From contig NZ_KB889596.1 of assembly GCF_000372745.1 (NCBI RefSeq), positions 62,001-126,000 of the forward strand: a stretch of 64,000 nucleotides of DNA. Reading direction: 5' to 3'. Shown one piece after another: positions 1 through 64,000 of this stretch. Positions within the stretch are counted from its first letter, which is position 1, and each line of letters opens with the position of its first letter. This DNA comes from Embleya scabrispora DSM 41855. GTDB lineage: Bacteria > Actinomycetota > Actinomycetes > Streptomycetales > Streptomycetaceae. The position numbers and the translations under genes are program-made. The notes beneath the pieces are model-generated. The model was not told the DNA's origin. It was given only the letters and a program-made list of their open reading frames with translations, and ran no database searches.

Positions 1-784
1 CGTTGATCGCGTCCAGCTCGGCGGTGGTCAGTTCGAAGTCGAACACCTCGAAGTTCTCCCGGATCCGGGTGGGGGTGACCGACTTGGGAATCACGATATT
101 GCCCAGCTGGAGGTGCCAGCGCAGCACCACTTGGGCGGCCGACCGGCCGTGCGCACGGGCCACCTCGGTGATCACCGGGTCCTCCAGCAGTTCGCCGCCC
201 TGGCCCAGCGGACTCCACGCCTCGGTCGCGATCGCGTGCGCGCGGTCGTAGCCGCGTACCTTGCCTTGCTGGAGGTAGGGGTGCAGCTCGACCTGGTTGA
301 CCGAGGGCACCACGGCGGTGTGTTCGAGCAGCCGGGTCAGGTGGTCGGGCTGGAAGTTGGACACGCCGATCGTGCGCACCCGGCCGTCCGCGAGCAGCTT
401 CTCGAACGCCCGCCAGGTGTCCAGGTAGCGGTCCCGGTTCGGAGTCGGCCAGTGGATCAGGTACATGTCCACGTAGTCCAGGCCGAGTTTGCCCACGCTC
501 TCGTCGAACGCGACCAGGGTCGAGTCGTAACCCTGGGCGGTGTTCCACAGCTTGGTGGTCACGAACAGTTCCGCGCGCGGCACCGAGGAGGCGGCCAGCG
601 CCCGGCCGACGCCCGCCTCGTTGCCGTAGACGGCGGCGGTGTCGATGCTGCGGTAGCCCACCTCCAGCGCGGTCGCCACGGCGGTGGTCGCCTCGTCGTT
701 CTCGACCTGGAAGACCCCGAAGCCCAGCTGCGGGATGGTGGCGCCGTTGTTCAGGGTGATGTCGGGTACGGGGGTGGAGCTCAT
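1..784 (-). CDS. Aldo/keto reductase, 3' end outside window
   Basis: NADPH-dependent carbonyl reductase of the aldo-keto reductase superfamily, closest in style to 2,5-diketo-D-gluconate reductases. The minus-strand reading frame opens with ATG at 784 and runs off the left edge, giving about 261 residues of an expected 275-280. The catalytic tetrad is visible: Asp48 and Tyr53 in SIDTAAVYGNE, Lys78 in VTTKLW and His111 in LIHWP. The GVSNFQPDHL and IPKSVTP signatures are also present, the latter being the NADP-binding loop. The protein is cytosolic; its substrate cannot be read from sequence. It lies downstream of the MFS exporter gene on the same strand with about 47 bases between, so the two may be cotranscribed. 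Confidence 0.93.
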   Translation of the reverse strand, partial: MSSTPVPDITLNNGATIPQLGFGVFQVENDEATTAVATALEVGYRSIDTAAVYGNEAGVGRALAASSVPRAELFVTTKLWNTAQGYDSTLVAFDESVGKLGLDYVDMYLIHWPTPNRDRYLDTWRAFEKLLADGRVRTIGVSNFQPDHLTRLLEHTAVVPSVNQVELHPYLQQGKVRGYDRAHAIATEAWSPLGQGGELLEDPVITEVARAHGRSAAQVVLRWHLQLGNIVIPKSVTPTRIRENFEVFDFELTTAELDAIN

Positions 785-831
785 GGTTCGCATCGTCCTT
801 CGTCGTAGAGGTCGGGCGGGGCGGGGCGGCG

Positions 832-2103
832 TCAGCCGAGCAGCCGAGCGGGCTGCTCGGCGGTTCGGTCCGCGGCGCCGGAGTCGCCCTGCCCGCTCTG
901 CCCGCTGAGCACGGTCCGCACACCGGGCGGGTGCGCCGCCACGACGCGCGAGCGGGTCAGCGCGCGCCGTTCCAGGCCGTGGGCGAGCACCGCGAGGGCC
1001 AACGCGCCCAGCGCCAGGGCCGCACCGACCCAGTTCGCCGACTCGTAGCCGTGGCCCGCGTCGATCACCAGGCCGCCCAGCCACGCGGCGATCGCGTTGC
1101 CGAGGTTGAAAGCGCCGATGTTGACCGCTGCGGCCAACGTCGGCGCGCCCGCGGCGTTGTCCATCACCCGCTTCTGCAACGGCGGCACGGTGGCGAAGCC
1201 CAGTGCGCCGATCAGGAACAGCGTGATCACCGACGCGGTCTTGTCGTGCGCGGTCACCGTGAACAGCGCCAACACCCCCGCGAGCGCGAGCAGCGAGCCG
1301 TACAGCAGCGGCATCAGGTGCCGGTCGGCCAGCCTGCCACCGACCGCGTTGCCGACCAGCATGCCCAGGCCCACCACCGCGAGCAGCCAGGTGACCGCAC
1401 CCTCGGAGAAGCCCGCGACGTCGGTCATCATCGGCTTGACGTAGGTGAGCGCGGCGAACACGCCGCCGAAGCCGAGCACCGTCATGCCCATCGCGAGCAG
1501 CACCTGCACGTTGCGGAACACCGCGAGTTCGTGGCGCAGGCGCACACCCTCGGGCTTGGCTTGTTCGGGCACCAGCCTGGCGATGCCCACGGCGCCCAAC
1601 ACGCCGAGCGCGGCGACGATCAGGAAGGTCAGCCGCCAGCTCACCGTCTGGCCGATCAGCGTGCCCAGCGGCACGCCGAGCACGTTGGCCAGGGTCAGGC
1701 CGGCGAACATCGTGGAGATCGCCGCGGCCTTCTTCTCCGGCGCGACCAGGTCTGCGGCCACCACCGAGCCGATCCCGAAGAACGCGCCGTGGGTGAAGGA
1801 GGCGACCACGCGGCCGAGCAGAATCACGCCGAACGCCGGGGCCAGCGCGGTCAGCGCATTGCCCAGGACGAACAGTGCCATCAGCAGGATCAGCATGCGC
1901 TTGCGCGAGACGCGGGTGCCCAGGACGGTCATCAGCGGGGCACCCAGGAGCACACCGACCGCGTAACCGCTGACCAGGAGCCCGGCGGTGGTGATCGAGA
2001 CTTCGAAGGTGCCCGCGACCTCGGGCAACAGGCCGAGGATGACGAACTCGGTGGTCCCGATGCCGAAGGCCCCGATGGCAAGGGCCAGCAGTGCGAGAGG
2101 CAC
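832..2103 (-). CDS. MFS drug/metabolite exporter (DHA1, AraJ-like)
   Basis: Twelve-helix major facilitator superfamily exporter of the proton-antiport DHA1 group (423 residues), with opening segment GAFGIGTTEFVILGLLPEV typical of AraJ/Cmx-like proteins. The loop motif GTRVSRKRMLIL between helices 2 and 3 corresponds to MFS motif A. The GTG at 2103 is chosen because AAAGGGG lies 8 nt upstream; the frame stays open further upstream but that stretch is not hydrophobic and crosses the promoter region. It is divergent from a MarR regulator gene, which suggests repression relieved by an effector compound. Substrate is unknown; drug or sugar efflux are both plausible. Confidence 0.9.
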   Translation of the reverse strand: MPLALLALAIGAFGIGTTEFVILGLLPEVAGTFEVSITTAGLLVSGYAVGVLLGAPLMTVLGTRVSRKRMLILLMALFVLGNALTALAPAFGVILLGRVVASFTHGAFFGIGSVVAADLVAPEKKAAAISTMFAGLTLANVLGVPLGTLIGQTVSWRLTFLIVAALGVLGAVGIARLVPEQAKPEGVRLRHELAVFRNVQVLLAMGMTVLGFGGVFAALTYVKPMMTDVAGFSEGAVTWLLAVVGLGMLVGNAVGGRLADRHLMPLLYGSLLALAGVLALFTVTAHDKTASVITLFLIGALGFATVPPLQKRVMDNAAGAPTLAAAVNIGAFNLGNAIAAWLGGLVIDAGHGYESANWVGAALALGALALAVLAHGLERRALTRSRVVAAHPPGVRTVLSGQSGQGDSGAADRTAEQPARLLG

Positions 2104-2210
2104 GGAGTACCCCTTTCGAGGAGTTGGTGGAGGGGGGCGCACGACATGCACCCGGGCATGACCGGCGGCCGGGCATGGCATGCACGAACCGCTTACAGGC
2201 GTCGACAATA

Positions 2211-2234
2211 TTTGCAGACGCCGATCAATGCAAA
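2211..2234. promoter_or_regulatory. Putative MarR operator between MFS and marR genes
   Basis: TTTGCA and TGCAAA form an inverted repeat separated by 12 bases in the divergent promoter region. The site is AT-rich against its surroundings and sits 36 bases before the MarR start codon, where autoregulation would act. Binding by the neighbouring MarR protein is inferred. Confidence 0.4.
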
Positions 2235-2269
2235 CGCGGGCTATTTCGTTTCGGAGGTATCCTGAGCGC

Positions 2270-2734
2270 ATGGGACAACAGAGGCAGGCCATCGAACCGC
2301 CGCTCGCGCAGGGCTGGTGCGCGCTCGCGGCGCTGCACAATCGCATCGAGGCGCACATCGAACGTGTGCTCCAGAGCGAACACGACCTGAGCGTGCGCGA
2401 GTTCTCGGTCCTGGACGTGCTGAACCGGCAGGACGGCTACCACCTGCGGATGAACGAACTCTCCGACGCGGTGGTGCTGAGCCAGAGCGCCACCACGCGC
2501 CTGGTCACCCGCCTGGAGGAGCGCGGCCTACTCTCGCGCTACCTGTGCGACACCGACCGCCGGGGCATCTACACCGAGGTCACGCCCACCGGCTGCGACC
2601 TCCTCGCCGCCGCCCGTCCCACCCACGACAAGGCCCTCCGCGAATCCCTCGCGGACGCCGAACAACGCCCCGACCTCGCTCCCCTGGTCGAGGCCGTCAA
2701 GTCCCTGGACGCACCCGCCCCGTCGATCGTTTGA
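2270..2734 (+). CDS. MarR-family transcriptional regulator
   Basis: Winged-helix MarR repressor of 154 residues. The recognition region LSDAVVLSQSATTRLVTRLEERGLL is followed by the charged wing around DTDRRGIYTEVTPTG, which is the family hallmark. The ATG at 2270 is preceded by CGGAGG 12 nt upstream and gives a normal-length protein; an upstream in-frame ATG at 2180 would add 30 residues that match nothing in the family. Divergent orientation from the MFS exporter suggests it controls both itself and the exporter. MarR proteins are usually ligand-responsive dimers; the ligand here is unknown. Confidence 0.9.
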   Translation: MGQQRQAIEPPLAQGWCALAALHNRIEAHIERVLQSEHDLSVREFSVLDVLNRQDGYHLRMNELSDAVVLSQSATTRLVTRLEERGLLSRYLCDTDRRGIYTEVTPTGCDLLAAARPTHDKALRESLADAEQRPDLAPLVEAVKSLDAPAPSIV

Positions 2735-2780
2735 CAAGCCCGAAACCCGGCCGCACGGCTCAAGCACACCGAACACAGCC

Positions 2781-2859
2781 CGTCCGGCGCCTCGGGGCAA
2801 CCGAGACCCGGCCCGCCCCACAGGCGAACGCCGGACGAGCCGAGCCGGCCCGTCCGGCG
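2781..2859. terminator. Mutually exclusive hairpins between convergent genes
   Basis: The 9-mer CGTCCGGCG occurs at 2781-2789 and 2851-2859, with its reverse complement CGCCGGACG at 2829-2837. The central copy can pair with either flank, so two alternative stems are possible. The site lies between the convergent marR and lactonase genes and probably ends transcription from both sides. No U-tract is present. Confidence 0.4.
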
Positions 2860-2876
2860 CCCGAGGACGACGACCC

Positions 2877-3923
2877 CTACGCCAAAATGCTCGTCGGACT
2901 CCCGGTCGAAAGCGCGACACCCAACGCCGTCAGCCGCCCGGACCCCGAATCACACCGGAATCCGGTGACCGTGTTCCCGCGCTGGTTCGCCACGTACAGC
3001 ACGTCCCCCACCAGCGCCAGATCCCGCGGCCAGGCCCCCACCGGCACCTCCTCGACGAGAGCCAACTCCGCGCCGTCCACCGCGAGCACCGAGACGGTGT
3101 CCGGCCCCCGGTTCGCCACGTACACGAATCGCCCGTCCGCCGCCGCGACGAGCCCCGACGGCATACCCTCGCCGCCGGAGAGTGCGAACGGCTTTCCCGC
3201 CACCGTGAGCGCCCCCGTGCGCGGATCGCTGCGCAGCGGCGTCACCGTCGTGTTCAACTCCCCGACGAGCCACGCGAGATCGTTCGGCCCGTACGCGATG
3301 TGCCGGGGCCCGGTGCCGGGCGGCAGAGTCACCTTCGGCCCCTCCGCGATCGTGCCCGCCTCGGCGTCGAAGCTCAGGTGGTACACGGTGTCCGAGCCCA
3401 GGTCGCACACCACGAGCCACTCGCCGCCGGCGGCGAACGTCACCTGGTGCGCGTGCGAGGACGCCTGTCGGTCCTTCACCGGCCCGGACCCGGTCAGCCG
3501 CACGTGCGTCGCCGCCTCGCCGAGCGTGCCGTCGTCGGCGATCGGATGCACGGTGACGCTGCCGCCGCCGTAGTTGGCCACCACCACGAACCGCCCGGTG
3601 GGGTCGGCCGCGAGGTGGCAGGGCCCCGCGCCGAGCGTGGACACCTCGCCCAGTGGCACCAGCCGTTCGTCCTGCACCGAGTACGCGCCGACCGCGCCCT
3701 CGCCGCCCCGCTCGCTCACCGCGTAGAGGAAACGGCCCGAGGGGTGTCGGGCCACGTACGAGGGCGAGATCGCCGGGATCACCGCGGACGGCGTGCCGAG
3801 CGACCCGGTCTCCGGATCCTGCCGACATACCGTGATGCCGCTGCCGTGACCCTCCATGTCGGGGGTGTACGCACCCACGTACACCAGCGGTCCGCGTCGG
3901 TCGGAAGCATTTGGTGAGGTCAC
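2877..3923 (-). CDS. Lactonase family beta-propeller protein (Pgl/YbhE type)
   Basis: 348-residue seven-bladed beta-propeller of the lactonase family, whose members include E. coli 6-phosphogluconolactonase (YbhE/Pgl). Repeated blade signatures are visible, such as LVYVGAYT near the start, GRFLYAVSERG, GRFVVVANYGGGSV, and GRFVYVANRGPDTVSV late in the protein. The GTG at 3923 has AGGAG six bases upstream; a longer frame to 3980 lacks a ribosome-binding site. It is a cytosolic sugar-lactone hydrolase by family inference, but in actinomycetes many members have no proven substrate. It converges on the marR gene and does not sit with pentose phosphate genes, so the physiological role is uncertain. 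Confidence 0.82.
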   Translation of the reverse strand: MTSPNASDRRGPLVYVGAYTPDMEGHGSGITVCRQDPETGSLGTPSAVIPAISPSYVARHPSGRFLYAVSERGGEGAVGAYSVQDERLVPLGEVSTLGAGPCHLAADPTGRFVVVANYGGGSVTVHPIADDGTLGEAATHVRLTGSGPVKDRQASSHAHQVTFAAGGEWLVVCDLGSDTVYHLSFDAEAGTIAEGPKVTLPPGTGPRHIAYGPNDLAWLVGELNTTVTPLRSDPRTGALTVAGKPFALSGGEGMPSGLVAAADGRFVYVANRGPDTVSVLAVDGAELALVEEVPVGAWPRDLALVGDVLYVANQRGNTVTGFRCDSGSGRLTALGVALSTGSPTSILA

Positions 3924-4110
3924 ACGGTTCTCCTGTTGTCTGGCCTGTGGCGGACGACCGTCGATCGACACTTGATCCATCGGCCGAGCATCCGTCGGTC
4001 GAGCCGACGGAGCCGACCACGCAGATCATCGCGGATCGATCGCCTCGTCGCCGCCGATGTCATGCTCCTCCCCGACCCCGCCGCCGGCACACCAGCCGGC
4101 CCGGGCCGGG

Positions 4111-4767
4111 TCACTGCTCCGCGCGGACCGCGTAGCCCAACACCTCGGCGCTCAACAGCGATTCGACCGCGTCCAGTTGTGCCAAGGCGTACGCGACCGC
4201 CGCGTCCACCCCGCCCCCGGCCGCGATCCGCCGACCGATGCCTCGGAAGACGGCCTGTTGGATCCCGGCGAGTTGCCCGGCGATCAACGCCGGCACCGGG
4301 TCCCCCGGGGCCGCGCCCGCCTCTTCGGCGAGGGTCGCGCCGAGCGCGTCCGCGCCCAGTTGCTGCATCCGCCACAGTCGAGCCATCAGCGCCGGCGAGC
4401 CCTGCATGACATTCATGAAACGCTCGTAGCCCTCGACCAGGCCCACGTACGGCGACCGCGCCTCGACGTCCCGACGCAGCGCGTCCAGTACCGCGCGCGC
4501 CGCGGATTGGCCCACCGCGCGCTCGCGCACGATCCGGGCCGCCCGGTCGACCACCTCGGACTCGCGGTCGAAGAACAGGTCCTCCTTGGCCGGGAAGTAG
4601 TTGTAGACGGTGTTCACGGACACCTCGGCCGCATCGGCGATCTGCGCGATGGTCACCGCGTCGAACCCGCGTTCCAGGAACAATCCGGTCGCGATGTCCG
4701 AGATGTGCGTCCGGGTGCGGCGTTTCTTGCGCTCTCGCAGCCCTTCCGCGGGTTCCGACTCCGTCAT
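4111..4767 (-). CDS. TetR-family transcriptional regulator
   Basis: 218-residue TetR repressor with the N-terminal helix-turn-helix at residues 38-60 (TIAQIADAAEVSVNTVYNYF) followed by the usual PAKEDLF. The C-terminal ligand domain is helical and Ala-rich. It is divergent from a DrrAB-like exporter, and an AT-rich inverted repeat (4792-4828) lies between them, so it most likely represses the exporter until it binds a drug-like ligand. No Shine-Dalgarno sequence precedes the ATG; instead TAGGAT ends six bases before it, indicating a leaderless transcript. Confidence 0.92.
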   Translation of the reverse strand: MTESEPAEGLRERKKRRTRTHISDIATGLFLERGFDAVTIAQIADAAEVSVNTVYNYFPAKEDLFFDRESEVVDRAARIVRERAVGQSAARAVLDALRRDVEARSPYVGLVEGYERFMNVMQGSPALMARLWRMQQLGADALGATLAEEAGAAPGDPVPALIAGQLAGIQQAVFRGIGRRIAAGGGVDAAVAYALAQLDAVESLLSAEVLGYAVRAEQ

Positions 4768-4773
4768 GTGCCC

Positions 4774-4779
4774 ATCCTA
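4774..4779 (-). promoter_or_regulatory. -10 box for leaderless tetR transcript
   Basis: On the minus strand TAGGAT (consensus TAnnnT) is followed by six bases and the TetR ATG, so the expected transcription start coincides with the start codon. No Shine-Dalgarno sequence is present. Confidence 0.5.
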
Positions 4780-4791
4780 GCCTTCATGGGG

Positions 4792-4828
4792 TCATTTTAA
4801 TTTTGGGGTCGTTGCAAAATTTTAATGA
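4792..4828. promoter_or_regulatory. AT-rich inverted repeat, probable TetR operator
   Basis: TCATTTTAATTTTG and CAAAATTTTAATGA form a 14-base inverted repeat with two mismatched pairs and a 9-base spacer. It is far more AT-rich than anything around it, lies within the divergent tetR/drrA promoter region, and ends 18 bases before the ABC gene start. This is the position and symmetry expected of a TetR operator. Confidence 0.6.
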
Positions 4829-4846
4829 CTATGTTTCGGTAGTCCC

Positions 4847-5632
4847 ATGACACCGGTCATCCACACCACCGGGCTCGCCCGGACCTTCACGACCAAGCGC
4901 GGCACCGTCGAAGCCGTCCGCGGCATCGACCTGACCGTCCCGGCGGGCGAGATTTTGGGCTTCCTGGGCCCCAACGGCGCCGGCAAGACCACCACTCTGC
5001 GCATGCTCACCACACTGCTCGCCCCCACCGGCGGCAGCGCCACCGTGGCCGGCCACGACCTCCTGCACGACTCGGCGGGCGTGCGCAGGCGAATCGGCTA
5101 CGTCGCCCAATCCGGCGGAGTCGACCCCGCCGTGTCGGTGCGCGAGGAACTGACCACCCAGGCCCGGCTGTACCGACTGGACAAGGCGGACGCCCGGGCC
5201 CGGGCCGCCGAGTTGGCCGCCGACCTGGATCTGCTCGACCTGCTGGACCGCCCGTGCGCGGCGCTCTCCGGCGGACAGCGACGCCGACTCGACATCGCGA
5301 TGGGCCTGGTCCACCACCCCGACGTGCTCTTTCTGGACGAGCCCACCACCGGCCTGGACCCGGGCAGTCGAGTGGATCTGTGGCACCTGATCCGGCGGAT
5401 CCGCGACGAGTGGGGCACCACGGTCTTCCTCACCACGCACTACCTGGACGAGGCCGACGCGCTCGCGGACCGGCTCGTGGTGGTCGACCACGGCCGCGTC
5501 GTCGCCCAGGGCACGGCACACGCGCTCAAGACCGAGTACGCGGGTTCCCCGAACGCCTCACTACAGGACGCGTTCATCGCCATCACCGGTCGGCGCACCC
5601 CCGCGCCGAGCGAGACTCCGATCGCCGTCTGA
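4847..5632 (+). CDS. ABC exporter ATPase, DrrA-like
   Basis: 261-residue ATP-binding subunit of a DrrAB-type drug exporter. Walker A GPNGAGKTT is at residues 41-49, Q-loop Gln88, signature LSGGQ at 140-144 and Walker B LFLDEP at 161-166, followed by the H-loop in FLTTHYLDEAD. It works as a cytosolic homodimer with the permease encoded 16 bases downstream. DrrA proteins are usually about 330 residues; the C-terminal regulatory tail is shorter here. No clear ribosome-binding site precedes the ATG. The divergent TetR gene and operator point to inducible resistance or self-resistance. Substrate unknown. Confidence 0.92.
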   Translation: MTPVIHTTGLARTFTTKRGTVEAVRGIDLTVPAGEILGFLGPNGAGKTTTLRMLTTLLAPTGGSATVAGHDLLHDSAGVRRRIGYVAQSGGVDPAVSVREELTTQARLYRLDKADARARAAELAADLDLLDLLDRPCAALSGGQRRRLDIAMGLVHHPDVLFLDEPTTGLDPGSRVDLWHLIRRIRDEWGTTVFLTTHYLDEADALADRLVVVDHGRVVAQGTAHALKTEYAGSPNASLQDAFIAITGRRTPAPSETPIAV

Positions 5633-5648
5633 CCCGGCAGAGGTAGCC

Positions 5649-6482
5649 ATGTCCACGTCATCCACACCCTCGACACCAACCATCGGCACCGCCCGGGTCG
5701 TGCCGCCCGCACGACCGGTGCCGTCCGCATCCGCCGCCCTCGTGTCCGACACGTTCCTGATCTTCGGCCGCTATCTGCGCCAGACCGTGTCCGCCAAGAT
5801 CGGTCTGATCTTCGGGATCATCCAGCCGTTGCTGTTCCTGATCCTGTTCGGCCCGCTCCTGCGTGACGTCCCGCTCGGCGGCGACGGCGACTCCTGGCAG
5901 ACCCTGGTTCCCGGACTGCTGGTCCAGCTCGGCCTGTTCAGCGCGGCGTTCGCGGGCTTCGGGATCCTGATCGAGAAGCAACACGGCGTGGTGGAGCGTA
6001 TGCGGGTGACTCCCGTGAGCCGGCTCGCGCTGCTGCTCGGGCGCGTGCTCAAGGACATCGTTCAGATGCTCGTCCAGTCCGTGGTGCTGGTCGTGGTCGG
6101 TGTGGCGTTCGGACTGCGTGCGCCGCTGCTCGGCGTGCTGATCGGATTCGGCTTCGTCGCGCTGATGACCGCCTCGCTCGCGTCGCTGTCCTACGCCCTG
6201 GCGATGCGGGTGGACAGCCCGCAGGAGTTCGCCCCGGTGGTGAACTCGGTGAACCTGCCGGTGATGCTGCTGTCCGGCATCCTGCTGCCGATGTCGCTGG
6301 CCCCGGGCTGGCTGGACGGCATCTCCCGGGGCAACCCACTGCGCTACCAGGTGCAGGCGGTGCGCTCCGCGTTCGTCGGCGACTACGGCGGCACGGTCGG
6401 CATGGGCGTGCTGACCGCGCTCGGGTTGGTCGCGGTGTCGGTGGTGCTGGGCGTCCGCGTGTTCCGCCGCGCCGGCGCGTAG
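5649..6482 (+). CDS. ABC-2 type exporter permease, DrrB-like
   Basis: 277-residue membrane subunit of the same exporter. After a 35-residue polar N-terminus come about six hydrophobic segments: IGLIFGIIQPLLFLILFGPL, a helix around residues 90-110, LVQSVVLVVVGVAFGL, LLGVLIGFGFVALM, the NLPVMLLSGILLPMSLAP segment, and a C-terminal helix ending in RVFRRAGA. The LSGILLPM stretch after SPQEFAPVVN is typical of ABC2_membrane proteins. The ribosome-binding site AGAGGTAG is eight bases upstream. It forms the transmembrane pathway for the DrrA-like ATPase. Confidence 0.9.
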   Translation: MSTSSTPSTPTIGTARVVPPARPVPSASAALVSDTFLIFGRYLRQTVSAKIGLIFGIIQPLLFLILFGPLLRDVPLGGDGDSWQTLVPGLLVQLGLFSAAFAGFGILIEKQHGVVERMRVTPVSRLALLLGRVLKDIVQMLVQSVVLVVVGVAFGLRAPLLGVLIGFGFVALMTASLASLSYALAMRVDSPQEFAPVVNSVNLPVMLLSGILLPMSLAPGWLDGISRGNPLRYQVQAVRSAFVGDYGGTVGMGVLTALGLVAVSVVLGVRVFRRAGA

Positions 6483-6570
6483 TCGCCCCGCCGATCCCGC
6501 GCACTTGGCCCCGGCGGACCCGACGGATCGGGCCGCGTGCCCGGGTCCACCGCCACGGCGGCGCGGGCGC

Positions 6571-7548
6571 TCACGCGTACCGCGCCGCCGTCGCACGCGC
6601 GACGGCGGCCAGTTCCGCGCGCAGCTCGGGTGGGCCCAGCACTTCGACCTCCGGGCCGAGCCGCAGCAGTTCCGGCACGGCGGCCTCGATCGACTCGATC
6701 GGGAAGTCGACCCGGATCCGGCCGTCCGGCAGCGGATCCCCCGCACTCGACTCGACCATGTCCGCCACGTACGCCCCGAACAGTTGTCGGACGAATCCGC
6801 GCGCGTCCTCGCTCAGCAGCACGTCCGCGCGGATCGGACGCAACTGTTCGACGAAGTCCCGGGACCAGTTCTGCCAGTAGGCCCCGAGGTCGAAGGTCGG
6901 ATCACGCTCGAACACCTCGTCGAGCACGTCCAGTTCCTCGATCCGCACCACCCGGTACGTGCGGTCGCGATGCTCGCCCGGCTGCACCGTGCGGGCCACC
7001 AGGTACCACGCGCCCGCCTTGAGCACGAGGCCGTACGGCTCCAGGTCGCGGGTGACCTCGCCCGCCCAGCGCCGGTAGTGCACCCGGATCCGCCGGTCGG
7101 TCCACACCGCGGCGGCGATCCGGGCCAGCTCGGGTGAGCGGTCCGCCTCGCGATGCCAGCCCGGGGCGTCCAGATGGAAGCGCAGTTGCGCACGGCCCAC
7201 CCGCTCGCGCAGCTCGGCGGGCAGCCCCGCCTGCACCTTGAGCTGCGCGGACGCCACCACCGCGCCCAGCCCCAGCTCGGCCGCGGGCCCGGGCAGGCCG
7301 GCCAGGAACAACGCGTCCGCCTCGTCGTGCGTGAGTCCGTTGATCCGCGTGCGAAAGCCCTCCATCAGCCGATACCCGCCCGCCGGCCCACGCTCGGCGT
7401 ACACCGGCACGCCCGCCGCGCCGAGCGCCTCGACGTCGCGGTAGACGGTGCGCACCGACACCTCCAGTTGCTCGGCCAGTTCGGTCGCGGTGACCAGACC
7501 CCGGGTTTGCAGGGTCATCAGGATGGTCAGCAGTCGGCTCGCGCGCAT
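6571..7548 (-). CDS. WYL-domain, DeoR-type HTH regulator (YafY-like)
   Basis: 325-residue regulator with an N-terminal winged helix (residues 1-55, TATELAEQLEVSVRTVYRDV) and a central WYL ligand-sensing domain whose signature WYL is at 181-183 in AGAWYLVAR. A WCX-like C-terminal extension follows. The ATG at 7548 starts the canonical MRASRLL opening; the frame is open back to 7755 but that part is Pro-rich and unlike the family. It is divergent from an SRPBCC protein gene. The repeat ATACC-N5-GGTAT at 7566-7580 is a candidate binding site. In streptomycetes such regulators often control an adjacent small stress or glyoxalase-type gene. Confidence 0.9.
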   Translation of the reverse strand: MRASRLLTILMTLQTRGLVTATELAEQLEVSVRTVYRDVEALGAAGVPVYAERGPAGGYRLMEGFRTRINGLTHDEADALFLAGLPGPAAELGLGAVVASAQLKVQAGLPAELRERVGRAQLRFHLDAPGWHREADRSPELARIAAAVWTDRRIRVHYRRWAGEVTRDLEPYGLVLKAGAWYLVARTVQPGEHRDRTYRVVRIEELDVLDEVFERDPTFDLGAYWQNWSRDFVEQLRPIRADVLLSEDARGFVRQLFGAYVADMVESSAGDPLPDGRIRVDFPIESIEAAVPELLRLGPEVEVLGPPELRAELAAVARATAARYA

Positions 7549-7565
7549 GATCGCCAGTGTCGCGC

Positions 7566-7580
7566 ATACCTGACGGGTAT
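7566..7580. promoter_or_regulatory. Inverted repeat, candidate WYL-regulator operator
   Basis: ATACC and GGTAT flank TGACG, giving a 15-base symmetric site 18 bases upstream of the WYL regulator start and in the divergent region with the SRPBCC gene. TTGACA overlaps its right end (7580-7585) and could be a plus-strand -35, though no convincing -10 follows. Confidence 0.4.
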
Positions 7581-7730
7581 TGACATGTACTCGACCGAGG
7601 CTTGGCGGCGCCGCGCGACTGACCGGCGCGCGGGGACTCGGCGGCGCGGCGGGATCGGGCGGCGTCACCGGACAGGCCGGCGCAACGAGACTGGGCGGCG
7701 CGACAAGCACCACACCGGAAGGGTTGGACC

Positions 7731-8153
7731 ATGAGCGACACCACGGGCCGGACACAGGACGCGGGCTACCAAATCGGCGTGTCCAAGACGCTCCCGTATC
7801 CCGTCGAGCAGGTGTGGGAATTGATCACCTCCGCCGCCGGCCTGGCCCTGTGGCTGGGCGAGGACGTGGATCTGACCCCGACCCGGGGAGCGCCCTACAC
7901 CACCGCCGACGGCAGCACCGGCGAGGTACGCGGGTGGCGCGAACCGGACCGGATCCGGGTGACGAGCCGGGTGCCGGGTTGGGATCACGACACGACCGTG
8001 CAGGTCGCGATGAGCGCGAGCGGGCCGGGACGTACCGTGCTGCGGTTCCACCAGGAGTGGCTGGCCGACCCCGAGGAGCGGAGCCGGCAGCGCACCCACT
8101 GGCAGGGCGTGATGGCGGCGGTCGAGCGAGCGCTGGCGGCGCCGAACGGGTGA
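7731..8153 (+). CDS. SRPBCC (AHSA1/START-like) domain protein
   Basis: 140-residue single-domain helix-grip protein of the AHSA1 group. Evidence is the early beta strand and ligand-cavity pattern IGVSKTLPYPVEQVWELIT, the mid-protein GEVRGWREPDRIRVTSR, the strand TVLRFHQEWL, and the C-terminal helix HWQGVMAAVERAL. GGAAGGG about nine bases upstream supports the ATG. These proteins bind small hydrophobic ligands or act as co-chaperone-like factors; no substrate can be assigned. Being divergent from the WYL regulator makes it a likely target of that regulator. Confidence 0.8.
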   Translation: MSDTTGRTQDAGYQIGVSKTLPYPVEQVWELITSAAGLALWLGEDVDLTPTRGAPYTTADGSTGEVRGWREPDRIRVTSRVPGWDHDTTVQVAMSASGPGRTVLRFHQEWLADPEERSRQRTHWQGVMAAVERALAAPNG

Positions 8154-8327
8154 AATGCGTCGCCGAACCGGTGCACTTCCGTTCGGGATCTTCGCATCCG
8201 TGCGATTCGTTGATCGACCATCGAGCGATGTCGGCAGGGCCCCGACCTCGGTGCCGAAGTCTCGATACGGCAGTGGATCTCGGTACGGCAGCGATGTCCG
8301 TCCGGAATGGGAACGGAGAACGGCGCG

Positions 8328-8561
8328 ATGAGCGGCTTCCTCGACAAGGCCAAGAAGATGGCCGAAGACACCATGAACACCGGCAAGCACAAGGTCGAGG
8401 AGGTCCAGGTGGGCCGGGAGGCACACACACTGCTCAGGCAGTTGGGCACCGCCTACTGGAGAGAGCAGCGCAGCGGCGGCTCGCACGAGGAGGTCACCCG
8501 GGCACTCGCCGCACTGGACGAGCACGTGGCCAAGCACGGCGACGCGGCACTGCGCGGCTGA
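8328..8561 (+). CDS. Small charged helical protein, function unknown
   Basis: 77-residue protein not recognised as any characterised family. It begins MSGFLDKAKKMAEDTMNTGK, has a strongly amphipathic alpha-helical character, no signal peptide and no membrane segment. GGAGAA lies seven bases before the ATG at 8328, which is preferred over an in-frame ATG 21 bases upstream. It sits alone between the SRPBCC gene and the convergent DedA gene. A soluble, possibly oligomeric helical protein is all that can be inferred. Confidence 0.65.
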   Translation: MSGFLDKAKKMAEDTMNTGKHKVEEVQVGREAHTLLRQLGTAYWREQRSGGSHEEVTRALAALDEHVAKHGDAALRG

Positions 8562-8667
8562 ACCGACGACCGCGGGCCGGTGCACGGGTCGCCGGCACCG
8601 GGAGTGGGCCGGCTTCGGTCACCCCACCCCGTCGCGACGCGTCCTGTGCCTGTGCGGCACGCATCGG

Positions 8668-9399
8668 TCAGGCGGCGCTGTCCTCGCGGACCGCCGCCGC
8701 ACCCGCGAAATCACGCCGAGAACCCGCGGCCGCATCCGCCGCGGGGTCCCCGAACGCCGAGGAACGGTTCTCCTCGGCCTTGCGGCGCCGACGCCGCCGC
8801 ACGTAGGTGACGACGCCGGCGACGATACCGATCGCGACGATCGCGGCCCCTATCCAACCGGGGACACTCGCCGCCGACGGGTACGCGCTGCCCGCGAGTC
8901 GGCCCAGCATGATCGAGCCGGGCACCCACACCAGGATCCCGACCGCGTTCCACGGCGCGAAGCGCCGATAGGGCATGCCCGCGGCACCGGCGAGCCGGGG
9001 CAGCAGGGTCCGGGCGAAGGCGACCCAACGGCCCAGCATCACGGTCACGCCACCGGCGCCGCGGCCGCGGGTGAACATCTCCTCGGCCCGTTCCCAACGA
9101 GGCTCGCCCACCCGGCGCCCCAGCCGCCCGGTCCTTATACGTTCACTGCGATGTCTGCCCGAGAGGTAGCCCAGAGTGTCCCCGATCAACGCGGCGGAGG
9201 TCGCGATGATCAACACGGGGACCAGTGCCAGGTGACCCGTGGAGGTGAGCAGTCCGCCCAGCAGGAGCACCGGTTCGGCGGGCGCGAACACGCCCAGGAG
9301 CAGCCCGGTCTCGATGACGGCGACCAGAGCGATCACGACATAGGCGTACAGCGGCGGTAGATCTCCCAGCCGCTCCACCCACTCGTGCACGGCATCCAC
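8668..9399 (-). CDS. DedA-family membrane protein
   Basis: 243-residue integral membrane protein of the DedA/SNARE-associated family, now linked to undecaprenyl-phosphate and phospholipid translocation. Features are the early helix YAYVVIALVAVIETGLLLGV, the acidic FAPAEPVLLLGG segment, GDTLGYLSGRH, and the conserved VMLGRWVAFARTLLPRLAG with its functional arginines. A C-terminal helix ends in a polybasic stretch (VRRRRRRKAEE) followed by a disordered tail. The GTG at 9399 has GGGGAGG six bases upstream and is chosen over ATG codons further upstream. Its 3' end faces the 3' end of the small helical protein gene. Confidence 0.9.
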   Translation of the reverse strand: MDAVHEWVERLGDLPPLYAYVVIALVAVIETGLLLGVFAPAEPVLLLGGLLTSTGHLALVPVLIIATSAALIGDTLGYLSGRHRSERIRTGRLGRRVGEPRWERAEEMFTRGRGAGGVTVMLGRWVAFARTLLPRLAGAAGMPYRRFAPWNAVGILVWVPGSIMLGRLAGSAYPSAASVPGWIGAAIVAIGIVAGVVTYVRRRRRRKAEENRSSAFGDPAADAAAGSRRDFAGAAAVREDSAA

Positions 9400-9592
9400 G
9401 TGGAACCTCCCCGTTAGGCCGCTTGCCATGTGGCCTGACAAGCATCCGCCCTCAATCGTGTCAACGGATCCTGCGCGCGGCCGAATTCCCACCTACTCCC
9501 CTGGCCGTACAAAGGTGACGTCGGTCATCCGTCCCCCGGCCGCCGGCGCACCGCTCCCGGGACCGGACGGATGGCCCGCGACGGCCGCCCTC

Positions 9593-9598
9593 TACGTT
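9593..9598 (+). promoter_or_regulatory. -10 box for leaderless GNAT transcript
   Basis: TACGTT (TAnnnT) ends seven bases before the ATG at 9606 and no Shine-Dalgarno sequence is present, so transcription is expected to begin at or next to the start codon. Confidence 0.45.
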
Positions 9599-9605
9599 GG
9601 ATGCC

Positions 9606-10076
9606 ATGAACGACATCGAAATCCGACCGGCGGGCCGAGACGACATCGCCGCGATCGTAGGGCTTCTGGTGGACGACGTGCTCGGTTCGGGGCGGGACTC
9701 GCAGGAGGACCTGACCCCGTACCTGGCGGCCTTCGAGCGCCTGGCGGCCGATCCGAACCAGGAACTGGTCGTGATGACCGGGCCGGACACGGCGAGCGGC
9801 GGCCGCAAGGTGATCGGCACGCTCCAGCTGACCATCATCCCGGGCCTGTCCCAGCGCGGTACGACTCGCGCCCTGGTGGAGGCGGTACGCATCGACAGTG
9901 CCGAACGCGGCGGCGGCCTGGGCACGATACTGATGCGCTGGACCATCGAACGTGCGCGCGAACGCGGCGCGAGTCTGGTCCAACTCACCTCCAACGGCAC
10001 CCGCGAGAACGCCCACCGCTTCTACCGCAACCTCGGCTTCACCGACTCCCACGTGGGCTTCAAGCTCACCCTCTGA
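9606..10076 (+). CDS. GNAT-family N-acetyltransferase
   Basis: 156-residue acetyl-CoA-dependent acyltransferase. The N-terminal strand IEIRPAGRDDIAAIV, the pyrophosphate-binding loop region RGGGLGTILMRW, and the C-terminal ENAHRFYRNLGF signature define the GNAT fold. Substrate is unknown. The ATG at 9606 is preferred over the in-frame TTG at 9597 because the -10 box predicts a transcript starting at the ATG. It is the first of three GNAT genes within 3 kb, interleaved with a PPOX-type and an NAD(P)-binding protein. Confidence 0.9.
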   Translation: MNDIEIRPAGRDDIAAIVGLLVDDVLGSGRDSQEDLTPYLAAFERLAADPNQELVVMTGPDTASGGRKVIGTLQLTIIPGLSQRGTTRALVEAVRIDSAERGGGLGTILMRWTIERARERGASLVQLTSNGTRENAHRFYRNLGFTDSHVGFKLTL

Positions 10077-10106
10077 GCGGGGCTCGGGGGGCGGAGTGGC
10101 CAGGGC

Positions 10107-10511
10107 CTACGAACGCTCGCCCAGCTCGACCCGGACGCCGATCGTCCCCGCCTTCCCGCGCCGCAGTCGGCTGCCGAGCAGGGTCATCCACCCGACGATG
10201 CCGAACTTGCGTCGGATCAGGCCGCGGTAGCGCTCCGTACCGGCGGCGTCCAACAACGACGCGTGGCCGGGCACCGCCTCTCCGTGCGCCTTGCCGCGCA
10301 CATCGCATGCGGTGACCGTGACCTTCCCGCTGTTGCGGAGCCGTTTCACCTTGCCGGAGTCCCGCGCGGTCCACACACCGAGCGCGTCGCCGTCGCGAAA
10401 CACCCATACGGGCGTGCCCACCGCGCGCCCGTCCCGGCGGAACGTGGTCAACAGGACGTACTTGCCGGCCGCGAGCCGGTCCAGGTCCGCGGGCACCCGA
10501 GGCGAAGTCAT
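10107..10511 (-). CDS. PPOX-class flavin/F420-dependent oxidoreductase
   Basis: 134-residue split beta-barrel protein related to pyridoxamine 5'-phosphate oxidase, of the small actinobacterial group that uses F420 or FMN. The core reads LAAGKYVLLTTFRRDGRAVGTPVWV, then GKVKRLRNSGKVTVTACDVRGK and RGLIRRKFGIVGWM, which match the Rv1155-like subgroup. It probably works as a homodimer in the cytosol. The ATG at 10511 has TAGACT ending seven bases upstream, so the mRNA is likely leaderless. It converges on the upstream GNAT gene and diverges from the next one. Confidence 0.85.
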   Translation of the reverse strand: MTSPRVPADLDRLAAGKYVLLTTFRRDGRAVGTPVWVFRDGDALGVWTARDSGKVKRLRNSGKVTVTACDVRGKAHGEAVPGHASLLDAAGTERYRGLIRRKFGIVGWMTLLGSRLRRGKAGTIGVRVELGERS

Positions 10512-10518
10512 GCGCGCG

Positions 10519-10524
10519 AGTCTA
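10519..10524 (-). promoter_or_regulatory. -10 box for leaderless PPOX transcript
   Basis: TAGACT on the minus strand, seven bases before the ATG at 10511, with no ribosome-binding site between. Confidence 0.45.
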
Positions 10525-10625
10525 GAGCGCACGCGCGGCGCGGATACGGCGCGCACGAAGCGGTCGCCAAGATCGTCCACGACCCGACCTGCCGGACGTG
10601 CGGCCCGGGATGGGACGATGATCGG

Positions 10626-11156
10626 ATGTCGCGCACATCGGAGGAAACCCGCGTCCAGGTTCGCCCTGCGACCGAGGCCGACGGTACGAGTCTTGCCGAG
10701 ATCGACCACCTCACCTGGTCGCCCACCGTCACGCCGGCCCCGCGCTGGGCCGCGGACAAGGTCTTCTTCCGCAGCGCCGACCACGTGCGCGACACGCTCG
10801 TCGCCCACGAGGGCGATCTCGTCCTGGGCTATGTACAGCTGGAGCGCTCGACGTTGTGCCCGGCCTCCGGGCACGTGCAGATCGTCAACGGGCTCGCGGT
10901 GCACCCCGACCACCAGGGCCGCCGGATCGGCCGGGCGCTGCTCGTGGCGGCCGAGGCCGAGGCACGCAGGCGCGGGGCCCGCCGGATCACCCTGCGGGTA
11001 CTCGGCGGCAACACCGCCGCCCGGGCCCTGTACCTGGCCGCCGGCTACCGGATCGAGGGCGTCCTGGAGGGCGAGTTCCTGCTCGGCGGACGCTATGTCG
11101 ACGACGTGCTGATGGCCCTGGACCTCACGAACGGGGCTTCGCTCCCGCGTACTTGA
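10626..11156 (+). CDS. GNAT-family N-acetyltransferase
   Basis: 176-residue acetyltransferase. After the N-terminal strand VQVRPATEADGTSLAEID come the beta4 segment VNGLAVHPDHQGRRIGRALL carrying the CoA pyrophosphate loop, and GNTAARALYLAAGYRIEGVL. The ATG at 10626 is the first start giving a normal N-terminus; the frame is open upstream without family similarity. Its 3' end overlaps the convergent NAD(P)-binding gene by 32 bases. The substrate is unknown; the C-terminal FLLGGRYVDDVLMALDL resembles RimI/phosphinothricin-type acetyltransferases only in general form. Confidence 0.9.
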   Translation: MSRTSEETRVQVRPATEADGTSLAEIDHLTWSPTVTPAPRWAADKVFFRSADHVRDTLVAHEGDLVLGYVQLERSTLCPASGHVQIVNGLAVHPDHQGRRIGRALLVAAEAEARRRGARRITLRVLGGNTAARALYLAAGYRIEGVLEGEFLLGGRYVDDVLMALDLTNGASLPRT

Positions 11157-11796
11157 CCGCCTCGGCGACCGGCACGTCGCCGCCGACCACCTCCAGGGTC
11201 TTGCCGATCGTGCCGGGCTCGGCGACCAGCTCGGCCAAAATCGCCGCCACATCGTCCCGGCGGATCGCTCCGCGTCCCTCGCTCTCGGACAGCGCGATCA
11301 ACCCGGTGCCGGGATCGTCGGTGAGCCGCCCCGGGCGCAGGATGGTCACGTCGAGCGCGCCGCGCGAACGCAGGTCCTCGTCGGCCTCGCCCTTGGCCTT
11401 GAGGTAGAGCGCGAAGTCCGGGTCGGTGTCGGCGGGCGGCCGGGTCGAGGCGCCCATCGAGGACACGATCACGTAGCGCCGCACGCCCGCGTCCTCCGCC
11501 GCGTCGGCCAGAAGTACCGCGCCGCCGTAGTCGACCGTCATCGTGCGCTCGCGGGTACTGTCCGGCCCCGCGCCCGCCGCGAACACCACCGCGTCGGCGC
11601 CGACCAGGTGCTCGACGACCTCTTCGACCGACGCCCGCTCCAGATCGCACAGGACCGGCTCGGCGCCGGCCGCGACCAGGTCGTTCGCATGGTCGGGATT
11701 GCGAATGAACCCGACCACCGTGTGTCCGCGATCGGCGAGCAGCCGCTCCAGCCGAAGTGCGATCTTTCCGTGTCCACCCGCAATGACAATATGCAT
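11125..11796 (-). CDS. NAD(P)-binding atypical SDR protein (NmrA/YwnB-like)
   Basis: 223-residue Rossmann-fold protein of the atypical short-chain dehydrogenase group. The dinucleotide-binding motif is GGHGKIA at residues 7-13, followed by VVGFIRNPDH, which reads an NADP phosphate, and VVFAAGAGP and YVIVSSMGA. The catalytic Tyr/Lys are in FALYLKAKGEADEDL. The C-terminal RDDVAAILAELV fits the HSCARG/YwnB-type subgroup, which acts as redox sensor or reductase. No ribosome-binding site precedes the ATG; TACGGT ends seven bases upstream. The final 32 bases overlap the convergent GNAT gene. Confidence 0.87.
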   Translation of the reverse strand: MHIVIAGGHGKIALRLERLLADRGHTVVGFIRNPDHANDLVAAGAEPVLCDLERASVEEVVEHLVGADAVVFAAGAGPDSTRERTMTVDYGGAVLLADAAEDAGVRRYVIVSSMGASTRPPADTDPDFALYLKAKGEADEDLRSRGALDVTILRPGRLTDDPGTGLIALSESEGRGAIRRDDVAAILAELVAEPGTIGKTLEVVGGDVPVAEAVKYAGAKPRS

Positions 11797-11803
11797 GTAT
11801 CCG

Positions 11804-11809
11804 ACCGTA
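11804..11809 (-). promoter_or_regulatory. -10 box for leaderless SDR transcript
   Basis: TACGGT on the minus strand, seven bases before the ATG at 11796, in a region without a Shine-Dalgarno sequence. Confidence 0.45.
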
Positions 11810-11988
11810 AGGTCATGAACCGGGACATCGGCCGGCGTGGCTCCGCGACACGATCAGGTTCCACTGTTCGGCTGCTGCTTGTTCGGCTTGCGATCGGGGG
11901 CCGCGCCGGCGCGGCCCCCGTGGGCACCGTCGTCGGGCGCCGCCGACGGCCCCGGCCACCCTCACGGCGACGTGCGGGCGGCCACGCC

Positions 11989-11994
11989 TACAGT
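11989..11994 (+). promoter_or_regulatory. -10 box for leaderless GNAT transcript
   Basis: TACAGT ends eight bases before the ATG at 12003; no ribosome-binding site intervenes. Confidence 0.45.
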
Positions 11995-12002
11995 CCCGTG
12001 CC

Positions 12003-12542
12003 ATGACGATCACCTCGGGTCCGACCATCACCACGGACCTCGCCCACACCCGCGACCTGCTCTTCTCGTACTACAACGCGACCGCCCGCGAGACCGGCTA
12101 TCCGGGCTGGGAGAACCCCGACCAACTACCGCCCTACTTCGGCGTCGACCACGACGACCCGGCCGGCTACTACGCCCACCCCGGCGCCTACTTCACCGCG
12201 CTCCTGGACGGCCGTCCCGCCGGCGGTGTCGGAGTCCACCTGCTCGACGCCGACACCGCCGAGGTCAAGCGCCTGTACGTGCTCCCGCACGCCCGCGGAT
12301 ACGGCGTCGCCCGCGCGTTGATGGCCCGCCTGCACACCCACGCCCGGACGGTCGGCGCACACCGCGTCGTGCTGGACTGCCTGCCGCAACGCACCGGAGC
12401 GATCAGCCTGTATCGGGCCCTGGGCTACCGGGACATCCCGCCGTACCGCGACGATCACGGCCTCCTCCCGCTCGCGTGCTTCGAACTCTCCCTGCACGGC
12501 GGGCACGCCACACACACCGAGCCCACCGAGCCCACCGACTGA
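12003..12542 (+). CDS. GNAT-family N-acetyltransferase
   Basis: 179-residue acetyltransferase with the CoA-binding segment VKRLYVLPHARGYGVARALM and downstream AISLYRALGYRDIPPY, both typical of GNAT proteins. The protein carries a distinctive aromatic N-terminal part (LLFSYYNATARETGYPGW) that may form the acceptor pocket, and ends in a TEPTEPTD tail. Substrate unknown. It is the third GNAT gene in this stretch and has its own promoter box just before the ATG. Confidence 0.88.
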   Translation: MTITSGPTITTDLAHTRDLLFSYYNATARETGYPGWENPDQLPPYFGVDHDDPAGYYAHPGAYFTALLDGRPAGGVGVHLLDADTAEVKRLYVLPHARGYGVARALMARLHTHARTVGAHRVVLDCLPQRTGAISLYRALGYRDIPPYRDDHGLLPLACFELSLHGGHATHTEPTEPTD

Positions 12543-12757
12543 TCGAACCGCCAGGCGGGCACGACCGAGGCATTCGGGTCAACCGCGGCACACCCATCCG
12601 CCGCGTCGACCAACCCACCCACCGTCCCCCATTTGCCGTAACCTGCCCCATCGCTTCCCCGCACGATCGGGCGGATTTCGCCCTTTGCCCTCCCTCGCGC
12701 CCCGCAGCCGTTCTATCGTCACCCCGTTCGGTGTCACCCGTACGGAAGGGGCCGGTC

Positions 12758-14080
12758 GTGACCCGAGGAGGCATCGGTGCGGCGCGCGTCGGCAAGGCAC
12801 TGGGGCTCGTCCCCCGCCAGGTCCGCCTCGCCGCCCGAACAGGACTGCTCGCACAACACCAGGACGGCACCTTCGACGCCGACGCGGTCGCCCGCGCCGC
12901 CGCCGACCCCGGCCCCTTCCTCACCGCACTCAGTCGCGAAGAACCGCTCACCGCCACCGAGGCCGCGCACCGGTTGGGCATCAGCCGTGAGTGCTTCCGG
13001 CGGGTCGCCCGGGCCGCCGGGCTGCCGGTCGTGGATCGGGTGCGGGTGTCCCGGTACGGCCGGGACCTGGAGGTGCGCTACTACCGCACCGCCGACGTGG
13101 ACACGCTGCATCCGCACATCACCGCGGATCGCGAACTGCGCGAGGCCGCCCGCCGAGTGGCCCGGTCGCTGGCCGCGACCAAGGCCGCCGCCACCCGGGC
13201 GCACAACCGCGAACGTGCGCACCACGCGCGCAGCTACCTCGCGACGCTGGCTCCCGACCGGCAGACCGACCCGGCCGACGTGATCGCCTTCGCATGCGCG
13301 ATGGCCTGCCTGCACGGCACCGCGCCCGCGCGACTGCGCCGGTTCATGGGCGACCCGCGCGTCCGCGACATCGCCGAGATCGGCGACCAGTGTCGCTACA
13401 AGCCGAACGAGATCGCCGACCTGCTCGCCACCGCCACGCCGCGCGCGCTCACCGCGTTGCGCTCCCTCGCCCGACCGCACCGGGTGTGGGCGACGCTGGG
13501 CGTGCCCGCCGAGGACATCGCCCACCGCGTGCCGTCGATCGAGCACCACATCAGCACCGACCTGCTGCACCAATTGGCCACCGACCCGCCGCGCTGGCTG
13601 CTGGAGCTGCACGCCGACCGCGAACTCGAACACGCCACCGCCGCGGTCACCCGCTGGCTCGATCGCGAATGGCACGCCCAACAGCGCCGCGCCGAGGCGG
13701 TGTGCCGCGCCGCCGAGGCGGTCATCGACCACCTCACCGACGACGCCGTGGCCGAACTCTTCGGGTTGCCGGAGGAATTGGTCCTGAACCTGCGCCCACG
13801 CAGCAACAAGTGGACCACCGCCTACGTCGAGGAACTCCTGCACACGCGCCCACTGTGGCTGCGCAGCCAGGCTCTCGCCCGGGTCGAGATCGCCCGCCGA
13901 GCCACCGCCCGCGCCCGCCGCGAAACCGCCCGCGCCCAACGCCGCCTCAGCTGGCGCCGCACCTGGGCCAGAGCCCTGTCCATCCCCCTGGAAGCCGTCC
14001 CCGACACGGTCGAACGCCCCACCCCCGCCGCCCTGCAAACAGCCCGAACCCATCCCCCGCACTGGGCCCGCCCCCACTGA
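12758..14080 (+). CDS. Unrecognised protein with two HTH-like segments
   Basis: 440-residue protein that I cannot assign to a characterised family. Residues 5-30 (IGAARVGKALGLVPRQVRLA) and 64-90 (LTATEAAHRLGISRECFRRV) each read as helix-turn-helix segments, suggesting DNA binding. The region after residue 135 is Ala/Arg-rich and probably coiled-coil, and the C-terminal 60 residues (RRATARARRETARAQRRL) are strongly basic. The GTG at 12758 has GGAAGGG upstream; the frame is open to 11837 but that region is covered by the GNAT gene. It may be a chromosome-associated or regulatory DNA-binding protein. No operon partner on its strand is evident. Confidence 0.75.
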   Translation: MTRGGIGAARVGKALGLVPRQVRLAARTGLLAQHQDGTFDADAVARAAADPGPFLTALSREEPLTATEAAHRLGISRECFRRVARAAGLPVVDRVRVSRYGRDLEVRYYRTADVDTLHPHITADRELREAARRVARSLAATKAAATRAHNRERAHHARSYLATLAPDRQTDPADVIAFACAMACLHGTAPARLRRFMGDPRVRDIAEIGDQCRYKPNEIADLLATATPRALTALRSLARPHRVWATLGVPAEDIAHRVPSIEHHISTDLLHQLATDPPRWLLELHADRELEHATAAVTRWLDREWHAQQRRAEAVCRAAEAVIDHLTDDAVAELFGLPEELVLNLRPRSNKWTTAYVEELLHTRPLWLRSQALARVEIARRATARARRETARAQRRLSWRRTWARALSIPLEAVPDTVERPTPAALQTARTHPPHWARPH

Positions 14081-14197
14081 TCGGCCCTGCCCGTCCCACT
14101 CGTCACCGACCCGGGGCCGCCGGTGTCGGCCCCGCCCGGCATGCTGTCCCTGGCCGTCGTGCTGCGACCGGCCGGGTCCGCCGCAGGGTGGTGGGCA

Positions 14198-14232
14198 CGC
14201 GGCCCGGCCTCCCCTCCGGAGGCCGGGCCGCG
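14198..14232. terminator. Perfect 15-bp hairpin, bidirectional terminator
   Basis: Two perfectly complementary 15-base arms (14198-14212 and 14218-14232) flank a CCTCC loop, immediately after the stop codon of the minus-strand flavin reductase gene and downstream of the plus-strand HTH protein gene. No U-tract follows, which is usual in streptomycetes. Confidence 0.7.
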
Positions 14233-14691
14233 TTACTGCTCGGGCATCAGTTCGGCGGCCACGACGGCGCCCAACTCGGTACAGGCCGCCAAGGTGTCGC
14301 GGGTGGGCGGGCCGGCGATCTCCACGGGTGGGCGGACGCGCCTCCATTGCAGGCCGGTCGTCACCGACTCGACCGAGCGGACCGCGCCGGTGGTGTCGCT
14401 GCCGCCGTGGACGTAGAGGCCGTAAGGGCGGCGGACCGTCTCGTGTAGGCACGGGTAGTAGGCCGAGTCGAAGAAGTGTTTCAGAGCCCCGGACATGTAG
14501 CCCAGGTTCGCGGGTGTGCCCAGCAGGTAGCCGTCCGCCTCCAGGACCTCGACCGGCGAGCAGGTGAGTGCCGCCCGGACTCGGACCTCGACACCCTCGA
14601 TCTCCGGATCACGCGCGCCGGCGAGGGTCGCCTCCAGCATCTCGGCGAGTGTGGGCGAGGGCGTGTGGTGCACGACGAGCAGGATGGCCAT
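14233..14691 (-). CDS. Flavodoxin-like NAD(P)H-dependent FMN protein
   Basis: 152-residue flavodoxin-fold protein of the NADPH-dependent FMN reductase/WrbA-like group. The N-terminus MAILLVVHHTPSPTLAEML carries the FMN phosphate loop, and LGTPANLGYMSGALKHFFD is the second FMN-binding loop with the family's typical FFD sequence; VHGGSDTTGA follows. The ATG at 14691 is chosen because the upstream extension is unrelated and GTGAGG precedes it closely. Likely a cytosolic reductase of quinones or a flavin shuttle; substrate unknown. It is followed directly by the terminator hairpin. Confidence 0.82.
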   Translation of the reverse strand: MAILLVVHHTPSPTLAEMLEATLAGARDPEIEGVEVRVRAALTCSPVEVLEADGYLLGTPANLGYMSGALKHFFDSAYYPCLHETVRRPYGLYVHGGSDTTGAVRSVESVTTGLQWRRVRPPVEIAGPPTRDTLAACTELGAVVAAELMPEQ

Positions 14692-15030
14692 GGCCTCACG
14701 CTGCCAGAACCGGCACGGTGTCGAAACGCCCCGGTCGGCGACCACCACTCCAATGGGTGAGTTTGTCGTGAAATCGACATCGAGTTCGCCCGCCGCGACG
14801 GAGCCCGCCACCTCGGTCGGGCAGGCCGCAACTCACGCCTCCCGCCCGCGCATTCGGGGTCATCAGGTCACTCGTGCGAGTGGACCGCCACGGAAGAGAT
14901 GGCGATTCCACCCGTTCGCTGCTTTGACACACGCGCACCATTTGTCACGATAAGAGCACTTTAGGTAATACGTCGATAGGCCAACCGGCCGGCACGCCGA
15001 CCGCCCTGCACCTCGGGGAGAACCACTCAC
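14692..15030. other. Divergent intergenic region, AT-rich at right end
   Basis: No gene is visible. The right half (about 14920-14980) is AT-rich for this genome and contains TTGACA at 14924-14929 and GATAAG near 14949, the likely promoter zone for the membrane protein/FtsK genes to the right, although spacing between the boxes is not ideal. GGGGAG upstream of 15031 is the ribosome-binding site. Confidence 0.4.
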
Positions 15031-15396
15031 ATGCGACTCACCCACATGCGACTGCTGCCCTACCCCCGCTCCAAGTCCCCCGCCGATCCCGACCCCGGCC
15101 TCGCCCCCGGCGGCCCCGCCCCCGGCCCGATCCCCGTCGCCGAGGACCCACCCGCCCCCGCGCCGCCCTCCCTCGGCTCCGTGGTTCGCCGCACCCTGGC
15201 CCCCGCCGCCACCCACGCCGGCACCGTCCAGACCCGCGGCTTCCACACCGTCTACGCGCTCGCCACGCTCCCGCTGGTGATCGCCCTCCATGCCGCCCTC
15301 TGGGCGTTGTCCACCCCCGGGCGCCTCGGCGCCACCCTCCTGGTCCTGTACGGCCTAGGCCGAACCGGGATCCTCACCGCGCACGCCACACACTGA
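15031..15396 (+). CDS. Small membrane protein with Pro-rich N-terminus
   Basis: 121-residue protein of unknown function. The first 50 residues are extremely Pro/Ala/Gly-rich (PGPIPVAEDPPAPAPPSLG), followed by a linker and two hydrophobic segments, YALATLPLVIALHAALWAL and LGATLLVLYGLGRTGIL. Two in-frame ATGs lie 15 bases apart in a duplicated ATGCGACT context; the first has GGGGAG upstream. It is followed 25 bases later by another tiny membrane protein and then an FtsK-like ATPase, an arrangement reminiscent of the Spd/Tra sets of Streptomyces integrative elements. That similarity is structural inference only. Confidence 0.7.
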   Translation: MRLTHMRLLPYPRSKSPADPDPGLAPGGPAPGPIPVAEDPPAPAPPSLGSVVRRTLAPAATHAGTVQTRGFHTVYALATLPLVIALHAALWALSTPGRLGATLLVLYGLGRTGILTAHATH

Positions 15397-15421
15397 GTGC
15401 GCAGCCCGAAGGAGCACCCCC

Positions 15422-15616
15422 ATGGTTCTGTCCGTCTCCGGCGTTCTGCTGCTCGGCGTCATCGCCTACGTCCTCTTCCGCAAGGACGGGCTGAGACTCC
15501 CGCATGCCCTCGTCTGTGCCCTCTTCGGGTTCTACCTGGCCGGCAGCTCGATCGCCCCGAACATCGCCGCGAGCGGCGACAGCATCGCCAATCTGCTCAG
15601 CGGCCTCAACTTCTGA
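15422..15616 (+). CDS. Small membrane protein, two helices
   Basis: 64-residue protein with an N-terminal hydrophobic helix (VLSVSGVLLLGVIAYVLF) and a second one (LVCALFGFYLAGSSIAPNI), separated by a short basic loop RKDGLR. No characterised homologue is recognised. GAAGGAG lies eight bases before the ATG. The position directly before the FtsK-like ATPase gene suggests a membrane partner of that ATPase; the long inverted repeat at 15641-15746 separates the two and may reduce read-through. Confidence 0.72.
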   Translation: MVLSVSGVLLLGVIAYVLFRKDGLRLPHALVCALFGFYLAGSSIAPNIAASGDSIANLLSGLNF

Positions 15617-15640
15617 CCGGCCACCTCGTCCCCACCGCCG

Positions 15641-15746
15641 CCAGGGCGTGTCTTCGAACGCCCGCCGGACGAGCCGCGACACCCGCGACACCACGACACG
15701 GTGCCGAGGGCCGCGGATCCGGCGGGCGTTCGAAGACACGCCCTGG
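15641..15746. repeat. 29-bp perfect inverted repeat, MITE-like or terminator
   Basis: Arms at 15641-15669 and 15718-15746 are perfectly complementary over 29 bases, with outer ends beginning CCAGGGCGTGTCTTCGAA and a 48-base spacer. Such long perfect arms exceed what a terminator needs and look like the terminal repeats of an insertion sequence or a miniature inverted-repeat element. No flanking target-site duplication is evident. It lies between the 64-residue membrane protein and the FtsK-like gene, so in RNA it would form a very stable stem 57 bases before the ribosome-binding site. Confidence 0.8.
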
Positions 15747-15812
15747 CCCCGGCTCACCCCCCCCCGAACCGGGGCCTTTCGCCTGCCCGCATCAACCCCT
15801 CACGGAGACCGC

Positions 15813-17393
15813 ATGTCCGCCGGCCCCAAATCCCTCGCCGCCATCGCCCTGCGCGCCAAGGACGGCATCGGCAACACCCGCGCCCGCGCCCACCGCATCA
15901 GCCACCACACCCGGGACACCTTCTCCCCCGTGTTCACTCTCAGCCGAGGTCTGAGCCGGCAATTCGCGTGGGCGCGCAACTGGTGGAAGAGCGCCTCGGC
16001 GGACCGGCGCAAGGCCGGTGCCGCCGCTGCCGCCGCGGTCCTGCTCGCCCTCTATTTCCTGCCCTATGCCCCGCTGATCGCGCTGCTCCTGGTCCTGGCC
16101 GGCGCCGCCTGGCTCGGCCGTGCCGAGAAGCCTCACCCCGATTCCGACGCCGATCCCATCGACGTCAAACTCCAGGCCGTCTACAACGGCCTGGTCCCCC
16201 ACTTCGCCGACGACCACGACCCCGCCCGGCTGTTCCACCCCGGCGGCCCGTACCGGAACGCCTTCCGACACTGGGAACTCGACGGCGACCGGATCGTCCG
16301 CCTCGAACTGACCTACAGCCCCTACTTCACCGACGACGACCCCGCCGCCCGGGCCCGGATCGAACGAGTGCTCCAAGCCAAGACCGGCCGCGGTCGCGAA
16401 TACCTCTACGAGTGGGACACCGAGAACAACCACCTCACCCTCGCCGCCCTGCCCCCGCTGCCCACGGCCGTACCCGCCCAGCAGTTCGTCACCGCGCCGC
16501 GCGAAATCCTGCTCGGCATCACCGACGCCGGCAGCACCAATCGGCGCATCCCCGTGCACGTGGACGACACCATCCGGCAACTCCCGCCCGTCATCTGGCG
16601 CACCGGCAGTCGCAGCACCGACCCGCACCTGCTCGCCGTCGCCGCCCCCGGCGCGGGCAAGTCCAACCTGCTGCGCACCATCGCCCTCCAGGCCGCCCGT
16701 GACGGCGACATCGTGGTCATCGACGGCAGCGGCTCCGGCGACTACGCGTGCCTGGCCGGCCGGCACAACATCCTGCGAATCGAGACCGGCTACCACGGTG
16801 CGCTGGAAACCCTGACCTGGCTGCGCCACGAGACCGAACGCCGGATCGCCGCCGTCACCTGCGCCAAGCAACACGGCACCCCGGTCCCGGACAACGCCCG
16901 CCGCCCGCTGTGGGTGATCCTCGACGAGATCACCGAACTCTCCGACCTCGCCGCCGGCCAGGGCACCACCGACCCCCAGGAACTGCTCGACCTCCCGCTG
17001 CGCCTGGGTCGCGCCGCGCACATCGGCGTGATCACCAGCGTCCGCCCCACCCACCTGGAGCGGCTGCGCCCCGCGCTGATCGCCGACACGCACGCCCGGG
17101 TCGTCCTGGGTCCGCTCGACCCGCAGACCACGCTCACCGTGCTGGGCGCCGGTCCCGGCGTCTCCGGCGGCGAGGACATGCCCCCCGGTCGCGGCTACGT
17201 CCGAATCGGCAACGGTCCCGTGGTGCGCATCCAGATCCCGCACACCCCCGACCCGCTGGAGGAGGACACCCCGGAGGCCGAGCGCCGGCGCCTGCTCGCG
17301 CTCCTGCCCCGACACACCGACGCCCTCCCCGTCGCCGTGCCCTCGATCTCGCTCGCCAAGGCACCCGAACGCGAGCCCGAACCCACCGGCTGA
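15813..17393 (+). CDS. FtsK/SpoIIIE-type AAA ATPase
   Basis: 526-residue membrane-linked ATPase. After a basic N-terminus comes one hydrophobic hairpin (residues 69-101), then a linker domain and an FtsK-like motor with Walker A APGAGKSN at 278-285 and Walker B VILDEITEL around Asp371/Glu372. It lacks the C-terminal gamma winged helix of FtsK. GGAG precedes the ATG at 15813; the longer open frame crosses the inverted repeat. Proteins of this size in streptomycetes include double-stranded DNA translocases such as Tra of conjugative elements and chromosomal relatives of unknown role. DNA translocation at the membrane is the likeliest activity. Confidence 0.88.
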   Translation: MSAGPKSLAAIALRAKDGIGNTRARAHRISHHTRDTFSPVFTLSRGLSRQFAWARNWWKSASADRRKAGAAAAAAVLLALYFLPYAPLIALLLVLAGAAWLGRAEKPHPDSDADPIDVKLQAVYNGLVPHFADDHDPARLFHPGGPYRNAFRHWELDGDRIVRLELTYSPYFTDDDPAARARIERVLQAKTGRGREYLYEWDTENNHLTLAALPPLPTAVPAQQFVTAPREILLGITDAGSTNRRIPVHVDDTIRQLPPVIWRTGSRSTDPHLLAVAAPGAGKSNLLRTIALQAARDGDIVVIDGSGSGDYACLAGRHNILRIETGYHGALETLTWLRHETERRIAAVTCAKQHGTPVPDNARRPLWVILDEITELSDLAAGQGTTDPQELLDLPLRLGRAAHIGVITSVRPTHLERLRPALIADTHARVVLGPLDPQTTLTVLGAGPGVSGGEDMPPGRGYVRIGNGPVVRIQIPHTPDPLEEDTPEAERRRLLALLPRHTDALPVAVPSISLAKAPEREPEPTG

Positions 17394-17470
17394 ACCCGGG
17401 CACGCCACCCGCGCCCCCTCTCGCGAAGACCCCGTGCGGGCTTGGCGGCAACCCCGTGACGCACCCGCGA

Positions 17471-17502
17471 AGGCCCTCCGGGCAGCCACGCCCGGGGGGC
17501 CT
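17471..17502. terminator. Hairpin terminator after ftsK-like gene
   Basis: AGGCCCTCCGGGC pairs with GCCCGGGGGGCCT (13 pairs, one T-G wobble) around a 6-base loop, 78 bases after the FtsK-like stop codon. No U-tract. Confidence 0.6.
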
Positions 17503-17606
17503 CGACGTGCGCCCGGCGCACCGGCAAATACCCAAAACGCACCACTCCGTCCCCACTCGCGCGCCATGATGGGGGCCCGCACCCCCACGGAGGACGTGGA
17601 CGCCCA

Positions 17607-20126
17607 GTGTTCGACCTCGCCAACTTCACCGTCAGCGACATGGTCGTGTGCAGCTCCGAACTGCGCCAGGTCACCGCCGACTCGGCCACCACCGAGGACG
17701 CCGCCCGCGCGATCGTGCAGCACCTGCGCACCACCTTCCGCGACCCGCACACCGGGGAGCCCCAACTCGTCCTCGTCCGCCTGTTCCAGACCATGCCCTG
17801 GCGCCACCTCACCCCCGACCTGGAACAGCGCGCGCTGCGCCGACAACCCGACCTCACCCCGCACCCCGATCTGCGCTGCCTCACCCTGTTGGCCACCATC
17901 GGCGACCAGCGCGACTGGTGCGACCGCACCCGATCGCGCCACCACCAGGTGGTCGCCTTCCCGAACGCGAACGCGGTCCGCCGGGCGCCGATGATCAGCG
18001 CCATGTTGGGCCAACTCGGGCTCACCGCCGAGGAGATCGTGGCCGGGCCGCTGCCCACCGACAACGAGTGGGACCGGCACGACATCCACCACATCCCGGA
18101 CGCGCTCGCCGACGACGCCGTCCCGGACAAGGAGTTCATCCGGGCGAGCGGCATAAAATCCGTGGTCGGCTACGCCGGCAAGCTGCCCGACGGCGAATTG
18201 TTCACGGTGCTGATGTTCACCCGCGTACACGTCCCGTCCCGGATCGCCGAACTCTTTCGCACCGTCGCCGTGTCCACCCGGTTGGCCCTGCTCCCGCTCA
18301 ACACCGCGCCGCTGTTCGCCGGCGGCCCCTCCCAGCACACCCCCACCACCCACGTGGCCGCCGCGCGCCTGGACGCCCTGGAACAACTCCTCGCCGCGCA
18401 CGAGGGCACCACCGCGCAACAGGCCCTGGTCGCCGAGGACGCCCGCGACCGGGTCCGCTCGCAACAGGAGCAACTGGCGCACAAGCAGCGTCGACTCGAC
18501 CAGGAAACCCGCATCGTCGAGACCCTCTACAGCGTCGGCCAAAAGCTCACCCGCGAACTCAACCTCGAACGCCTGGTCCAGGCCGCCACCGACGCCGCCA
18601 CTTCGGTGATCGCCGCCGAGCACGGCATCTTCCGCTACATCGACTACGACACCGGCGGCGTCGCGGACACCCGCTACGCGGTCACCAGCCCGGATCCGAC
18701 CCTGATCGACCGCCTGCCCCGGCCGCGGCCCTCCCTCGCCGCGCGCAGTCGACCGCAGACCACCACAGCGCCGCCGGTCACCGTGCGCCGCGGCGACCTC
18801 ACCGAGGATCCCGCCGCCGGCCGACTGCTGCCCTATCGGATCAGCGCCGACGGGCAGGCACCCGTACGCAGTCTGCTGACCATCCCGGTGACCACGGCCA
18901 CCGGCGAGGACCTCGGCGCGTTCTCGTTCTGCCACACCCGCGCCGACGTGTTCACCGAGCGCGACGAACAACTCGCCCTGGGCATCGCCGCGCAGGCCGC
19001 CACCGCGATCGAGAACGCCCGGCTGTTCCGCAGCGTCCGCGACACCGCCGTCGAACTCCAGCGCAGCCTGCTTCCGCAGGTCCCGCCCGACCTGGACGAA
19101 CTCAACATCGCCTTCCGCTACCTGCCCGGCGCCAAGGGCCAACAGGTCGGCGGCGACTGGTTCGACGTGATCCCGCTGTCGGCCGGCCGGATCGCCCTGG
19201 TGGTCGGCGACGTGATGGGCCGAGGTCTCCAAGCCGCCGCCGTGATGGGCCAACTCCGCGCCGCGGTGCGGGCGTACGCGGTGATGGACCTGCCGCCCGG
19301 ACAGGTGATGCGCCACCTCAACCGCCTGGTCACCGGGCTCGGCGGCGAGGACCAGATCATCACCTGCGTGTACGCGGTCTACGATCCCGGCGACGCCACC
19401 ATCCACTGGTCCAACGCCGGCCATCTGCCGCCCGCCCTGATCGGCGCCGACGGCAAGGTCGAACTCCTGGAGGACGACCTCGGCGTCCCGCTCGGCCTGG
19501 ACGGCACCACCTTCGACGACGCGGTGGTCGGCTTCGACACCGGCGACCAACTCCTGCTGTACACGGACGGCCTGGTCGAGTCGCACGACGCCTCGCTCAC
19601 CGACCGGCTCCAGGAACTGACCGAGCACATCGACAGCGCCACCGGCGGCGCCCACAACGTCGCCGATGTCGCCGACCTGCTCACCAAGACCATGCTCACC
19701 GGCCAGGAGCCCGACGACGTGGCGCTGCTGCTGGTGCGTGCCCGGCACAGCGTCGAGCGCACCGCGGGCCTGGATCTGCCACCCACGCCGCGCTCGGCCC
19801 GCGAGGCGCGCGACTTCGTCCGCGCCACGCTGGGCCGCTGGGAGCTGACCGACCACAGCGACACCACGTGCTCGGTGGTCACCGAACTCGTCTCCAACGC
19901 GGCCGAGCACGCCCGTACGCCGATGGAACTGCGGCTGCGCCACCACCCCGGCCGGCTGATCGTCGAGGTGGTCGACCACGACGGCCGGCTGCCCAAGGAG
20001 ATCGCCTCGCCCGGCCACGACGAACGACATCGGGGGCTGTGCATCGTGGCCGGTCTGACCACCGATTGGGGCGTGCGTCCCACCGACACCGGAAAGATCG
20101 TCTGGGCGGAGATCCGCGATCGTTGA
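17607..20126 (+). CDS. GAF-SpoIIE phosphatase-HATPase regulator
   Basis: 839-residue cytosolic signalling protein. An unassigned N-terminal region (about 1-240) and a helical linker (about 245-305) precede a GAF-like sensor (about 305-475). A PP2C/SpoIIE phosphatase follows, with GGDWFDV at 515-521, GDVMGRG near 534, TDGLVE near 652 and DDVALLLV near 702; its Asp residues bind Mn. The last 120 residues form an anti-sigma-type HATPase with N-box TELVSNAAEHA around 758. Such proteins phosphorylate or dephosphorylate anti-sigma antagonists in partner-switching networks. The GTG at 17607 is used; GGAGG lies 13 bases upstream, longer than usual. Having both enzyme activities in one chain suggests a self-contained switch. 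No antagonist gene is adjacent. Confidence 0.9.
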   Translation: MFDLANFTVSDMVVCSSELRQVTADSATTEDAARAIVQHLRTTFRDPHTGEPQLVLVRLFQTMPWRHLTPDLEQRALRRQPDLTPHPDLRCLTLLATIGDQRDWCDRTRSRHHQVVAFPNANAVRRAPMISAMLGQLGLTAEEIVAGPLPTDNEWDRHDIHHIPDALADDAVPDKEFIRASGIKSVVGYAGKLPDGELFTVLMFTRVHVPSRIAELFRTVAVSTRLALLPLNTAPLFAGGPSQHTPTTHVAAARLDALEQLLAAHEGTTAQQALVAEDARDRVRSQQEQLAHKQRRLDQETRIVETLYSVGQKLTRELNLERLVQAATDAATSVIAAEHGIFRYIDYDTGGVADTRYAVTSPDPTLIDRLPRPRPSLAARSRPQTTTAPPVTVRRGDLTEDPAAGRLLPYRISADGQAPVRSLLTIPVTTATGEDLGAFSFCHTRADVFTERDEQLALGIAAQAATAIENARLFRSVRDTAVELQRSLLPQVPPDLDELNIAFRYLPGAKGQQVGGDWFDVIPLSAGRIALVVGDVMGRGLQAAAVMGQLRAAVRAYAVMDLPPGQVMRHLNRLVTGLGGEDQIITCVYAVYDPGDATIHWSNAGHLPPALIGADGKVELLEDDLGVPLGLDGTTFDDAVVGFDTGDQLLLYTDGLVESHDASLTDRLQELTEHIDSATGGAHNVADVADLLTKTMLTGQEPDDVALLLVRARHSVERTAGLDLPPTPRSAREARDFVRATLGRWELTDHSDTTCSVVTELVSNAAEHARTPMELRLRHHPGRLIVEVVDHDGRLPKEIASPGHDERHRGLCIVAGLTTDWGVRPTDTGKIVWAEIRDR

Positions 20127-20336
20127 GGCCCGCCTCGCCCGCGGCCGTCGGGACCATCCGCCACACCCGCCCCACCCACACCGTGCCGGGCCGCCACGAG
20201 CCGGGCCGACGGGCGCCCCCGCCTTCGCTGTGCGTGGCGACGCGCGGACCGGGCAGGCTCACCTCGACGATTCCCGAGCCGACCAGGCGAGTTTTATGTC
20301 ACTTTCTCCCATTGATGTAATGAATCATCCGTTTTC

Positions 20337-20348
20337 GGGTAGCTACCC
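20337..20348. promoter_or_regulatory. Perfect 12-bp palindrome upstream of rbpA promoter
   Basis: GGGTAGCTACCC, fully self-complementary, 43 bases upstream of the sigma-R -35 element. It could be an operator or part of a second, upstream promoter region. No regulator is identified. Confidence 0.35.
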
Positions 20349-20390
20349 AACGTCACGAACCCCGGCTCCCCCCCACCGACCCCTCGGTCG

Positions 20391-20416
20391 GGAATCTTCG
20401 GGGCCCGTCACGCGTT
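20391..20416 (+). promoter_or_regulatory. Sigma-R-type promoter of rbpA
   Basis: GGAAT, an 18-base spacer and GTT match the sigma-R/SigH consensus GGAAT-N18-GTT exactly. The S. coelicolor rbpA gene is known to be under sigma-R control during thiol-oxidative stress, so the same wiring is expected here. Transcription would start near 20423, giving a leader of about 55 bases. Confidence 0.75.
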
Positions 20417-20478
20417 CTGCAAACGAACGAGACAGCAAGACCTGTCGATGTGGGTAGACAAGCCAGGAGGCACGATTC

Positions 20479-20853
20479 ATGAGTGAGCGAGCTCTCCGCG
20501 GCACACGCCTTGGCGCCACCAGCTACGAGACCGATCGCGGTATCGATCTGGCGCCGCGTCGCACCGTGGAATACGACTGCCCCAGGGGGCACCGCTTCGA
20601 GATGCCGTTCTCCGTCGAGGCGGAGATCCCCTCGACGTGGGAGTGCCGCAACTGCGGTGCGGTCGCGCAGTTGGTGGACGGCACGCCGCCGGAGGAAAAG
20701 AAGAACAAGGCGACGCGTACACACTGGGACATGCTCATGGAGCGGCGTACCCGGGAAGAGCTGGAAGAGGTGCTCGCCGAGCGCCTCGCCGTGTTGCGGT
20801 CGGGTGGGATCAACCTCCACCACGATCCGCGCGACAACCGCAAGAGCGCCTGA
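20479..20853 (+). CDS. rbpA: RNA polymerase-binding protein RbpA
   Basis: 124-residue actinobacterial RNA polymerase-binding protein that stabilises open complexes formed with group 1 and 2 sigma factors. The zinc site Cys34, His38, Cys56, Cys59 is intact in YDCPRGH and WECRNCG. The N-terminal tail SERALRGTRLGATSYETD and the C-terminal sigma-interaction helix RRTREELEEVLAERLAVLR are typical. AGGAGG is eight bases before the ATG. A sigma-R promoter lies upstream and a very strong terminator hairpin follows. Identification is essentially certain. Confidence 0.98.
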   Translation: MSERALRGTRLGATSYETDRGIDLAPRRTVEYDCPRGHRFEMPFSVEAEIPSTWECRNCGAVAQLVDGTPPEEKKNKATRTHWDMLMERRTREELEEVLAERLAVLRSGGINLHHDPRDNRKSA

Positions 20854-20909
20854 GCGAGCACCGCGCGAGCCCGGTCCGGGCGCGTGCGGACCCCGTCGAC
20901 AGGTGGCAC

Positions 20910-20958
20910 CGACGCCCGGGGCGCCGACGATCTCACGATCGTGGCGCCCCGGGCGTCG
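20910..20958. terminator. Very strong bidirectional terminator after rbpA
   Basis: Perfect 16-base outer arms (20910-20925 with 20943-20958), one bulged G, then perfect 6-base inner arms ACGATC/GATCGT closing a TCAC loop: 22 base pairs in all. It lies between the convergent rbpA and fxsA genes and should stop transcription from both. Confidence 0.8.
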
Positions 20959-20995
20959 TGCCGTCTTCGGTCGAGCCGTATCCGAGCGTGCGCCC

Positions 20996-21556
20996 TCAGG
21001 GCAGCTCGCGCGGCGGCGGCGGGTCCTCGTCGCGGCGCACGTCCTGCGGGTCGATCACCTCGCCGCGCACGATCTTGCCGTCCGGGCGGTGGATCCGCGC
21101 CTCGCGCACCACGCCGGAGAAGCGCGGGCTGTTCGCCACCTTGGCGGCCACCACCGTGCCGATCAGTCGCCGGATCAGCGGCCGGGTGAACGGCAGCACG
21201 CACAGCAGGCCCAGCACGTCGGTGATGAACCCGGGGATGATCAGCAGGATGCCGCCCAGGATGACCACGCCCGCGTCGGCGGCGGCCCTGGTCACCTCCT
21301 TGCCCTGGGCCGCGAGCGCGGTCGGGTCGCTCTGGCCTTCGCGCTGCGCCTGTTCGCCGAGCTCACGAAGCCGGGTCAGCACCCGACGACCCTCGTAGCG
21401 GATCACCAGCGAGCCCAGCGCGATGCCGGCCAGGATCAGCAGGAAGGTCCGGCCGGCCCCGATGGCGCCGCCGACCCGGCTGATCACGTAGATCTCGGCC
21501 AGCGGCAGCGCGATGATCGGCAGGAGCTTGGCCGCTCGGCGCATCGGGGTACTCAC
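20996..21556 (-). CDS. fxsA: FxsA-family membrane protein
   Basis: 186-residue FxsA protein. Hydrophobic segments KLLPIIALPLAEIYVISRVG, TFLLILAGIALGSLVIRYEG and AGVVILGGILLIIPGFITDVLGLL match the family, including the GFITDVLG signature. E. coli FxsA affects phage F exclusion; its normal role is unclear. The GTG at 21556 begins four bases after the ppm stop codon, so fxsA is the last gene of a coupled lnt-ppm-fxsA set. The C-terminal tail is soluble and acidic/Pro-rich. An internal ATG at 21544 is a possible alternative start. Confidence 0.9.
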   Translation of the reverse strand: MSTPMRRAAKLLPIIALPLAEIYVISRVGGAIGAGRTFLLILAGIALGSLVIRYEGRRVLTRLRELGEQAQREGQSDPTALAAQGKEVTRAAADAGVVILGGILLIIPGFITDVLGLLCVLPFTRPLIRRLIGTVVAAKVANSPRFSGVVREARIHRPDGKIVRGEVIDPQDVRRDEDPPPPRELP

Positions 21557-21560
21557 GGAA

Positions 21561-22433
21561 TCACGTCCTCGGCGGGGTGCTACCGGTGGTGCCGGTAGTG
21601 CCGGCGGAGCCGGTGCCGTCGGTGCTCCCCGTGCCACCGGTGGCCTCGGGGTGGGCGTCGGCGGTCTCGGGGGTGCTCTCGTTCGGATACTTGCCCACCC
21701 GGCGGCCGACGCCCCACGCGGTGACTCGCCACAGCGCCTCGGCGACGATCGAGTTGCTCATCTTGCTGTTGCCGCGCTCGCGTTCGATGAAGGTGATCGG
21801 CACCTCCAGGACGCGGTAGCCCTTGCGGATCGCCCGCCAGGCCAGGTCCACCTGGAAGCAGTAGCCCTGCGAGGCGACCTCGTCCAGGCCGATGCCGAGC
21901 AGGGTGTCCTTGCGGAAGGCCCGGAAACCGCCGGTGACGTCGTGGATGTCGACGCCGAGCATCAGCCGCGAGTAGGTGCTGCCGCCCTTGGAGATGAGCT
22001 TGCGGTGGCCGGGCCAGTTGACCGCGCCGCCGCCGGGGACCCAGCGCGAGCCGAGCACCAGGTCCGCGTCGCGCACCGCTTCGAGCAGGCGCGGCAGTTG
22101 CTCGGGCTGGTGCGAGCCGTCCGCGTCCATCTCCACCAGGATGTCGTAGCCGCGGTCGATGCCCCAGCGGAAGCCCGCGATGTAGGCGGCGCCCAGGCCC
22201 TCCTTGCCGGCCCGGTGCATCACCTGGATGTGCGGGTCGTGCTCGGCGAGCGTGTCGGCGATGTCGCCGGTGCCGTCGGGGCTGTTGTCGTCGGCGATCA
22301 GCACGTCGACGTCGGGCACCGCGGCGCGCAGGCGGGCGACGATCGGCTCGATGTTCTCCGATTCGTTGTAGGTGGGGATGATGACGAGCACCTTGCCGAG
22401 ATCGGCGAAGCTGGTCTGCTCGCTGTCGGTCAC
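21561..22433 (-). CDS. ppm1: Polyprenol monophosphomannose synthase
   Basis: 290-residue GT2 glycosyltransferase that makes polyprenol-phosphate mannose, the donor for O-mannosylation of exported proteins and lipoglycans. Features are VLVIIPTYNESENIEPIVAR at the start, DDNSPDGTGD, the metal-binding DADGSHQPEQ, and QVDLAWRAIRKGYRV with ITFIERERGNSKM near the end. The C-terminal 35 residues are a Gly/Thr/Ser repeat tail (GTGSTDGTGSAGTTGTTGS) not needed for catalysis. The GTG at 22433 overlaps the lnt stop as GTGA, with AAGGAGA upstream. Mycobacterial Ppm1 fuses the two domains; here they remain separate genes, as in S. coelicolor. Confidence 0.94.
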   Translation of the reverse strand: MTDSEQTSFADLGKVLVIIPTYNESENIEPIVARLRAAVPDVDVLIADDNSPDGTGDIADTLAEHDPHIQVMHRAGKEGLGAAYIAGFRWGIDRGYDILVEMDADGSHQPEQLPRLLEAVRDADLVLGSRWVPGGGAVNWPGHRKLISKGGSTYSRLMLGVDIHDVTGGFRAFRKDTLLGIGLDEVASQGYCFQVDLAWRAIRKGYRVLEVPITFIERERGNSKMSNSIVAEALWRVTAWGVGRRVGKYPNESTPETADAHPEATGGTGSTDGTGSAGTTGTTGSTPPRT

Positions 22434-24199
22434 ATCATCTCCTTGATGGCGTTGGCGTCGGCGTGGGTGTCGACGCCGGCGTCGGCGGGGGTCGGCGGGA
22501 TGCCGGGGGTGGTGATCCAGGGCTTGCGTCGACGGCGGAGGATGCCGTACGCGCAGGCGAGAAGACCGACGATAGCCAGGATCCACTCGGGAGCCGAACC
22601 GAGTCGCGTGGCGAGTGTGCGGTCGTCGCGCAGCGGAACGTCCATGACCAGGGTGTCCGCGGTGAATTCGCGGGTGCGTTCGACCACTTTTCCGTCCGGC
22701 ATGACGATCGCGCTGATTCCGGAGGTGGCCGCGATCAGCACCGCGCGGCCGTGCTCGATCGCGCGCAGCCTGGACATCGCGAGTTGCTGCTCGGGCTGCC
22801 CGGTGCGGCCGTAGGTGGCGTTGTTGGTCTGTACGACCAGGACTCGGCCGCCGTGGGTGACGGCTTCGCGGGTGACGTTGTCGTAGGCGATCTCGAAGCA
22901 GATCACGTCGCCGATCCGGGCCGGGCCCAGTTGCATGACGCCGACGGTCTTGCCGGGGTAGAAGTCGCGCGGGACGCGTTCGAGCCGGCTGATGAACTTG
23001 GTGAGCAGTTCGCGCATCGGGATGTACTCGCCGAACGGCACCGGGTGGCGCTTGGTGTAGGAGGCGCCGGGGCCGGTGACCGGGTCCCACACGATGCCCT
23101 GGTTCTGGATGTGCGTGGCGTCGGGGCCGGCGACCAGGACGCCGGTGAGCACGGGGACGCCGATGTCCTTGACCGCGCCGTCGATGAGCGCGTACGCGTC
23201 GCGTTCCTCGAACGGGTTCAGGTCGGAGGAGTTCTCCGGCCAGATCACCAGTTCGGGCTTCTTCACCTTGCCCGCGCGCACGTCGGCGGCCAGCTTGTGG
23301 GTCTGCCGGACGTGGTTGTCCAGGACCGCGCGCCGTTGGCCGAGGAAGTCCAGGCCGGTGCGCGGGACGTTGCCCTGGATGACCGCGATGGTCGCGGTGT
23401 CGGGGCCGGCGGCGTCGCCTCCGGTGGGTATGGGGACCGCGTAGGCGCTCGCGGGGACGGCGATCGCCAGGCCGATGGCGCCCAGGGCCAACGGAACGGC
23501 GCTGCGCGGCGTACGAGCGCTCTCCGGGCCCTGCGGGCTCTCCGCGGCCGGAGCGTCGCCGGAACTCGCGTAGAGCCCGTACAGGCGCAGTGCGGCCCAG
23601 CCGAGCAGGGCGCCGGTGAGGGCGACGGCGAAGGTCACCCCGGGGGCGCCGGCGAGCGCGGCGATCGGGGTGAACGGCGTCGCGGTGTTGGCGAACGCCA
23701 GTCGGCCCCAGGGGAAGCCGCCGAACGGGACGCGGTCGCGCACCAGTTCCTCGGCGACCCACAGGCACGCGGTCCACAGCGGCCACAGTCGCAGTCGGCC
23801 GATCAGGGTCAGCGCGGCGGCCAACGCGGCGATGTACAGCGCCTGCACCACGGACAGCACGATCCACGCGTCCGGTCCCACCACCCGCAGCCACTTGAGC
23901 AGCCACAGCATGAACGGCAGGCCGAACAGCAGGCCGTAGCCGAAGCCGGTGCGGGTGCGCTGCCCGTGTACCGCGATGCCGAGCGCGGCGACCGCGAGGA
24001 TGCTCAGCGGCCAGATGTCGTAGGGCGGGAACGCGAGCGCGAGCAGCAGGCCGCTGACCAGTGCGGTGACCGGGCGGACGGGGCGGCGGTAGATGCTCAC
24101 GGCGGTGGCGCGGGTGCGGCGCAGACGCTGCTTGCGAGCGGGTGCCGGCTCCGGGGGCGACATGCCCTCGGGCACTGTGGTGCTGTCGAGCTGCGGCAC
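22430..24199 (-). CDS. lnt: Apolipoprotein N-acyltransferase
   Basis: 589-residue membrane enzyme that N-acylates the lipidated cysteine of lipoproteins. About eight hydrophobic helices in the first 270 residues lead to a nitrilase-like periplasmic domain with the catalytic triad Glu322 (VIWPENSS), Lys383 (YTKRHPVPFGEY) and Cys434 (DVICFEIAYD). A final helix near the C-terminus anchors the enzyme. The GTG at 24199 has GAGGGGG seven bases upstream. In actinobacteria the enzyme forms a complex with polyprenol-phosphate mannose synthase, matching the coupled downstream gene. All catalytic residues are present. Confidence 0.94.
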   Translation of the reverse strand: MPQLDSTTVPEGMSPPEPAPARKQRLRRTRATAVSIYRRPVRPVTALVSGLLLALAFPPYDIWPLSILAVAALGIAVHGQRTRTGFGYGLLFGLPFMLWLLKWLRVVGPDAWIVLSVVQALYIAALAAALTLIGRLRLWPLWTACLWVAEELVRDRVPFGGFPWGRLAFANTATPFTPIAALAGAPGVTFAVALTGALLGWAALRLYGLYASSGDAPAAESPQGPESARTPRSAVPLALGAIGLAIAVPASAYAVPIPTGGDAAGPDTATIAVIQGNVPRTGLDFLGQRRAVLDNHVRQTHKLAADVRAGKVKKPELVIWPENSSDLNPFEERDAYALIDGAVKDIGVPVLTGVLVAGPDATHIQNQGIVWDPVTGPGASYTKRHPVPFGEYIPMRELLTKFISRLERVPRDFYPGKTVGVMQLGPARIGDVICFEIAYDNVTREAVTHGGRVLVVQTNNATYGRTGQPEQQLAMSRLRAIEHGRAVLIAATSGISAIVMPDGKVVERTREFTADTLVMDVPLRDDRTLATRLGSAPEWILAIVGLLACAYGILRRRRKPWITTPGIPPTPADAGVDTHADANAIKEMM

Positions 24200-24279
24200 C
24201 GTGGGGCCCCCTCGCTGGGTCGTTGCGGATCGCTGCTGCCGCACGCGGCACGGAATTGCGCCGGTCGGGTGATGCAGTG

Positions 24280-24291
24280 ACGTTACAACGT
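24280..24291. promoter_or_regulatory. Symmetric site upstream of lnt
   Basis: ACGTTACAACGT has perfect 5-base arms around AC, 81 bases upstream of the lnt start, in the only AT-richer stretch of that leader. Candidate operator; binding protein unknown. Confidence 0.3.
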
Positions 24292-24684
24292 TCGAGGTGG
24301 GAGTTCGGTTTCGGCTCGTGCTCGGTGGTGGGGTGGTGACGGCGGGAGCTCGGTCGCCCTTCGGGCCGGCCCCGGACCGGCTGGCTGTCGGTCGCGGTGG
24401 TCGTTGTCTACTGGGCGACCGGGCTCCGCCGCGGTCCCACCTTCCGGCACGGGGTGTGCTCGCGTCCGGCGGGGCGGCTGCACGGGTGCCGCTCTGCCGT
24501 TCGTGGCCGCGTGGGGCGGCCTCCCGGGCGCGTGTCATGCCGGTTCCGGACCTGGCGCCCGGTGGCTGTGCCACCTGTGGCCCGGAGGCGTGCGCGTGCT
24601 CGGGGAGGGTGTTCTCCTGCCGGTCGTCCTGCGGTGGACCGGGTCGAACGTACTGGGCGATGCGGGCGCGGTGTCAACATCGCA

Positions 24685-24719
24685 CTGACCTGCACGAATA
24701 CGGTATCGGCGCAGGTCAG
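24685..24719. repeat. 9-bp inverted repeat in gene-free region
   Basis: CTGACCTGC (24685-24693) and GCAGGTCAG (24711-24719) are perfect complements separated by 17 AT-richer bases. Could be an operator or a hairpin; no adjacent gene start explains it. Confidence 0.4.
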
Positions 24720-24976
24720 CGGCCGGGGTGGTGCGCACTGGTGTGGGTGGTGTGCGCCCGCCGGGTGGCGCAATCGTTCCCCTAATGGGCCCTGACGAGG
24801 CTTCCGTACCCCTTCGGCGGGCCGCTCGCGTGGCGGTCGGCCCGGATCGGGGTGGCGGTCGTGTCGGCGTGTCGCGCGCGTTGCGGGCTCCCATGGTGTT
24901 GTACACGGGTCGGGGCCCACCGCGCGAGCGAGCACCCGGGGTGCGTTCACCCACATCGACGAGTCGGGCCACCGGT

Positions 24977-26464
24977 TCAGGCCAGGCAGGCCGCCCCCGA
25001 GAAGCCCGTGTAGGCGCCGGGGCGGCTGCGTTCGGTCTCGCCGACGGCGGTCGCCAGCCGGCGGATCGCCTCGGTCAGCGTCGCCGGGTCGTGTGCGTAC
25101 GGCAGCCGCACGTGGTGCTCGAAGGTCCCGTCCGTGCCGAAATGGGTGCCCGCCGCGATGCGCACGCCGTGCCGGGCCGCGGCCTCGGCCAGGGTCAGGC
25201 TGGAGGTGCCGTCGGTGCGCACCCACAGCGACAGGCCGCCGACCGGCATCGCGAACGTCCAGTCGGGCAACCGGTCGGCGAGCGCGTCGGCGAGCGCGCC
25301 CCGGGCGGCGCGCAGTGCCGGCAGTCGGCTCTCCAGGATCGCGTCCTCGTGGTCGGTGATCAGGTGGTGGGTGACCAGTTGGTCCAGCACGGGCGCGCCG
25401 ACGTCGAAGGACGCGCGGGTGGCCGCGATCCGGCGGACCAGGTCCGGGGTGGCCCGGATCCAGCCGATCCGCAGGCCGCCCCAGAAGGTCTTCGAGGTGG
25501 ACCCGATGGTGACCACGTTGTTGGTCCGGTCGAACCCGGCCATCGGCAGCGGCCGGTCCGCCGGATCGATGTCCAGGGCCAGGTCGAAGCACGTCTCGTC
25601 GATGATCAGCGTGGTCCCGGTGTTGCGGGCCAGGTCCGCCAGCGTGCGGCGGATGCCGGCGTCCGCGAGGTGGCCGGTCGGGTTCTGGTAGTCCGGGATC
25701 AGGTAGGCCAGTCGGGGCGCGGCCGTGCGCAGGGTGTCGCGCCAGGTCTCCACGTCCCAGCCGGTGTCCGTCATCGGCACCGGGACGAGCCGGTTCCCGG
25801 CCTGCCGGATGGCGTCCAGCACGTTGGCGTAGGTGGGCGATTCCACCGCGACCCGGTCGCCGGGGCCGGCCAGGGTGCGCAGCACCAGGGTCACCGCGGC
25901 CAGCGCGCCGGGGGTGACCAGGATCTGGTCGGGCGTGGTGGGCACGCCGCGGCGGGTGTAGCGCTGGGCCAGCGTGTCGCGCAGGACCGGCAGGCCGCCG
26001 GGCAGGTAGCCGTGGCCGGTGGTGTAGGTGGGCAGCGAGTCGGTGGCGTCGGCGACCGCCTGGTGCAGGGCGCGGCCGGGGCCGGGCAGGGCCGCGACGC
26101 CGAGGTCGATCACGCCGGTGGTGGTGCTCGGGCTCAGCCCTCGGGTGGGGATCTCGGTGTGCGTGCCGGGCAGCGTGGTCCAACTGCCGGAGCCGCGGCG
26201 GCTGGTCAGGTAGCCGTCGGTGCGCAGGAGTTCGTAGGCGGCGGCGACCGTGGTGCGGCTGATGCCCAGTCGGTCGGCGAGGCCGCGTTCGGCGGGCAGG
26301 CGCGCGGTCAGCGGGATCCGACCGTCCAGGAGCAGCGCGCGGATGCGATCGGCGAGCGTGCGGTACGCCGGGCCGGTGCGCGCCGCGGACTGTGTCGTGG
26401 TGGTCCAGGGGTGCAGGAGGTCGGCGAGGCGGGTGCTGCTGACGGTCAGGTGAGGCGCACTCAT
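24977..26464 (-). CDS. MocR-type regulator (GntR HTH + aminotransferase fold)
   Basis: 495-residue MocR-family regulator. A GntR winged helix occupies residues 30-95 ([20 protein letters not shown]), followed by a PLP-dependent fold type I domain with LIPDYQNPTGHL, IIDETCFDL and the PLP lysine Lys325 in STSKTFWGG. PLP binding is therefore likely retained. It is divergent from a YczE-like membrane protein; paired yczR-yczE arrangements are well known, the MocR protein controlling the transporter-like gene. It probably senses PLP or an amino compound. Confidence 0.92.
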   Translation of the reverse strand: MSAPHLTVSSTRLADLLHPWTTTTQSAARTGPAYRTLADRIRALLLDGRIPLTARLPAERGLADRLGISRTTVAAAYELLRTDGYLTSRRGSGSWTTLPGTHTEIPTRGLSPSTTTGVIDLGVAALPGPGRALHQAVADATDSLPTYTTGHGYLPGGLPVLRDTLAQRYTRRGVPTTPDQILVTPGALAAVTLVLRTLAGPGDRVAVESPTYANVLDAIRQAGNRLVPVPMTDTGWDVETWRDTLRTAAPRLAYLIPDYQNPTGHLADAGIRRTLADLARNTGTTLIIDETCFDLALDIDPADRPLPMAGFDRTNNVVTIGSTSKTFWGGLRIGWIRATPDLVRRIAATRASFDVGAPVLDQLVTHHLITDHEDAILESRLPALRAARGALADALADRLPDWTFAMPVGGLSLWVRTDGTSSLTLAEAAARHGVRIAAGTHFGTDGTFEHHVRLPYAHDPATLTEAIRRLATAVGETERSRPGAYTGFSGAACLA

Positions 26465-26482
26465 CAGTCCACTCCTGTCGAA

Positions 26483-26531
26483 TTGGCTATGGATCCGTGA
26501 TCCGGTGTCGGCGATTGTTTCACCGTTGGCT
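26483..26531. promoter_or_regulatory. TTGGCT direct repeats in mocR-yczE promoter region
   Basis: TTGGCT occurs at 26483-26488 and 26526-26531, a 43-base period equal to about four helical turns, within the 102-base divergent region. MocR proteins typically bind spaced direct repeats, so this is a candidate operator. Confidence 0.35.
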
Positions 26532-26566
26532 CTTTATTGGCAGTCAGGTGACGAACGAGGTGCGCG

Positions 26567-27244
26567 GTGGCTTGGTCGTGGGTCCGGCGATTGATCCAGT
26601 TGTACGCGGGGCTCACGCTGTACGGGTTCAGCATGGCGTTGATGATCCGGGCCGAGCTGGGCCTGGACCCGTGGGACGTGTTCCACCAGGGGCTCGCGGA
26701 GCGCACCGGGTGGAGCTTCGGCGTGGTGACGATCGTGGTGGGCGCCGCGGTGCTGCTGCTGTGGTGGCCGATGCGCCAGCGGCCGGGCCTGGGCACGGTG
26801 AGCAACGTATTGGTGATCGGCATCGCCGTGGACGCCTCGCTGCGCTGGTTGCCCGCGCCGGACCCGTTCGGCTGGCAATTGGCCTTCCTGGTCTTCGGAG
26901 TGGTGCTGAACGCGGTGGCGGGCGGTGCGTACATCGGCGCGCGGCTGGGTCCGGGTCCGCGGGACGGGCTGATGACCGGGCTGGTGCGGATCACCGGGCG
27001 TTCGGTGCGGCTGATCCGTACCGGCATCGAGGTGACCGTCCTGGTGGTGGGCTTCGTCCTGGGCGGGTCGCTCGGGTTGGGCACCGTGTTGTACGCGCTG
27101 ACCATCGGGCCGCTGGTGCAGGTCTTCCTGCCGCTGCTGACCGTTCCCGAGCGGCGGGCCGAGCCGGTCGCGGCCGGGGAGCCGGGTCCGGTCGCTCCGG
27201 TCGCGGAGCAGCCCGGGACGCCGGCCCCGGCGCCGGCCGGCTAG
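26567..27244 (+). CDS. YczE/YitT-family membrane protein
   Basis: 225-residue membrane protein with five to six helices: YAGLTLYGFSMALMIRAELG, VVTIVVGAAVLLLWWPM, VSNVLVIGIAVDASLRWL, WQLAFLVFGVVLNAVAGGAY, the VTVLVVGFVLGG segment and VLYALTIGPLVQVFLPLL. The early GLDPWDVFHQG motif is characteristic of YczE. A Pro/Ala-rich cytosolic tail of 35 residues follows. The GTG at 26567 has GAGG eight bases upstream. The function is not established; because PLP-binding MocR regulators pair with it, vitamin B6-related transport has been proposed for such proteins. Confidence 0.86.
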   Translation: MAWSWVRRLIQLYAGLTLYGFSMALMIRAELGLDPWDVFHQGLAERTGWSFGVVTIVVGAAVLLLWWPMRQRPGLGTVSNVLVIGIAVDASLRWLPAPDPFGWQLAFLVFGVVLNAVAGGAYIGARLGPGPRDGLMTGLVRITGRSVRLIRTGIEVTVLVVGFVLGGSLGLGTVLYALTIGPLVQVFLPLLTVPERRAEPVAAGEPGPVAPVAEQPGTPAPAPAG

Positions 27245-27267
27245 GCCCGCGCGCACGGGGGCGGGGG

Positions 27268-28890
27268 TCAGGTCCGGCCGAGGGCTCCCTCGGCCTCGTA
27301 CACCGTGGTGCCCCGCACCGCGGTGCGCAGGCAGCGCGGCAGCGGCAGCTCGGGCGCCAGGTCGGGCAGCCCGGGGGTGCCCGAGCGCGGGTCGGTGGAC
27401 CAGCCGGAGAGTCGGCTGTCCGGGGCCTGGACGACCAGCTCGGTGGTGTCCCACACCGCGTACGTGGCGGGTGCGCCGGGAACCAGCACACCGGCGTCGT
27501 CGCGACCGGTCGCCCGGTGGCCGCCTCGGGTGTGCGCGGCGAACGCGGCGCGCACGCTGATGCGTTGCTCCGGCGTGCGGTGGAAGGCGGCGGCGCGCAC
27601 GGTGCCCCACGGGTCGAGCGGGGTCACCGGCGCGTCCGAGCCGAACGCGAGCGGTACGCCGGCGGCGCTCAGCGCGGCCAACGGGTTCATCAGCGCGGCG
27701 CGTTCGGCGCCCAGGCGGCGTACGTACATGCCGTCCGGGCCGCCCCACGCGGCGTCGAAGGCGGGTTGTACGGAGGCGGTCAGGCCCAGTTCGGCGAACG
27801 CCGCGACGGCCTTGGCATCGAGCAGTTCGGCGTGTTCGACCCGGTGTCGCAGCGCCCGGAAGGTCGCGCCGTGCGGGCCCTGGATCAGGGTGCGGGCGGC
27901 GGTGGTGACCGCGCCGATCGCGGCGTCGCCGATGGCGTGGAAGCCGGCCTGGACGCCGGCTCGGGTGCACGCGGCGAGGTGGGCGGCGACCTGTTCGGCC
28001 GCGAGGTGGGTCAGGCCGGTGCCGGCGGCCGGGTCGTCGGAGTAGGGCGCGTGCAGGCACGCGGTGTGCGAGCCGAGCGAGCCGTCGATGAACAGGTCGC
28101 CGCCGAGGCCGTGCGCGCCCAGGTCGGCGCGCAGCGTGCGGGCGTGCTCGGCGTCGTCGGCGAGCGCGCCCCAGTAGCCGACCACGTCCGGGCCGGCCTC
28201 GTCCCGGGCCAGCGCCAGCAGCGCCCGGAAGTCGGCCTCGCCGGCGATCTCCGGCCCGCCGCACTCGTGCACCGTGCCGATGCCCAGCGCCGCCGCCCGG
28301 GCCCGCGCGACCCGCTGCGCGGCGATGCGATCGGCCGACGTCAGCGCGGCGTTGGCGGCGGCCCGCGCCGCGTGATGCACGCTGCCGGCCAACGGCGCGT
28401 CGCCGTGCTCGCCCGGGACCAGGGCGAGCAGCGCGGGCGAGCACGCGGCGGAGTGCACATCGGTACGGGAGAGGTAGACGGTGGCGCCGCCGGTGGCCCG
28501 GTCCAACTCGGCGGGGGTGGGCGGGCGTCCCTCCGGCCAGGCGGTGTCGTCCCAGCCGTGGCCGAGCAGCACGTGGCCCACTCCGTACAGGCCGCGCCGC
28601 TTGGCGTGGTCCTCCAGCGCGGAGAGCGCGTAGGCGAGCGACGGTGCGCCGGTCAGATCGAGCCCGGTCAGTGCGAGCCCCGTGGCGGTGGCGTGCACGT
28701 GCGCGTCCACGAACGCGGGTGTCACCAGCGCGCCCGCCAGGTCGAGCACCGCGTCGACCGCGTCGACGTGGGCCGCGGCGGCCCCCTCGGCGCCGATCCA
28801 GGCGATGGTGTCGTTCTCGACGACCATGGCGGTCGCGAAGGGATCGGCCGGACTGTGCACGGCGCCGTTGCGCAGGAGGAGCGTGGTCAT
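27268..28890 (-). CDS. Amidohydrolase (YtcJ-like, amidohydrolase_3)
   Basis: 540-residue metal-dependent hydrolase. The metal-binding HxH occurs in VTPAFVDAHVHATATG, with further ligands in GFHAIGDAAIG and HRVEHAELLD and the final Asp in PLAFGSDAPVTPLDP. The small beta-sandwich subdomain at both ends (LLLRNGAVHSPADP and the C-terminal YAVWDTTELVV) is typical of amidohydrolase_3 enzymes, which hydrolyse N-formyl or N-acyl substrates. Specific substrate unknown. The ATG at 28890 gives a canonical start. It is separated from the upstream Lrp gene by two hairpins. Confidence 0.9.
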   Translation of the reverse strand: MTTLLLRNGAVHSPADPFATAMVVENDTIAWIGAEGAAAAHVDAVDAVLDLAGALVTPAFVDAHVHATATGLALTGLDLTGAPSLAYALSALEDHAKRRGLYGVGHVLLGHGWDDTAWPEGRPPTPAELDRATGGATVYLSRTDVHSAACSPALLALVPGEHGDAPLAGSVHHAARAAANAALTSADRIAAQRVARARAAALGIGTVHECGGPEIAGEADFRALLALARDEAGPDVVGYWGALADDAEHARTLRADLGAHGLGGDLFIDGSLGSHTACLHAPYSDDPAAGTGLTHLAAEQVAAHLAACTRAGVQAGFHAIGDAAIGAVTTAARTLIQGPHGATFRALRHRVEHAELLDAKAVAAFAELGLTASVQPAFDAAWGGPDGMYVRRLGAERAALMNPLAALSAAGVPLAFGSDAPVTPLDPWGTVRAAAFHRTPEQRISVRAAFAAHTRGGHRATGRDDAGVLVPGAPATYAVWDTTELVVQAPDSRLSGWSTDPRSGTPGLPDLAPELPLPRCLRTAVRGTTVYEAEGALGRT

Positions 28891-28956
28891 GGCCACCAGT
28901 GTGGCCCGCCCCGACCCGGCCTCCGGCCGGAGGTCACCCCTTCGGGGGTGTGACGC

Positions 28957-28990
28957 GCCCCGCGCCGGCCTTCGGAAAGCGGCGCGGGGC
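28957..28990. terminator. 11-bp perfect hairpin after lrp-type gene
   Basis: GCCCCGCGCCG and CGGCGCGGGGC pair perfectly around a 12-base loop, 46 bases after the Lrp stop codon on the minus strand. A second small stem with a TTCG loop lies at 28936-28951. Together they probably separate the Lrp and amidohydrolase transcripts. Confidence 0.55.
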
Positions 28991-29036
28991 AGCCTCGTCC
29001 GACCGGCGCGGCGCGGCGTGATGCGGGCCCCCGGGG

Positions 29037-29477
29037 TCAGAACCGGGGGGCGCGCGCCTCGTACGGGGTGGACAGCACCACCGTGGTGCGAGTGGACACG
29101 CCCGCCTGGAGCCGGATGCGGGCCAGCAGCGTCTCCAGGTCCCCCGGAGTCGGCACGCGGACCTTGAGGATGTAGCTCTCGTCCCCCGCGACGCTGTGGC
29201 ACGCCTCCAGTTCCTCGAGGTCCGCCAGCCGCTCCGGGGCGTCGTCGGGGGCACTGGGGTCGATGGGTTTGACCGAGATGAACGCGGTCAGCGGCAGGCC
29301 GATGGCCTCGGTGTCGACCACGGCGGCGTAGCCGCGGATGATGCCGCGTTGTTCGAGTCGGCGCACGCGTTGGTGTGCGGCCGAGGTGGACAGGCCGGTG
29401 GCCTTGCCCAGGTCGGTGTAGCTCATCCGCCCGTCTTGCAGGAGCAGTTTGACGATCTGTCGGTCGAGGTCCTCCAC
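29037..29477 (-). CDS. Lrp/AsnC-family transcriptional regulator
   Basis: 146-residue feast/famine regulator: N-terminal HTH (RMSYTDLGKATGLSTSAAHQ) and C-terminal RAM domain (TAFISVKPIDP, HSVAGDESYILKVRV) that binds amino acids and drives octamer formation. The start is GTG at 29477, with TAGGTT ending six bases upstream and no ribosome-binding site, so the transcript is likely leaderless. It is divergent from a recombinase-like gene, the two starts being only 74 bases apart. The effector amino acid is unknown; amino acid export or catabolism are usual targets. Confidence 0.93.
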   Translation of the reverse strand: MEDLDRQIVKLLLQDGRMSYTDLGKATGLSTSAAHQRVRRLEQRGIIRGYAAVVDTEAIGLPLTAFISVKPIDPSAPDDAPERLADLEELEACHSVAGDESYILKVRVPTPGDLETLLARIRLQAGVSTRTTVVLSTPYEARAPRF

Positions 29478-29483
29478 ACGACG

Positions 29484-29489
29484 AACCTA
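29484..29489 (-). promoter_or_regulatory. -10 box for leaderless lrp transcript
   Basis: TAGGTT on the minus strand followed by six bases and the GTG start at 29477. Confidence 0.45.
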
Positions 29490-29539
29490 GGGCATTGGGG
29501 CGTGGCGTGGCGTCCAAGGGCCGCGTCGGAGGCCGTCGT

Positions 29540-29545
29540 TACAGT
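29540..29545 (+). promoter_or_regulatory. -10 box for leaderless recombinase-like transcript
   Basis: TACAGT followed by six bases and the ATG at 29552; no Shine-Dalgarno sequence. It forms a compact back-to-back pair with the lrp promoter. Confidence 0.45.
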
Positions 29546-29551
29546 GCCCCC

Positions 29552-30544
29552 ATGCCCGCCCAGGACCGTGCCCCAGCGCTGGATCAGCTCGACCGCGCCC
29601 TGCTGCGGGTGACCGCGCGGGCCGACACCTCCGCCGCACGGGCCCGGCAACTGCGTTGGGTGGTGGGCGAGTTGCGCCGCGCATTGGCTCAGGAGGGATT
29701 CCCGGTCGAGGCCCGCGCCTCGCTCGCCGCGCTGTTGTCGGCCGACCCGATGCGGCGCTATCTGGACCTCGCGCAGAGCGGGCGACTGCGCACCCGGGCG
29801 GTGGCGGGGGCCGGCATCTCCACGACGGCGAGCATGCGGGTACGGATGGACTGCCTGGAGATCCTGGCCCGCGCGGGGTCGGTGCCGGTCGCGCTTCCGG
29901 AGCGACCGGCGATGCCCGAGCTCAAGACGCCGGTGGGCGCCCGGCAGCGATCGTTGTTGCTGGACTGGCTGGCCGCGCATGCCGATCGCGGCGGCGCGGA
30001 CCCGGGCCGGATCCGGCTGTTCGCGCTGATCGGAGTGGTCCTGGACACCGGCGCGCGGGTGGGCGAATTGTGCGCGCTGCGGCTGACCGACCTGGGGCCG
30101 GACGAGCGCACGGTGCGGATCGTGCGGCGCCCGCAGGCGCGCTCGGTCAACCCGGCGGTCACCGAGGTGTTGCCGCTGTCCGGTCCCACCCGGGCCGCGC
30201 TGGGCCGCTGGTTGGACGTACGTGAGGAACTGGTGCGACACGTGCAGGGATCGGTGGCCGCCGTGTGGGTGTCGGTCCGGGGCAACCACTCCGGGGTGCC
30301 GGATCGGGACGGCAACTCCCGCCGCCGGCCCGCCGGAATGCCGCTGATGCCGCGCGGACTGGCCCGGGCGTACACGCGCACCGTGGTCCGGCTGAACGTG
30401 GACATGGCCGGGCGACCGGGCTGGGAGCCGGTGCCGTATCGGCTGGAGCAGTTGCGCCGGGCGGTGGACACCACCGACGTGGCCGGGTCGAAACGAGAAC
30501 CGGGTCACGAGGACGGGGGCATCCACGGGGGCGGCTCGGAGTAG
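29552..30544 (+). CDS. Degenerate tyrosine recombinase/integrase-fold protein
   Basis: 330-residue protein whose middle part has the core of a phage-type integrase: LFALIGVVLDTGARVGELCALRLTDL contains box I with its catalytic arginine, and an N-terminal helical SAM-like region precedes it. Box II is not canonical: PYRLEQLRRA stands where HxLRH is expected, and the chain ends without a catalytic tyrosine. It is therefore probably not an active recombinase, but may still bind DNA. No attachment sites or other phage genes are nearby, so it looks like a domesticated chromosomal gene. Confidence 0.75.
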   Translation: MPAQDRAPALDQLDRALLRVTARADTSAARARQLRWVVGELRRALAQEGFPVEARASLAALLSADPMRRYLDLAQSGRLRTRAVAGAGISTTASMRVRMDCLEILARAGSVPVALPERPAMPELKTPVGARQRSLLLDWLAAHADRGGADPGRIRLFALIGVVLDTGARVGELCALRLTDLGPDERTVRIVRRPQARSVNPAVTEVLPLSGPTRAALGRWLDVREELVRHVQGSVAAVWVSVRGNHSGVPDRDGNSRRRPAGMPLMPRGLARAYTRTVVRLNVDMAGRPGWEPVPYRLEQLRRAVDTTDVAGSKREPGHEDGGIHGGGSE

Positions 30545-30665
30545 CGGCTGCCCCTCGCGTCCCACGCTTGGTCGTCCGTCGTCCGTCGTCCGTCGTCATA
30601 GGCGACAGGTGGTGGTTCGTCTGCTTGACTGTGCAACGCAATTGGGCGTCGCGTGGGGAGTGGGC

Positions 30666-31775
30666 ATGGGTGCGCTGGATGGCGTCAAGGTGGTCGAGCT
30701 GGCCGGGATCGGACCCGGGCCGTTCGTCGGGATGATGTTGGCCGATGCCGGCGCCGGCGTCATTCGGGTGGATCGACCCGGAGGCGCGTCGATGCCCTCG
30801 ATGGTGGTCGGACGCGGGCGGTTGGGCACGCTGGAGGTCGACCTCAAGGACCCGGCCGTGCGGGATTCGGTACTGCGGTTGATCGCCGGGGCCGATGTGC
30901 TCGTCGAGGGGTTTCGCCCGGGTGTCGCCGAGCGGCTCGGCCTGGGACCGGACGTCTGCCTGGAGCACAACCCCGCCCTCGTCTACGCCCGGATGACCGG
31001 CTGGGGGCAGCACGGACCGCTCGCGCCCCGTGCCGGACACGACATCAACTACATCTCCATCTCCGGGGTGTTGCACTCCTTCGCGCGCACCGGCGAGCGT
31101 CCGGTCCCGCCGCTGAACCTGGTCGGGGACTACGGCGGCGGCGCGATGTTCTGCGCCTTCGGGATCCTTGCCGCCCTGCTGGCCGCGCGCACGTCCGGGC
31201 GCGGCCAGGTCGTCGACGCGGCGATGACCGACGGCTCGGCGCTGCTCAGCGCGTTCATCCACGGCATGCGCGGGCTCGGCGGCTGGGCCGAGCAGCCCGG
31301 TGGCAATCTGCTCGACACCGGTGCGCCGTTCTACGACGTGTACACCACCGCCGACGGGCGCCACCTCGCCGTCGGTGCGATCGAACCGCAGTTCTACGCC
31401 CTGTTGTTGGCCGGGCTCGGGCTTGCCGAGGAGGAGTTGCCGGCACAGATGGACCGGGCCGGTTGGCCGATCCTGCGCGAGCGGTTCGCCGCGGTGATCG
31501 CCGGCCGCACCCGGGACGAGTGGGCGGCGCTGTTCGAGCCGCTGGACGCATGCGTGACGCCCGTGCTGACCTGGGAGGAGGCCGCCGAGCACCCGCACAA
31601 CCGGGCCCGGGAGACCTTCGTCCAGCCCGACGGCACACTCCAACCCGCTCCGGCCCCCCGACTGTCCGAGACCCCGTCCACCGCCGGGGACACCACGAGC
31701 CGGATCGACGCCGCCCTCCTGGAATCCTGGGGCCTGCCCTCGGAGGAAGCCGCGAAGCTGGCCCAGGGTTCCTGA
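30666..31775 (+). CDS. CaiB/BaiF family III CoA-transferase (racemase-like)
   Basis: 369-residue family III CoA-transferase most like alpha-methylacyl-CoA racemases. The N-terminus [20 protein letters not shown] is diagnostic, and His125 (AGHDINY) and Asp155 (LVGDYGGG) match the His126/Asp156 pair of the mycobacterial racemase MCR. Expected to interconvert 2-methyl-branched acyl-CoA epimers for beta-oxidation, or to move CoA between acids. GGGGAG lies eight bases before the ATG at 30666. A downstream acyl-CoA dehydrogenase gene at 34239 would fit a fatty-acid role, though other genes intervene. Confidence 0.88.
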
Positions 31776-31894
31776 CCGAGCAAGCCGAACCGGTCCGCGA
31801 GACCCCGTTCGGCGCCCCCCGGCGCCGGACCCGGTGCGAAAAAGCGCATCATGGCATGCCTCTTCGACCCGTGCCCGGAAATCCGCGACAAATG

Positions 31895-31922
31895 TTTCAC
31901 CGCGTAGCGATCTCTCTACCAT
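31895..31922 (+). promoter_or_regulatory. Candidate promoter with overlapping inverted repeat
   Basis: TTTCAC and TACCAT separated by 16 bases resemble a housekeeping promoter, 35 bases before the DUF3050 start. The -10 overlaps the symmetric CTACC-ATC-GGTAG (31916-31928), which would allow a repressor to block it. Confidence 0.35.
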
Positions 31923-31956
31923 CGGTAGCCGCACCTGCCGACCCACGCGAGGAACC

Positions 31957-32826
31957 ATGGACACCACCGCACTCACCGACACCATCGGGACCGCCCTCCC
32001 GCGCGCCCACGCAACCGACCGCGCCCGCACAACCAACGGCGATCACATCGCGCGGCTGCTCGGCGAGACCGCACCCGTGCGGCAACGCGTGCTCCGCCAC
32101 ACCGTCTACCGCGACCTCACCGACATCACCGCGATCCGGGTGTTCATGGAGCACCACGTGTTCGCCGTCTGGGACTTCATGTCCTTGCTCAAGAGCCTGC
32201 AACGGCGCCTGACCTGCGTCGAGATCCCGTGGGTGCCGCGCGGGGACGCGGAGATCCGGCGCATGGTCAACGAGATCGTGCTCGGCGAGGAGAGCGACAC
32301 CACCTCCCTGGGCCCGCTCAGCCATTTCGAGCTCTACCTCGCCGCGATGGACGCCGCCGGCGCCGACACCCGCCCGGCCCGCCGCTTCCTCGGCCTGCTC
32401 GTCGACGGAGTCCCGGTGCCCGAGGCCGTCACCGCGTGCGGGGCACCCGCCGGCGCCGCCGCGTTCGTGGCGCGTACCTGGCAGGTCGTCGAGCACGCCC
32501 CGCTGCACTGCGTCGCCGCGTCCTTCGCGCTCGGCCGCGAGGAGCTCATCCCGCGCATGTTCGACCACCTCACCGCGCTCGACGACGTGCACGAGGGCCG
32601 GCTCGCGGTGTTCGGCGAATACCTGGCCCGGCACATCGAGGTGGACGGCGACGACCACGGCCCGATGGCGCTGCGCCTGCTCGCCCAGTTGTGCACCGCC
32701 ACCGCGGACCCGGCCCGTGCGTGGCGCGAGAGCGCCGGCACCGTCACCGTCTCGTTGCGCGCCCGCGCCGACCTGTGGGACGCGGTACGCACGGCGATCG
32801 ACGCGACCCGCCCCGAGGTGCGCTGA
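31957..32826 (+). CDS. DUF3050 (haem-oxygenase-like fold) protein
   Basis: 289-residue protein of the DUF3050 family. The signature [20 protein letters not shown] near residue 65 and the following [20 protein letters not shown] and [10 protein letters not shown] are characteristic. The family is all-helical and structurally related to haem oxygenase/TenA-like folds; its conserved His and Glu residues suggest metal binding, but the reaction is unknown. GAGGAA precedes the ATG. It is followed 50 bases later by an M24 peptidase gene with its own promoter box. Confidence 0.8.
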
Positions 32827-32864
32827 TCCGGTTCCGGGACTGCCCGGAGCCGTGTGACGTGTCA

Positions 32865-32870
32865 TATGTT
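32865..32870 (+). promoter_or_regulatory. -10 box for leaderless M24 peptidase transcript
   Basis: TATGTT followed by six bases and the GTG at 32877, within the short gap after the DUF3050 stop codon. No ribosome-binding site. Confidence 0.45.
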
Positions 32871-32876
32871 GGGCGC

Positions 32877-33992
32877 GTGACCCACGACGCAGCCCTCTAC
32901 CCCACAGACCGCCTCGGCCGCGCCCAGAAGGCAGCCGCCGACGCGGGACTGGACGCCCTGCTCATCTCGCCCGGCGCCGACCTGCGCTATCTCACCGGCT
33001 ACGAGGCGCTTCCGCTGGAGCGCCTCACGTGCCTGGTGGTGCCCGTCGGCGCCGACCCGTTCCTGGTCGTACCCGGCCTGGAGAAGCCCGCAGCCCTCGC
33101 GTCACCCGCGGGAGCGCTCGGCATCGACGTGGCCGGCTGGGCCGAGACCGACGACCCGTACGCCCTGATCGCCGACCGGCTGCCCGCGGGCGTGGCCCGG
33201 ATCGGCCTGGACAACCACATGTGGGCGGAGAAGGTGCTCGCCTTCCGCGCCGCGCTGCCCGCCGCGAAACAGTCGCTCGCCGGCGACGTGTTGCGCGAGT
33301 TGCGGATGCGCAAGTCCGCCGCCGAGGTGGCCGCGCTGCGCCGGGCCGGCGCCGCGATCGACCGGGTGCACGCCCGGGTGGGCGAGTGGCTGCGGGCGGG
33401 TCGCACCGAGCGCGAGGTCGGCGCGGACATCGCCGACGCGATCATCGCCGAGGGCCACGTCCGGGTGGACTTCGTGATCGTCGGCTCCGGCCCCAACGCC
33501 GCGAGCCCGCACCACGACGTGTCCGACCGGGTGATCGAGACCGGCGACGTGGTCGTGGTCGACATCGGCGGCACCACCGCCGACGGCTACTGCTCGGACG
33601 AGACGCGCACCTACAGCGTCGGCGAGCCGCCCGCGGAGTTCCGCCGCTACTACGACGTGCTGGAGCGCGCCCAGGCGGCCCAACTCGCCGCGGTGCGACC
33701 GGGGTTGACCTGCGAGGCACTCGACGCGGTGGGCCGCGACATGATCACCGAGGCGGGCTACGGCGAGTACTTCATCCACCGCACCGGCCACGGCATCGGC
33801 CTGGAGAGCCACGAGGAGCCGTACATCGTCGCGGGCAACCGCCTGCCCCTGGAGCCGGGCATGGCGTTCTCGATCGAGCCCGGCATCTACATCCCCGGCA
33901 CGCACGGCGCGCGAATCGAGGACATCGTGGTCTGCGCGGAGGACGGCGGCGATCCGATGAACCTGCGCCCGCACGGGTTGGTCGTGCTGTAA
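32877..33992 (+). CDS. M24B aminopeptidase (Xaa-Pro dipeptidase type)
   Basis: 371-residue metallopeptidase with a creatinase-like N-terminal domain and a pita-bread catalytic domain. The five metal ligands are present: Asp229 and Asp241 (VVVDIGG and GYCSDETRT), His305 (TGHGIGLESHE), Glu334 (FSIEPGIY) and Glu348 (RIEDIVV). It cleaves Xaa-Pro bonds in the cytosol, probably in peptide recycling. The spacing between the two Asp ligands is one residue longer than the most common DxxxxxxxxxxD spacing. GTG at 32877 is chosen on the promoter box and a family-like N-terminus. Confidence 0.92.
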   Translation: MTHDAALYPTDRLGRAQKAAADAGLDALLISPGADLRYLTGYEALPLERLTCLVVPVGADPFLVVPGLEKPAALASPAGALGIDVAGWAETDDPYALIADRLPAGVARIGLDNHMWAEKVLAFRAALPAAKQSLAGDVLRELRMRKSAAEVAALRRAGAAIDRVHARVGEWLRAGRTEREVGADIADAIIAEGHVRVDFVIVGSGPNAASPHHDVSDRVIETGDVVVVDIGGTTADGYCSDETRTYSVGEPPAEFRRYYDVLERAQAAQLAAVRPGLTCEALDAVGRDMITEAGYGEYFIHRTGHGIGLESHEEPYIVAGNRLPLEPGMAFSIEPGIYIPGTHGARIEDIVVCAEDGGDPMNLRPHGLVVL

Positions 33993-34026
33993 CCCGTTCG
34001 AGGCGGTCGGCCGCACCCGCCGTCCA

Positions 34027-34062
34027 CGAACGCCGGACGGGCCGTGATCGGCCCGGCGTTCG
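34027..34062 (+). terminator. Hairpin after M24 peptidase gene
   Basis: CGAACGCC pairs with GGCGTTCG and GGGCC with GGCCC around a 6-base loop, with a 4-base bulge on the left side; 35 bases after the stop codon. Confidence 0.5.
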
Positions 34063-34238
34063 CGGACCGGGGCGGGCCGGCCGCCTCGACGGGTGCCGGC
34101 GAGACCGCGTGGGTACCGGGTGGGCACGGGCGGTCGCCGTACGATCGTGCGCAACGACCGGGGGGCGAACCCCACCCGGTCCGCCGCCGGTCTCCGCCGG
34201 ATCCGGCCACCTCCGGACCGCACGGAAGGACGTCCTCC

Positions 34239-35387
34239 ATGCCCGTCACGCGCACGCTGCCCACCGACGAGTCCCGCGCCCTGCTCGACCTCACCCGGGA
34301 GATCACCGCTCGCGAGATCATCCCCCGGTCCGCCGCCGACGAGGCCGCCGGCCGCTTTCCGCGCGAGGTGTTCGAGACCCTCGGCGCCGCCGGACTGCTG
34401 TCGCTGCCGTACGCCGAGGAATACGGCGGCGGCCAGCAGCCGTACGAGGTCTACCTGCAAGTGCTCGAGGAACTGGCCGCCGGATGGCTGGCGATCGGCC
34501 TCGGGGTGTCGGTACACACGCTCGCGTGCCACCCGCTCGCCACGTTCGGCACGACCGAGCAGCGGGACGCGCACCTGCCCGCGATGTTGTCCGGCGACCT
34601 GCTCGGCGCGTACTGCCTGTCCGAGCCGCACTCGGGCTCGGATGCGGCGGCGCTGAGCACCAAGGCGGTGGCCGACGACGACGAGTACGTGCTCACCGGA
34701 ACCAAGGCGTGGATCACACACGGCGGCGTGGCCGACTTCTACACCGTGCTGGCGCGCACCTCGCCGGAGGGTTCGCGGGGGATCAGCGCGTTCCTGGTCG
34801 ACGCCGGGACACCGGGCCTGGCCGCCGCCGCGCCCGAGCACAAGATGGGAATGCGCTCCTCGCCCACCGCGCAGATCCACCTGGACGGCGCCCGGGTCCC
34901 GGCGCGGCGCCGGATCGGCGCCGAGGGTCAGGGCTTCCCGATCGCGCTCGCCGCGCTCGACTGCGGCCGGCTGGGCATCGCCGCGTGCGCCACCGGAGTG
35001 GCCCAGGCCGCGCTGGAGCTGGCGAGCGACTACGCCAAGAACCGCTCGCAGTTCGGCGGCCCGATCGCCGACAAGCAGGGCATCCGCTTCATGCTCGCCG
35101 ACATGGCCACCGCGATCGAGGCGGGCCGCGCGCTCTACCTGTCCGCGGCCCGACTGCGCGACGCGGGACTGCCGTTCGGCCGCCAGGCGGCGATGGCCAA
35201 GCTGTTCTGCACGGACGCCGTGATGCGGGTGACGATCGACGCGGTACAGATCCTCGGCGGCTACGGCTACACCACCGACTTCCCGGCGGAGCGCTACCTG
35301 CGCGAGGCCAAGTGCCTCCAGATCGTCGAGGGCACCAACCAGATCCAACGCATGGTCATCGCGCGGGACCTGCTGCTGCACGGATGA
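34239..35387 (+). CDS. Acyl-CoA dehydrogenase
   Basis: 382-residue FAD-dependent acyl-CoA dehydrogenase that introduces the alpha-beta double bond of acyl-CoA. Signatures are LSEPHSGSDAAAL (FAD/substrate loop), TGTKAWITHGGVADF, RSQFGGPIADKQGIRFMLADM, and LGGYGYTTDFPAERYLREAK followed by IVEGTNQIQ, which carries the catalytic glutamate. A homotetramer in the cytosol is expected, donating electrons to ETF. GGAAGGA lies upstream of the ATG. A terminator hairpin follows, then a MarR gene on the same strand. Confidence 0.95.
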   Translation: MPVTRTLPTDESRALLDLTREITAREIIPRSAADEAAGRFPREVFETLGAAGLLSLPYAEEYGGGQQPYEVYLQVLEELAAGWLAIGLGVSVHTLACHPLATFGTTEQRDAHLPAMLSGDLLGAYCLSEPHSGSDAAALSTKAVADDDEYVLTGTKAWITHGGVADFYTVLARTSPEGSRGISAFLVDAGTPGLAAAAPEHKMGMRSSPTAQIHLDGARVPARRRIGAEGQGFPIALAALDCGRLGIAACATGVAQAALELASDYAKNRSQFGGPIADKQGIRFMLADMATAIEAGRALYLSAARLRDAGLPFGRQAAMAKLFCTDAVMRVTIDAVQILGGYGYTTDFPAERYLREAKCLQIVEGTNQIQRMVIARDLLLHG

Positions 35388-35420
35388 GCGCGCGCGGCCT
35401 GGTCGGAAACGGCGGGAACG

Positions 35421-35465
35421 GGCCCACCGCGACGGCGAAGCAGACCGTCGTCGCCGCGGTGGGCC
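35421..35465 (+). terminator. Hairpin between acyl-CoA dehydrogenase and marR
   Basis: GGCCCACCGCG and CGCGGTGGGCC form 11 pairs, with a smaller ACGG/CCGT stem inside. It sits 34 bases after the dehydrogenase stop codon. Confidence 0.55.
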
Positions 35466-35578
35466 TGGTGGTTTGTGCCTTCGAGGGCTGGTGACGGGGG
35501 TCGGGTACGGTTGCCGGATCCGGGGAGTCGCGCTTCGCACTCGAAGCCGAACGGGTCGGGCACGAGGAGGCAGCGGGC

Positions 35579-36073
35579 ATGGCGACGGAGCGCACCTCGA
35601 CGGCGGCGGAGGCCGAGGACGGCCTGAGCACGGACGAGGCGATCCGGGCGATGTTGCTGCTGATGCCGAGGGTGGCCGCCCGGCTCAAGCGCACCCGGAT
35701 CCCCGAGCGGTTGCGCTCGATGAACCTGGCCCCGCGGCACCTGTCGCTGCTGGCCTATCTGCTCTTCGACGGCCCGATGTCGGTCAATGAACTGGCCGCG
35801 CGGCTGGAGGTGGCGCCGACCACGGTCAGCCTGATGGTCAGCGACCTGGGTCGGCAGGGTGTCCTGGAGCGGCACACCGACCCCGCCGACCGACGCCGCT
35901 CGATCGTGGCGATCACCGAGGATCCGCAGACCCGGACCGCGATCGAGAACTGGCTCGCGAACGGCGCCGACGCCTGGCGCCGGGCCTTCGACCCCCTGTC
36001 GCCGGAGCAGCGGGCAATGTTCGTGCGCACGATGGGCGCCTACGAGAGCGGGGCCGTACGCGAGCCGCAGTGA
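35579..36073 (+). CDS. MarR-family transcriptional regulator
   Basis: 164-residue MarR protein. The HTH is MSVNELAARLEVAPTTVSLMV and the wing contains DPADRRRSIVAITED. GAGGAGG nine bases upstream makes the ATG at 35579 secure. N-terminal residues 1-20 are polar and probably disordered. It follows the acyl-CoA dehydrogenase gene but is separated from it by a hairpin, so control of that gene is possible rather than shown. Confidence 0.92.
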   Translation: MATERTSTAAEAEDGLSTDEAIRAMLLLMPRVAARLKRTRIPERLRSMNLAPRHLSLLAYLLFDGPMSVNELAARLEVAPTTVSLMVSDLGRQGVLERHTDPADRRRSIVAITEDPQTRTAIENWLANGADAWRRAFDPLSPEQRAMFVRTMGAYESGAVREPQ

Positions 36074-36270
36074 GCGGCGCGTGGGTTGCGGGCTGCCGGG
36101 TCGGCGGACGGGCCGAGCGGGCGCAGCGCGAGCACCGCGGGTGCGGGGCCGGCCCGCACGCCGAACGAGTCGCCGGGCCCGGCCACTTCCTCCGCGCGGC
36201 TCGTTGTGGCCGCCGCCCTCACCGGGTCGGCGCGAGGAACTGCCGGAGCCCGGGGGGCGTCTCGACGACC

Positions 36271-36807
36271 ATGACGGAACCCACAACGCCATCCCACTCG
36301 TTCCCGTGCCTGCGGCCCGCGCGACTCGGCGACCTGGACGTGATCGTCGACCTGCACACCCGAGCCCGCGCCGCCTACTACCGGAGCGGTGGAGCGGCCG
36401 AGCACGAGATCGAGGACCCGAGCCACCCGGACCCCCTCGCCCACCGTCGGGACGCGTGGCGGCGGGCGGTCGACACCGACGCCCGGACGGTGGTGTGCGC
36501 GGTGGCCGGTGAACGTGTGGTGGGCGTCGCGGCGATGGGGCGCGTGCCGGGGCCGGCCGGCGAGCTGTACCAGATCCACGTGCTCCCGGGGCACTGGGGA
36601 CAGGGCGTCGGCAGCGCGTTGCACGCCGCCTTCGTGCGGTTCCTGGACCGGGAGCGGCTGCCCGAGGGGCGCGTGGAGGCATGGCGGCGCAACGAGCGCG
36701 CGATGGCCTTCTACGCCCGCCACGGCTGGTCCCCGAGCGGTGACCACCGGCCGGGGCCCGCCGGGGGCGACTATGTGCGGATGCGGTTGGCCGCGGCGGC
36801 GGGGTGA
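36271..36807 (+). CDS. GNAT-family N-acetyltransferase
   Basis: 178-residue acetyltransferase. The CoA-binding region LYQIHVLPGHWGQGVGSALHAAFVRFL and the C-terminal NERAMAFYARHGWSPSGD are clear GNAT signatures. N-terminal part CLRPARLGDLDVIVDLHTRAR forms the acceptor side with the motif RAAYYRSGGAAEHEIEDP. Substrate unknown. The nearest purine-rich stretch (GGGGGG) is about 14 bases before the ATG, so the start is reasonable but not certain. Confidence 0.88.
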   Translation: MTEPTTPSHSFPCLRPARLGDLDVIVDLHTRARAAYYRSGGAAEHEIEDPSHPDPLAHRRDAWRRAVDTDARTVVCAVAGERVVGVAAMGRVPGPAGELYQIHVLPGHWGQGVGSALHAAFVRFLDRERLPEGRVEAWRRNERAMAFYARHGWSPSGDHRPGPAGGDYVRMRLAAAAG

Positions 36808-36838
36808 CACGGCGCGTGGGACGGGCCGACTCGCCGGT

Positions 36839-37204
36839 TCACGTGGTGTGTGAGAACGGCTGGGCGCGCCAGTCCAGGCCCGCCGGGAGCACCGTGACCA
36901 CGGAACGCGCCGGCGCCGGCGAGGTGGGGTCGGCGGCCCGGTCGACCGGATCCCCGAACGCCGTGCCCGAGCCCGGGCAGGCGCGAATCCCGAACGGGTC
37001 CCGCGCGCTGGGGCACACCGCGTGGTCCGGCACCACCGACGCGTCGTCGGCGCCTGCCGCGACCAGCACCACGCCGCACCGCGGGCACGCCCGTCGCTCG
37101 CCGGTGGACCGGTCCGCATCCGGGTCGGGTTCGAACGCGTCGTCCAAGTCCTCGACGAGAACGCGCGGTCGAGTGCCTGCGGGCGCGTCTACGGCGATAC
37201 TCAT
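36839..37204 (-). CDS. Small protein with a Cys-rich middle, function unknown
   Basis: 121-residue protein not recognised as a known family. Residues 25-65 contain CPRCG followed later by VCPSARDPFGIRACPGSG, giving four cysteines that could bind zinc in a ribbon-like fold. The N-terminal part is acidic (VEDLDDAFEPDPDADRS). AGGGGGA sits eight bases before the ATG at 37204, which supports translation. It converges on the GNAT gene with a 31-base gap. Confidence 0.6.
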   Translation of the reverse strand: MSIAVDAPAGTRPRVLVEDLDDAFEPDPDADRSTGERRACPRCGVVLVAAGADDASVVPDHAVCPSARDPFGIRACPGSGTAFGDPVDRAADPTSPAPARSVVTVLPAGLDWRAQPFSHTT

Positions 37205-37445
37205 GGGGCTCCCCCTGTCGCCACAGCGCCGTGGTGACGGCGCGCTCCGCCGACGATAGTGCGCCCGACCGGAACGTTGCAGTACCCATCGGACGCCGAT
37301 CGGCACGATGCGGGAATCGTCCCCAATCCTCCCACCGAGCCGAGCCCGAGCAACGCCTCGGCAGTCGATCCTCGTTTGATCACGCCCGCGGCCGGCACCT
37401 CCTCGACCGCGCCGGCGCCCGCCCCGGCATCGACGCCGTCGCTCC

Positions 37446-38606
37446 TCAGGCGCCCTGCATGCGCACGATCTGCAGCGCGATCATCAGATTCAGCCGCAGA
37501 TGCGGATCCTGGGTGAACGGCCCCAACAGCCGCTCCAGCTTGGTGATCCGATACCGCAACGTGTTGTAGTGCACGTAGAGCCGGCGTGCGGTCTCGGCGA
37601 CGTTGAGGTTCGTGTCCAGCAATGCCTGCAACGTGTTCCGCAGGTCCGCCGCCTCCGGATCGCGCGGGTGGGCCAACGAGCGCAACGCCTCGCGCGCGAA
37701 GCGGTCCAGCTCGCCCGGATCCGGAATCAGACTCAGCAGCCGGAAGACGCCCAACCGGTCGAAGTCCGCCACCGCGCCCGGCCCGTGGATGCGCCGACCC
37801 GCCGCCACCGCGCGTCGGGCCTGTTCGTACGCGGCCGGCAACGCGTCCAGGGATTGCGCCGGTCGGCTGATGCCGGTGCCGAACGAGCGGATCACGCCGG
37901 CGCAGTCCGCGTGCACCACCGCCGCGAGTTCGGCCACCAGCCGTGCGGACTGCCCGTCGTCCGGCGCACCGAGCAGGACGACCACCTCGCGCGGATACGC
38001 CGCGACGACCGCCTCGGGCGCCCGGGCGGCGACCACGGTGGACCAGGCGAGTGCCAGCGCCTCCTGTTCGGCCCGAATCGCCCGCGCGTCGCCGCTCGCC
38101 GCGGGCGGATCGGCCTCGGCGACCACGACCAGCAGCGGACCGCTCGGCAGCGCGGTCCATCCGGTGAGGTCGGTGCCGCGTCCGCTGAGCAGGTCGCGCA
38201 TCAGATCACTGCGGTACTTGGCATCCGATGCGGCCTGGGCGAGTCGGCCCGCGAGCCCGACCGCGGTTTCCACGATCGGCCGCCCGGCCGGGTGCGGGAC
38301 CTTCGCCGGAGCGACGGGGGCCGGTGCGGCGTCCGCGCCCGCGGCCGAACCGGACGGCGGGCACGACTCCTCACCCGCCTCCCACGCCGTCGAGGCCCCC
38401 GCCACCCGGGCCTGCGGCACCGACGTCGGCTCGGGGGCACTCGCCCCACCGCCCACCGCCTTGCGCCGCCGCGGCGGCAGCCGGCGCGGGGTCGCGCCGG
38501 CCACCACCGCACGCGCGATCCCGCTCCCGACGCCGCTGTCGTCACCGGGACGAAGCGGTGGTTCGCCCCCGGTTTCCGCTCCGCCCACGTCCCCGAGGTT
38601 GCCCAT
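37446..38606 (-). CDS. PucR/CdaR-type transcriptional regulator
   Basis: 386-residue regulator with a low-complexity N-terminal 115 residues, a central GGDEF-like CdaR domain (about 150-300), and the C-terminal PucR helix-turn-helix: LRNTLQALLDTNLNVAETARRLYVHYNTLRYRITKLERLL. These activators usually sense a nutrient and control purine, sugar or amino-acid genes. No target gene is evident next to it. The ATG at 38606 has TACGGT ending six bases upstream and no ribosome-binding site, indicating a leaderless mRNA. Confidence 0.88.
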   Translation of the reverse strand: MGNLGDVGGAETGGEPPLRPGDDSGVGSGIARAVVAGATPRRLPPRRRKAVGGGASAPEPTSVPQARVAGASTAWEAGEESCPPSGSAAGADAAPAPVAPAKVPHPAGRPIVETAVGLAGRLAQAASDAKYRSDLMRDLLSGRGTDLTGWTALPSGPLLVVVAEADPPAASGDARAIRAEQEALALAWSTVVAARAPEAVVAAYPREVVVLLGAPDDGQSARLVAELAAVVHADCAGVIRSFGTGISRPAQSLDALPAAYEQARRAVAAGRRIHGPGAVADFDRLGVFRLLSLIPDPGELDRFAREALRSLAHPRDPEAADLRNTLQALLDTNLNVAETARRLYVHYNTLRYRITKLERLLGPFTQDPHLRLNLMIALQIVRMQGA

Positions 38607-38612
38607 ATACCG

Positions 38613-38618
38613 ACCGTA
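38613..38618 (-). promoter_or_regulatory. -10 box for leaderless pucR-type transcript
   Basis: TACGGT on the minus strand followed by six bases and the ATG at 38606. Confidence 0.45.
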
Positions 38619-38760
38619 GCGTTACGAACACGAGCGCGTCAGCACCGCGGAGAGCGTGCGGGCAGTGCACACCCGGAGTGCGCGGGGCGCACGATCCCCC
38701 GATTCGACGGCCGGCCCGGGGAGAGCACGATCCGTCCGGAGATCAACCGGCGTGGCGTGC

Positions 38761-38790
38761 TTGACCGTTGTGTCCGGATCGCCATAGCTT
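38761..38790 (+). promoter_or_regulatory. HrdB-type promoter: TTGACC-N18-TAGCTT
   Basis: TTGACC (38761-38766) and TAGCTT (38785-38790) are separated by 18 bases, a good match to the housekeeping TTGAC-N16-18-TAnnnT consensus. Expected start near 38797. Confidence 0.55.
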
Positions 38791-38796
38791 GCGGTT

Positions 38797-38873
38797 CAGC
38801 GGTAGTGCCGAATCGTTCCCCGGCCCCGCGTCGAGACGAAGCCTCCGGTCGTTCCCCCGCGACCGGGGGCTTC
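38797..38873 (+). ncRNA. Candidate small RNA or attenuated leader (about 77 nt)
   Basis: Starting at the predicted transcription start and ending with the stem 38838-38851/38860-38873, which has 14 base pairs (one T-G) around an 8-base loop. No open frame with a ribosome-binding site is visible inside. Either a short stand-alone RNA or an attenuator in the long 5' leader of the AAA ATPase gene. Prediction only. Confidence 0.4.
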
Positions 38874-39228
38874 CTCGTACCGTGTCCGTTCGGTCGGCGC
38901 CCACCCCTTGGCCCTTCGGGCTCCGGCACACCACCGCCCACCCCCGAGAGCGGCACCTCACCACCCCAAATACCGTTCGCCCCTCGGATTGCCGGGCCCC
39001 GCTCGGTACGATGCGCGGGGACGAACGCGTGGCGATGCGGACACCATCCGTGACCGCCTCGCGCAAGCCGGCGTGACGGGCAGCGGAACGGGAGAGGCTC
39101 TAAGGGGCGTCGCCGATCGGGCGGAATGGACGCACCGGGATTCATCGGCAGCGGGCCGACATCCTCTCGAAGTCCCCTCGGGGACACGGGCACGCGGAGA
39201 GGACCGGCCGGGGGAAGGGGGGTCCACC

Positions 39229-41091
39229 GTGGGACAGACCGAACGTGGCGCACGCACCGGAAGTCCGGCCGAACTGGCGTGGTTGCGCGGCATGGACGCC
39301 TATGTCGCCGGCGAATACGGCCAGGCGGAGGTGCAGTTCCGGGCCGCGGTCGAGGCCGACCCGGGCATGGCCGACGCCTGGCTGGGGTTGCATGCGCTCA
39401 AGGTGGAGGTGGCCACCGCCGTGGTGGCCATGCACACCCATCGAGAACGTTTCGGCGAGCAACGCGCGAAATACGGTCGGCCGCTGAACTCCTGGTACTG
39501 GCTGGGCTGGTGGGTGCAACTGGTCCTGGAGACCCCGCGCGACCTGGCCCTGGCCCACGCATCGCACTGGTTGGACGGGCGCCACCTGCCCGAGTTGGAC
39601 GCGGCGCTGGCCCTGTGCCCACCCGCCGAACAGGACGCGGCCACCCGCTTCCTCCTCGCCTGTCGGGCCTACCTGGGCAAGGACTGGCAGCAACTGCTGC
39701 GGCACACCGCGGGCTTGGACGACGACGCGCTGCTCGGCGTGGAGGCGGGCCTGTTCGCCGGCATGGCCCGGGTCCGCCTGGGTCTGTACGCCAAGGCCGA
39801 ACAGGTGCTTGCCACCGCCCTGGTGCGCTGCCGCTCGGAGCATCCACAGCGCAAGGAGTTGCGCTACTGGCTCGCCCGCGCGTACGAGGAGACCGGTCGC
39901 ACCCCGGCCGCGCTGCCGTTGTACCGGGCCGTGCACCAGGCGGACCCCTCGTTCATGGACACCGCCGCACGGCTGTCCTCGCTGGCGGCCGGCGAACCGC
40001 TGGACGAGTACGGCGGGATGACCGCGCGCCTGGCCGGTCCCGTGGTCGGCCGGGGCCCGCTCCCGGACGTGTTGCCGCCGATACCCGCGACCGCTCCCCC
40101 ACCGGCCGGGCCGCCGCCCGCCGCCGAGATCGAGCGCGAGCCGGACCCGACCCCCGACGGCGACGACCTCGACCGCCGGCTTGACGCGGACGTGCGGGTG
40201 GCCGGCCGCGCCGCGCCGATGCGCCCGGCCGCCGCTCCCGAGGAACTCGCGCTGGTACTGGCCGAATTGGAGTCGATGGTCGGCCTGGAGCCGGTCAAGC
40301 GGCAGGTGCGCGCGTTGTCCGCGCAGATGCGGATGGCCCGGCTGCGCGAGGCCCAGGGTCTGCCCGCGCAGGCGCCCAAGCGGCACTTCGTCTTCTCCGG
40401 CCCCTCCGGCACCGGCAAAACCACCGTGGCCCGACTGCTCGGCCGGGTCTTCGCCGCGCTGGGACTGCTGGAAAGCGACCGTCTGGTCGAGGCGCAACGC
40501 TCCGACCTGGTCGGCGAGTACCTGGGCCAAACGGCGGTCAAGACCAGCGAGTTGATCGACTCGGCGCTGGGCGGCGTGCTGTTCGTGGACGAGGCGTACG
40601 GCCTGACCAACGTGGGCTACTCCAAGGGTGACGCGTACGGCGACGAGGCGCTCCAGGTGCTGCTCAAGCGGGCCGAGGACGATCGCGACCGGCTGGTGAT
40701 CATCCTGGCCGGCTACCCGGAGGGCATGGACCGGCTGCTCACCTCGAATCCGGGTCTGATGTCGCGGTTCACCACCCGGGTCGAGTTCCCCTCGTACGGC
40801 GCCGAGGACTTGGCCCGGATCGCCGAGGTGATGGCGGCCGGCGGTGGGGACACATGGGACGAGGACGCGGCGGCCGAATTGCGCAGCATCACCGGCCACG
40901 TGCGCGAGCAGGGCTGGATCGACGAATTGGGCAACGCCCGCTTCGTCCGCACTCTGTACGAGAAGTGCTGCATGTACCGTGATGTGCGCCTGGTCGAGTT
41001 GCCGGACGGCCCGGACCTGGCCGAGTTGACCACGCTGCGCCTGTCCGACCTGTTCCAGGCGTACGGGGATCTGGCGGACGGCCGGGGATAG
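39229..41091 (+). CDS. TPR-AAA ATPase (CbxX/CfqX, EccA-like)
   Basis: 620-residue protein with a TPR-like helical N-terminal half (residues 15-270) and a C-terminal AAA+ domain of the CbxX/CfqX family. Walker A is FSGPSGTGKTTVARLL, Walker B GVLFVDEAYGL, and RFTTRVEFPSY follows with the sensor and arginine-finger region. The layout matches EccA, the ATPase of type VII secretion, but no ESX or WXG100 genes are in the window, so the partner is unknown. The GTG at 39229 has a strong GGAAGGGGGG ribosome-binding site. A Pro-rich linker (about 285-330) joins the halves. Confidence 0.92.
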   Translation: MGQTERGARTGSPAELAWLRGMDAYVAGEYGQAEVQFRAAVEADPGMADAWLGLHALKVEVATAVVAMHTHRERFGEQRAKYGRPLNSWYWLGWWVQLVLETPRDLALAHASHWLDGRHLPELDAALALCPPAEQDAATRFLLACRAYLGKDWQQLLRHTAGLDDDALLGVEAGLFAGMARVRLGLYAKAEQVLATALVRCRSEHPQRKELRYWLARAYEETGRTPAALPLYRAVHQADPSFMDTAARLSSLAAGEPLDEYGGMTARLAGPVVGRGPLPDVLPPIPATAPPPAGPPPAAEIEREPDPTPDGDDLDRRLDADVRVAGRAAPMRPAAAPEELALVLAELESMVGLEPVKRQVRALSAQMRMARLREAQGLPAQAPKRHFVFSGPSGTGKTTVARLLGRVFAALGLLESDRLVEAQRSDLVGEYLGQTAVKTSELIDSALGGVLFVDEAYGLTNVGYSKGDAYGDEALQVLLKRAEDDRDRLVIILAGYPEGMDRLLTSNPGLMSRFTTRVEFPSYGAEDLARIAEVMAAGGGDTWDEDAAAELRSITGHVREQGWIDELGNARFVRTLYEKCCMYRDVRLVELPDGPDLAELTTLRLSDLFQAYGDLADGRG

Positions 41092-41197
41092 CCCGGCGAC
41101 GCACGGGTAGGGCTATCCGGTCATCGCTTTCTTGCCGATGGCCGGGCTCGGCAGGAACGCGCCCCGCCGCCGGTCGAGCAGGACGGAAGGGTCTCCC

Positions 41198-42940
41198 GTG
41201 GCCAAGCAGAGCGTCGCCGAGCAGTTCGTGGACATCCTCGCCCAGGCCGGGGTGCGCCGGTTGTACGGAGTGGTGGGCGACAGTCTCAACCCGATCGTGG
41301 ACGCCGTACGGCGCAATGCCGCGATCGATTGGGTGCATGTGCGGCACGAGGAGGTGGCCGCGTTCGCCGCGGGCGCGGAGGCGCAGCTGACCGGTCGACT
41401 GGCCGCCTGTGCGGGCAGTTGCGGCCCGGGCAACCTGCATCTGATCAACGGCCTGTTCGACGCGCATCGCTCGCACGCACCGGTGCTGGCGCTCGCGTCG
41501 CACATCCCCAGCGGCGAGATCGGCACCGCGTTCTTCCAGGAGACGCACCCCGAGCGCCTGTTCGTCGAGTGCAGCCACTACAGCGAGATGATCGGCACAC
41601 CCGAGCAGATGCCCCGGGTGCTCCAGACCGCGATCCAGCACGCGGTGGGGCTGGGCGGGGTCTCGGTGGTCACCCTCCCGGGTGATGTGGCGGACCGTCC
41701 CGCGCCGGAGCAGGCCCACCAGATCGCGCTGCCCACTTCGCTGCCGGCGGTGCGTCCCGGCGACACGGACCTGGCCACGTTGACCCGGATGATCGACGAG
41801 GCCGAGCGGATCACCCTGTTCTGCGGCGCGGGCACGGCGGGCGCGCACGAGGAGGTGATGGCGTTCGCCGACCGGATCAACGCGCCGGTGGGACACGCGC
41901 TGCGCGGCAAGGAGCACATCCAGTACGAGAACCCGTTCGACGTGGGCATGTCCGGTCTGCTGGGCTACGGCGCCGCGTACGAGGCGATGCACGAGGCGGA
42001 CCTGCTCATCCTGCTGGGCACCGACTTCCCGTACAACGCGTTCCTGCCGCGGGACGTGGCCACCGTGCAGGTGGACGTGCGACCGGCGCACCTGGGCCGG
42101 CGGACCACACTCGACCTGGCGGTGTGGGGCGACGTGCGCGAGACGCTGCGTGCGCTGACCCCGATGGTGCGGGCCAAGACCGACCGCCGGTTCCTGGACC
42201 GCATGCTCCGCAAGCACGCGGACGCACTCGAAGGGGTGGTGAGGGCGTACACCCGCAAGGTGGAGAAGCATGTGCCCATCCACCCGGAATACGTCGCCTC
42301 GATCCTGGACGAGGAGGCCGCCGACGACGCGATCTTCACCGTCGACACCGGCATGTGCAACGTGTGGGCGGCGCGCTACCTGACCCCGAACGGGCGGCGC
42401 CGGGTGATCGGTTCGTTCTCGCACGGCTCGATGGCCAACGCGCTGCCGCAGGCGATCGGCGCGCAGTTCCTGGATCTGGACCGGCAGGTCGTGTCGATGT
42501 CCGGCGACGGCGGTTTCTCGATGCTGATGGGTGATCTGCTGACCCTGGTGCAGTCCGAGTTGCCGGTGAAGATCGTGCTGTTCAACAATTCGTCGCTGGG
42601 CATGGTCGAGTTGGAGATGATGGTCGCGGGGCTCAAGCCGTTCGGGACGACCAACAAGAACCCGGACTTCGCCGCGATCGCGCGGGCGGCGGGTGCGTTC
42701 GGGGTGCGGGTGGAGAAGCCGAAGCAGGTCCGCGACGCGCTGCGGGACGCGTTCGCGCACAAGGGCCCGGCGCTGGTCGACATCGTCACCGACCCCAACG
42801 CGCTGTCCATCCCGCCGAAGATCACCGCCGAGCAGATCCAGGGCTTCGCCCTGAGCGCGGGCCGCACGGTGCTCAGCGGCGGCGTGGGCCGGATGGTCCA
42901 GATGGCCCGGTCGAACCTGCGCAACGTACCGAGGCCGTAG
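41198..42940 (+). CDS. poxB: Pyruvate dehydrogenase (quinone), PoxB-type
   Basis: 580-residue thiamine diphosphate enzyme related to E. coli pyruvate oxidase, which decarboxylates pyruvate to acetate and passes electrons to quinone at the membrane. The ThDP glutamate lies in HVRHEEVAAFAAG, the FAD region in PVGHALRGKEHIQYEN, and the ThDP/Mg motif is MSGDGGFSMLMGDLLTL through LFNNSSLG. The C-terminal tail is short and amphipathic (RMVQMARSNLRNV), consistent with membrane contact. The GTG at 41198 has GGAAGGG seven bases upstream. Other ThDP oxidases cannot be fully excluded. Confidence 0.9.
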   Translation: MAKQSVAEQFVDILAQAGVRRLYGVVGDSLNPIVDAVRRNAAIDWVHVRHEEVAAFAAGAEAQLTGRLAACAGSCGPGNLHLINGLFDAHRSHAPVLALASHIPSGEIGTAFFQETHPERLFVECSHYSEMIGTPEQMPRVLQTAIQHAVGLGGVSVVTLPGDVADRPAPEQAHQIALPTSLPAVRPGDTDLATLTRMIDEAERITLFCGAGTAGAHEEVMAFADRINAPVGHALRGKEHIQYENPFDVGMSGLLGYGAAYEAMHEADLLILLGTDFPYNAFLPRDVATVQVDVRPAHLGRRTTLDLAVWGDVRETLRALTPMVRAKTDRRFLDRMLRKHADALEGVVRAYTRKVEKHVPIHPEYVASILDEEAADDAIFTVDTGMCNVWAARYLTPNGRRRVIGSFSHGSMANALPQAIGAQFLDLDRQVVSMSGDGGFSMLMGDLLTLVQSELPVKIVLFNNSSLGMVELEMMVAGLKPFGTTNKNPDFAAIARAAGAFGVRVEKPKQVRDALRDAFAHKGPALVDIVTDPNALSIPPKITAEQIQGFALSAGRTVLSGGVGRMVQMARSNLRNVPRP

Positions 42941-43044
42941 GTCGGCGCCGGCCGAGCCGTCCCACCGGCCGAACACGCCGTCACCAGGCCGGTCGATGCC
43001 GGCCCGGCAGGCGTTCGAGGCCAAGCCGGGCGCAGGTCGTGGAC

Positions 43045-43509
43045 CTAACGCGCGTCGGGAGCGGCGCCGTACTTCTCCGCCAACGCCCGAAGCTCCCGCG
43101 CGGCGGTGATCGCCTCGTCCCTGCCGTTGGAGGTCTGGATGCCCATCACCGGCAGGGTGTCCCCGTTGGACATGTCGATGTAGGCCCACGGGTCGCCCTG
43201 ACGCAGGTAGACCCGGACGATCTGGGGCCACTCCAGATGGGTGGTGCGCAGCAGGTTGACCACGGTCACCCCGTTCGCCGCCGCGACCACCTTCGGTCGG
43301 CCGAGCATGATCATCGCGGCCAGACCGAGCACGCCGGTGCCCGCGACGCCGAGCCGCGAGCCGAACCCCCAGCCGCCCTTCTCCGGAAGCATCACCGCCA
43401 GCACGCAGAGCCCGACCAGGATGATCGCGCCGAGCACGGCGGTGATGAGCCGACTGCGCTTGGCGTACCAGGTGCGCGGGAGGTCGGCGACAGGGGTGGG
43501 GGCGCTCAT
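43045..43509 (-). CDS. PH-domain (bPH-type) membrane protein
   Basis: 154-residue protein with two transmembrane helices (RLITAVLGAIILVGLCVLAV and SRLGVAGTGVLGLAAMIML) followed by a bacterial PH-like domain containing LEWPQIVRVYLRQGDPWAYIDMSNGDTLPVMGIQ. Function is unknown. GGAGAA lies nine bases before the ATG at 43509. It is the last minus-strand gene after hisG with 74 bases between, so it may be part of the same transcript. Similar proteins are common next to hisG in streptomycetes as far as I recall. Confidence 0.85.
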   Translation of the reverse strand: MSAPTPVADLPRTWYAKRSRLITAVLGAIILVGLCVLAVMLPEKGGWGFGSRLGVAGTGVLGLAAMIMLGRPKVVAAANGVTVVNLLRTTHLEWPQIVRVYLRQGDPWAYIDMSNGDTLPVMGIQTSNGRDEAITAARELRALAEKYGAAPDAR

Positions 43510-43583
43510 GGCGGAACGGTTCTCCGGGGGGAAGAGGGTGATCGGCCCGCCGACCCACGCGGCGCCGGCGGACCGACCGGGTG

Positions 43584-44447
43584 TCAGAGTCGGCAGGCGT
43601 GGATGCCGGTGACCAGGATCGCGCGGGCGCCGATCTCCCACAGGTCGTCCATGATCTGCTGGGCGTTCTTGTGCGGGACCATCGCGCGCACCGCGACCCA
43701 GCCCTCGTTGTGCAGCGGGCTGACCGTGGGCGACTCCAGGCCCGGGGTCAGCGTGACCGCCGCCTCCACCCGCTCGACCCGGATGTCGTAGTCCATCATC
43801 ACGTAGCTGCGCGCGACCAGGACGCCCTGGAGCCGGCGGACCAGTTGTTCCAGCGCGGGCGAGGTCTCCGCGCCGGCGCGCCGGATCAACACCGCCTCCG
43901 AGCGCAGGATCGGCTCGCCGAACACCTCCAGGCCCGCCTGGGCGAGCGTGGTGCCGGTCTCCACGACGTCGGCGATCACGTCCGCGACGCCCAGCTGGAT
44001 CGCGGTCTCCACCGCGCCGTCCAGCTTGACCAGCGCGGCGGCCTCGATGCCGTTGTCGGCGAAGTCGCGCTCGACGATGCCGATGTAGGAGGACGCCACC
44101 CGCAGTCCGGCCAGGCCCTTCTTGCCCTGCCCGGCCAGCTCGCGCGCCAACGCGGCGGGCGCGGCGTAGCGGAAGGTGGCCGGAGCCAGACCCAGTTGCA
44201 GGATCTCCTCGGCCTCGGCGCCGGAGTCCATCAACAGGTCGCGCCCGGTGATGCCGGCGTCGAGCCGGCCGGAGCCGACGTAGATGGCGATGTCGCGCGG
44301 GCGCAGGAAGAAGAACTCGACGTTGTTGTCGGGGTCGGTGAGGACCAGTTCCTTGGAGTGCTTGCGCTGGCGGTAGCCGGCCTCATGGAGCATCGCCGAC
44401 GCAGGCTCGGAGAGGGAACCCTTGTTGGGGACGGCGATGCGCAGCAT
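43584..44447 (-). CDS. hisG: ATP phosphoribosyltransferase, long form
   Basis: 287-residue first enzyme of histidine biosynthesis, transferring phosphoribosyl to ATP. MLRIAVPNKGSLSEPA at the start, DAGITGRDLL, VIADVVETGTTLAQAGLEV and the ACT-like C-terminal domain SPTVSPLHNEGWVAVRAMVP are clear. The C-terminal domain confers feedback inhibition by histidine, so the enzyme is the stand-alone long form that needs no HisZ. It lies 85 bases after hisE on the same strand, with a 12-bp hairpin in the gap. The other his genes are not in the window. Confidence 0.97.
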   Translation of the reverse strand: MLRIAVPNKGSLSEPASAMLHEAGYRQRKHSKELVLTDPDNNVEFFFLRPRDIAIYVGSGRLDAGITGRDLLMDSGAEAEEILQLGLAPATFRYAAPAALARELAGQGKKGLAGLRVASSYIGIVERDFADNGIEAAALVKLDGAVETAIQLGVADVIADVVETGTTLAQAGLEVFGEPILRSEAVLIRRAGAETSPALEQLVRRLQGVLVARSYVMMDYDIRVERVEAAVTLTPGLESPTVSPLHNEGWVAVRAMVPHKNAQQIMDDLWEIGARAILVTGIHACRL

Positions 44448-44495
44448 GGAAATGACCCTTCGGGAAGTGCCGAACGAGGTTGCGGGTACGGCGGC

Positions 44496-44524
44496 GTCCC
44501 CGGCCCGGCCGACGGGCCGGGGAC
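44496..44524 (-). terminator. 12-bp perfect hairpin between hisE and hisG
   Basis: GTCCCCGGCCCG and CGGGCCGGGGAC pair perfectly around GCCGA, nine bases beyond the hisE stop codon. It could terminate, attenuate or stabilise the upstream mRNA; hisG then needs read-through or its own promoter. Confidence 0.6.
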
Positions 44525-44532
44525 AGCAGACG

Positions 44533-44805
44533 TCACAGGTGAGCGTATACGTCCTTCAGCGAGATGCCGCGAGCGACCATCATCACCTGGAGGTGGTAGA
44601 GGAGCTGGGAGATCTCCTCGGCGGTGCGGTCGGCGCCCTCGTGCTCGGCGGCCATCCACACTTCGGCGGCCTCCTCGACGACCTTCTTGCCGATCGTGTG
44701 CACGCCGGCGGTGACGAGTTCGACCGTGCGCGAGCCCTCCTGGCCCGAGGCCGCCTTGGCCTGCAGCTCGTCGAAAAGCTGTTCAAACGTCTTCATGGTG
44801 CCCAT
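44533..44805 (-). CDS. hisE: Phosphoribosyl-ATP diphosphatase
   Basis: 90-residue second enzyme of histidine biosynthesis, hydrolysing phosphoribosyl-ATP to phosphoribosyl-AMP. The all-helical MazG-like fold is recognised by [31 protein letters not shown] and [19 protein letters not shown], with Glu residues that bind Mg. The ATG at 44805 gives the length usual in streptomycetes; ATG at 44796 is an alternative with three fewer residues. It follows ribH by 47 bases, joining riboflavin and histidine genes in one transcription unit. Confidence 0.95.
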
Positions 44806-44852
44806 CGCGTGGTTGTGGGTGGCGTGGCGCATGCGACCTGTCGGTGCGTCGA

Positions 44853-45344
44853 TCAGACCGAACGCCGCGGTTCGGAGAGCGTACGCAACGCCATCGCGGT
44901 CGCGACGGCCGCCTCCACCGCTTCGCGGCCCTTGTCCTCGCGCGAGCCGGACAGGCCGGCCCGGTCCAGGGCCTGCTCCTCGGTGTCGCAGGTGAGCACC
45001 CCGAAGCCGACGGGCACGCCGGTGTCCAGGGCGACCCGGGTCAGGCCGTCGGTGGCGGCCGAGCACACGTACTCGAAGTGCGGGGTCCCGCCGCGGATCA
45101 CCACGCCGAGCGCGATCACCGCGTCGTAGCCGCGCCCGGCCAGTGCCTTGGCCAGCACGGGCAGTTCGAACGCGCCGGGGGCGCGGATCAGCGTGGGTTC
45201 GGTGATGCCCAGCTCGCTCAGGGCCTTGAGGGCCCCGTCCACGAGTCCGTCCATCACGGTGGTGTGCCACTGCGCGGCGACCACGCCCACGCGCAGGTCA
45301 CGGCAGCCCTCGACGGTCAGTTTCGGGGCTCCTGCGCCACTCAT
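44853..45344 (-). CDS. ribH: 6,7-dimethyl-8-ribityllumazine synthase
   Basis: 163-residue penultimate riboflavin enzyme, condensing 5-amino-6-ribitylaminouracil with dihydroxybutanone phosphate. Characteristic segments are [52 protein letters not shown], containing the catalytic region, and [16 protein letters not shown]. It assembles as a pentamer or 60-mer capsid. A gap of 166 bases separates it from ribBA upstream, larger than other gaps of the operon, so a secondary promoter is possible. Confidence 0.97.
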
Positions 45345-45510
45345 GTCTGTCGGTGTCCTTCGGCTGGAACGGCTGGAAGCCTGGATGCGGTGGTGGGGTA
45401 CGGCGAATCGAGCTCTGCTGCGGTGCAGCGGGTTCGAGCGGATCGAACCTATCGGCGCGGCGGGGACGGTGCCGCGCGCATGTCACCGGTACGGGTGAGG
45501 CCGGGGTCGA

Positions 45511-46865
<1,355 letters not shown>

Positions 46866-46869
<4 letters not shown>

Positions 46870-47528
46870 GCCGTTGCCCCTTCCAGGTGCCGATCTGCCC
46901 CACGGGCAGCCCCGTTGTCCCGGTACCGCCGGGAGCGGTTCCACCAGTCGACGAGTCCGGCGACGCACATCACGAAGAAGACGCCGTAGACCAGTCCGCT
47001 GAACACCAGGCCGTGCTGCACGGCGAGCGGCACGCCCACCATGTCCACGGCGATCCACACGAGCCAGAACTCGAACAGGCCGCGGGCCTGGGCGAGCATC
47101 GCCACGACCGAGCCGACGAAGATGTACGCGTCCGGCCACGGCGCCCACGAAATGCCGGTGTGTTCGAGCAGCAGCGCGAAGCCGACGGTGCCGGCCGCCA
47201 TCAGCGCGACCAGCGCGATCCGCTCGTGGGCGGTCCCGAAGCGGATCTGCACCTCGCCGGCGTCGCGCCGACCGCGGGCCCAGCGCCACCAGCCGTAGCC
47301 GGCCGCGATGATGATGACGACGTTGCGCATCGCGCTGCCGCCCAGGTGCACCGAGGTGTTGGCAGCGATCAACAGCGCCGCGCCGAGGATCTGCACGGGC
47401 CACGCCCAGAGGTTGCGGCGCAGCGCGAGCCACACGGTGGCCAGCGACGCGATCTGGCCGAGCAGGTCCGACCACGGCACCGGTTTGTCGGCGACGGTGA
47501 ACGCGGCGTCGTTGAGCCAGCCGATCAC
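46866..47528 (-). CDS. ribM: PnuC-like riboflavin transporter (RibM type)
   Basis: 220-residue membrane protein of the PnuC vitamin-transporter family with about seven helices. Recognisable segments include [51 protein letters not shown] and [27 protein letters not shown]. Location between ribE and ribBA under an FMN riboswitch identifies it as the actinobacterial riboflavin importer RibM rather than a nicotinamide riboside carrier. It overlaps both neighbours by four bases (GTGA), so translation is tightly coupled. Confidence 0.88.
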
Positions 47529-48151
47529 GATGCCCTCACCTGTGTACCGAGCCCGTGTGTGCCCAGTCGTTCGACGTACTTGGCGATGATGTCGACTTCG
47601 AGGTTGACCGGGTCGCCGACCGTCTTGACGCCCAGCGTGGTCAGCGCGAGCGTGGTCGGAATCAGGCTGACGGTGAAGCTCGCGTCGTGTGCCCGCACGA
47701 CGGTGAGGCTGATGCCGTCCACGGTGATCGAGCCCTTGTCCACCACGTAGCGGGCCAGGTGCGCGGGCAGCGCGATCTCCACGACTTCCCACTCCTCGCC
47801 GGGCGTGCGGGCGAGGATTTCACCGGTGCCGTCGACATGACCCTGGACGAGGTGGCCGCCCAGTCGCCCGCCGAGCACCATCGGGCGCTCCAGGTTGACC
47901 CGTGCGCCCGTGGTGAGCGCGCCAAGGCTCGACTTGTCCAGGGTCTCCTGCATCACGTCCGCGGTGAAGGTCGCCTCGACCGGGTCGACCTTGTCGTCCA
48001 CGACGGTCAGACACACCCCGTTGACGGCGATCGAGTCGCCGTGCCGGGCACCGGTGGTGACGACCGGGCCGCGGATGGTGATCCGCGCCGAGTCGGTCAG
48101 CCGCTCGATGGCCACGATCTCGCCGAGTTCCTCAACGATTCCGGTGAACAT
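47525..48151 (-). CDS. ribE: Riboflavin synthase alpha chain
   Basis: 208-residue riboflavin synthase made of two tandem lumazine-binding barrels. [12 protein letters not shown] begins the first; VNGVCLTVV marks its binding site; the second barrel starts near [15 protein letters not shown] and contains VDGISLTVV. Two molecules of dimethylribityllumazine are dismutated to riboflavin and the ribityl-diaminopyrimidine. It follows ribD by three bases and overlaps ribM by four. Confidence 0.97.
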
Positions 48152-48154
48152 GCG

Positions 48155-49273
48155 TCAGGACTCCTTCGTTCGGCCGGCGGTTTCCGGCCGGGGGCGGGCG
48201 GTGATGCGAATGTCGGTGCCGAGGCGGGCGACGTCGTCGACGTCCAGTCGCAACACGTCGGCGATGGTGCCGATTCCGGCCGGGCCCAGGGCGGTGGGTC
48301 CGGCGCCGAGCAGGGCCGGGGCGAGGTAGCCCACGACGGTGTCGATCAGGCCGGCCGCGGCGAACGCGCCGGCCAGCGTGGGGCCGCCTTCGAGCAGTAC
48401 GGCGCGCACGTCGCGCGCGTACAACTCCTTCAGCAGCGCGGGCAGGTCCAGGCCGGCGTCGGCGCGGGGTACGCGCAGCACGGCGGCCGCGGAAAGGTGT
48501 GTGGCGTCCGCGTCGGGGCCGACCGCGATCAGGGTGGGCGCCGCGTCGTCCAGGACCCGGGCGTTCGCCGGGGTGCGGGCGTGCGTGTCCACGATCACCC
48601 GCAGCGGCTGCCGAGCGCCGGGCACGTCGCGCACGGCCAGGTGCGGGTCGTCGGCGAGGAGCGTGCCGGAGCCGGCCAACACCGCGTCCACGCTCGCCCG
48701 CAGGGTGTGGACGTCGGCGCGCGAGGCGGCACAGGTGATCCAGCGGCTGCTGCCGTCGGCGGCGGCGCTGCGGCCGTCCAGGGTGGCCGCGTACTTCCAG
48801 GTCACGTGCGGGCGGCCCAGCCGGGTCGCGGTCAGCCAGGCCCGGTTGCCCGCCTCGGCCTCGGCGGCGAGCAGGCCGCCCTCGGCCTCGACGCCCGCCG
48901 CGCGCAGGACCGCGCCGCCGCCGGCAGCGGCCGGGTTCGGGTCGGCGACGGCGTAGCGCACCCGGCGGATGCCGGCGTCGATCAGGGCCTGGGTGCACGG
49001 GCCGGTGCGGCCGGTGTGCGAGCAGGGTTCGAGGGTGACGAAGGCGGTGCCGCCGCGGGCCGCGGACCCCGCCGCGCGCAGTGCCTCGACCTCGGCGTGC
49101 GGGGCGCCGGCGCGGGTGTGGAAGCCCTCGCCGACCACGGTGTCGTCCGGGCCGAGCACGACGCAGCCGACCACGGGATTGGGGCTGGTGTGGCCGAGGG
49201 CACGGCTCGCCAGCGAGATGGCGCGGCGCATCGCGGTGGTCTCGTCGACCGGCGGGACGGTGTTGCCCTGCAC
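48155..49273 (-). CDS. ribD: Bifunctional riboflavin deaminase/reductase RibD
   Basis: 372-residue bifunctional enzyme. The N-terminal cytidine-deaminase-like domain has the zinc motif HAEVEAL and PCSHTGRTGPC; the C-terminal reductase domain begins about residue 150 with VTWKYAATLDGRSAA and includes VLLEGGPTLAGAF. It carries out two successive steps on the pyrimidine intermediate. The GTG at 49273 has GAGGAGG six bases upstream. It is the first gene downstream of the FMN riboswitch. Confidence 0.96.
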   Translation of the reverse strand: MQGNTVPPVDETTAMRRAISLASRALGHTSPNPVVGCVVLGPDDTVVGEGFHTRAGAPHAEVEALRAAGSAARGGTAFVTLEPCSHTGRTGPCTQALIDAGIRRVRYAVADPNPAAAGGGAVLRAAGVEAEGGLLAAEAEAGNRAWLTATRLGRPHVTWKYAATLDGRSAAADGSSRWITCAASRADVHTLRASVDAVLAGSGTLLADDPHLAVRDVPGARQPLRVIVDTHARTPANARVLDDAAPTLIAVGPDADATHLSAAAVLRVPRADAGLDLPALLKELYARDVRAVLLEGGPTLAGAFAAAGLIDTVVGYLAPALLGAGPTALGPAGIGTIADVLRLDVDDVARLGTDIRITARPRPETAGRTKES

Positions 49274-49395
49274 CTCGTGCCTCCTCGCGTTGCGACGCGG
49301 GGCACCGGGGTGCTTTTCGGGCAGGACGGCACGACGAATCGACGGGCGGGGATGCCGGCGCACCGTGGGTACGCGAACATGCCGCAGTCGCTCGC

Positions 49396-49540
49396 CGCGC
49401 GCTACCTCCCATCCGGACTTTGACCGTCGGTACCGGAATTCCACCGGTTCAGCCGGCCGTTGCTCCACGTGCCGTGGGGCATCGACCGGGTCGCGGACTG
49501 TAACCGCCGGTTCGGATTTTCACCGACCCCGGAGCGCGCG
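49396..49540 (-). promoter_or_regulatory. FMN riboswitch (RFN element)
   Basis: Reading the minus strand, the conserved RFN blocks occur in order: GGGGTCGGTGAAAATCCGAA, GCGGTTACAGTCCGCGACCC, ACCGGTGGAATTCCGGT and ACCGACGGTCAAAGTCCGGA, ending GATGGGAGGTAGCG. The outer P1 helix pairs 49533-49540 with 49396-49403 over eight bases. FMN binding represses expression of ribD and genes downstream. The 122-base expression platform to the ribD start contains a CGCGT/ACGCG stem directly before the GAGGAGG ribosome-binding site, so control is more likely translational than by termination. Confidence 0.96.
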
Positions 49541-49621
49541 TACGTGACTTTCGTACACCTCGAAGTGTGCCACGACGGCCGACAACGTTGACCTTGGCCA
49601 ACCTGTGCCGTCCGTCACGGT

Positions 49622-49641
49622 GCGTTCGTATACCCGAACGC
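49622..49641. promoter_or_regulatory. 7-bp inverted repeat between rib operon and rpe
   Basis: GCGTTCG and CGAACGC flank TATACC in the divergent promoter region. A second near-symmetric site TGACGTATCGTCA lies at 49661-49673. Either could be an operator or a transcription-separating hairpin. Confidence 0.35.
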
Positions 49642-49728
49642 GACCTGGGCAAGGATGATCTGACGTATCGTCAGCTCGACGGTCGAGGCGGTGCCGAGGG
49701 ACTGCCCCGTCGATGAGATTCTGTGCGC

Positions 49729-50403
49729 ATGACCGTGCAGATCAATCCGAGCATCCTGTCCGCCGACTTCGCCCGCCTCGCCGACGAGGTCGCGCAGGTG
49801 CGCAACGCCGACTGGCTCCACGTGGATGTCATGGACAACCACTTCGTCCCGAACCTGACCATCGGCCTGCCCGTGGTCGAGAGCCTGATCAAGGCCACCG
49901 AAACGCCCATCGACATGCACCTGATGATCGAGGACCCGGACCGCTGGGCGCCCGCCTACGCCGAGGCCGGCGCGGGCAGCGTGACCTTCCACGTCGAGGC
50001 CGCGACCGCCCCGGTCAAGCTCGCCCGGGACCTGCGGGCCAAGGGCGCGCGGGCGTCGATGGCGCTGCGGCCGGCCACTCCGATCGAGCCGTACGAGGAT
50101 CTGCTGCCGGAGCTGGACATGCTCTTGGTGATGACCGTCGAGCCGGGCTTCGGCGGCCAGAGCTTCCTGGACATCATGCTGCCGAAGATCCGCCGGACCC
50201 GGCAGTTGATCGCCAAGCACGGCCTGCAGATGTGGCTCCAGGTGGACGGCGGGGTCTCCGCGAAGACCATCGAGATGTGCGCGGAGGCCGGCGCGGACGT
50301 GTTCGTGGCCGGGTCGGCGGTCTTCGACGGCCGCGATCCCGGCGCGGCGGTGGACAGGTTGCGCGCGTTGGCGACCGGGGCCGCGGGGCGCTGCGCTCAC
50401 TAG
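49729..50403 (+). CDS. rpe: Ribulose-phosphate 3-epimerase
   Basis: 224-residue TIM-barrel epimerase that interconverts ribulose 5-phosphate and xylulose 5-phosphate. Signatures are [57 protein letters not shown] and [10 protein letters not shown], carrying the metal ligands and catalytic Asp pair. The ATG at 49729 fits the usual start; a GTG six bases upstream is in frame. It is divergent from the riboflavin operon, whose substrate ribulose 5-phosphate this enzyme helps balance. Confidence 0.97.
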
Positions 50404-50520
50404 GTCGGTTCGGTTCGCCCGACCGCCCACCCGTTGCGCTGGGTGAGCAGGCTGCGGTCTCACGGGCTCGGGGCGAGACCGACGGGCCTGGCGGGCTTCG
50501 TCACAACGAGTGAACGCCGT

Positions 50521-50555
50521 GGGCCTCTCGTCGTCCTCGCCGGGGCGGGAGGCCC
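50521..50555. terminator. Hairpin between convergent rpe and methyltransferase
   Basis: GGGCCTCTCG pairs with CGGGAGGCCC (one mismatch) around a 15-base loop, ending at the methyltransferase stop codon. Confidence 0.5.
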
Positions 50556-51329
50556 TCAGTTCGTGGCGGACCGGATCGTCCAGTGGTCGGTTTCGTGGAT
50601 CGGGCCCTCGGCCGGGAGCCTGGCCCGGATGTAGGCGGCCAACTCGGCGAGTTCGTCATCGGTGAGCTCGTGCAGGATCGACCGGCCGGTACGGGCCATG
50701 AGGTCGGCGGCGACCTCGCGGGCGTCGGCGTACTCCCGGCGCGTCTCGGTCAGCGCGGTGGTCCGGATCGCGCCGAAGCCGGCCTCGCGCAGGGCCGCCG
50801 TCACAGCCTCGGTGGTGGGACGTCGGGCCGCTTCGATGTCGAGCAGGGCGGGGAACCGCTCGAAGAACCAGCCGCGCAGGTGGCTCGGCGTACCGGGGCG
50901 GGTGACGTCGGCCAAGGTGCGGTCCTGGACGATCAGCGTGCCACCGGGCGCGAGCAGCCGGCGGGCCTCGCGAAAGCACCCGGCGAGGTCGTCGAGGTGG
51001 TGGATCAGGGCTCGCTCGAAGACGATGTCGGCCACGCCATCCGGCAGGCCGGTGGCGTATGCGTCGCCTTGGTGAAAGGACACTCCCGGGCGGTCGCCCG
51101 CCCGCTCCCGGGCGCCGGACAGGATCGCGGCGGAGAAGTCCACCCCGACCACGCTCGCTGCCCCCAGGGCCGACCACGCCGTCGTGTACACCCCGCCGCC
51201 GCAGCCCACGTCCACCACGCGCGCACCGGCCGGGCGGACCAGGTCGCGGACCGCGCGCGCCCAGTCCTCGCCGGCGGTGCGCCGGGCATAGGTGAGCCGG
51301 TTGGCGTCGCTGTGGAAGTCGATCGGCAT
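50556..51329 (-). CDS. Class I SAM-dependent methyltransferase
   Basis: 257-residue methyltransferase. The SAM-binding motif I is VVDVGCGGGVYTTAW near residue 40; acidic motif II is VVGVDFSAAILSGARER; motif IV is DIVFERALIHHLDD and APGGTLIVQDRTL is post-motif. The N-terminal FHSDANRLTYARRTA and the C-terminal half resemble ubiquinone/trans-aconitate-type small-molecule methyltransferases. GGGAGG precedes the ATG at 51329. Two abutting palindromes 37 bases upstream point to tight repression by a MarR-like protein, the gene of which is not adjacent. Confidence 0.87.
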   Translation of the reverse strand: MPIDFHSDANRLTYARRTAGEDWARAVRDLVRPAGARVVDVGCGGGVYTTAWSALGAASVVGVDFSAAILSGARERAGDRPGVSFHQGDAYATGLPDGVADIVFERALIHHLDDLAGCFREARRLLAPGGTLIVQDRTLADVTRPGTPSHLRGWFFERFPALLDIEAARRPTTEAVTAALREAGFGAIRTTALTETRREYADAREVAADLMARTGRSILHELTDDELAELAAYIRARLPAEGPIHETDHWTIRSATN

Positions 51330-51365
51330 GGCCGTCCTCCCGGTCGAGGCTGCGTTCCCGCGCAC

Positions 51366-51395
51366 TATCTTGATGTCAAGATACTCGATATCGAG
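51366..51395. promoter_or_regulatory. Two abutting palindromic operators
   Basis: TATCTTGATGTCAAGATA (51366-51383) has perfect 8-base arms around TG, and CTCGATATCGAG (51384-51395) is a perfect 12-base palindrome joined directly to it. They lie upstream of the methyltransferase gene. The first has the size and symmetry of MarR-family sites. Confidence 0.6.
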
Positions 51396-51420
51396 ATGGC
51401 CCTCAAGGATCCGCGGCGGT

Positions 51421-52212
51421 TCACGGCTGGTTGTGGGTCGTCTCGCGGGGCCGCCCTTGATGGCGGGTGGGCGCGGGTGCCCGCGATCGATCGCGGGTGG
51501 GCGCAGGCCGGCGGAGCCGCGTGCGCCGGCGCTGCCGGGCCAGGTACACGCCGGCGCACAGCGTGACGCCGGCCATCGCCGCGATGTGCTCGCGGCCGGC
51601 CAGGTTCGGCTTGACCGTCACCTCGGCGACCATCAGGATCCAGGCGCCGGTGAACAGGATCGGCGCGTGGCGCACCATCGCGATGCACACCACCAGGCCG
51701 ACCACCGCGGCCGAGGGCCCGGTGTCCAGGATGTCGCCCTGCCGGGCGTCGATGCCCAGTGGGTGGTCCGGGCCGAGTCCGACCATCACCCGCGCGGACA
51801 GCGTGCCGCACAGCGTGGCCACGTAGGCGATCAGCAACGTGCGGCGAGCACCCAGGTCGAGTTCGGCCAGCCCGAACAGGATCAGCACCTGGATCAGCGC
51901 ACCCCACACCGGCAGGTCCGGCGCGGGCACGAACAGCGAGACGGGCGTGCGCAGTAGCGCCAGAGGCAGCGGGATGCCCGCGCTCACCCCGCCGAGCACG
52001 CGGGCCAGGTCGCCGCCCCATGTGGTGCGCCAGGCAAGCCAGAAGCCGAGGGTCGGCAGCACCGTGCACACGGTGAGCGGAATCGCCGACAAGCCGTGCG
52101 CACGCAGCTCGCGCACCGGGACCGCGGTGAGCCTCCTCCACTCGCCGCGCACCGCTCCCCCCGCGCGGACGAGCGGGCCGGGGCGCGCGGAGCTGCGGGC
52201 GAGCGTGGACAT
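51421..52212 (-). CDS. Rhomboid-like membrane protein
   Basis: 263-residue polytopic membrane protein, about six helices, with a soluble basic C-terminal tail (RRTRLRRPAPTRDRSR). The segment DTGPSAAVVGLVVC can supply the GxS nucleophile of rhomboid intramembrane proteases, and GREHIAAMAGVTLC near the last helix supplies the histidine. The classical active-site GxSG is relaxed to GPSA, so catalytic activity is possible but not certain. Function unknown. The nearest GGAG is about 11 bases before the ATG. Confidence 0.6.
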   Translation of the reverse strand: MSTLARSSARPGPLVRAGGAVRGEWRRLTAVPVRELRAHGLSAIPLTVCTVLPTLGFWLAWRTTWGGDLARVLGGVSAGIPLPLALLRTPVSLFVPAPDLPVWGALIQVLILFGLAELDLGARRTLLIAYVATLCGTLSARVMVGLGPDHPLGIDARQGDILDTGPSAAVVGLVVCIAMVRHAPILFTGAWILMVAEVTVKPNLAGREHIAAMAGVTLCAGVYLARQRRRTRLRRPAPTRDRSRAPAPTRHQGRPRETTHNQP

Positions 52213-52347
52213 GGGTACGGCGGCTCCTGCGGTGGCGACTGGCGATCGCCCCCGGATTGCCTGAAACCCGAGGGACGACCGGTGCGGCCGAGCCCGAAGT
52301 GACGACCACCTTCGCCGTTATGCCCCACTTGGGACGGATTCAGCCTT

Positions 52348-52393
52348 GATCACCCCATTTGCGCGGGTGATCGCGTCGCGCGTGCGGGTGATC
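52348..52393 (-). terminator. GATCACCC/GGGTGATC repeats after rsmB
   Basis: GATCACCC (52348-52355) pairs perfectly with GGGTGATC at 52365-52372 around 9 bases; a second GGGTGATC at 52386-52393 overlaps the rsmB stop. This probably forms the operon's terminator with alternative pairing. Confidence 0.45.
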
Positions 52394-53786
52394 AGCCGGT
52401 ACGACGAAGCAGCGCGAGGTACATCGCGTCGGTGCCGTGCAGGTGCGGCCACAACTGCACGTCCGGCCCGGTGCCCAGGTGCGGCACACCCGGGAACAGC
52501 GGTCGGGCGTCGATCAGCTCGACCTCGCCCGCGCGCATGATGTCGTCCACGACCACCCGCGTCTCGGCCGGATGCGGCGAGCACGTGACGTACGCGATCA
52601 CTCCGCCGGGCCGGGCAGCGGCCACCGCGCTGCGCAGCAACGAGCGTTGCAGCTCGCCCAGTTCGGGGATGTCCTCGGGCTTGCGGCGCCAGCGCGACTC
52701 GGGTCGGCGGCGCAGCGCGCCCAGGCCGCTGCACGGCACGTCGGCGATCACCCGGTCGAAGCTGCCGGGCCGCCACGCGGGTCGGGTGCCGTCGGCGGTG
52801 ATCACCTGATGGTGGGTCAGGTGGCCGATCGCGTTGCGGACCAGACGGGCGCGGTGATGCCGGCGCTCGACCGCGAGCAGCGACACCTCGCGTCCGGTGG
52901 CGATCGCGGCGAGCAGGCCGGCCTTGCCGCCGGGGCCGGCGCACAGGTCCAGCCAGCGGCTCTCGGCGCCCTCGACCTCGGCGTTGGCCAGCGCGGCGGC
53001 GACCAGCTGGCTGCCCTCGTCCTGGACCGCGGCCCGGCCGTCGCGGATCGCCTTGATCCCGGCCGGGTCGCCCTCGGGGAGGGTGGCCGCGTACGGCGAC
53101 CAACGGCCGGGGGTGGCGCCGGCTTCGTACAGTTCGGCGAGTTCGACCCGGCCCGGGCGGGCGACCAGGGAGATCACCGGGGCGATGTTGTCGGCGGCCA
53201 GCAGCGCTTCCATCGCGGCGCGGTCGTGCGGATTGCCGCGCGCGCCCAGGGCGTCCCACAGGGCCTGCACGATCCACCGCGGATGCGAGTGCAGGACGGC
53301 GAGATGGCCCTCGGGGTCCTCGTCGTAGGGCGGCGCGATCTGCCGAAGCCAGGTGTCCAGGTCCTGCTTGGAGACGCGGCGCAGGATCGCGTTGACGAAC
53401 TTGGCGCGGCCGTCGCCGAGCACCGCGCGGGCCAGTTCCACGGTGGCCGAGACGGCGGCGTGCACGGGCGTGCGCATGCTCAGCAACTGGTGCACGCCGA
53501 GCGCGAGCACGTCCAGGACCGGCGGGTCGATTTCCTTGATCGGCCGGTCGGTGCAGGCCGCGACGATCCGGTCGTAGGTGCCCTGGCGGCGCAGCGTGCC
53601 GTGCACGAGTTCGGTCGCGAAGGCGGCGTCGCGCGGGATGATCCGGCGTTCGCGCAGCAGCGCGGGCAGCACCAGGTTGGCGTACGCGTCGCGTTCGCCG
53701 ACCGCGTGCAGGACGTCGTAGGCGGCCAGGCGCGCGGCGTCGGGACGCGGGCGGCGGTAGGGGCGTGCGGCGGGGGCGTTGGTCAC
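52392..53786 (-). CDS. rsmB: 16S rRNA (cytosine-967) methyltransferase
   Basis: 464-residue rRNA m5C methyltransferase. The N-terminal NusB-like domain (about 20-150: AAFATELVHGTLRRQGTYD) precedes the SAM domain with DLCAGPGGKAGLLAAIA, the catalytic VPCSGLGALRRRPE and the second cysteine motif YVTCSPHPAET. Both cysteines required for catalysis and product release are present. The GTG at 53786 starts five bases after the fmt stop codon, so it is the third gene of a def-fmt-rsmB operon. Confidence 0.95.
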   Translation of the reverse strand: MTNAPAARPYRRPRPDAARLAAYDVLHAVGERDAYANLVLPALLRERRIIPRDAAFATELVHGTLRRQGTYDRIVAACTDRPIKEIDPPVLDVLALGVHQLLSMRTPVHAAVSATVELARAVLGDGRAKFVNAILRRVSKQDLDTWLRQIAPPYDEDPEGHLAVLHSHPRWIVQALWDALGARGNPHDRAAMEALLAADNIAPVISLVARPGRVELAELYEAGATPGRWSPYAATLPEGDPAGIKAIRDGRAAVQDEGSQLVAAALANAEVEGAESRWLDLCAGPGGKAGLLAAIATGREVSLLAVERRHHRARLVRNAIGHLTHHQVITADGTRPAWRPGSFDRVIADVPCSGLGALRRRPESRWRRKPEDIPELGELQRSLLRSAVAAARPGGVIAYVTCSPHPAETRVVVDDIMRAGEVELIDARPLFPGVPHLGTGPDVQLWPHLHGTDAMYLALLRRTG

Positions 53787-53791
53787 GGTGC

Positions 53792-54724
53792 TCAGTTCGT
53801 GCCGAGGGTTTCACCGGGCTCGGGGTGTGCGCCCCGGGCCCAGTCGGTGGCGGCCATCATGCGTTTGCCCTGGGGTTGGACCTGGGTGAGTTCGATCGCG
53901 TGGCTGCCGGTACCCACCCGGACCACCTTCTTCTCCACCGCGATCTCGCCGGGGGCCAGCGCGTTGTCGCCGCCGCGCAGGCGGACCGGGGCGAGCTTGA
54001 GGCGCTCGCCGCGGAAGGTGGTCCACGCGCCGGGGGCGGGCGTACAGCCGCGCACCACCCGGTCCACCCGCAGCGCGGGCGCGGTGAAGTCGACGTGGGC
54101 GTCCTCGACGGTCAGCTTGGGCGCCAGGGTGATTCCGTGCGGCGGCTGGGGGCGGGCCTCCAGGCTGCCGTCGGCGATCCCGTCCATGGTCGCCACCAGC
54201 AGGCGCGCGCCGGACCGGGACAACCGCTCCAGCAGGTCGCCGCTGGTGTCGGTGGGGCGGATCTCGTCGGTGACCGTCCCGTAGACGGGGCCCGAGTCCA
54301 GGCCCTGCTCGATGCGGAAGGTGCACGCGCCGGTGATGTCGTCGCCGGCCAGCACGGCGTGCTGTACGGGCGCCGCGCCGCGCCACGCGGGCAGCAGCGA
54401 GAAGTGCAGGTTGACCCAGCCCTGCGCGGGGATCTCCAGCGCGGTCTTGGGCAGCAGCGCGCCGTAGGCGACCACGGGGCAGCAGTCGGGGGCGATCTCG
54501 GCGAGCCGGGCCAGGAACTGCGGGTCGCGCGGCTTGGCCGGGCGCAGGATCTCGATCCCGGCCCGGGCGGCGCGTTCGGCCACCGGGCTCGCGACGAGCT
54601 TGCGGCCGCGGCCGGCGGGCGCGTCCGGCCGGGTGACGACGGCGACCACCTCGTGCCGGGATTCCAGCAGGGCTTCGAGTGCGGGTACGGCAACCTCGGG
54701 GGTGCCGGCGAAGACTAGGCGCAT
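53792..54724 (-). CDS. fmt: Methionyl-tRNA formyltransferase
   Basis: 310-residue enzyme that formylates initiator methionyl-tRNA using 10-formyltetrahydrofolate. [44 protein letters not shown] (catalytic Asn/His), and [14 protein letters not shown] are family hallmarks; the C-terminal OB-like domain binds tRNA. The ATG at 54724 follows the def stop by six bases. The close coupling def-fmt-rsmB mirrors its translation role. Confidence 0.97.
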
Positions 54725-54730
54725 GAGGGT

Positions 54731-55276
54731 TTAGAGGGCCTTCCCGAAGGTGCCGTGGGGGGAGAACTTGACCTGCGGTGCGGCCTGGCCGGCCCACTCC
54801 GCCTCGCGCAGCGCGCGCAGTGCGGCCTTGCGCTGCTCGCGGTCGAGCCGGTCGATGAACAGGATGCCGTCGAGATGGTCCGTCTCGTGCTGGATGCAGC
54901 GCGAGAGCAACCGGGTGCCCTCGATGGTGACGGGGTCGCCGTGCATGTTGAAGCCCTTGGCGACCACGCCGTACGCGCGCTTGGTGTCGTAGCGCAGGCC
55001 CGGCAGCGACAGGCAGCCCTCGGGGCCGTCCTGCTCGTCCTCGGACAGGTCCAGGTCCGGGTTGATCAGGTGACCCACCTCGCCGTCCACCTGGTAGGTG
55101 AACACCCGCAGGGCGACCCCGATCTGCGGCGCGGCCAGACCACTGCCGGGCGCGTCGCGCATCGTGTCGGTGAGGTCGGCGACCAGTCGCCGCAACTCCT
55201 TGTCGAACACGGTGACCGGGTCGGCCTTGCTCCGCAGGACGGGATCCCCGAACAGGCGGATCGGCTGGACTGCCAC
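54731..55276 (-). CDS. def: Peptide deformylase
   Basis: 181-residue metalloenzyme removing the N-formyl group from nascent proteins. The three family motifs are complete: GSGLAAPQIGV, EGCLSLPG and QHETDHLDG, the last with the HExxH zinc-binding pattern. The GTG at 55276 has GGGGGAG seven bases upstream; the longer open frame is Pro-rich and unlike the family. First gene of the def-fmt-rsmB operon. Confidence 0.96.
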   Translation of the reverse strand: MAVQPIRLFGDPVLRSKADPVTVFDKELRRLVADLTDTMRDAPGSGLAAPQIGVALRVFTYQVDGEVGHLINPDLDLSEDEQDGPEGCLSLPGLRYDTKRAYGVVAKGFNMHGDPVTIEGTRLLSRCIQHETDHLDGILFIDRLDREQRKAALRALREAEWAGQAAPQVKFSPHGTFGKAL

Positions 55277-55634
55277 GGGTGTGCTCCCCCATCGGTGGTC
55301 GGGCGTGGTGCCGAGCGTCGCCGGCGCGCCACGGCACACCGGCGCGGTACTGCTGCGCGGTGGTGCCGGTCGAAACCGGAGAGCGGCAAGTCTACTGAGC
55401 GGCCGGGCCTCGATCCCCGCACGCACCGGGGCACGGGGGGAGGCCACGCGGGGTGGGTCGTTCGCGGGTCGTTCGCGGGTCCGGCCGGGGTGGGGATCGG
55501 GGTGGAATGCGGATGGGGTTCGGGGTGGGGTTCGGGTCGCGTGCGGGCCGGGGCGGGTCGCGTGGGTTTCGGGGCGAGGTCGTGTGGGGTCGGGGCGGGG
55601 CAACCTCGGTGTGCGAGGCGGACACTCTCGGGAT
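55277..55634. other. Divergent region with G-run cluster
   Basis: No gene is visible. The left part is the def leader. From 55450 the plus strand is extremely G-rich with an 11-base tandem repeat GGGTCGTTCGC (two full copies, 55454-55475) and seven runs of three or four G between 55487 and 55536 that satisfy the G-quadruplex pattern. The sigma factor gene starts 98 bases further on. Confidence 0.6.
55487..55536 (+). repeat. G-quadruplex-forming G-run cluster
   Basis: GGGG runs start at 55487, 55492, 55499, 55514, 55522 and 55527, with GGG at 55534. The last four runs have loops of 3, 1 and 3 bases, an ideal quadruplex pattern. It lies on the sense strand of the sigma factor gene upstream region. 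Confidence 0.55.
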
Positions 55635-56243
55635 GTGACGACGGATCAGGAGCAGGAGGACGGGGACCACGTGTTGTGGTCCCGGGTCCGAGCGGGGGAT
55701 CGCGATGCGTTCGCGGTGGTGTTCGACCGGCACGCGGGGGCGGTGTATGGGCATGTGCTGCGGCGGATCGGGGACGGCGGCGAGGCCGAGGACCTGACGT
55801 CGGCGGTGTTCCTGACCGCCTGGCGCCGCCGCGCGGAGGTGACCTTCGACCGGGACAGCGCGCTGCCGTGGCTGCTCGGTACGGCCAATCGCACGCTCGC
55901 GAACCGGCGGCGCGCGCTCAAGCGGTATCGGGCGCTGGCCGCGCGTGTACCGCTGCCGCGGGATGTCCCCGACCACGCGGACGAGGTGGCCCGGCGGATC
56001 GACCGGGAACGCACGGCGGAGGCGCTGCGGCGCTCGGTGGCGCGGCTGCCCCGGCACGAGCGCGACGTCGTGGAGTTGTGCGTTTGGGGCGGTCTGGACC
56101 AGCAGGCGGCCGCCACCGCGCTCGGCGTCGCGCTGGGCACGGTCAAGGCGCGAATGCACCGGGCGCGGAAACGATTGGGCGGCCTGTTGGCCGAAGAGGG
56201 CGTGCACGCGGGCACGTACCGAGGCATCGAGGAGGCACGATGA
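55635..56243 (+). CDS. ECF-type RNA polymerase sigma factor
   Basis: 202-residue extracytoplasmic-function sigma factor. Sigma region 2 includes DRDAFAVVFDRHAGAVYGHV and EAEDLTSAVFLTAWRR; region 4 is LPRHERDVVELCVWGGLDQQAAATALGVALGTVKARMHRARKRL, its helix-turn-helix reading the -35 element. A GTG at 55635 is used; the preceding ribosome-binding site is weak. The next gene begins with ATGA overlapping its stop, so sigma and the membrane partner are coupled. Confidence 0.92.
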   Translation: MTTDQEQEDGDHVLWSRVRAGDRDAFAVVFDRHAGAVYGHVLRRIGDGGEAEDLTSAVFLTAWRRRAEVTFDRDSALPWLLGTANRTLANRRRALKRYRALAARVPLPRDVPDHADEVARRIDRERTAEALRRSVARLPRHERDVVELCVWGGLDQQAAATALGVALGTVKARMHRARKRLGGLLAEEGVHAGTYRGIEEAR

Positions 56244-57352
56244 GCCCGTACAACGAGGACCGACTGCCGGGACACGAGCGACGCAGGCGCGAACTGCTCG
56301 CGATTCTCGACACCCGGGGGCCGTCCCGGAGTCGGGCCCTGGTGCCGGGGATCGCCGCGGGCGCGGTGCTCGCGGTGTGCGCGGCCGGGATTCTGGTCGC
56401 GCAGCCGTGGCGCGGCCCGCAGAATCTGGCGCCGGCCGGCCCGGTGGCCGGGCAGGATCCGACGCAGGGGGTACCCCGGGAGGCGGCCAAGGCCGGTGAT
56501 CCGGTGCCGTGGGACGTGGCGAGCCGGACATTGGCCGGGTGTCTGAAGCAGGGTCGGACGGCGGCTGCATCTCCGCCGCCGACTTTCGAGGCCGCGCCGC
56601 AGGACCCACTGTCCCCATCCGAAATCGCCGCCGGATGGCCGGCGTCCTCGCCGCCGGTGTCGGGGTCGCCAGCGGACGCGACCGGCCTGCCGACGCAATC
56701 CACCGGGTCGACTCCCCTGTGGTGGCCCACGGGCGGGTCGACCGTCGCCGGCCCGGCAGGCACCGGCGGCCCGACCGTGCCGCCCACCTCGACTCCGCGG
56801 CCGTCCGGGGCCTCGACCGCGCCCGATCGTCCGGTGTGGAAGGTGCGCGAGCCGGACGCGGCGTTCAAGCCGTACTTCACCGCGTGGGAGCAGGACTGGA
56901 CCGGCGCGCTGCGCCCGTTCGTGCTGGGCAAGGCCGGCAAGCCCGATCTGGTGGTCTGCCACGGGGAGCAGTTCCCGCCGGAGTTGCCGGCGCCGACGGC
57001 CGCCGACGGCACCCTCGCGGGGACGTTCGAGGTGCGCCGGAGTCTGGCCTCGCCGCGTCTGCCCGAACCACTCGTGGAGCGCCTGGCCTCCTTCGTGACC
57101 TGGTGGGGCCGCACGACCGGCGCGGTGGCGCGGGTCGTGGTCGAGTTGCCCGACGGGAGCACGGTGGGCGCGGTGGTACGCAACGGTGTGTGGCTCGCGA
57201 GCATGCCGGGCCACAACGGCGGCCCGGCCCGGATCAGGGCCTACGACGGGGCAGGCGCCCTGCTCCACGAACGCGGCGCCGATCCCGAATCGCTGCGCTG
57301 CGCGGACGCGCCGATGACCAAGGCGTGCGGGAGCCGAACGCGCTGGGGTTGA
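56240..57352 (+). CDS. Membrane protein coupled to ECF sigma, candidate anti-sigma
   Basis: 370-residue protein. Residues 1-33 are charged, followed by one transmembrane segment (residues 36-54, VPGIAAGAVLAVCAAGILVA), then a long Pro/Ser/Thr/Gly-rich extracellular linker and a C-terminal globular domain from about 215. The zinc-containing HxxxCxxC motif of classic anti-sigma factors is absent, so if it restrains the sigma factor it does so differently. GAGGAGG lies upstream of the ATG at 56240. Extracytoplasmic sensing is plausible from the topology. No homologue is recognised with confidence. Confidence 0.75.
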   Translation: MSPYNEDRLPGHERRRRELLAILDTRGPSRSRALVPGIAAGAVLAVCAAGILVAQPWRGPQNLAPAGPVAGQDPTQGVPREAAKAGDPVPWDVASRTLAGCLKQGRTAAASPPPTFEAAPQDPLSPSEIAAGWPASSPPVSGSPADATGLPTQSTGSTPLWWPTGGSTVAGPAGTGGPTVPPTSTPRPSGASTAPDRPVWKVREPDAAFKPYFTAWEQDWTGALRPFVLGKAGKPDLVVCHGEQFPPELPAPTAADGTLAGTFEVRRSLASPRLPEPLVERLASFVTWWGRTTGAVARVVVELPDGSTVGAVVRNGVWLASMPGHNGGPARIRAYDGAGALLHERGADPESLRCADAPMTKACGSRTRWG

Positions 57353-57684
57353 GCACCGGCGGGGCCTGATCCCCGCGTGTAAACGACGGCTCCGCCGAGA
57401 CGGGCGTCCCGCGTCGTGGCCCGACGGCGGGGCGCCCGCGAGCGCGGGGGCCCCGCCGTCGGGACACCCGAGAGCCGGCCGCCGCGCGGGCCCGGGCGCG
57501 TGTGCGCGCGTGGGCTCGCGCCGGCACGTACCGGCTGCCCGGTCCGCATGGCCCGCGGAACGCGCGCGCGACGCCGGTCGTGTCCGGCCCGGGCGCGTGC
57601 GACCGGGCCGATGTCCCGATCCCCGCACCCGGTCGCGGGTGTGGTCGCGGGCGGCGCGGAACCGCCCGTCGCGTCGCGCTCCGC
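57353..57684. other. Convergent region with large terminator
   Basis: Gene-free 332 bases between the anti-sigma candidate and priA. Apart from the 44-base hairpin at 57420-57463 it is low-complexity GC-rich sequence with many CGCG steps. Confidence 0.6.
57420..57463. terminator. 20-bp near-perfect hairpin terminator
   Basis: Arms of 14 and 6 perfectly paired bases interrupted by a single G-G mismatch (57434/57449), closed by a very short loop at 57441-57442. Placed between two convergent genes, it should terminate both. Confidence 0.75.
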
Positions 57685-59916
57685 TCAGCCGATGTCCGGC
57701 GGGTCGATCCTGAGCTGCACCGGATCGCCCGCGGCCCGGGCCAGGCGCAGGGTCTGGGCCGCCTTGAGGGCGTGCGCCAATTCCGCGCCGCGGCCCGGTT
57801 CGATCCGGAGCAGGACGCGTTCGTGGCGGGCGGGCGGGGCGGTCCGCCGAACCGGTTCGCGGGTCGGCGGTGGGGTGTCGCCGAACAGTGCCCGGGTGAG
57901 TTCGGCGCGGGTGTCGGCCGCCTTGGGGTTGGGTTTGGCCGGCGCGGGAGGCGGTGTGCGCGGCACGGTCGGCGCGACCGGGACCGGGCCCAGCACATCC
58001 GCCCCGTCGGGCAGCCGAAGCACCGCCAGGAAGTCGGCGATCCCAGCCGGCGGGCCGGTCACCGACGCCATCCGCGACACCGGTGGCAGGTTCAATTCCG
58101 TCCGCTCGACCAGTTCGGTCAGCGCGTACCCCTGCGGGTCCCATCGCACCAGCGCCTGCACCGGGCGCAGCGTGGACTCGGCGACCACCACCAGGGTGCC
58201 GCCCTCCCCCGCCGGCCGGACCAGGCTCGCCGCGTCCAGCCAGCGGCGCAGCGCCTGCTCACCGGCGCGCAGGTCGGGGCGGGTCAGCAGGGCCCAGCCG
58301 TCCAGGAGCAGGGCCGCCGCGTAGCCGCCGGGCGCGACCGGTTCGGCGCCGGGCGTGGCGATGATCAGCGCGGGCAGGTCCGGCACGGTGGTCAGGATCG
58401 CGTCCCGGCCGGAGGTGCGTACCGGCACGGTCGGGAACGCCCGACCGAGTTCCTCGGCGGTCCGGCGCGCACCGATCACACCGGCTCGGATGCGATCTCC
58501 GCCGCACACCCGGCAGTGCCAGTTCGGCGCCGGACGGGTACACCAACCGCAGGTCAACACGCCGTTCCCGGAGGGCAGTTCGAGCGGCCCCGAGCAGTGT
58601 GCGCAGCGTGCGGGTTCGCGGCAGCGCAGGCACGAGGTGCGGACCAGGTAGCCCCGGCGCGGGACCTGCACCAACACCGGCCCGGTCTGCAACGCCTTGC
58701 GGGCGATGTCCCACGCCAGGCTCGGCAGCCGTGCGGCTCGCGCGGCCTCGTCCCGGGCCAGGTCCAGATCGCTGCCGGTGGTGCGCACCAGCGGGGCGGC
58801 GGCGCGCACCGCCGCCCGGTCGGCGTCCAGCGGCCGAGCCCACCCGGAGCGGACCAGTTGTGCGGCCTCGACCGTGGTGGCGTGCCCGCCGACGGTGAAC
58901 GCGGCGTGTTCGCGCGCGGCCCGCATCGCCAGCACTTCGCGCACGTGCGGGTAGGGCGCGTTGGGGTCGGCGTGTGAGTCGTCGCCGTCGTTCCAGACCA
59001 GGGCCAGGCCCAGTTCCACCACAGGCGCGAACATCGCCGCACGGGTGCCGACCACCACGCGCACGCTCCCGCGGTTGATCGCCAGCCAGCGCCGGTAGCG
59101 CTCCTCCGGGCCCAGACCCGAGGTCAGCGCGACGTGTCGGCCCCGGCCGAGCAGGGCAGTCAGCGCCGCGTCCACGCGCTCCACCGACTTGGCGTCCGGG
59201 ACGACCGCGAGTGCGCCGCGGCCGCCCGCCAGGGTCGCCACCATCGCCCGGGCGATCTCGTCCGGCCAGTACGGCCCGGGCAGCGCCGTCCACACGGTGC
59301 GCGGCGACTCCCCGGCGGCGAGCTCGGCCAGGTGCGCGGCGCCCGCGGGGTAGCGCGTCCACGGCCCGGGGGCCGGCGCCGCGGGGCCGACCAGGGGCTC
59401 GCCCGACGGCTCCGCCTCGGCGCGCGCGTGCCGGGCGGGCAGGGCGATCTGAACCACGTCGGCGAGCGTGCCCGCGTACCGGTCGGCGACCGCGCGGGCC
59501 AATTCGATCATCGGCGGCGCGAGCACGATCTCGGGCGAGATGACGCTCGCCAACGGAGCCAGCGGCCCACCGTACGTACTGCGCTCGACCCGCTCGACGA
59601 TCACGCCGTCGATCAGCCCACCGCCCTGCCGCCGGCCGTCCACGACCTTGGCCCCGAACCGCACCCGCACCCGCACCCCGGGCTGGGCCACCTCGGCCAG
59701 CTTGGCCGGCACCGAATAGTCGAACAGCCGATCCAGGTGCACGAGCCCCTTGTCCACCACGACCCGCGCCACCGGCAGCCGCTCGGCCTGCGCCTTGGGC
59801 TTGGGCTTGCGCGCCCGGGCGGCCCGCGCCTCCCGCCGCGCGTCCTCGACCCCGAGCGTGAGCTGCCCGTCCTCCTCATCGCCCACATCCGGATCGTTCG
59901 TCGCCACACCAGGCAT
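57685..59916 (-). CDS. priA: Primosomal protein N' (PriA), actinobacterial type
   Basis: 743-residue PriA. The N-terminal DNA-binding domain covers VARVVVDKGLVHLDRLFDYSVP onwards, the helicase-like core follows, and a zinc-binding insert carries eight cysteines from CLRCREPARCAHC to WHCRVCGG. Walker A (GxxGxGKT) is missing: the corresponding place reads PGPYWPDEIARAM, and Walker B is DGDDS, so it is unlikely to be an active helicase, as noted for mycobacterial PriA. It probably acts as a structural assembly factor in replication restart. ATG at 59916 is the family-like start, though its ribosome-binding site is weak. Confidence 0.92.
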   Translation of the reverse strand: MPGVATNDPDVGDEEDGQLTLGVEDARREARAARARKPKPKAQAERLPVARVVVDKGLVHLDRLFDYSVPAKLAEVAQPGVRVRVRFGAKVVDGRRQGGGLIDGVIVERVERSTYGGPLAPLASVISPEIVLAPPMIELARAVADRYAGTLADVVQIALPARHARAEAEPSGEPLVGPAAPAPGPWTRYPAGAAHLAELAAGESPRTVWTALPGPYWPDEIARAMVATLAGGRGALAVVPDAKSVERVDAALTALLGRGRHVALTSGLGPEERYRRWLAINRGSVRVVVGTRAAMFAPVVELGLALVWNDGDDSHADPNAPYPHVREVLAMRAAREHAAFTVGGHATTVEAAQLVRSGWARPLDADRAAVRAAAPLVRTTGSDLDLARDEAARAARLPSLAWDIARKALQTGPVLVQVPRRGYLVRTSCLRCREPARCAHCSGPLELPSGNGVLTCGWCTRPAPNWHCRVCGGDRIRAGVIGARRTAEELGRAFPTVPVRTSGRDAILTTVPDLPALIIATPGAEPVAPGGYAAALLLDGWALLTRPDLRAGEQALRRWLDAASLVRPAGEGGTLVVVAESTLRPVQALVRWDPQGYALTELVERTELNLPPVSRMASVTGPPAGIADFLAVLRLPDGADVLGPVPVAPTVPRTPPPAPAKPNPKAADTRAELTRALFGDTPPPTREPVRRTAPPARHERVLLRIEPGRGAELAHALKAAQTLRLARAAGDPVQLRIDPPDIG

Positions 59917-60020
59917 CCTGACAGACGGGTACGACGATCCTGCGCAGGTCCCGAGACGCCCTGCGGCGCGGAGCTTCGACATTGTCGGGTGACTCTCGGA
60001 CCTCTTGCATACCTCCGGGA

Positions 60021-60034
60021 ATACTTCACAGTAT
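60021..60034. promoter_or_regulatory. Inverted repeat over antitoxin start, autoregulatory site
   Basis: ATACT-TCAC-AGTAT, perfect 5-base arms, overlaps the ATG of the antitoxin gene. Type II antitoxins repress their own operons by binding such sites. Confidence 0.5.
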
Positions 60035-60278
60035 GACTTCGACCACCATAAAGGTTGAGACGAGCGTCCGGGACGATCTCGCTCGGGTGGCAGCGGAGGA
60101 TCTCGGCGGCGTCACCTTGAACACCGCACTCACTCATCTGCTCACCGAGCACCGCAAGGCGGCCGTGCTCGCTGCCTACGCGCGGCTGGAGGCCGACGCC
60201 TCCGCATGGACCGACTACGAGAGCGAACTCGACGAGTGGGACGGCCTGGCCGGCGACGGTCTGGGCGGTGGGCAGTGA
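60033..60278 (+). CDS. MazE/RHH-like antitoxin
   Basis: 81-residue protein. The N-terminal half TTIKVETSVRDDLARVAAEDLG is ribbon-helix-helix-like, suited to DNA binding, and the acidic C-terminal tail (YESELDEWDGLAGDG) would bind and neutralise the basic toxin. Its stop overlaps the start of the MazF-like gene as GTGA. An inverted repeat over its own start codon suggests autoregulation. Divergent from priA, with 116 bases between the two start codons. Pair identity rests mainly on the toxin. Confidence 0.8.
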   Translation: MTSTTIKVETSVRDDLARVAAEDLGGVTLNTALTHLLTEHRKAAVLAAYARLEADASAWTDYESELDEWDGLAGDGLGGGQ

Positions 60279-60622
60279 GCCGGAAGTCCGCCCCGTGGGA
60301 GGTGTGGATGGCCGACCTTTCCCCCGTCGTCGGCTCGGAGCGGTCCGGTCGACGGCCGGTTGTGGTCGTCAACTCGCCGTTCTACGCCTCCTTCCCCATC
60401 GCGGTGGCGATCGTCGTGCCGCTGACCACCCAGGACCGGGGACTGCCTCATCACGTCTCGGTGTCCTCGGCGCAGTCCGGCCTCCGCCGTCGGAGTTGGG
60501 CACGCACCGACGACGTGCGGGCGGTTCCCGAACAGCGACTCATGGGACGCCCATTGGGGAGCGTCGACGATAAGGAGGCCGACGACATCCGTGCCTACCT
60601 TCGGCTGATGCTCGACATCTGA
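60275..60622 (+). CDS. MazF/PemK-family toxin (mRNA interferase)
   Basis: 115-residue toxin of the MazF fold. The start region EVWMADLSPVVGSERSGRRPVVVVN and the strand AVAIVVPLTTQDRGLPHHV are diagnostic of MazF/PemK endoribonucleases, with the catalytic Arg and Thr (SGRRPVVV and PLTT) present. It cleaves mRNA at short recognition sequences when not bound by antitoxin. GTG at 60275 overlaps the antitoxin stop. It ends 31 bases from the convergent Mrr-TerD gene. Confidence 0.9.
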   Translation: MSRKSAPWEVWMADLSPVVGSERSGRRPVVVVNSPFYASFPIAVAIVVPLTTQDRGLPHHVSVSSAQSGLRRRSWARTDDVRAVPEQRLMGRPLGSVDDKEADDIRAYLRLMLDI

Positions 60623-60653
60623 TCGGGCGACGCGCGTCGGTGGCCTTCCGGGC

Positions 60654-62768
60654 CTACTCCACCTCCACCCCGTGCGACTCGGCGACGCCGAGGAGGCCGT
60701 TGCGGAAGCCGTTGGTGGTGGGCGAGAAGGTCCAGGCGTCGTCGGTACGCACGAATGCGCCCAGGACCATGGCGGTCTCACCCGGGCGGCGGGTGGGTAC
60801 GGGGTGGTCGCCGATGCGGCGGCCGTCGGCCTGGTCGAGCCGGGTCAGCCTGGCTCCGCGCAGCGCGGCCAGGTCGCCGCTCGGAGCGCGCTCCTGGTCC
60901 ACGGCCGCGGCCAGAACCAGGCGGTCGGCCTCACGAGGGAGCAGGGTCAGATCGACCAGGAAGGCCACGCCGTCGCCGATCCGGACCGCGCCCTCGGGGC
61001 TGGCCGGATTGTTGAAGAACACGAAGTGCTCGTCGCCGAGCACCCGTCCGCGGCGGCAGACGAAGGCGCACGGGTCCAGGGGCGGCGCGTTGCCCGGTTC
61101 CCAGGCGAGTTGCACCAGGATCCGGCTGCCGGGCGCGGCGGCCGCGGCGCCGGCGGAGCCGGGACCGAGGCGCCCGCGCAGGCCGTGTTGGGCGAGCAGG
61201 CCGACCAGTTCGGGACCGGTGACCAGGCCCAGCGGCTTGTTCCGGATGAACTCGTGGCTGCCGGGGCCGAAGCCGGAGGTGGTGACCAGCAAACCCTTGT
61301 TCGCGCCGTGGTGTTGCACGGTGCCGGCCAGGTCCCGCACGGCCGTGGGCGGGACCGTGTTGCGGTAGCGCTTGACCTGCACGACGATCTTGCCGCCGCG
61401 GATCGGGTCCGGATCCACCGCGACCACGTCCACCCCCTGGTCGCCGCTGCGCGCGGTGGTCTCGACCTGCATGCCCATCCGCTTGAACAGTTCGGCGATC
61501 AGGTCCTCGAACGCGATCGGGTCCATCACGAACAGGTCCGGGTCGTCGTCGCCGGGGCGCGCCGGCGTCGGGGTGATGGTGGGAGCCGGCGTCGGGGTCG
61601 ACGTCGATGCGACGCTGTCCGCAAGCCGGCTCGGCTGCACCGGGGTGGGCCGGTCCGGGCGCGTGGACAGGTTCCCGCCCATCGCCTCCAGACACGCGAC
61701 CGCATCCACCCGATCGAGGCTGATCTGCCGGAACTCCTGGGCCTGCGCGGTCACCGTGAGCAGATACGTGCGCCCGTGTCGGCCGGTGGCGGGGTTCACC
61801 GCCTGGACGAAGCCGTTGAGCACCACCGAGTCGAGGATGCCCTCGTGGTCGGCGAAGAAGACTTCGGCCAGTATCCGGATCGCGCTCTGCGCCAGCACGT
61901 CGCGGTGGATCGTCCGCCGGTCGGTCGCAGTGCGCGCGACCTCCTTCTCCTGGTCGTCGCTCTTCACGTAGCGCACGCGGGCCACCGCCGGCACCACATC
62001 GGTCGTCGGCAGCTCGTGGTCGACCACCAACTGCCGCGCGGCGGCGTCGAAGGCCACCGTGGAATGGTCGGAGAAGCCCTCGGGCCAATCCGGCGATGCC
62101 AGCAGGACGCCCTCGAAGTAGTCCTCGATCGCCTCGGGATCGCGCGCCGCGAGTCGCCGCACCAGATCGTCGACCTGCTGGTTGCGCTGCGCGGCCAGGG
62201 CCCGCTGACCGTTCGCCCAGTCCTCGAACCGGCGGTGGTAGTCGTTGTATTGCTGCTGCCGCTCGTACTCGGCGGCCTGTGCGGCCCGCAGGTCGTGGTC
62301 GTAGCGCGCCTGCGCCTGCGCCCGGTCCTGCTCGTAGCGCGATTGTGCGCCGGGCGCGAAACTGCCCAGGCCGGACGGCGCGGCCACCTGATAGCGCGCC
62401 GGGTCGGGCATCGGGATCGGTCGGGCGAGTTCACCCGGTTGGAACGGCGGGATCTCCACGGCAGCGCGCAACCGCTCGATCCGAAAACCCGGCGCGCTCA
62501 GCCGGGCCCGAAGCACGCCCTGCAGCTCGGCCACCCGGTCCTCGATCTCGGCGGTCCGGCGCGCCACTTCGGCCTCGCGGGACTGCTGATAGGCGCGCTG
62601 CGCCTCGCGGTCGGCCCGCGCGGCGGCCTTCTGCGCCTCGCGCCGGTTGCGTTCGTCGGCTCGCAGTTGTTGCTGCCGCGCTCGCAACTCGGCCTCGCGT
62701 TGCCGTTGTTGTTGCCGCTGCAGCTCGGCCCATGCCCCCAGCACGCCGGTGCTCCGCCGACTCGCCAC
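60654..62768 (-). CDS. Coiled-coil, Mrr-type nuclease and TerD fusion protein
   Basis: 704-residue multidomain protein. Residues 1-100 form an Arg/Gln/Ala-rich coiled coil (QRQQQRQREAELRARQQQLR), about 110-400 an unassigned domain, and about 420-525 an Mrr-type restriction endonuclease core: FEDLIAELFKRMGMQVE, GDQGVDVVAVD and IVVQVKRYRN, with the catalytic D...QxK pattern intact. The final 150 residues are a TerD domain (HFVFFNNPASPEGAVRIGDG, VFLVDLTLLP-like) of the tellurite/stress resistance type. GTG at 62768 has GGAAGGG seven bases upstream. Likely role: a nuclease effector linked to TerD stress sensing, perhaps anti-phage. No methylase partner is present. Confidence 0.85.
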   Translation of the reverse strand: MASRRSTGVLGAWAELQRQQQRQREAELRARQQQLRADERNRREAQKAAARADREAQRAYQQSREAEVARRTAEIEDRVAELQGVLRARLSAPGFRIERLRAAVEIPPFQPGELARPIPMPDPARYQVAAPSGLGSFAPGAQSRYEQDRAQAQARYDHDLRAAQAAEYERQQQYNDYHRRFEDWANGQRALAAQRNQQVDDLVRRLAARDPEAIEDYFEGVLLASPDWPEGFSDHSTVAFDAAARQLVVDHELPTTDVVPAVARVRYVKSDDQEKEVARTATDRRTIHRDVLAQSAIRILAEVFFADHEGILDSVVLNGFVQAVNPATGRHGRTYLLTVTAQAQEFRQISLDRVDAVACLEAMGGNLSTRPDRPTPVQPSRLADSVASTSTPTPAPTITPTPARPGDDDPDLFVMDPIAFEDLIAELFKRMGMQVETTARSGDQGVDVVAVDPDPIRGGKIVVQVKRYRNTVPPTAVRDLAGTVQHHGANKGLLVTTSGFGPGSHEFIRNKPLGLVTGPELVGLLAQHGLRGRLGPGSAGAAAAAPGSRILVQLAWEPGNAPPLDPCAFVCRRGRVLGDEHFVFFNNPASPEGAVRIGDGVAFLVDLTLLPREADRLVLAAAVDQERAPSGDLAALRGARLTRLDQADGRRIGDHPVPTRRPGETAMVLGAFVRTDDAWTFSPTTNGFRNGLLGVAESHGVEVE

Positions 62769-62930
62769 GCTATCGCCCTTCCGCCCCGCACCCGTCCGCC
62801 CCCCGCGCTCGAACACATCCTGCCGTGTCGGACCGACCGACGCGAAGGCGGTCGGCGTCCTGGCGTGAACGCGCCTTCGGCCGCCGCCGGGAGTTCGTGC
62901 GTGCCCGCTCCCGGCGACGACCGGCCCGTG

Positions 62931-63452
62931 TCATTCGCAGCCGACTCCGTCCCCGTCGCGGTCGAGGTGCCGGCCGTAGCCGGGGTCGCCGCGGTGGATC
63001 GGCGCGGCACCCGCGGCTCGGACGGCGGCGCAGTTCTTGTAGTAGGCCGGACCGCCGCCGCCGGTGCTGCTGCCGTCGCTCGTCGTGCCGCCGGCGCCGG
63101 GGTCGCCGCCGGACGTTCCGCCGCCGGACGTACCACCGGTCGAGGAACCACCGACGGTGGAGCCGCCGTTGCCGCCGCCCGACCCGCTGCGGGGCGGCGT
63201 CGGTGCGGTGCTGCTCGGCTGCGTGGTCTTCGGCGCTGCCGTGGACGGTGCCCGGGTGGTGGGCGGCGCCGAACCGGGCGGCGCCGTGCCCGCCGGTGCG
63301 CTGCCGCTCTGCGACGGCTTGGGCCGGTCGGACTTCCCGCCCCCGTCCCCGTCGCAACCGGTCAGGGTCAGCGTCAACGTCAAGGTCGCCGTGACGATCC
63401 CGGGGAGCAGGACCGACCGGGTTTTCGGCAAACGGGTAGCCGAGATGCGCAT
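62931..63452 (-). CDS. Excalibur-domain lipoprotein
   Basis: 173-residue secreted lipoprotein. The N-terminus has a signal peptide ending in the lipobox LTLTGC (cysteine near residue 32), then a long Gly/Ser/Thr/Pro low-complexity linker, and a C-terminal excalibur calcium-binding domain: YYKNCAAVRAAGAAPIHRGD with DRDGDGVGCE. Ca2+ binding at the cell surface is expected. The ATG at 63452 is preferred because the upstream part is not a signal peptide; a G-rich ribosome-binding site lies about nine bases upstream. Function unknown. Confidence 0.88.
   Translation of the reverse strand: MRISATRLPKTRSVLLPGIVTATLTLTLTLTGCDGDGGGKSDRPKPSQSGSAPAGTAPPGSAPPTTRAPSTAAPKTTQPSSTAPTPPRSGSGGGNGGSTVGGSSTGGTSGGGTSGGDPGAGGTTSDGSSTGGGGPAYYKNCAAVRAAGAAPIHRGDPGYGRHLDRDGDGVGCE

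Positions 63453-64000
<548 letters not shown>

Follow-up and report, generated by a model that had tools for sequence, protein, structure and literature searches.

The 106-bp hairpin that separates two conserved genes in the 64,000-nucleotide stretch of Embleya scabrispora DSM 41855 DNA analyzed here (the window) very probably belongs to a family of MITEs whose ends are of the IS5 type. Its ends are common to a dispersed family, copies of which are present or absent between related species, and the same ends are found on transposase-bearing insertion sequences in other bacteria. The class of element, its mechanism and its target preference are already known; the family looks new.

Structure and position of the hairpin

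Direct reading of the window gives a perfect 29-bp inverted repeat at 15641-15669 and 15718-15746 that encloses a core of 48 bases, just as an earlier note on this DNA had described it. The left arm reads CCAGGGCGTGTCTTCGAACGCCCGCCGGA and the right arm is its exact reverse complement. The statements of that note that the core holds no transposase and that no target duplication is seen are likewise borne out by the letters: the flank tetranucleotides, CCAG on the left and CTGG on the right, are not direct duplicates, and 98 bp lie between them. The features of the region are:

15422..15616, + strand: small hydrophobic protein, 64 aa, conserved; upstream neighbor of the hairpin
15641..15644, + strand: left flank tetranucleotide CCAG; the best-preserved family copy has CTAG at the same place
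15645..15669, + strand: left terminal inverted repeat GGCGTGTCTTCGAACGCCCGCCGGA; arm model E 4.8e-7, the arm itself being in the training set
15670..15717, + strand: core, 48 bases, without transposase
15718..15742, - strand: right terminal inverted repeat, matching the reverse complement of the left arm exactly; arm model E 1.1e-7, this arm also being a training arm
15743..15746, + strand: flank tetranucleotide on the right, CTGG; it is complementary to CCAG on the left
15745..15776, + strand: hairpin GGCCCCGG...CCGGGGCC, directly downstream of the element, with GG in common with its flank
15813..17393, + strand: ATPase-like gene, 526 aa, conserved; downstream neighbor of the hairpin

When the whole window was scanned for inverted repeats (arms of at least 18 nt, spacing of at most 300), the 106-bp hairpin ranked first among 14 close pairs; the scan extended its arms to 35 nt at 94% complementarity, compared to 74-92% in the other 13 pairs. 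For the 196-nt intergenic region the folding energy is -109.7 kcal/mol; 200 shuffles gave -77.6 +/- 4.7, and none of them was as low (z -6.8). The Rfam search returned a single match, at 20.4 bits against a gathering score of 90, and a search of 15300-16000 for a GC-rich stem followed by a T-run, the pattern of an intrinsic terminator, gave no match. The smaller hairpin directly downstream was found at the corresponding place in all three genus relatives examined (G001, G002 and G003), so we take it to be older flanking sequence outside the element.

The hairpin had been placed earlier between a tiny membrane gene and an FtsK-like gene. The location stands. "FtsK-like" was the reader's own label: the downstream ATPase-like protein contains GAPGAGKSN and has no Pfam match at E 0.001. 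This protein has matches at E<=0.001 in all 121 family genomes searched, its own included; in 118 the best E is at most 1e-30, and orthologous gaps can therefore be compared. A small, conserved hydrophobic protein with an FFRKDG-like motif precedes the ATPase-like gene in the nine genomes looked at.

In being short, ending in terminal inverted repeats and lacking a transposase gene, the hairpin resembles other MITEs. With a core of 48 bases it carries no DDE transposase that would make it an IS5 family member in its own right. The missing target-site duplication is not counted against a MITE, since such duplications can be lost by mutation.

Copies in the genus and sites that lack them

The full 106 bp are single-copy in the Embleya scabrispora assembly (11.39 Mb, 190 contigs), and two weak partial matches pointed to a wider family. 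The pattern RGGCGTGTCTTCRAW, with one mismatch allowed, matched this genome 30 times, compared to once for the reversed control, and at least 5 of the 30 look like chance. Among the loci behind these matches are hairpin elements that measure roughly 47 to 191 bp with their flank tetranucleotides, as well as single arms and chance-like matches. A sequence-only arm model was built from 19 arms, all of them from this genome and among the model's own matches there; the other 11 pattern loci were omitted as doubtful, too short or truncated. At E<=0.1 the model identified 34 arms at 26 places in the genome, 8 of these places being paired and 18 having one arm only. In the relatives it matched 17 arms in G001, 6 in G002 and one, weakly (E 0.019), in G003; at E<=0.001 the numbers are 26 in the genome itself (G000) and 10, 6 and 0 in G001, G002 and G003. 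Single arms are many, and the minimal paired forms are about 39-60 bp. The window element aligns with a paired copy in G001 (C30) at 72% over 103 bases. The window hairpin has its ends and some of its inner sequence in common with other copies, but not the exact 106 bp. The multiple copies that the earlier note had proposed to look for exist, then, for the ends and not for the whole repeat; the recurrence of the ends and of part of the inner sequence differs from the outcome named there as favoring a terminator, a single copy conserved in place.

The best-preserved copy, 167 bp at C36:15849, reads CTAG-GGCGTGTCTTC...GAAGACACGCC-CTAG, or in longer notation CTAG-GGCGTGTCTTCAATCCCCC...GGGGGATTGAAGACACGCC-CTAG. 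Parts of PMC5493358 report that IS5 duplicates Py-T-A-Pu, most often CTAG. Of the 15 paired elements compared within the genus, two are flanked by direct duplicates (CTAG and CCGG). The flank tetranucleotides are reverse-complementary in three, namely the same self-complementary CTAG and CCGG pairs and the CCAG/CTGG of the window, and they differ in the remaining 12.

The flanks of seven copies from the Embleya scabrispora genome were searched in the genus, and two comparisons were readable, C36:15849 and C172; the junctions at C136, C166, C2 and C116 were unreadable and the flanks of C128 matched different contigs. At C36:15849 a gene ends in CTAG (GTG CGC TAG), and the copy starts within that CTAG. 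Its orthologs in G001 and G002 read GTG CGG TGA with no element behind, and the bases after the stop align loosely. At C172, G001 and G002 have the copy in diverged form; in G003 the site is a bare CTAG. The single arm at C180 is missing from both orthologs, in G001 and G002. At the window site of G003, the GGCCCCGG...CCGGGGCC hairpin begins about 38 bases past the stop codon of the upstream gene and follows CCGCCGCA; no further large hairpin precedes it. The empty flank, CAGGCCCCGG, is compatible with more than one choice of target bases. Sites without the element, the other check that had been proposed, are accordingly found in relatives for C36:15849, for C180 and, in G003, for the window site. 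The early suggestion of a possible MITE gains support from this presence and absence and from the dispersed family.

The gap orthologous to that of the window contains an unrelated hairpin in the two other relatives, common to both and with one match per genome:

G001:C26:272491-272559 and G002:C1:479501-479569: hairpin CGCCTCGGCGTACCGG...CCGGTGCGCCGAGGCG, in the orthologous gap

We considered this hairpin as a decayed copy of the window element and rejected it, as in eight tests its alignment score was reached by 93 to 315 of 500 shuffles. There is also one match to its first 25 bases at G000:C126. In these two genomes, a non-aligned stretch (G002:C1:4330900-4331900 and G001:C56:75300-76300) contains a different repeat, roughly GGCCGGCCTCCGGCC..GGTTGTCCTCAAACGCCGGACGGGCTGG, in several successive copies.

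Ends shared with IS5-type insertion sequences

No cognate transposase was found in the Embleya scabrispora assembly among 21 PF13340 places, some of them at contig ends, which were scanned for arms at up to 2 or 3 mismatches within roughly 1.5 kb to either side, or as far as the contig reached. Only one, on C180, has an arm at <=2 mismatches nearby. The DUF4096 fragment there was rejected as a relic of the parent insertion sequence, since G001 and G002 also carry that fragment with its flanks but lack the arm. This transposase fragment (G000:C180:51425-51697) is found at one and the same place in three of the genus's species and is possibly an old, fixed relic.

Within the family, CNAGGGCGTGTCTTCRAW is present in 8 of 394 genomes, some of which contain paired elements, 60-240 bp long and often with CTAG flanks. 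In one family genome (G167) the left end stands directly ahead of an IS5-type frame (Pfam DUF4096, 4.1e-28); the right end, TTTGAAGACAACTCC, matches less well. In another genome (G306) three contigs (L152, L158 and L162) break off no more than about 40 bases from CTAGGGCGTGTCTTCAAAGGCTG, the pattern that an insertion sequence with such ends would give if present in multiple copies.

In the wider genome collection, 61 of the 115 terminus loci among the matches listed have an inverted partner (at most 2 of 14 bases different) within 1 kb, compared to 3 in a direct-orientation control, and 54 have none. CTAG flanks both sides in 29 of these 61 loci, and 6 of the 61 are 847 bp in length; all of these counts rest on the matches listed and are neither totals nor frequencies. 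The loci listed come from Psychrobacter, Saccharibacillus, Paenibacillus, Streptomyces, Kitasatospora, Myxococcales and others, and no partner was seen for the Kitasatospora locus. Two of the 847-bp elements, from Psychrobacter immobilis (L269) and P. nivimaris (L313), contain two transposase frames each, and those of P. nivimaris match DUF4096 (2.5e-22) and DDE_Tnp_1 (6.1e-23) in Pfam. It is through the 847-bp Psychrobacter element that the family has ends in common with an autonomous insertion sequence: the terminus GGCGTGTCTTCAAT and the CTAG flanks are the same, whereas the window copy has no transposase and only 98 bp between its flank tetranucleotides. The IS5-family group with these ends is presumably IS427. 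The earlier impression that the arms resemble streptomycete insertion sequences holds insofar as the ends belong to an IS5-type group, but the group also extends far outside the streptomycetes.

Paired short elements of 53-466 bp are found among the matches listed in Streptomyces, Saccharibacillus, Psychrobacter and a Myxococcales MAG. In these, as in the paired elements of the family genomes, the ends are identical to those of the window family or within 2 of 14 bases, and CTAG often flanks them, but the inner sequences look unrelated by eye. As portrayed in portions of a review (PMC10969869), prokaryotic type II MITEs resemble insertion sequences at their ends only, measure 50-500 bp, lack genes and have terminal inverted repeats, all of which is matched here. 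Length variants and truncated forms are described there for the QMITE and Chunjie families, as in the present one. Unlike the type II MITEs of those portions, the window element has arms that are perfect over 29 bp, and its family has minimal forms of about 39-60 bp. The words Streptomyces, actinobacteria and Frankia do not occur in the main text of that review, and literature searches by word and by terminus letters, at the level of the titles listed, gave no description of the family in Embleya or, likewise, in Psychrobacter.

Origin of the hairpin and agreement between its arms

The window copy itself, whose CCAG/CTGG flanks are not a direct duplication, probably arrived by insertion as a mobile element. 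Its movement would have depended on a putative IS5-type transposase acting in trans, and the copy may still be able to move. Its strong stem could affect transcription between the neighboring genes.

A hairpin native to the gene pair, kept for its RNA structure as a terminator or for mRNA stability, is unlikely, although the stem is very stable, its CCAG/CTGG ends are complementary and G001 and G002 carry another large hairpin in the same gap. That other hairpin aligns with the one in the window no better than shuffles do, and G003 has no such hairpin. In all four species the separate GGCCCCGG/CCGGGGCC hairpin already stands in the gap, no terminator-like stem with a T-run was found in 15300-16000 of the window, and recurrence of the ends at 26 places is not what a structure belonging to one gene pair would lead us to expect.

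It is a little less probable still that the arms are two abutting ends left over from a deleted full-length insertion sequence, which never moved as a unit. Such remnants would account for a core without transposase and for the single arms at 18 of the 26 places, but not for inner sequence held in common with another paired copy, nor for paired short copies of several sizes at different sites. Shortness, palindromic form, minimal forms of about 39-60 bp and the many single arms would also suit a REP-type extragenic palindrome, moved by a REP-associated tyrosine transposase instead of an IS5-type enzyme; the coincidence of the ends with those of IS5-type insertion sequences, and the CTAG flanks, make this highly improbable. 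A MITE with IS5-type ends remains the preferred reading.

The two arms of a MITE in this family resemble each other more than they do the arms of other copies. We compared the first 19 arm bases in the 15 paired elements, which were chosen by the analyst (8 from the Embleya scabrispora genome, 6 from G001 and 1 from G002), with right arms placed by the consensus and not by the left arm. Within elements the arms agree at 252 of 285 positions, a figure that includes two 39-bp forms whose loops touch the last compared positions and a doubtful pair on C14 of G001. When arms were re-paired by permutation, agreement was 221.4 +/- 3.9, and 252 was reached in 0 of 20,000 trials. Twelve departures from the consensus are common to both arms of one element, including a G at position 16 in the window copy, and 29 occur in one arm (7 in the left only and 22 in the right only).

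Template switching is described in parts of PMC8604942, PMC7202029 and PMC8794818 as homogenizing the arms of inverted repeats. Subfamily ends passed on by descent, or selection for pairing, may also contribute to the agreement seen here; since inherited subfamily ends also make arms agree, the arm test alone does not show conversion. As a tentative proposal, which we hold to be possible and rather doubtful, the arms would evolve in concert after insertion: copying templated by the hairpin, or selection on paired RNA, would rewrite one arm, and with it even the flanking target bases, so as to match the other, in this case turning CTAG...CTAG into CCAG...CTGG.

These results add a MITE family to the genus Embleya, and one IS5-type terminus with short paired elements is seen to recur in several phyla. 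The agreement of arms within elements provides a natural data set on the homogenization of inverted repeats by template switching. If arms do evolve in concert, target duplications would be erased, the ends of MITEs would stay usable by the transposase, and inserted MITEs would become stable hairpins at gene borders.
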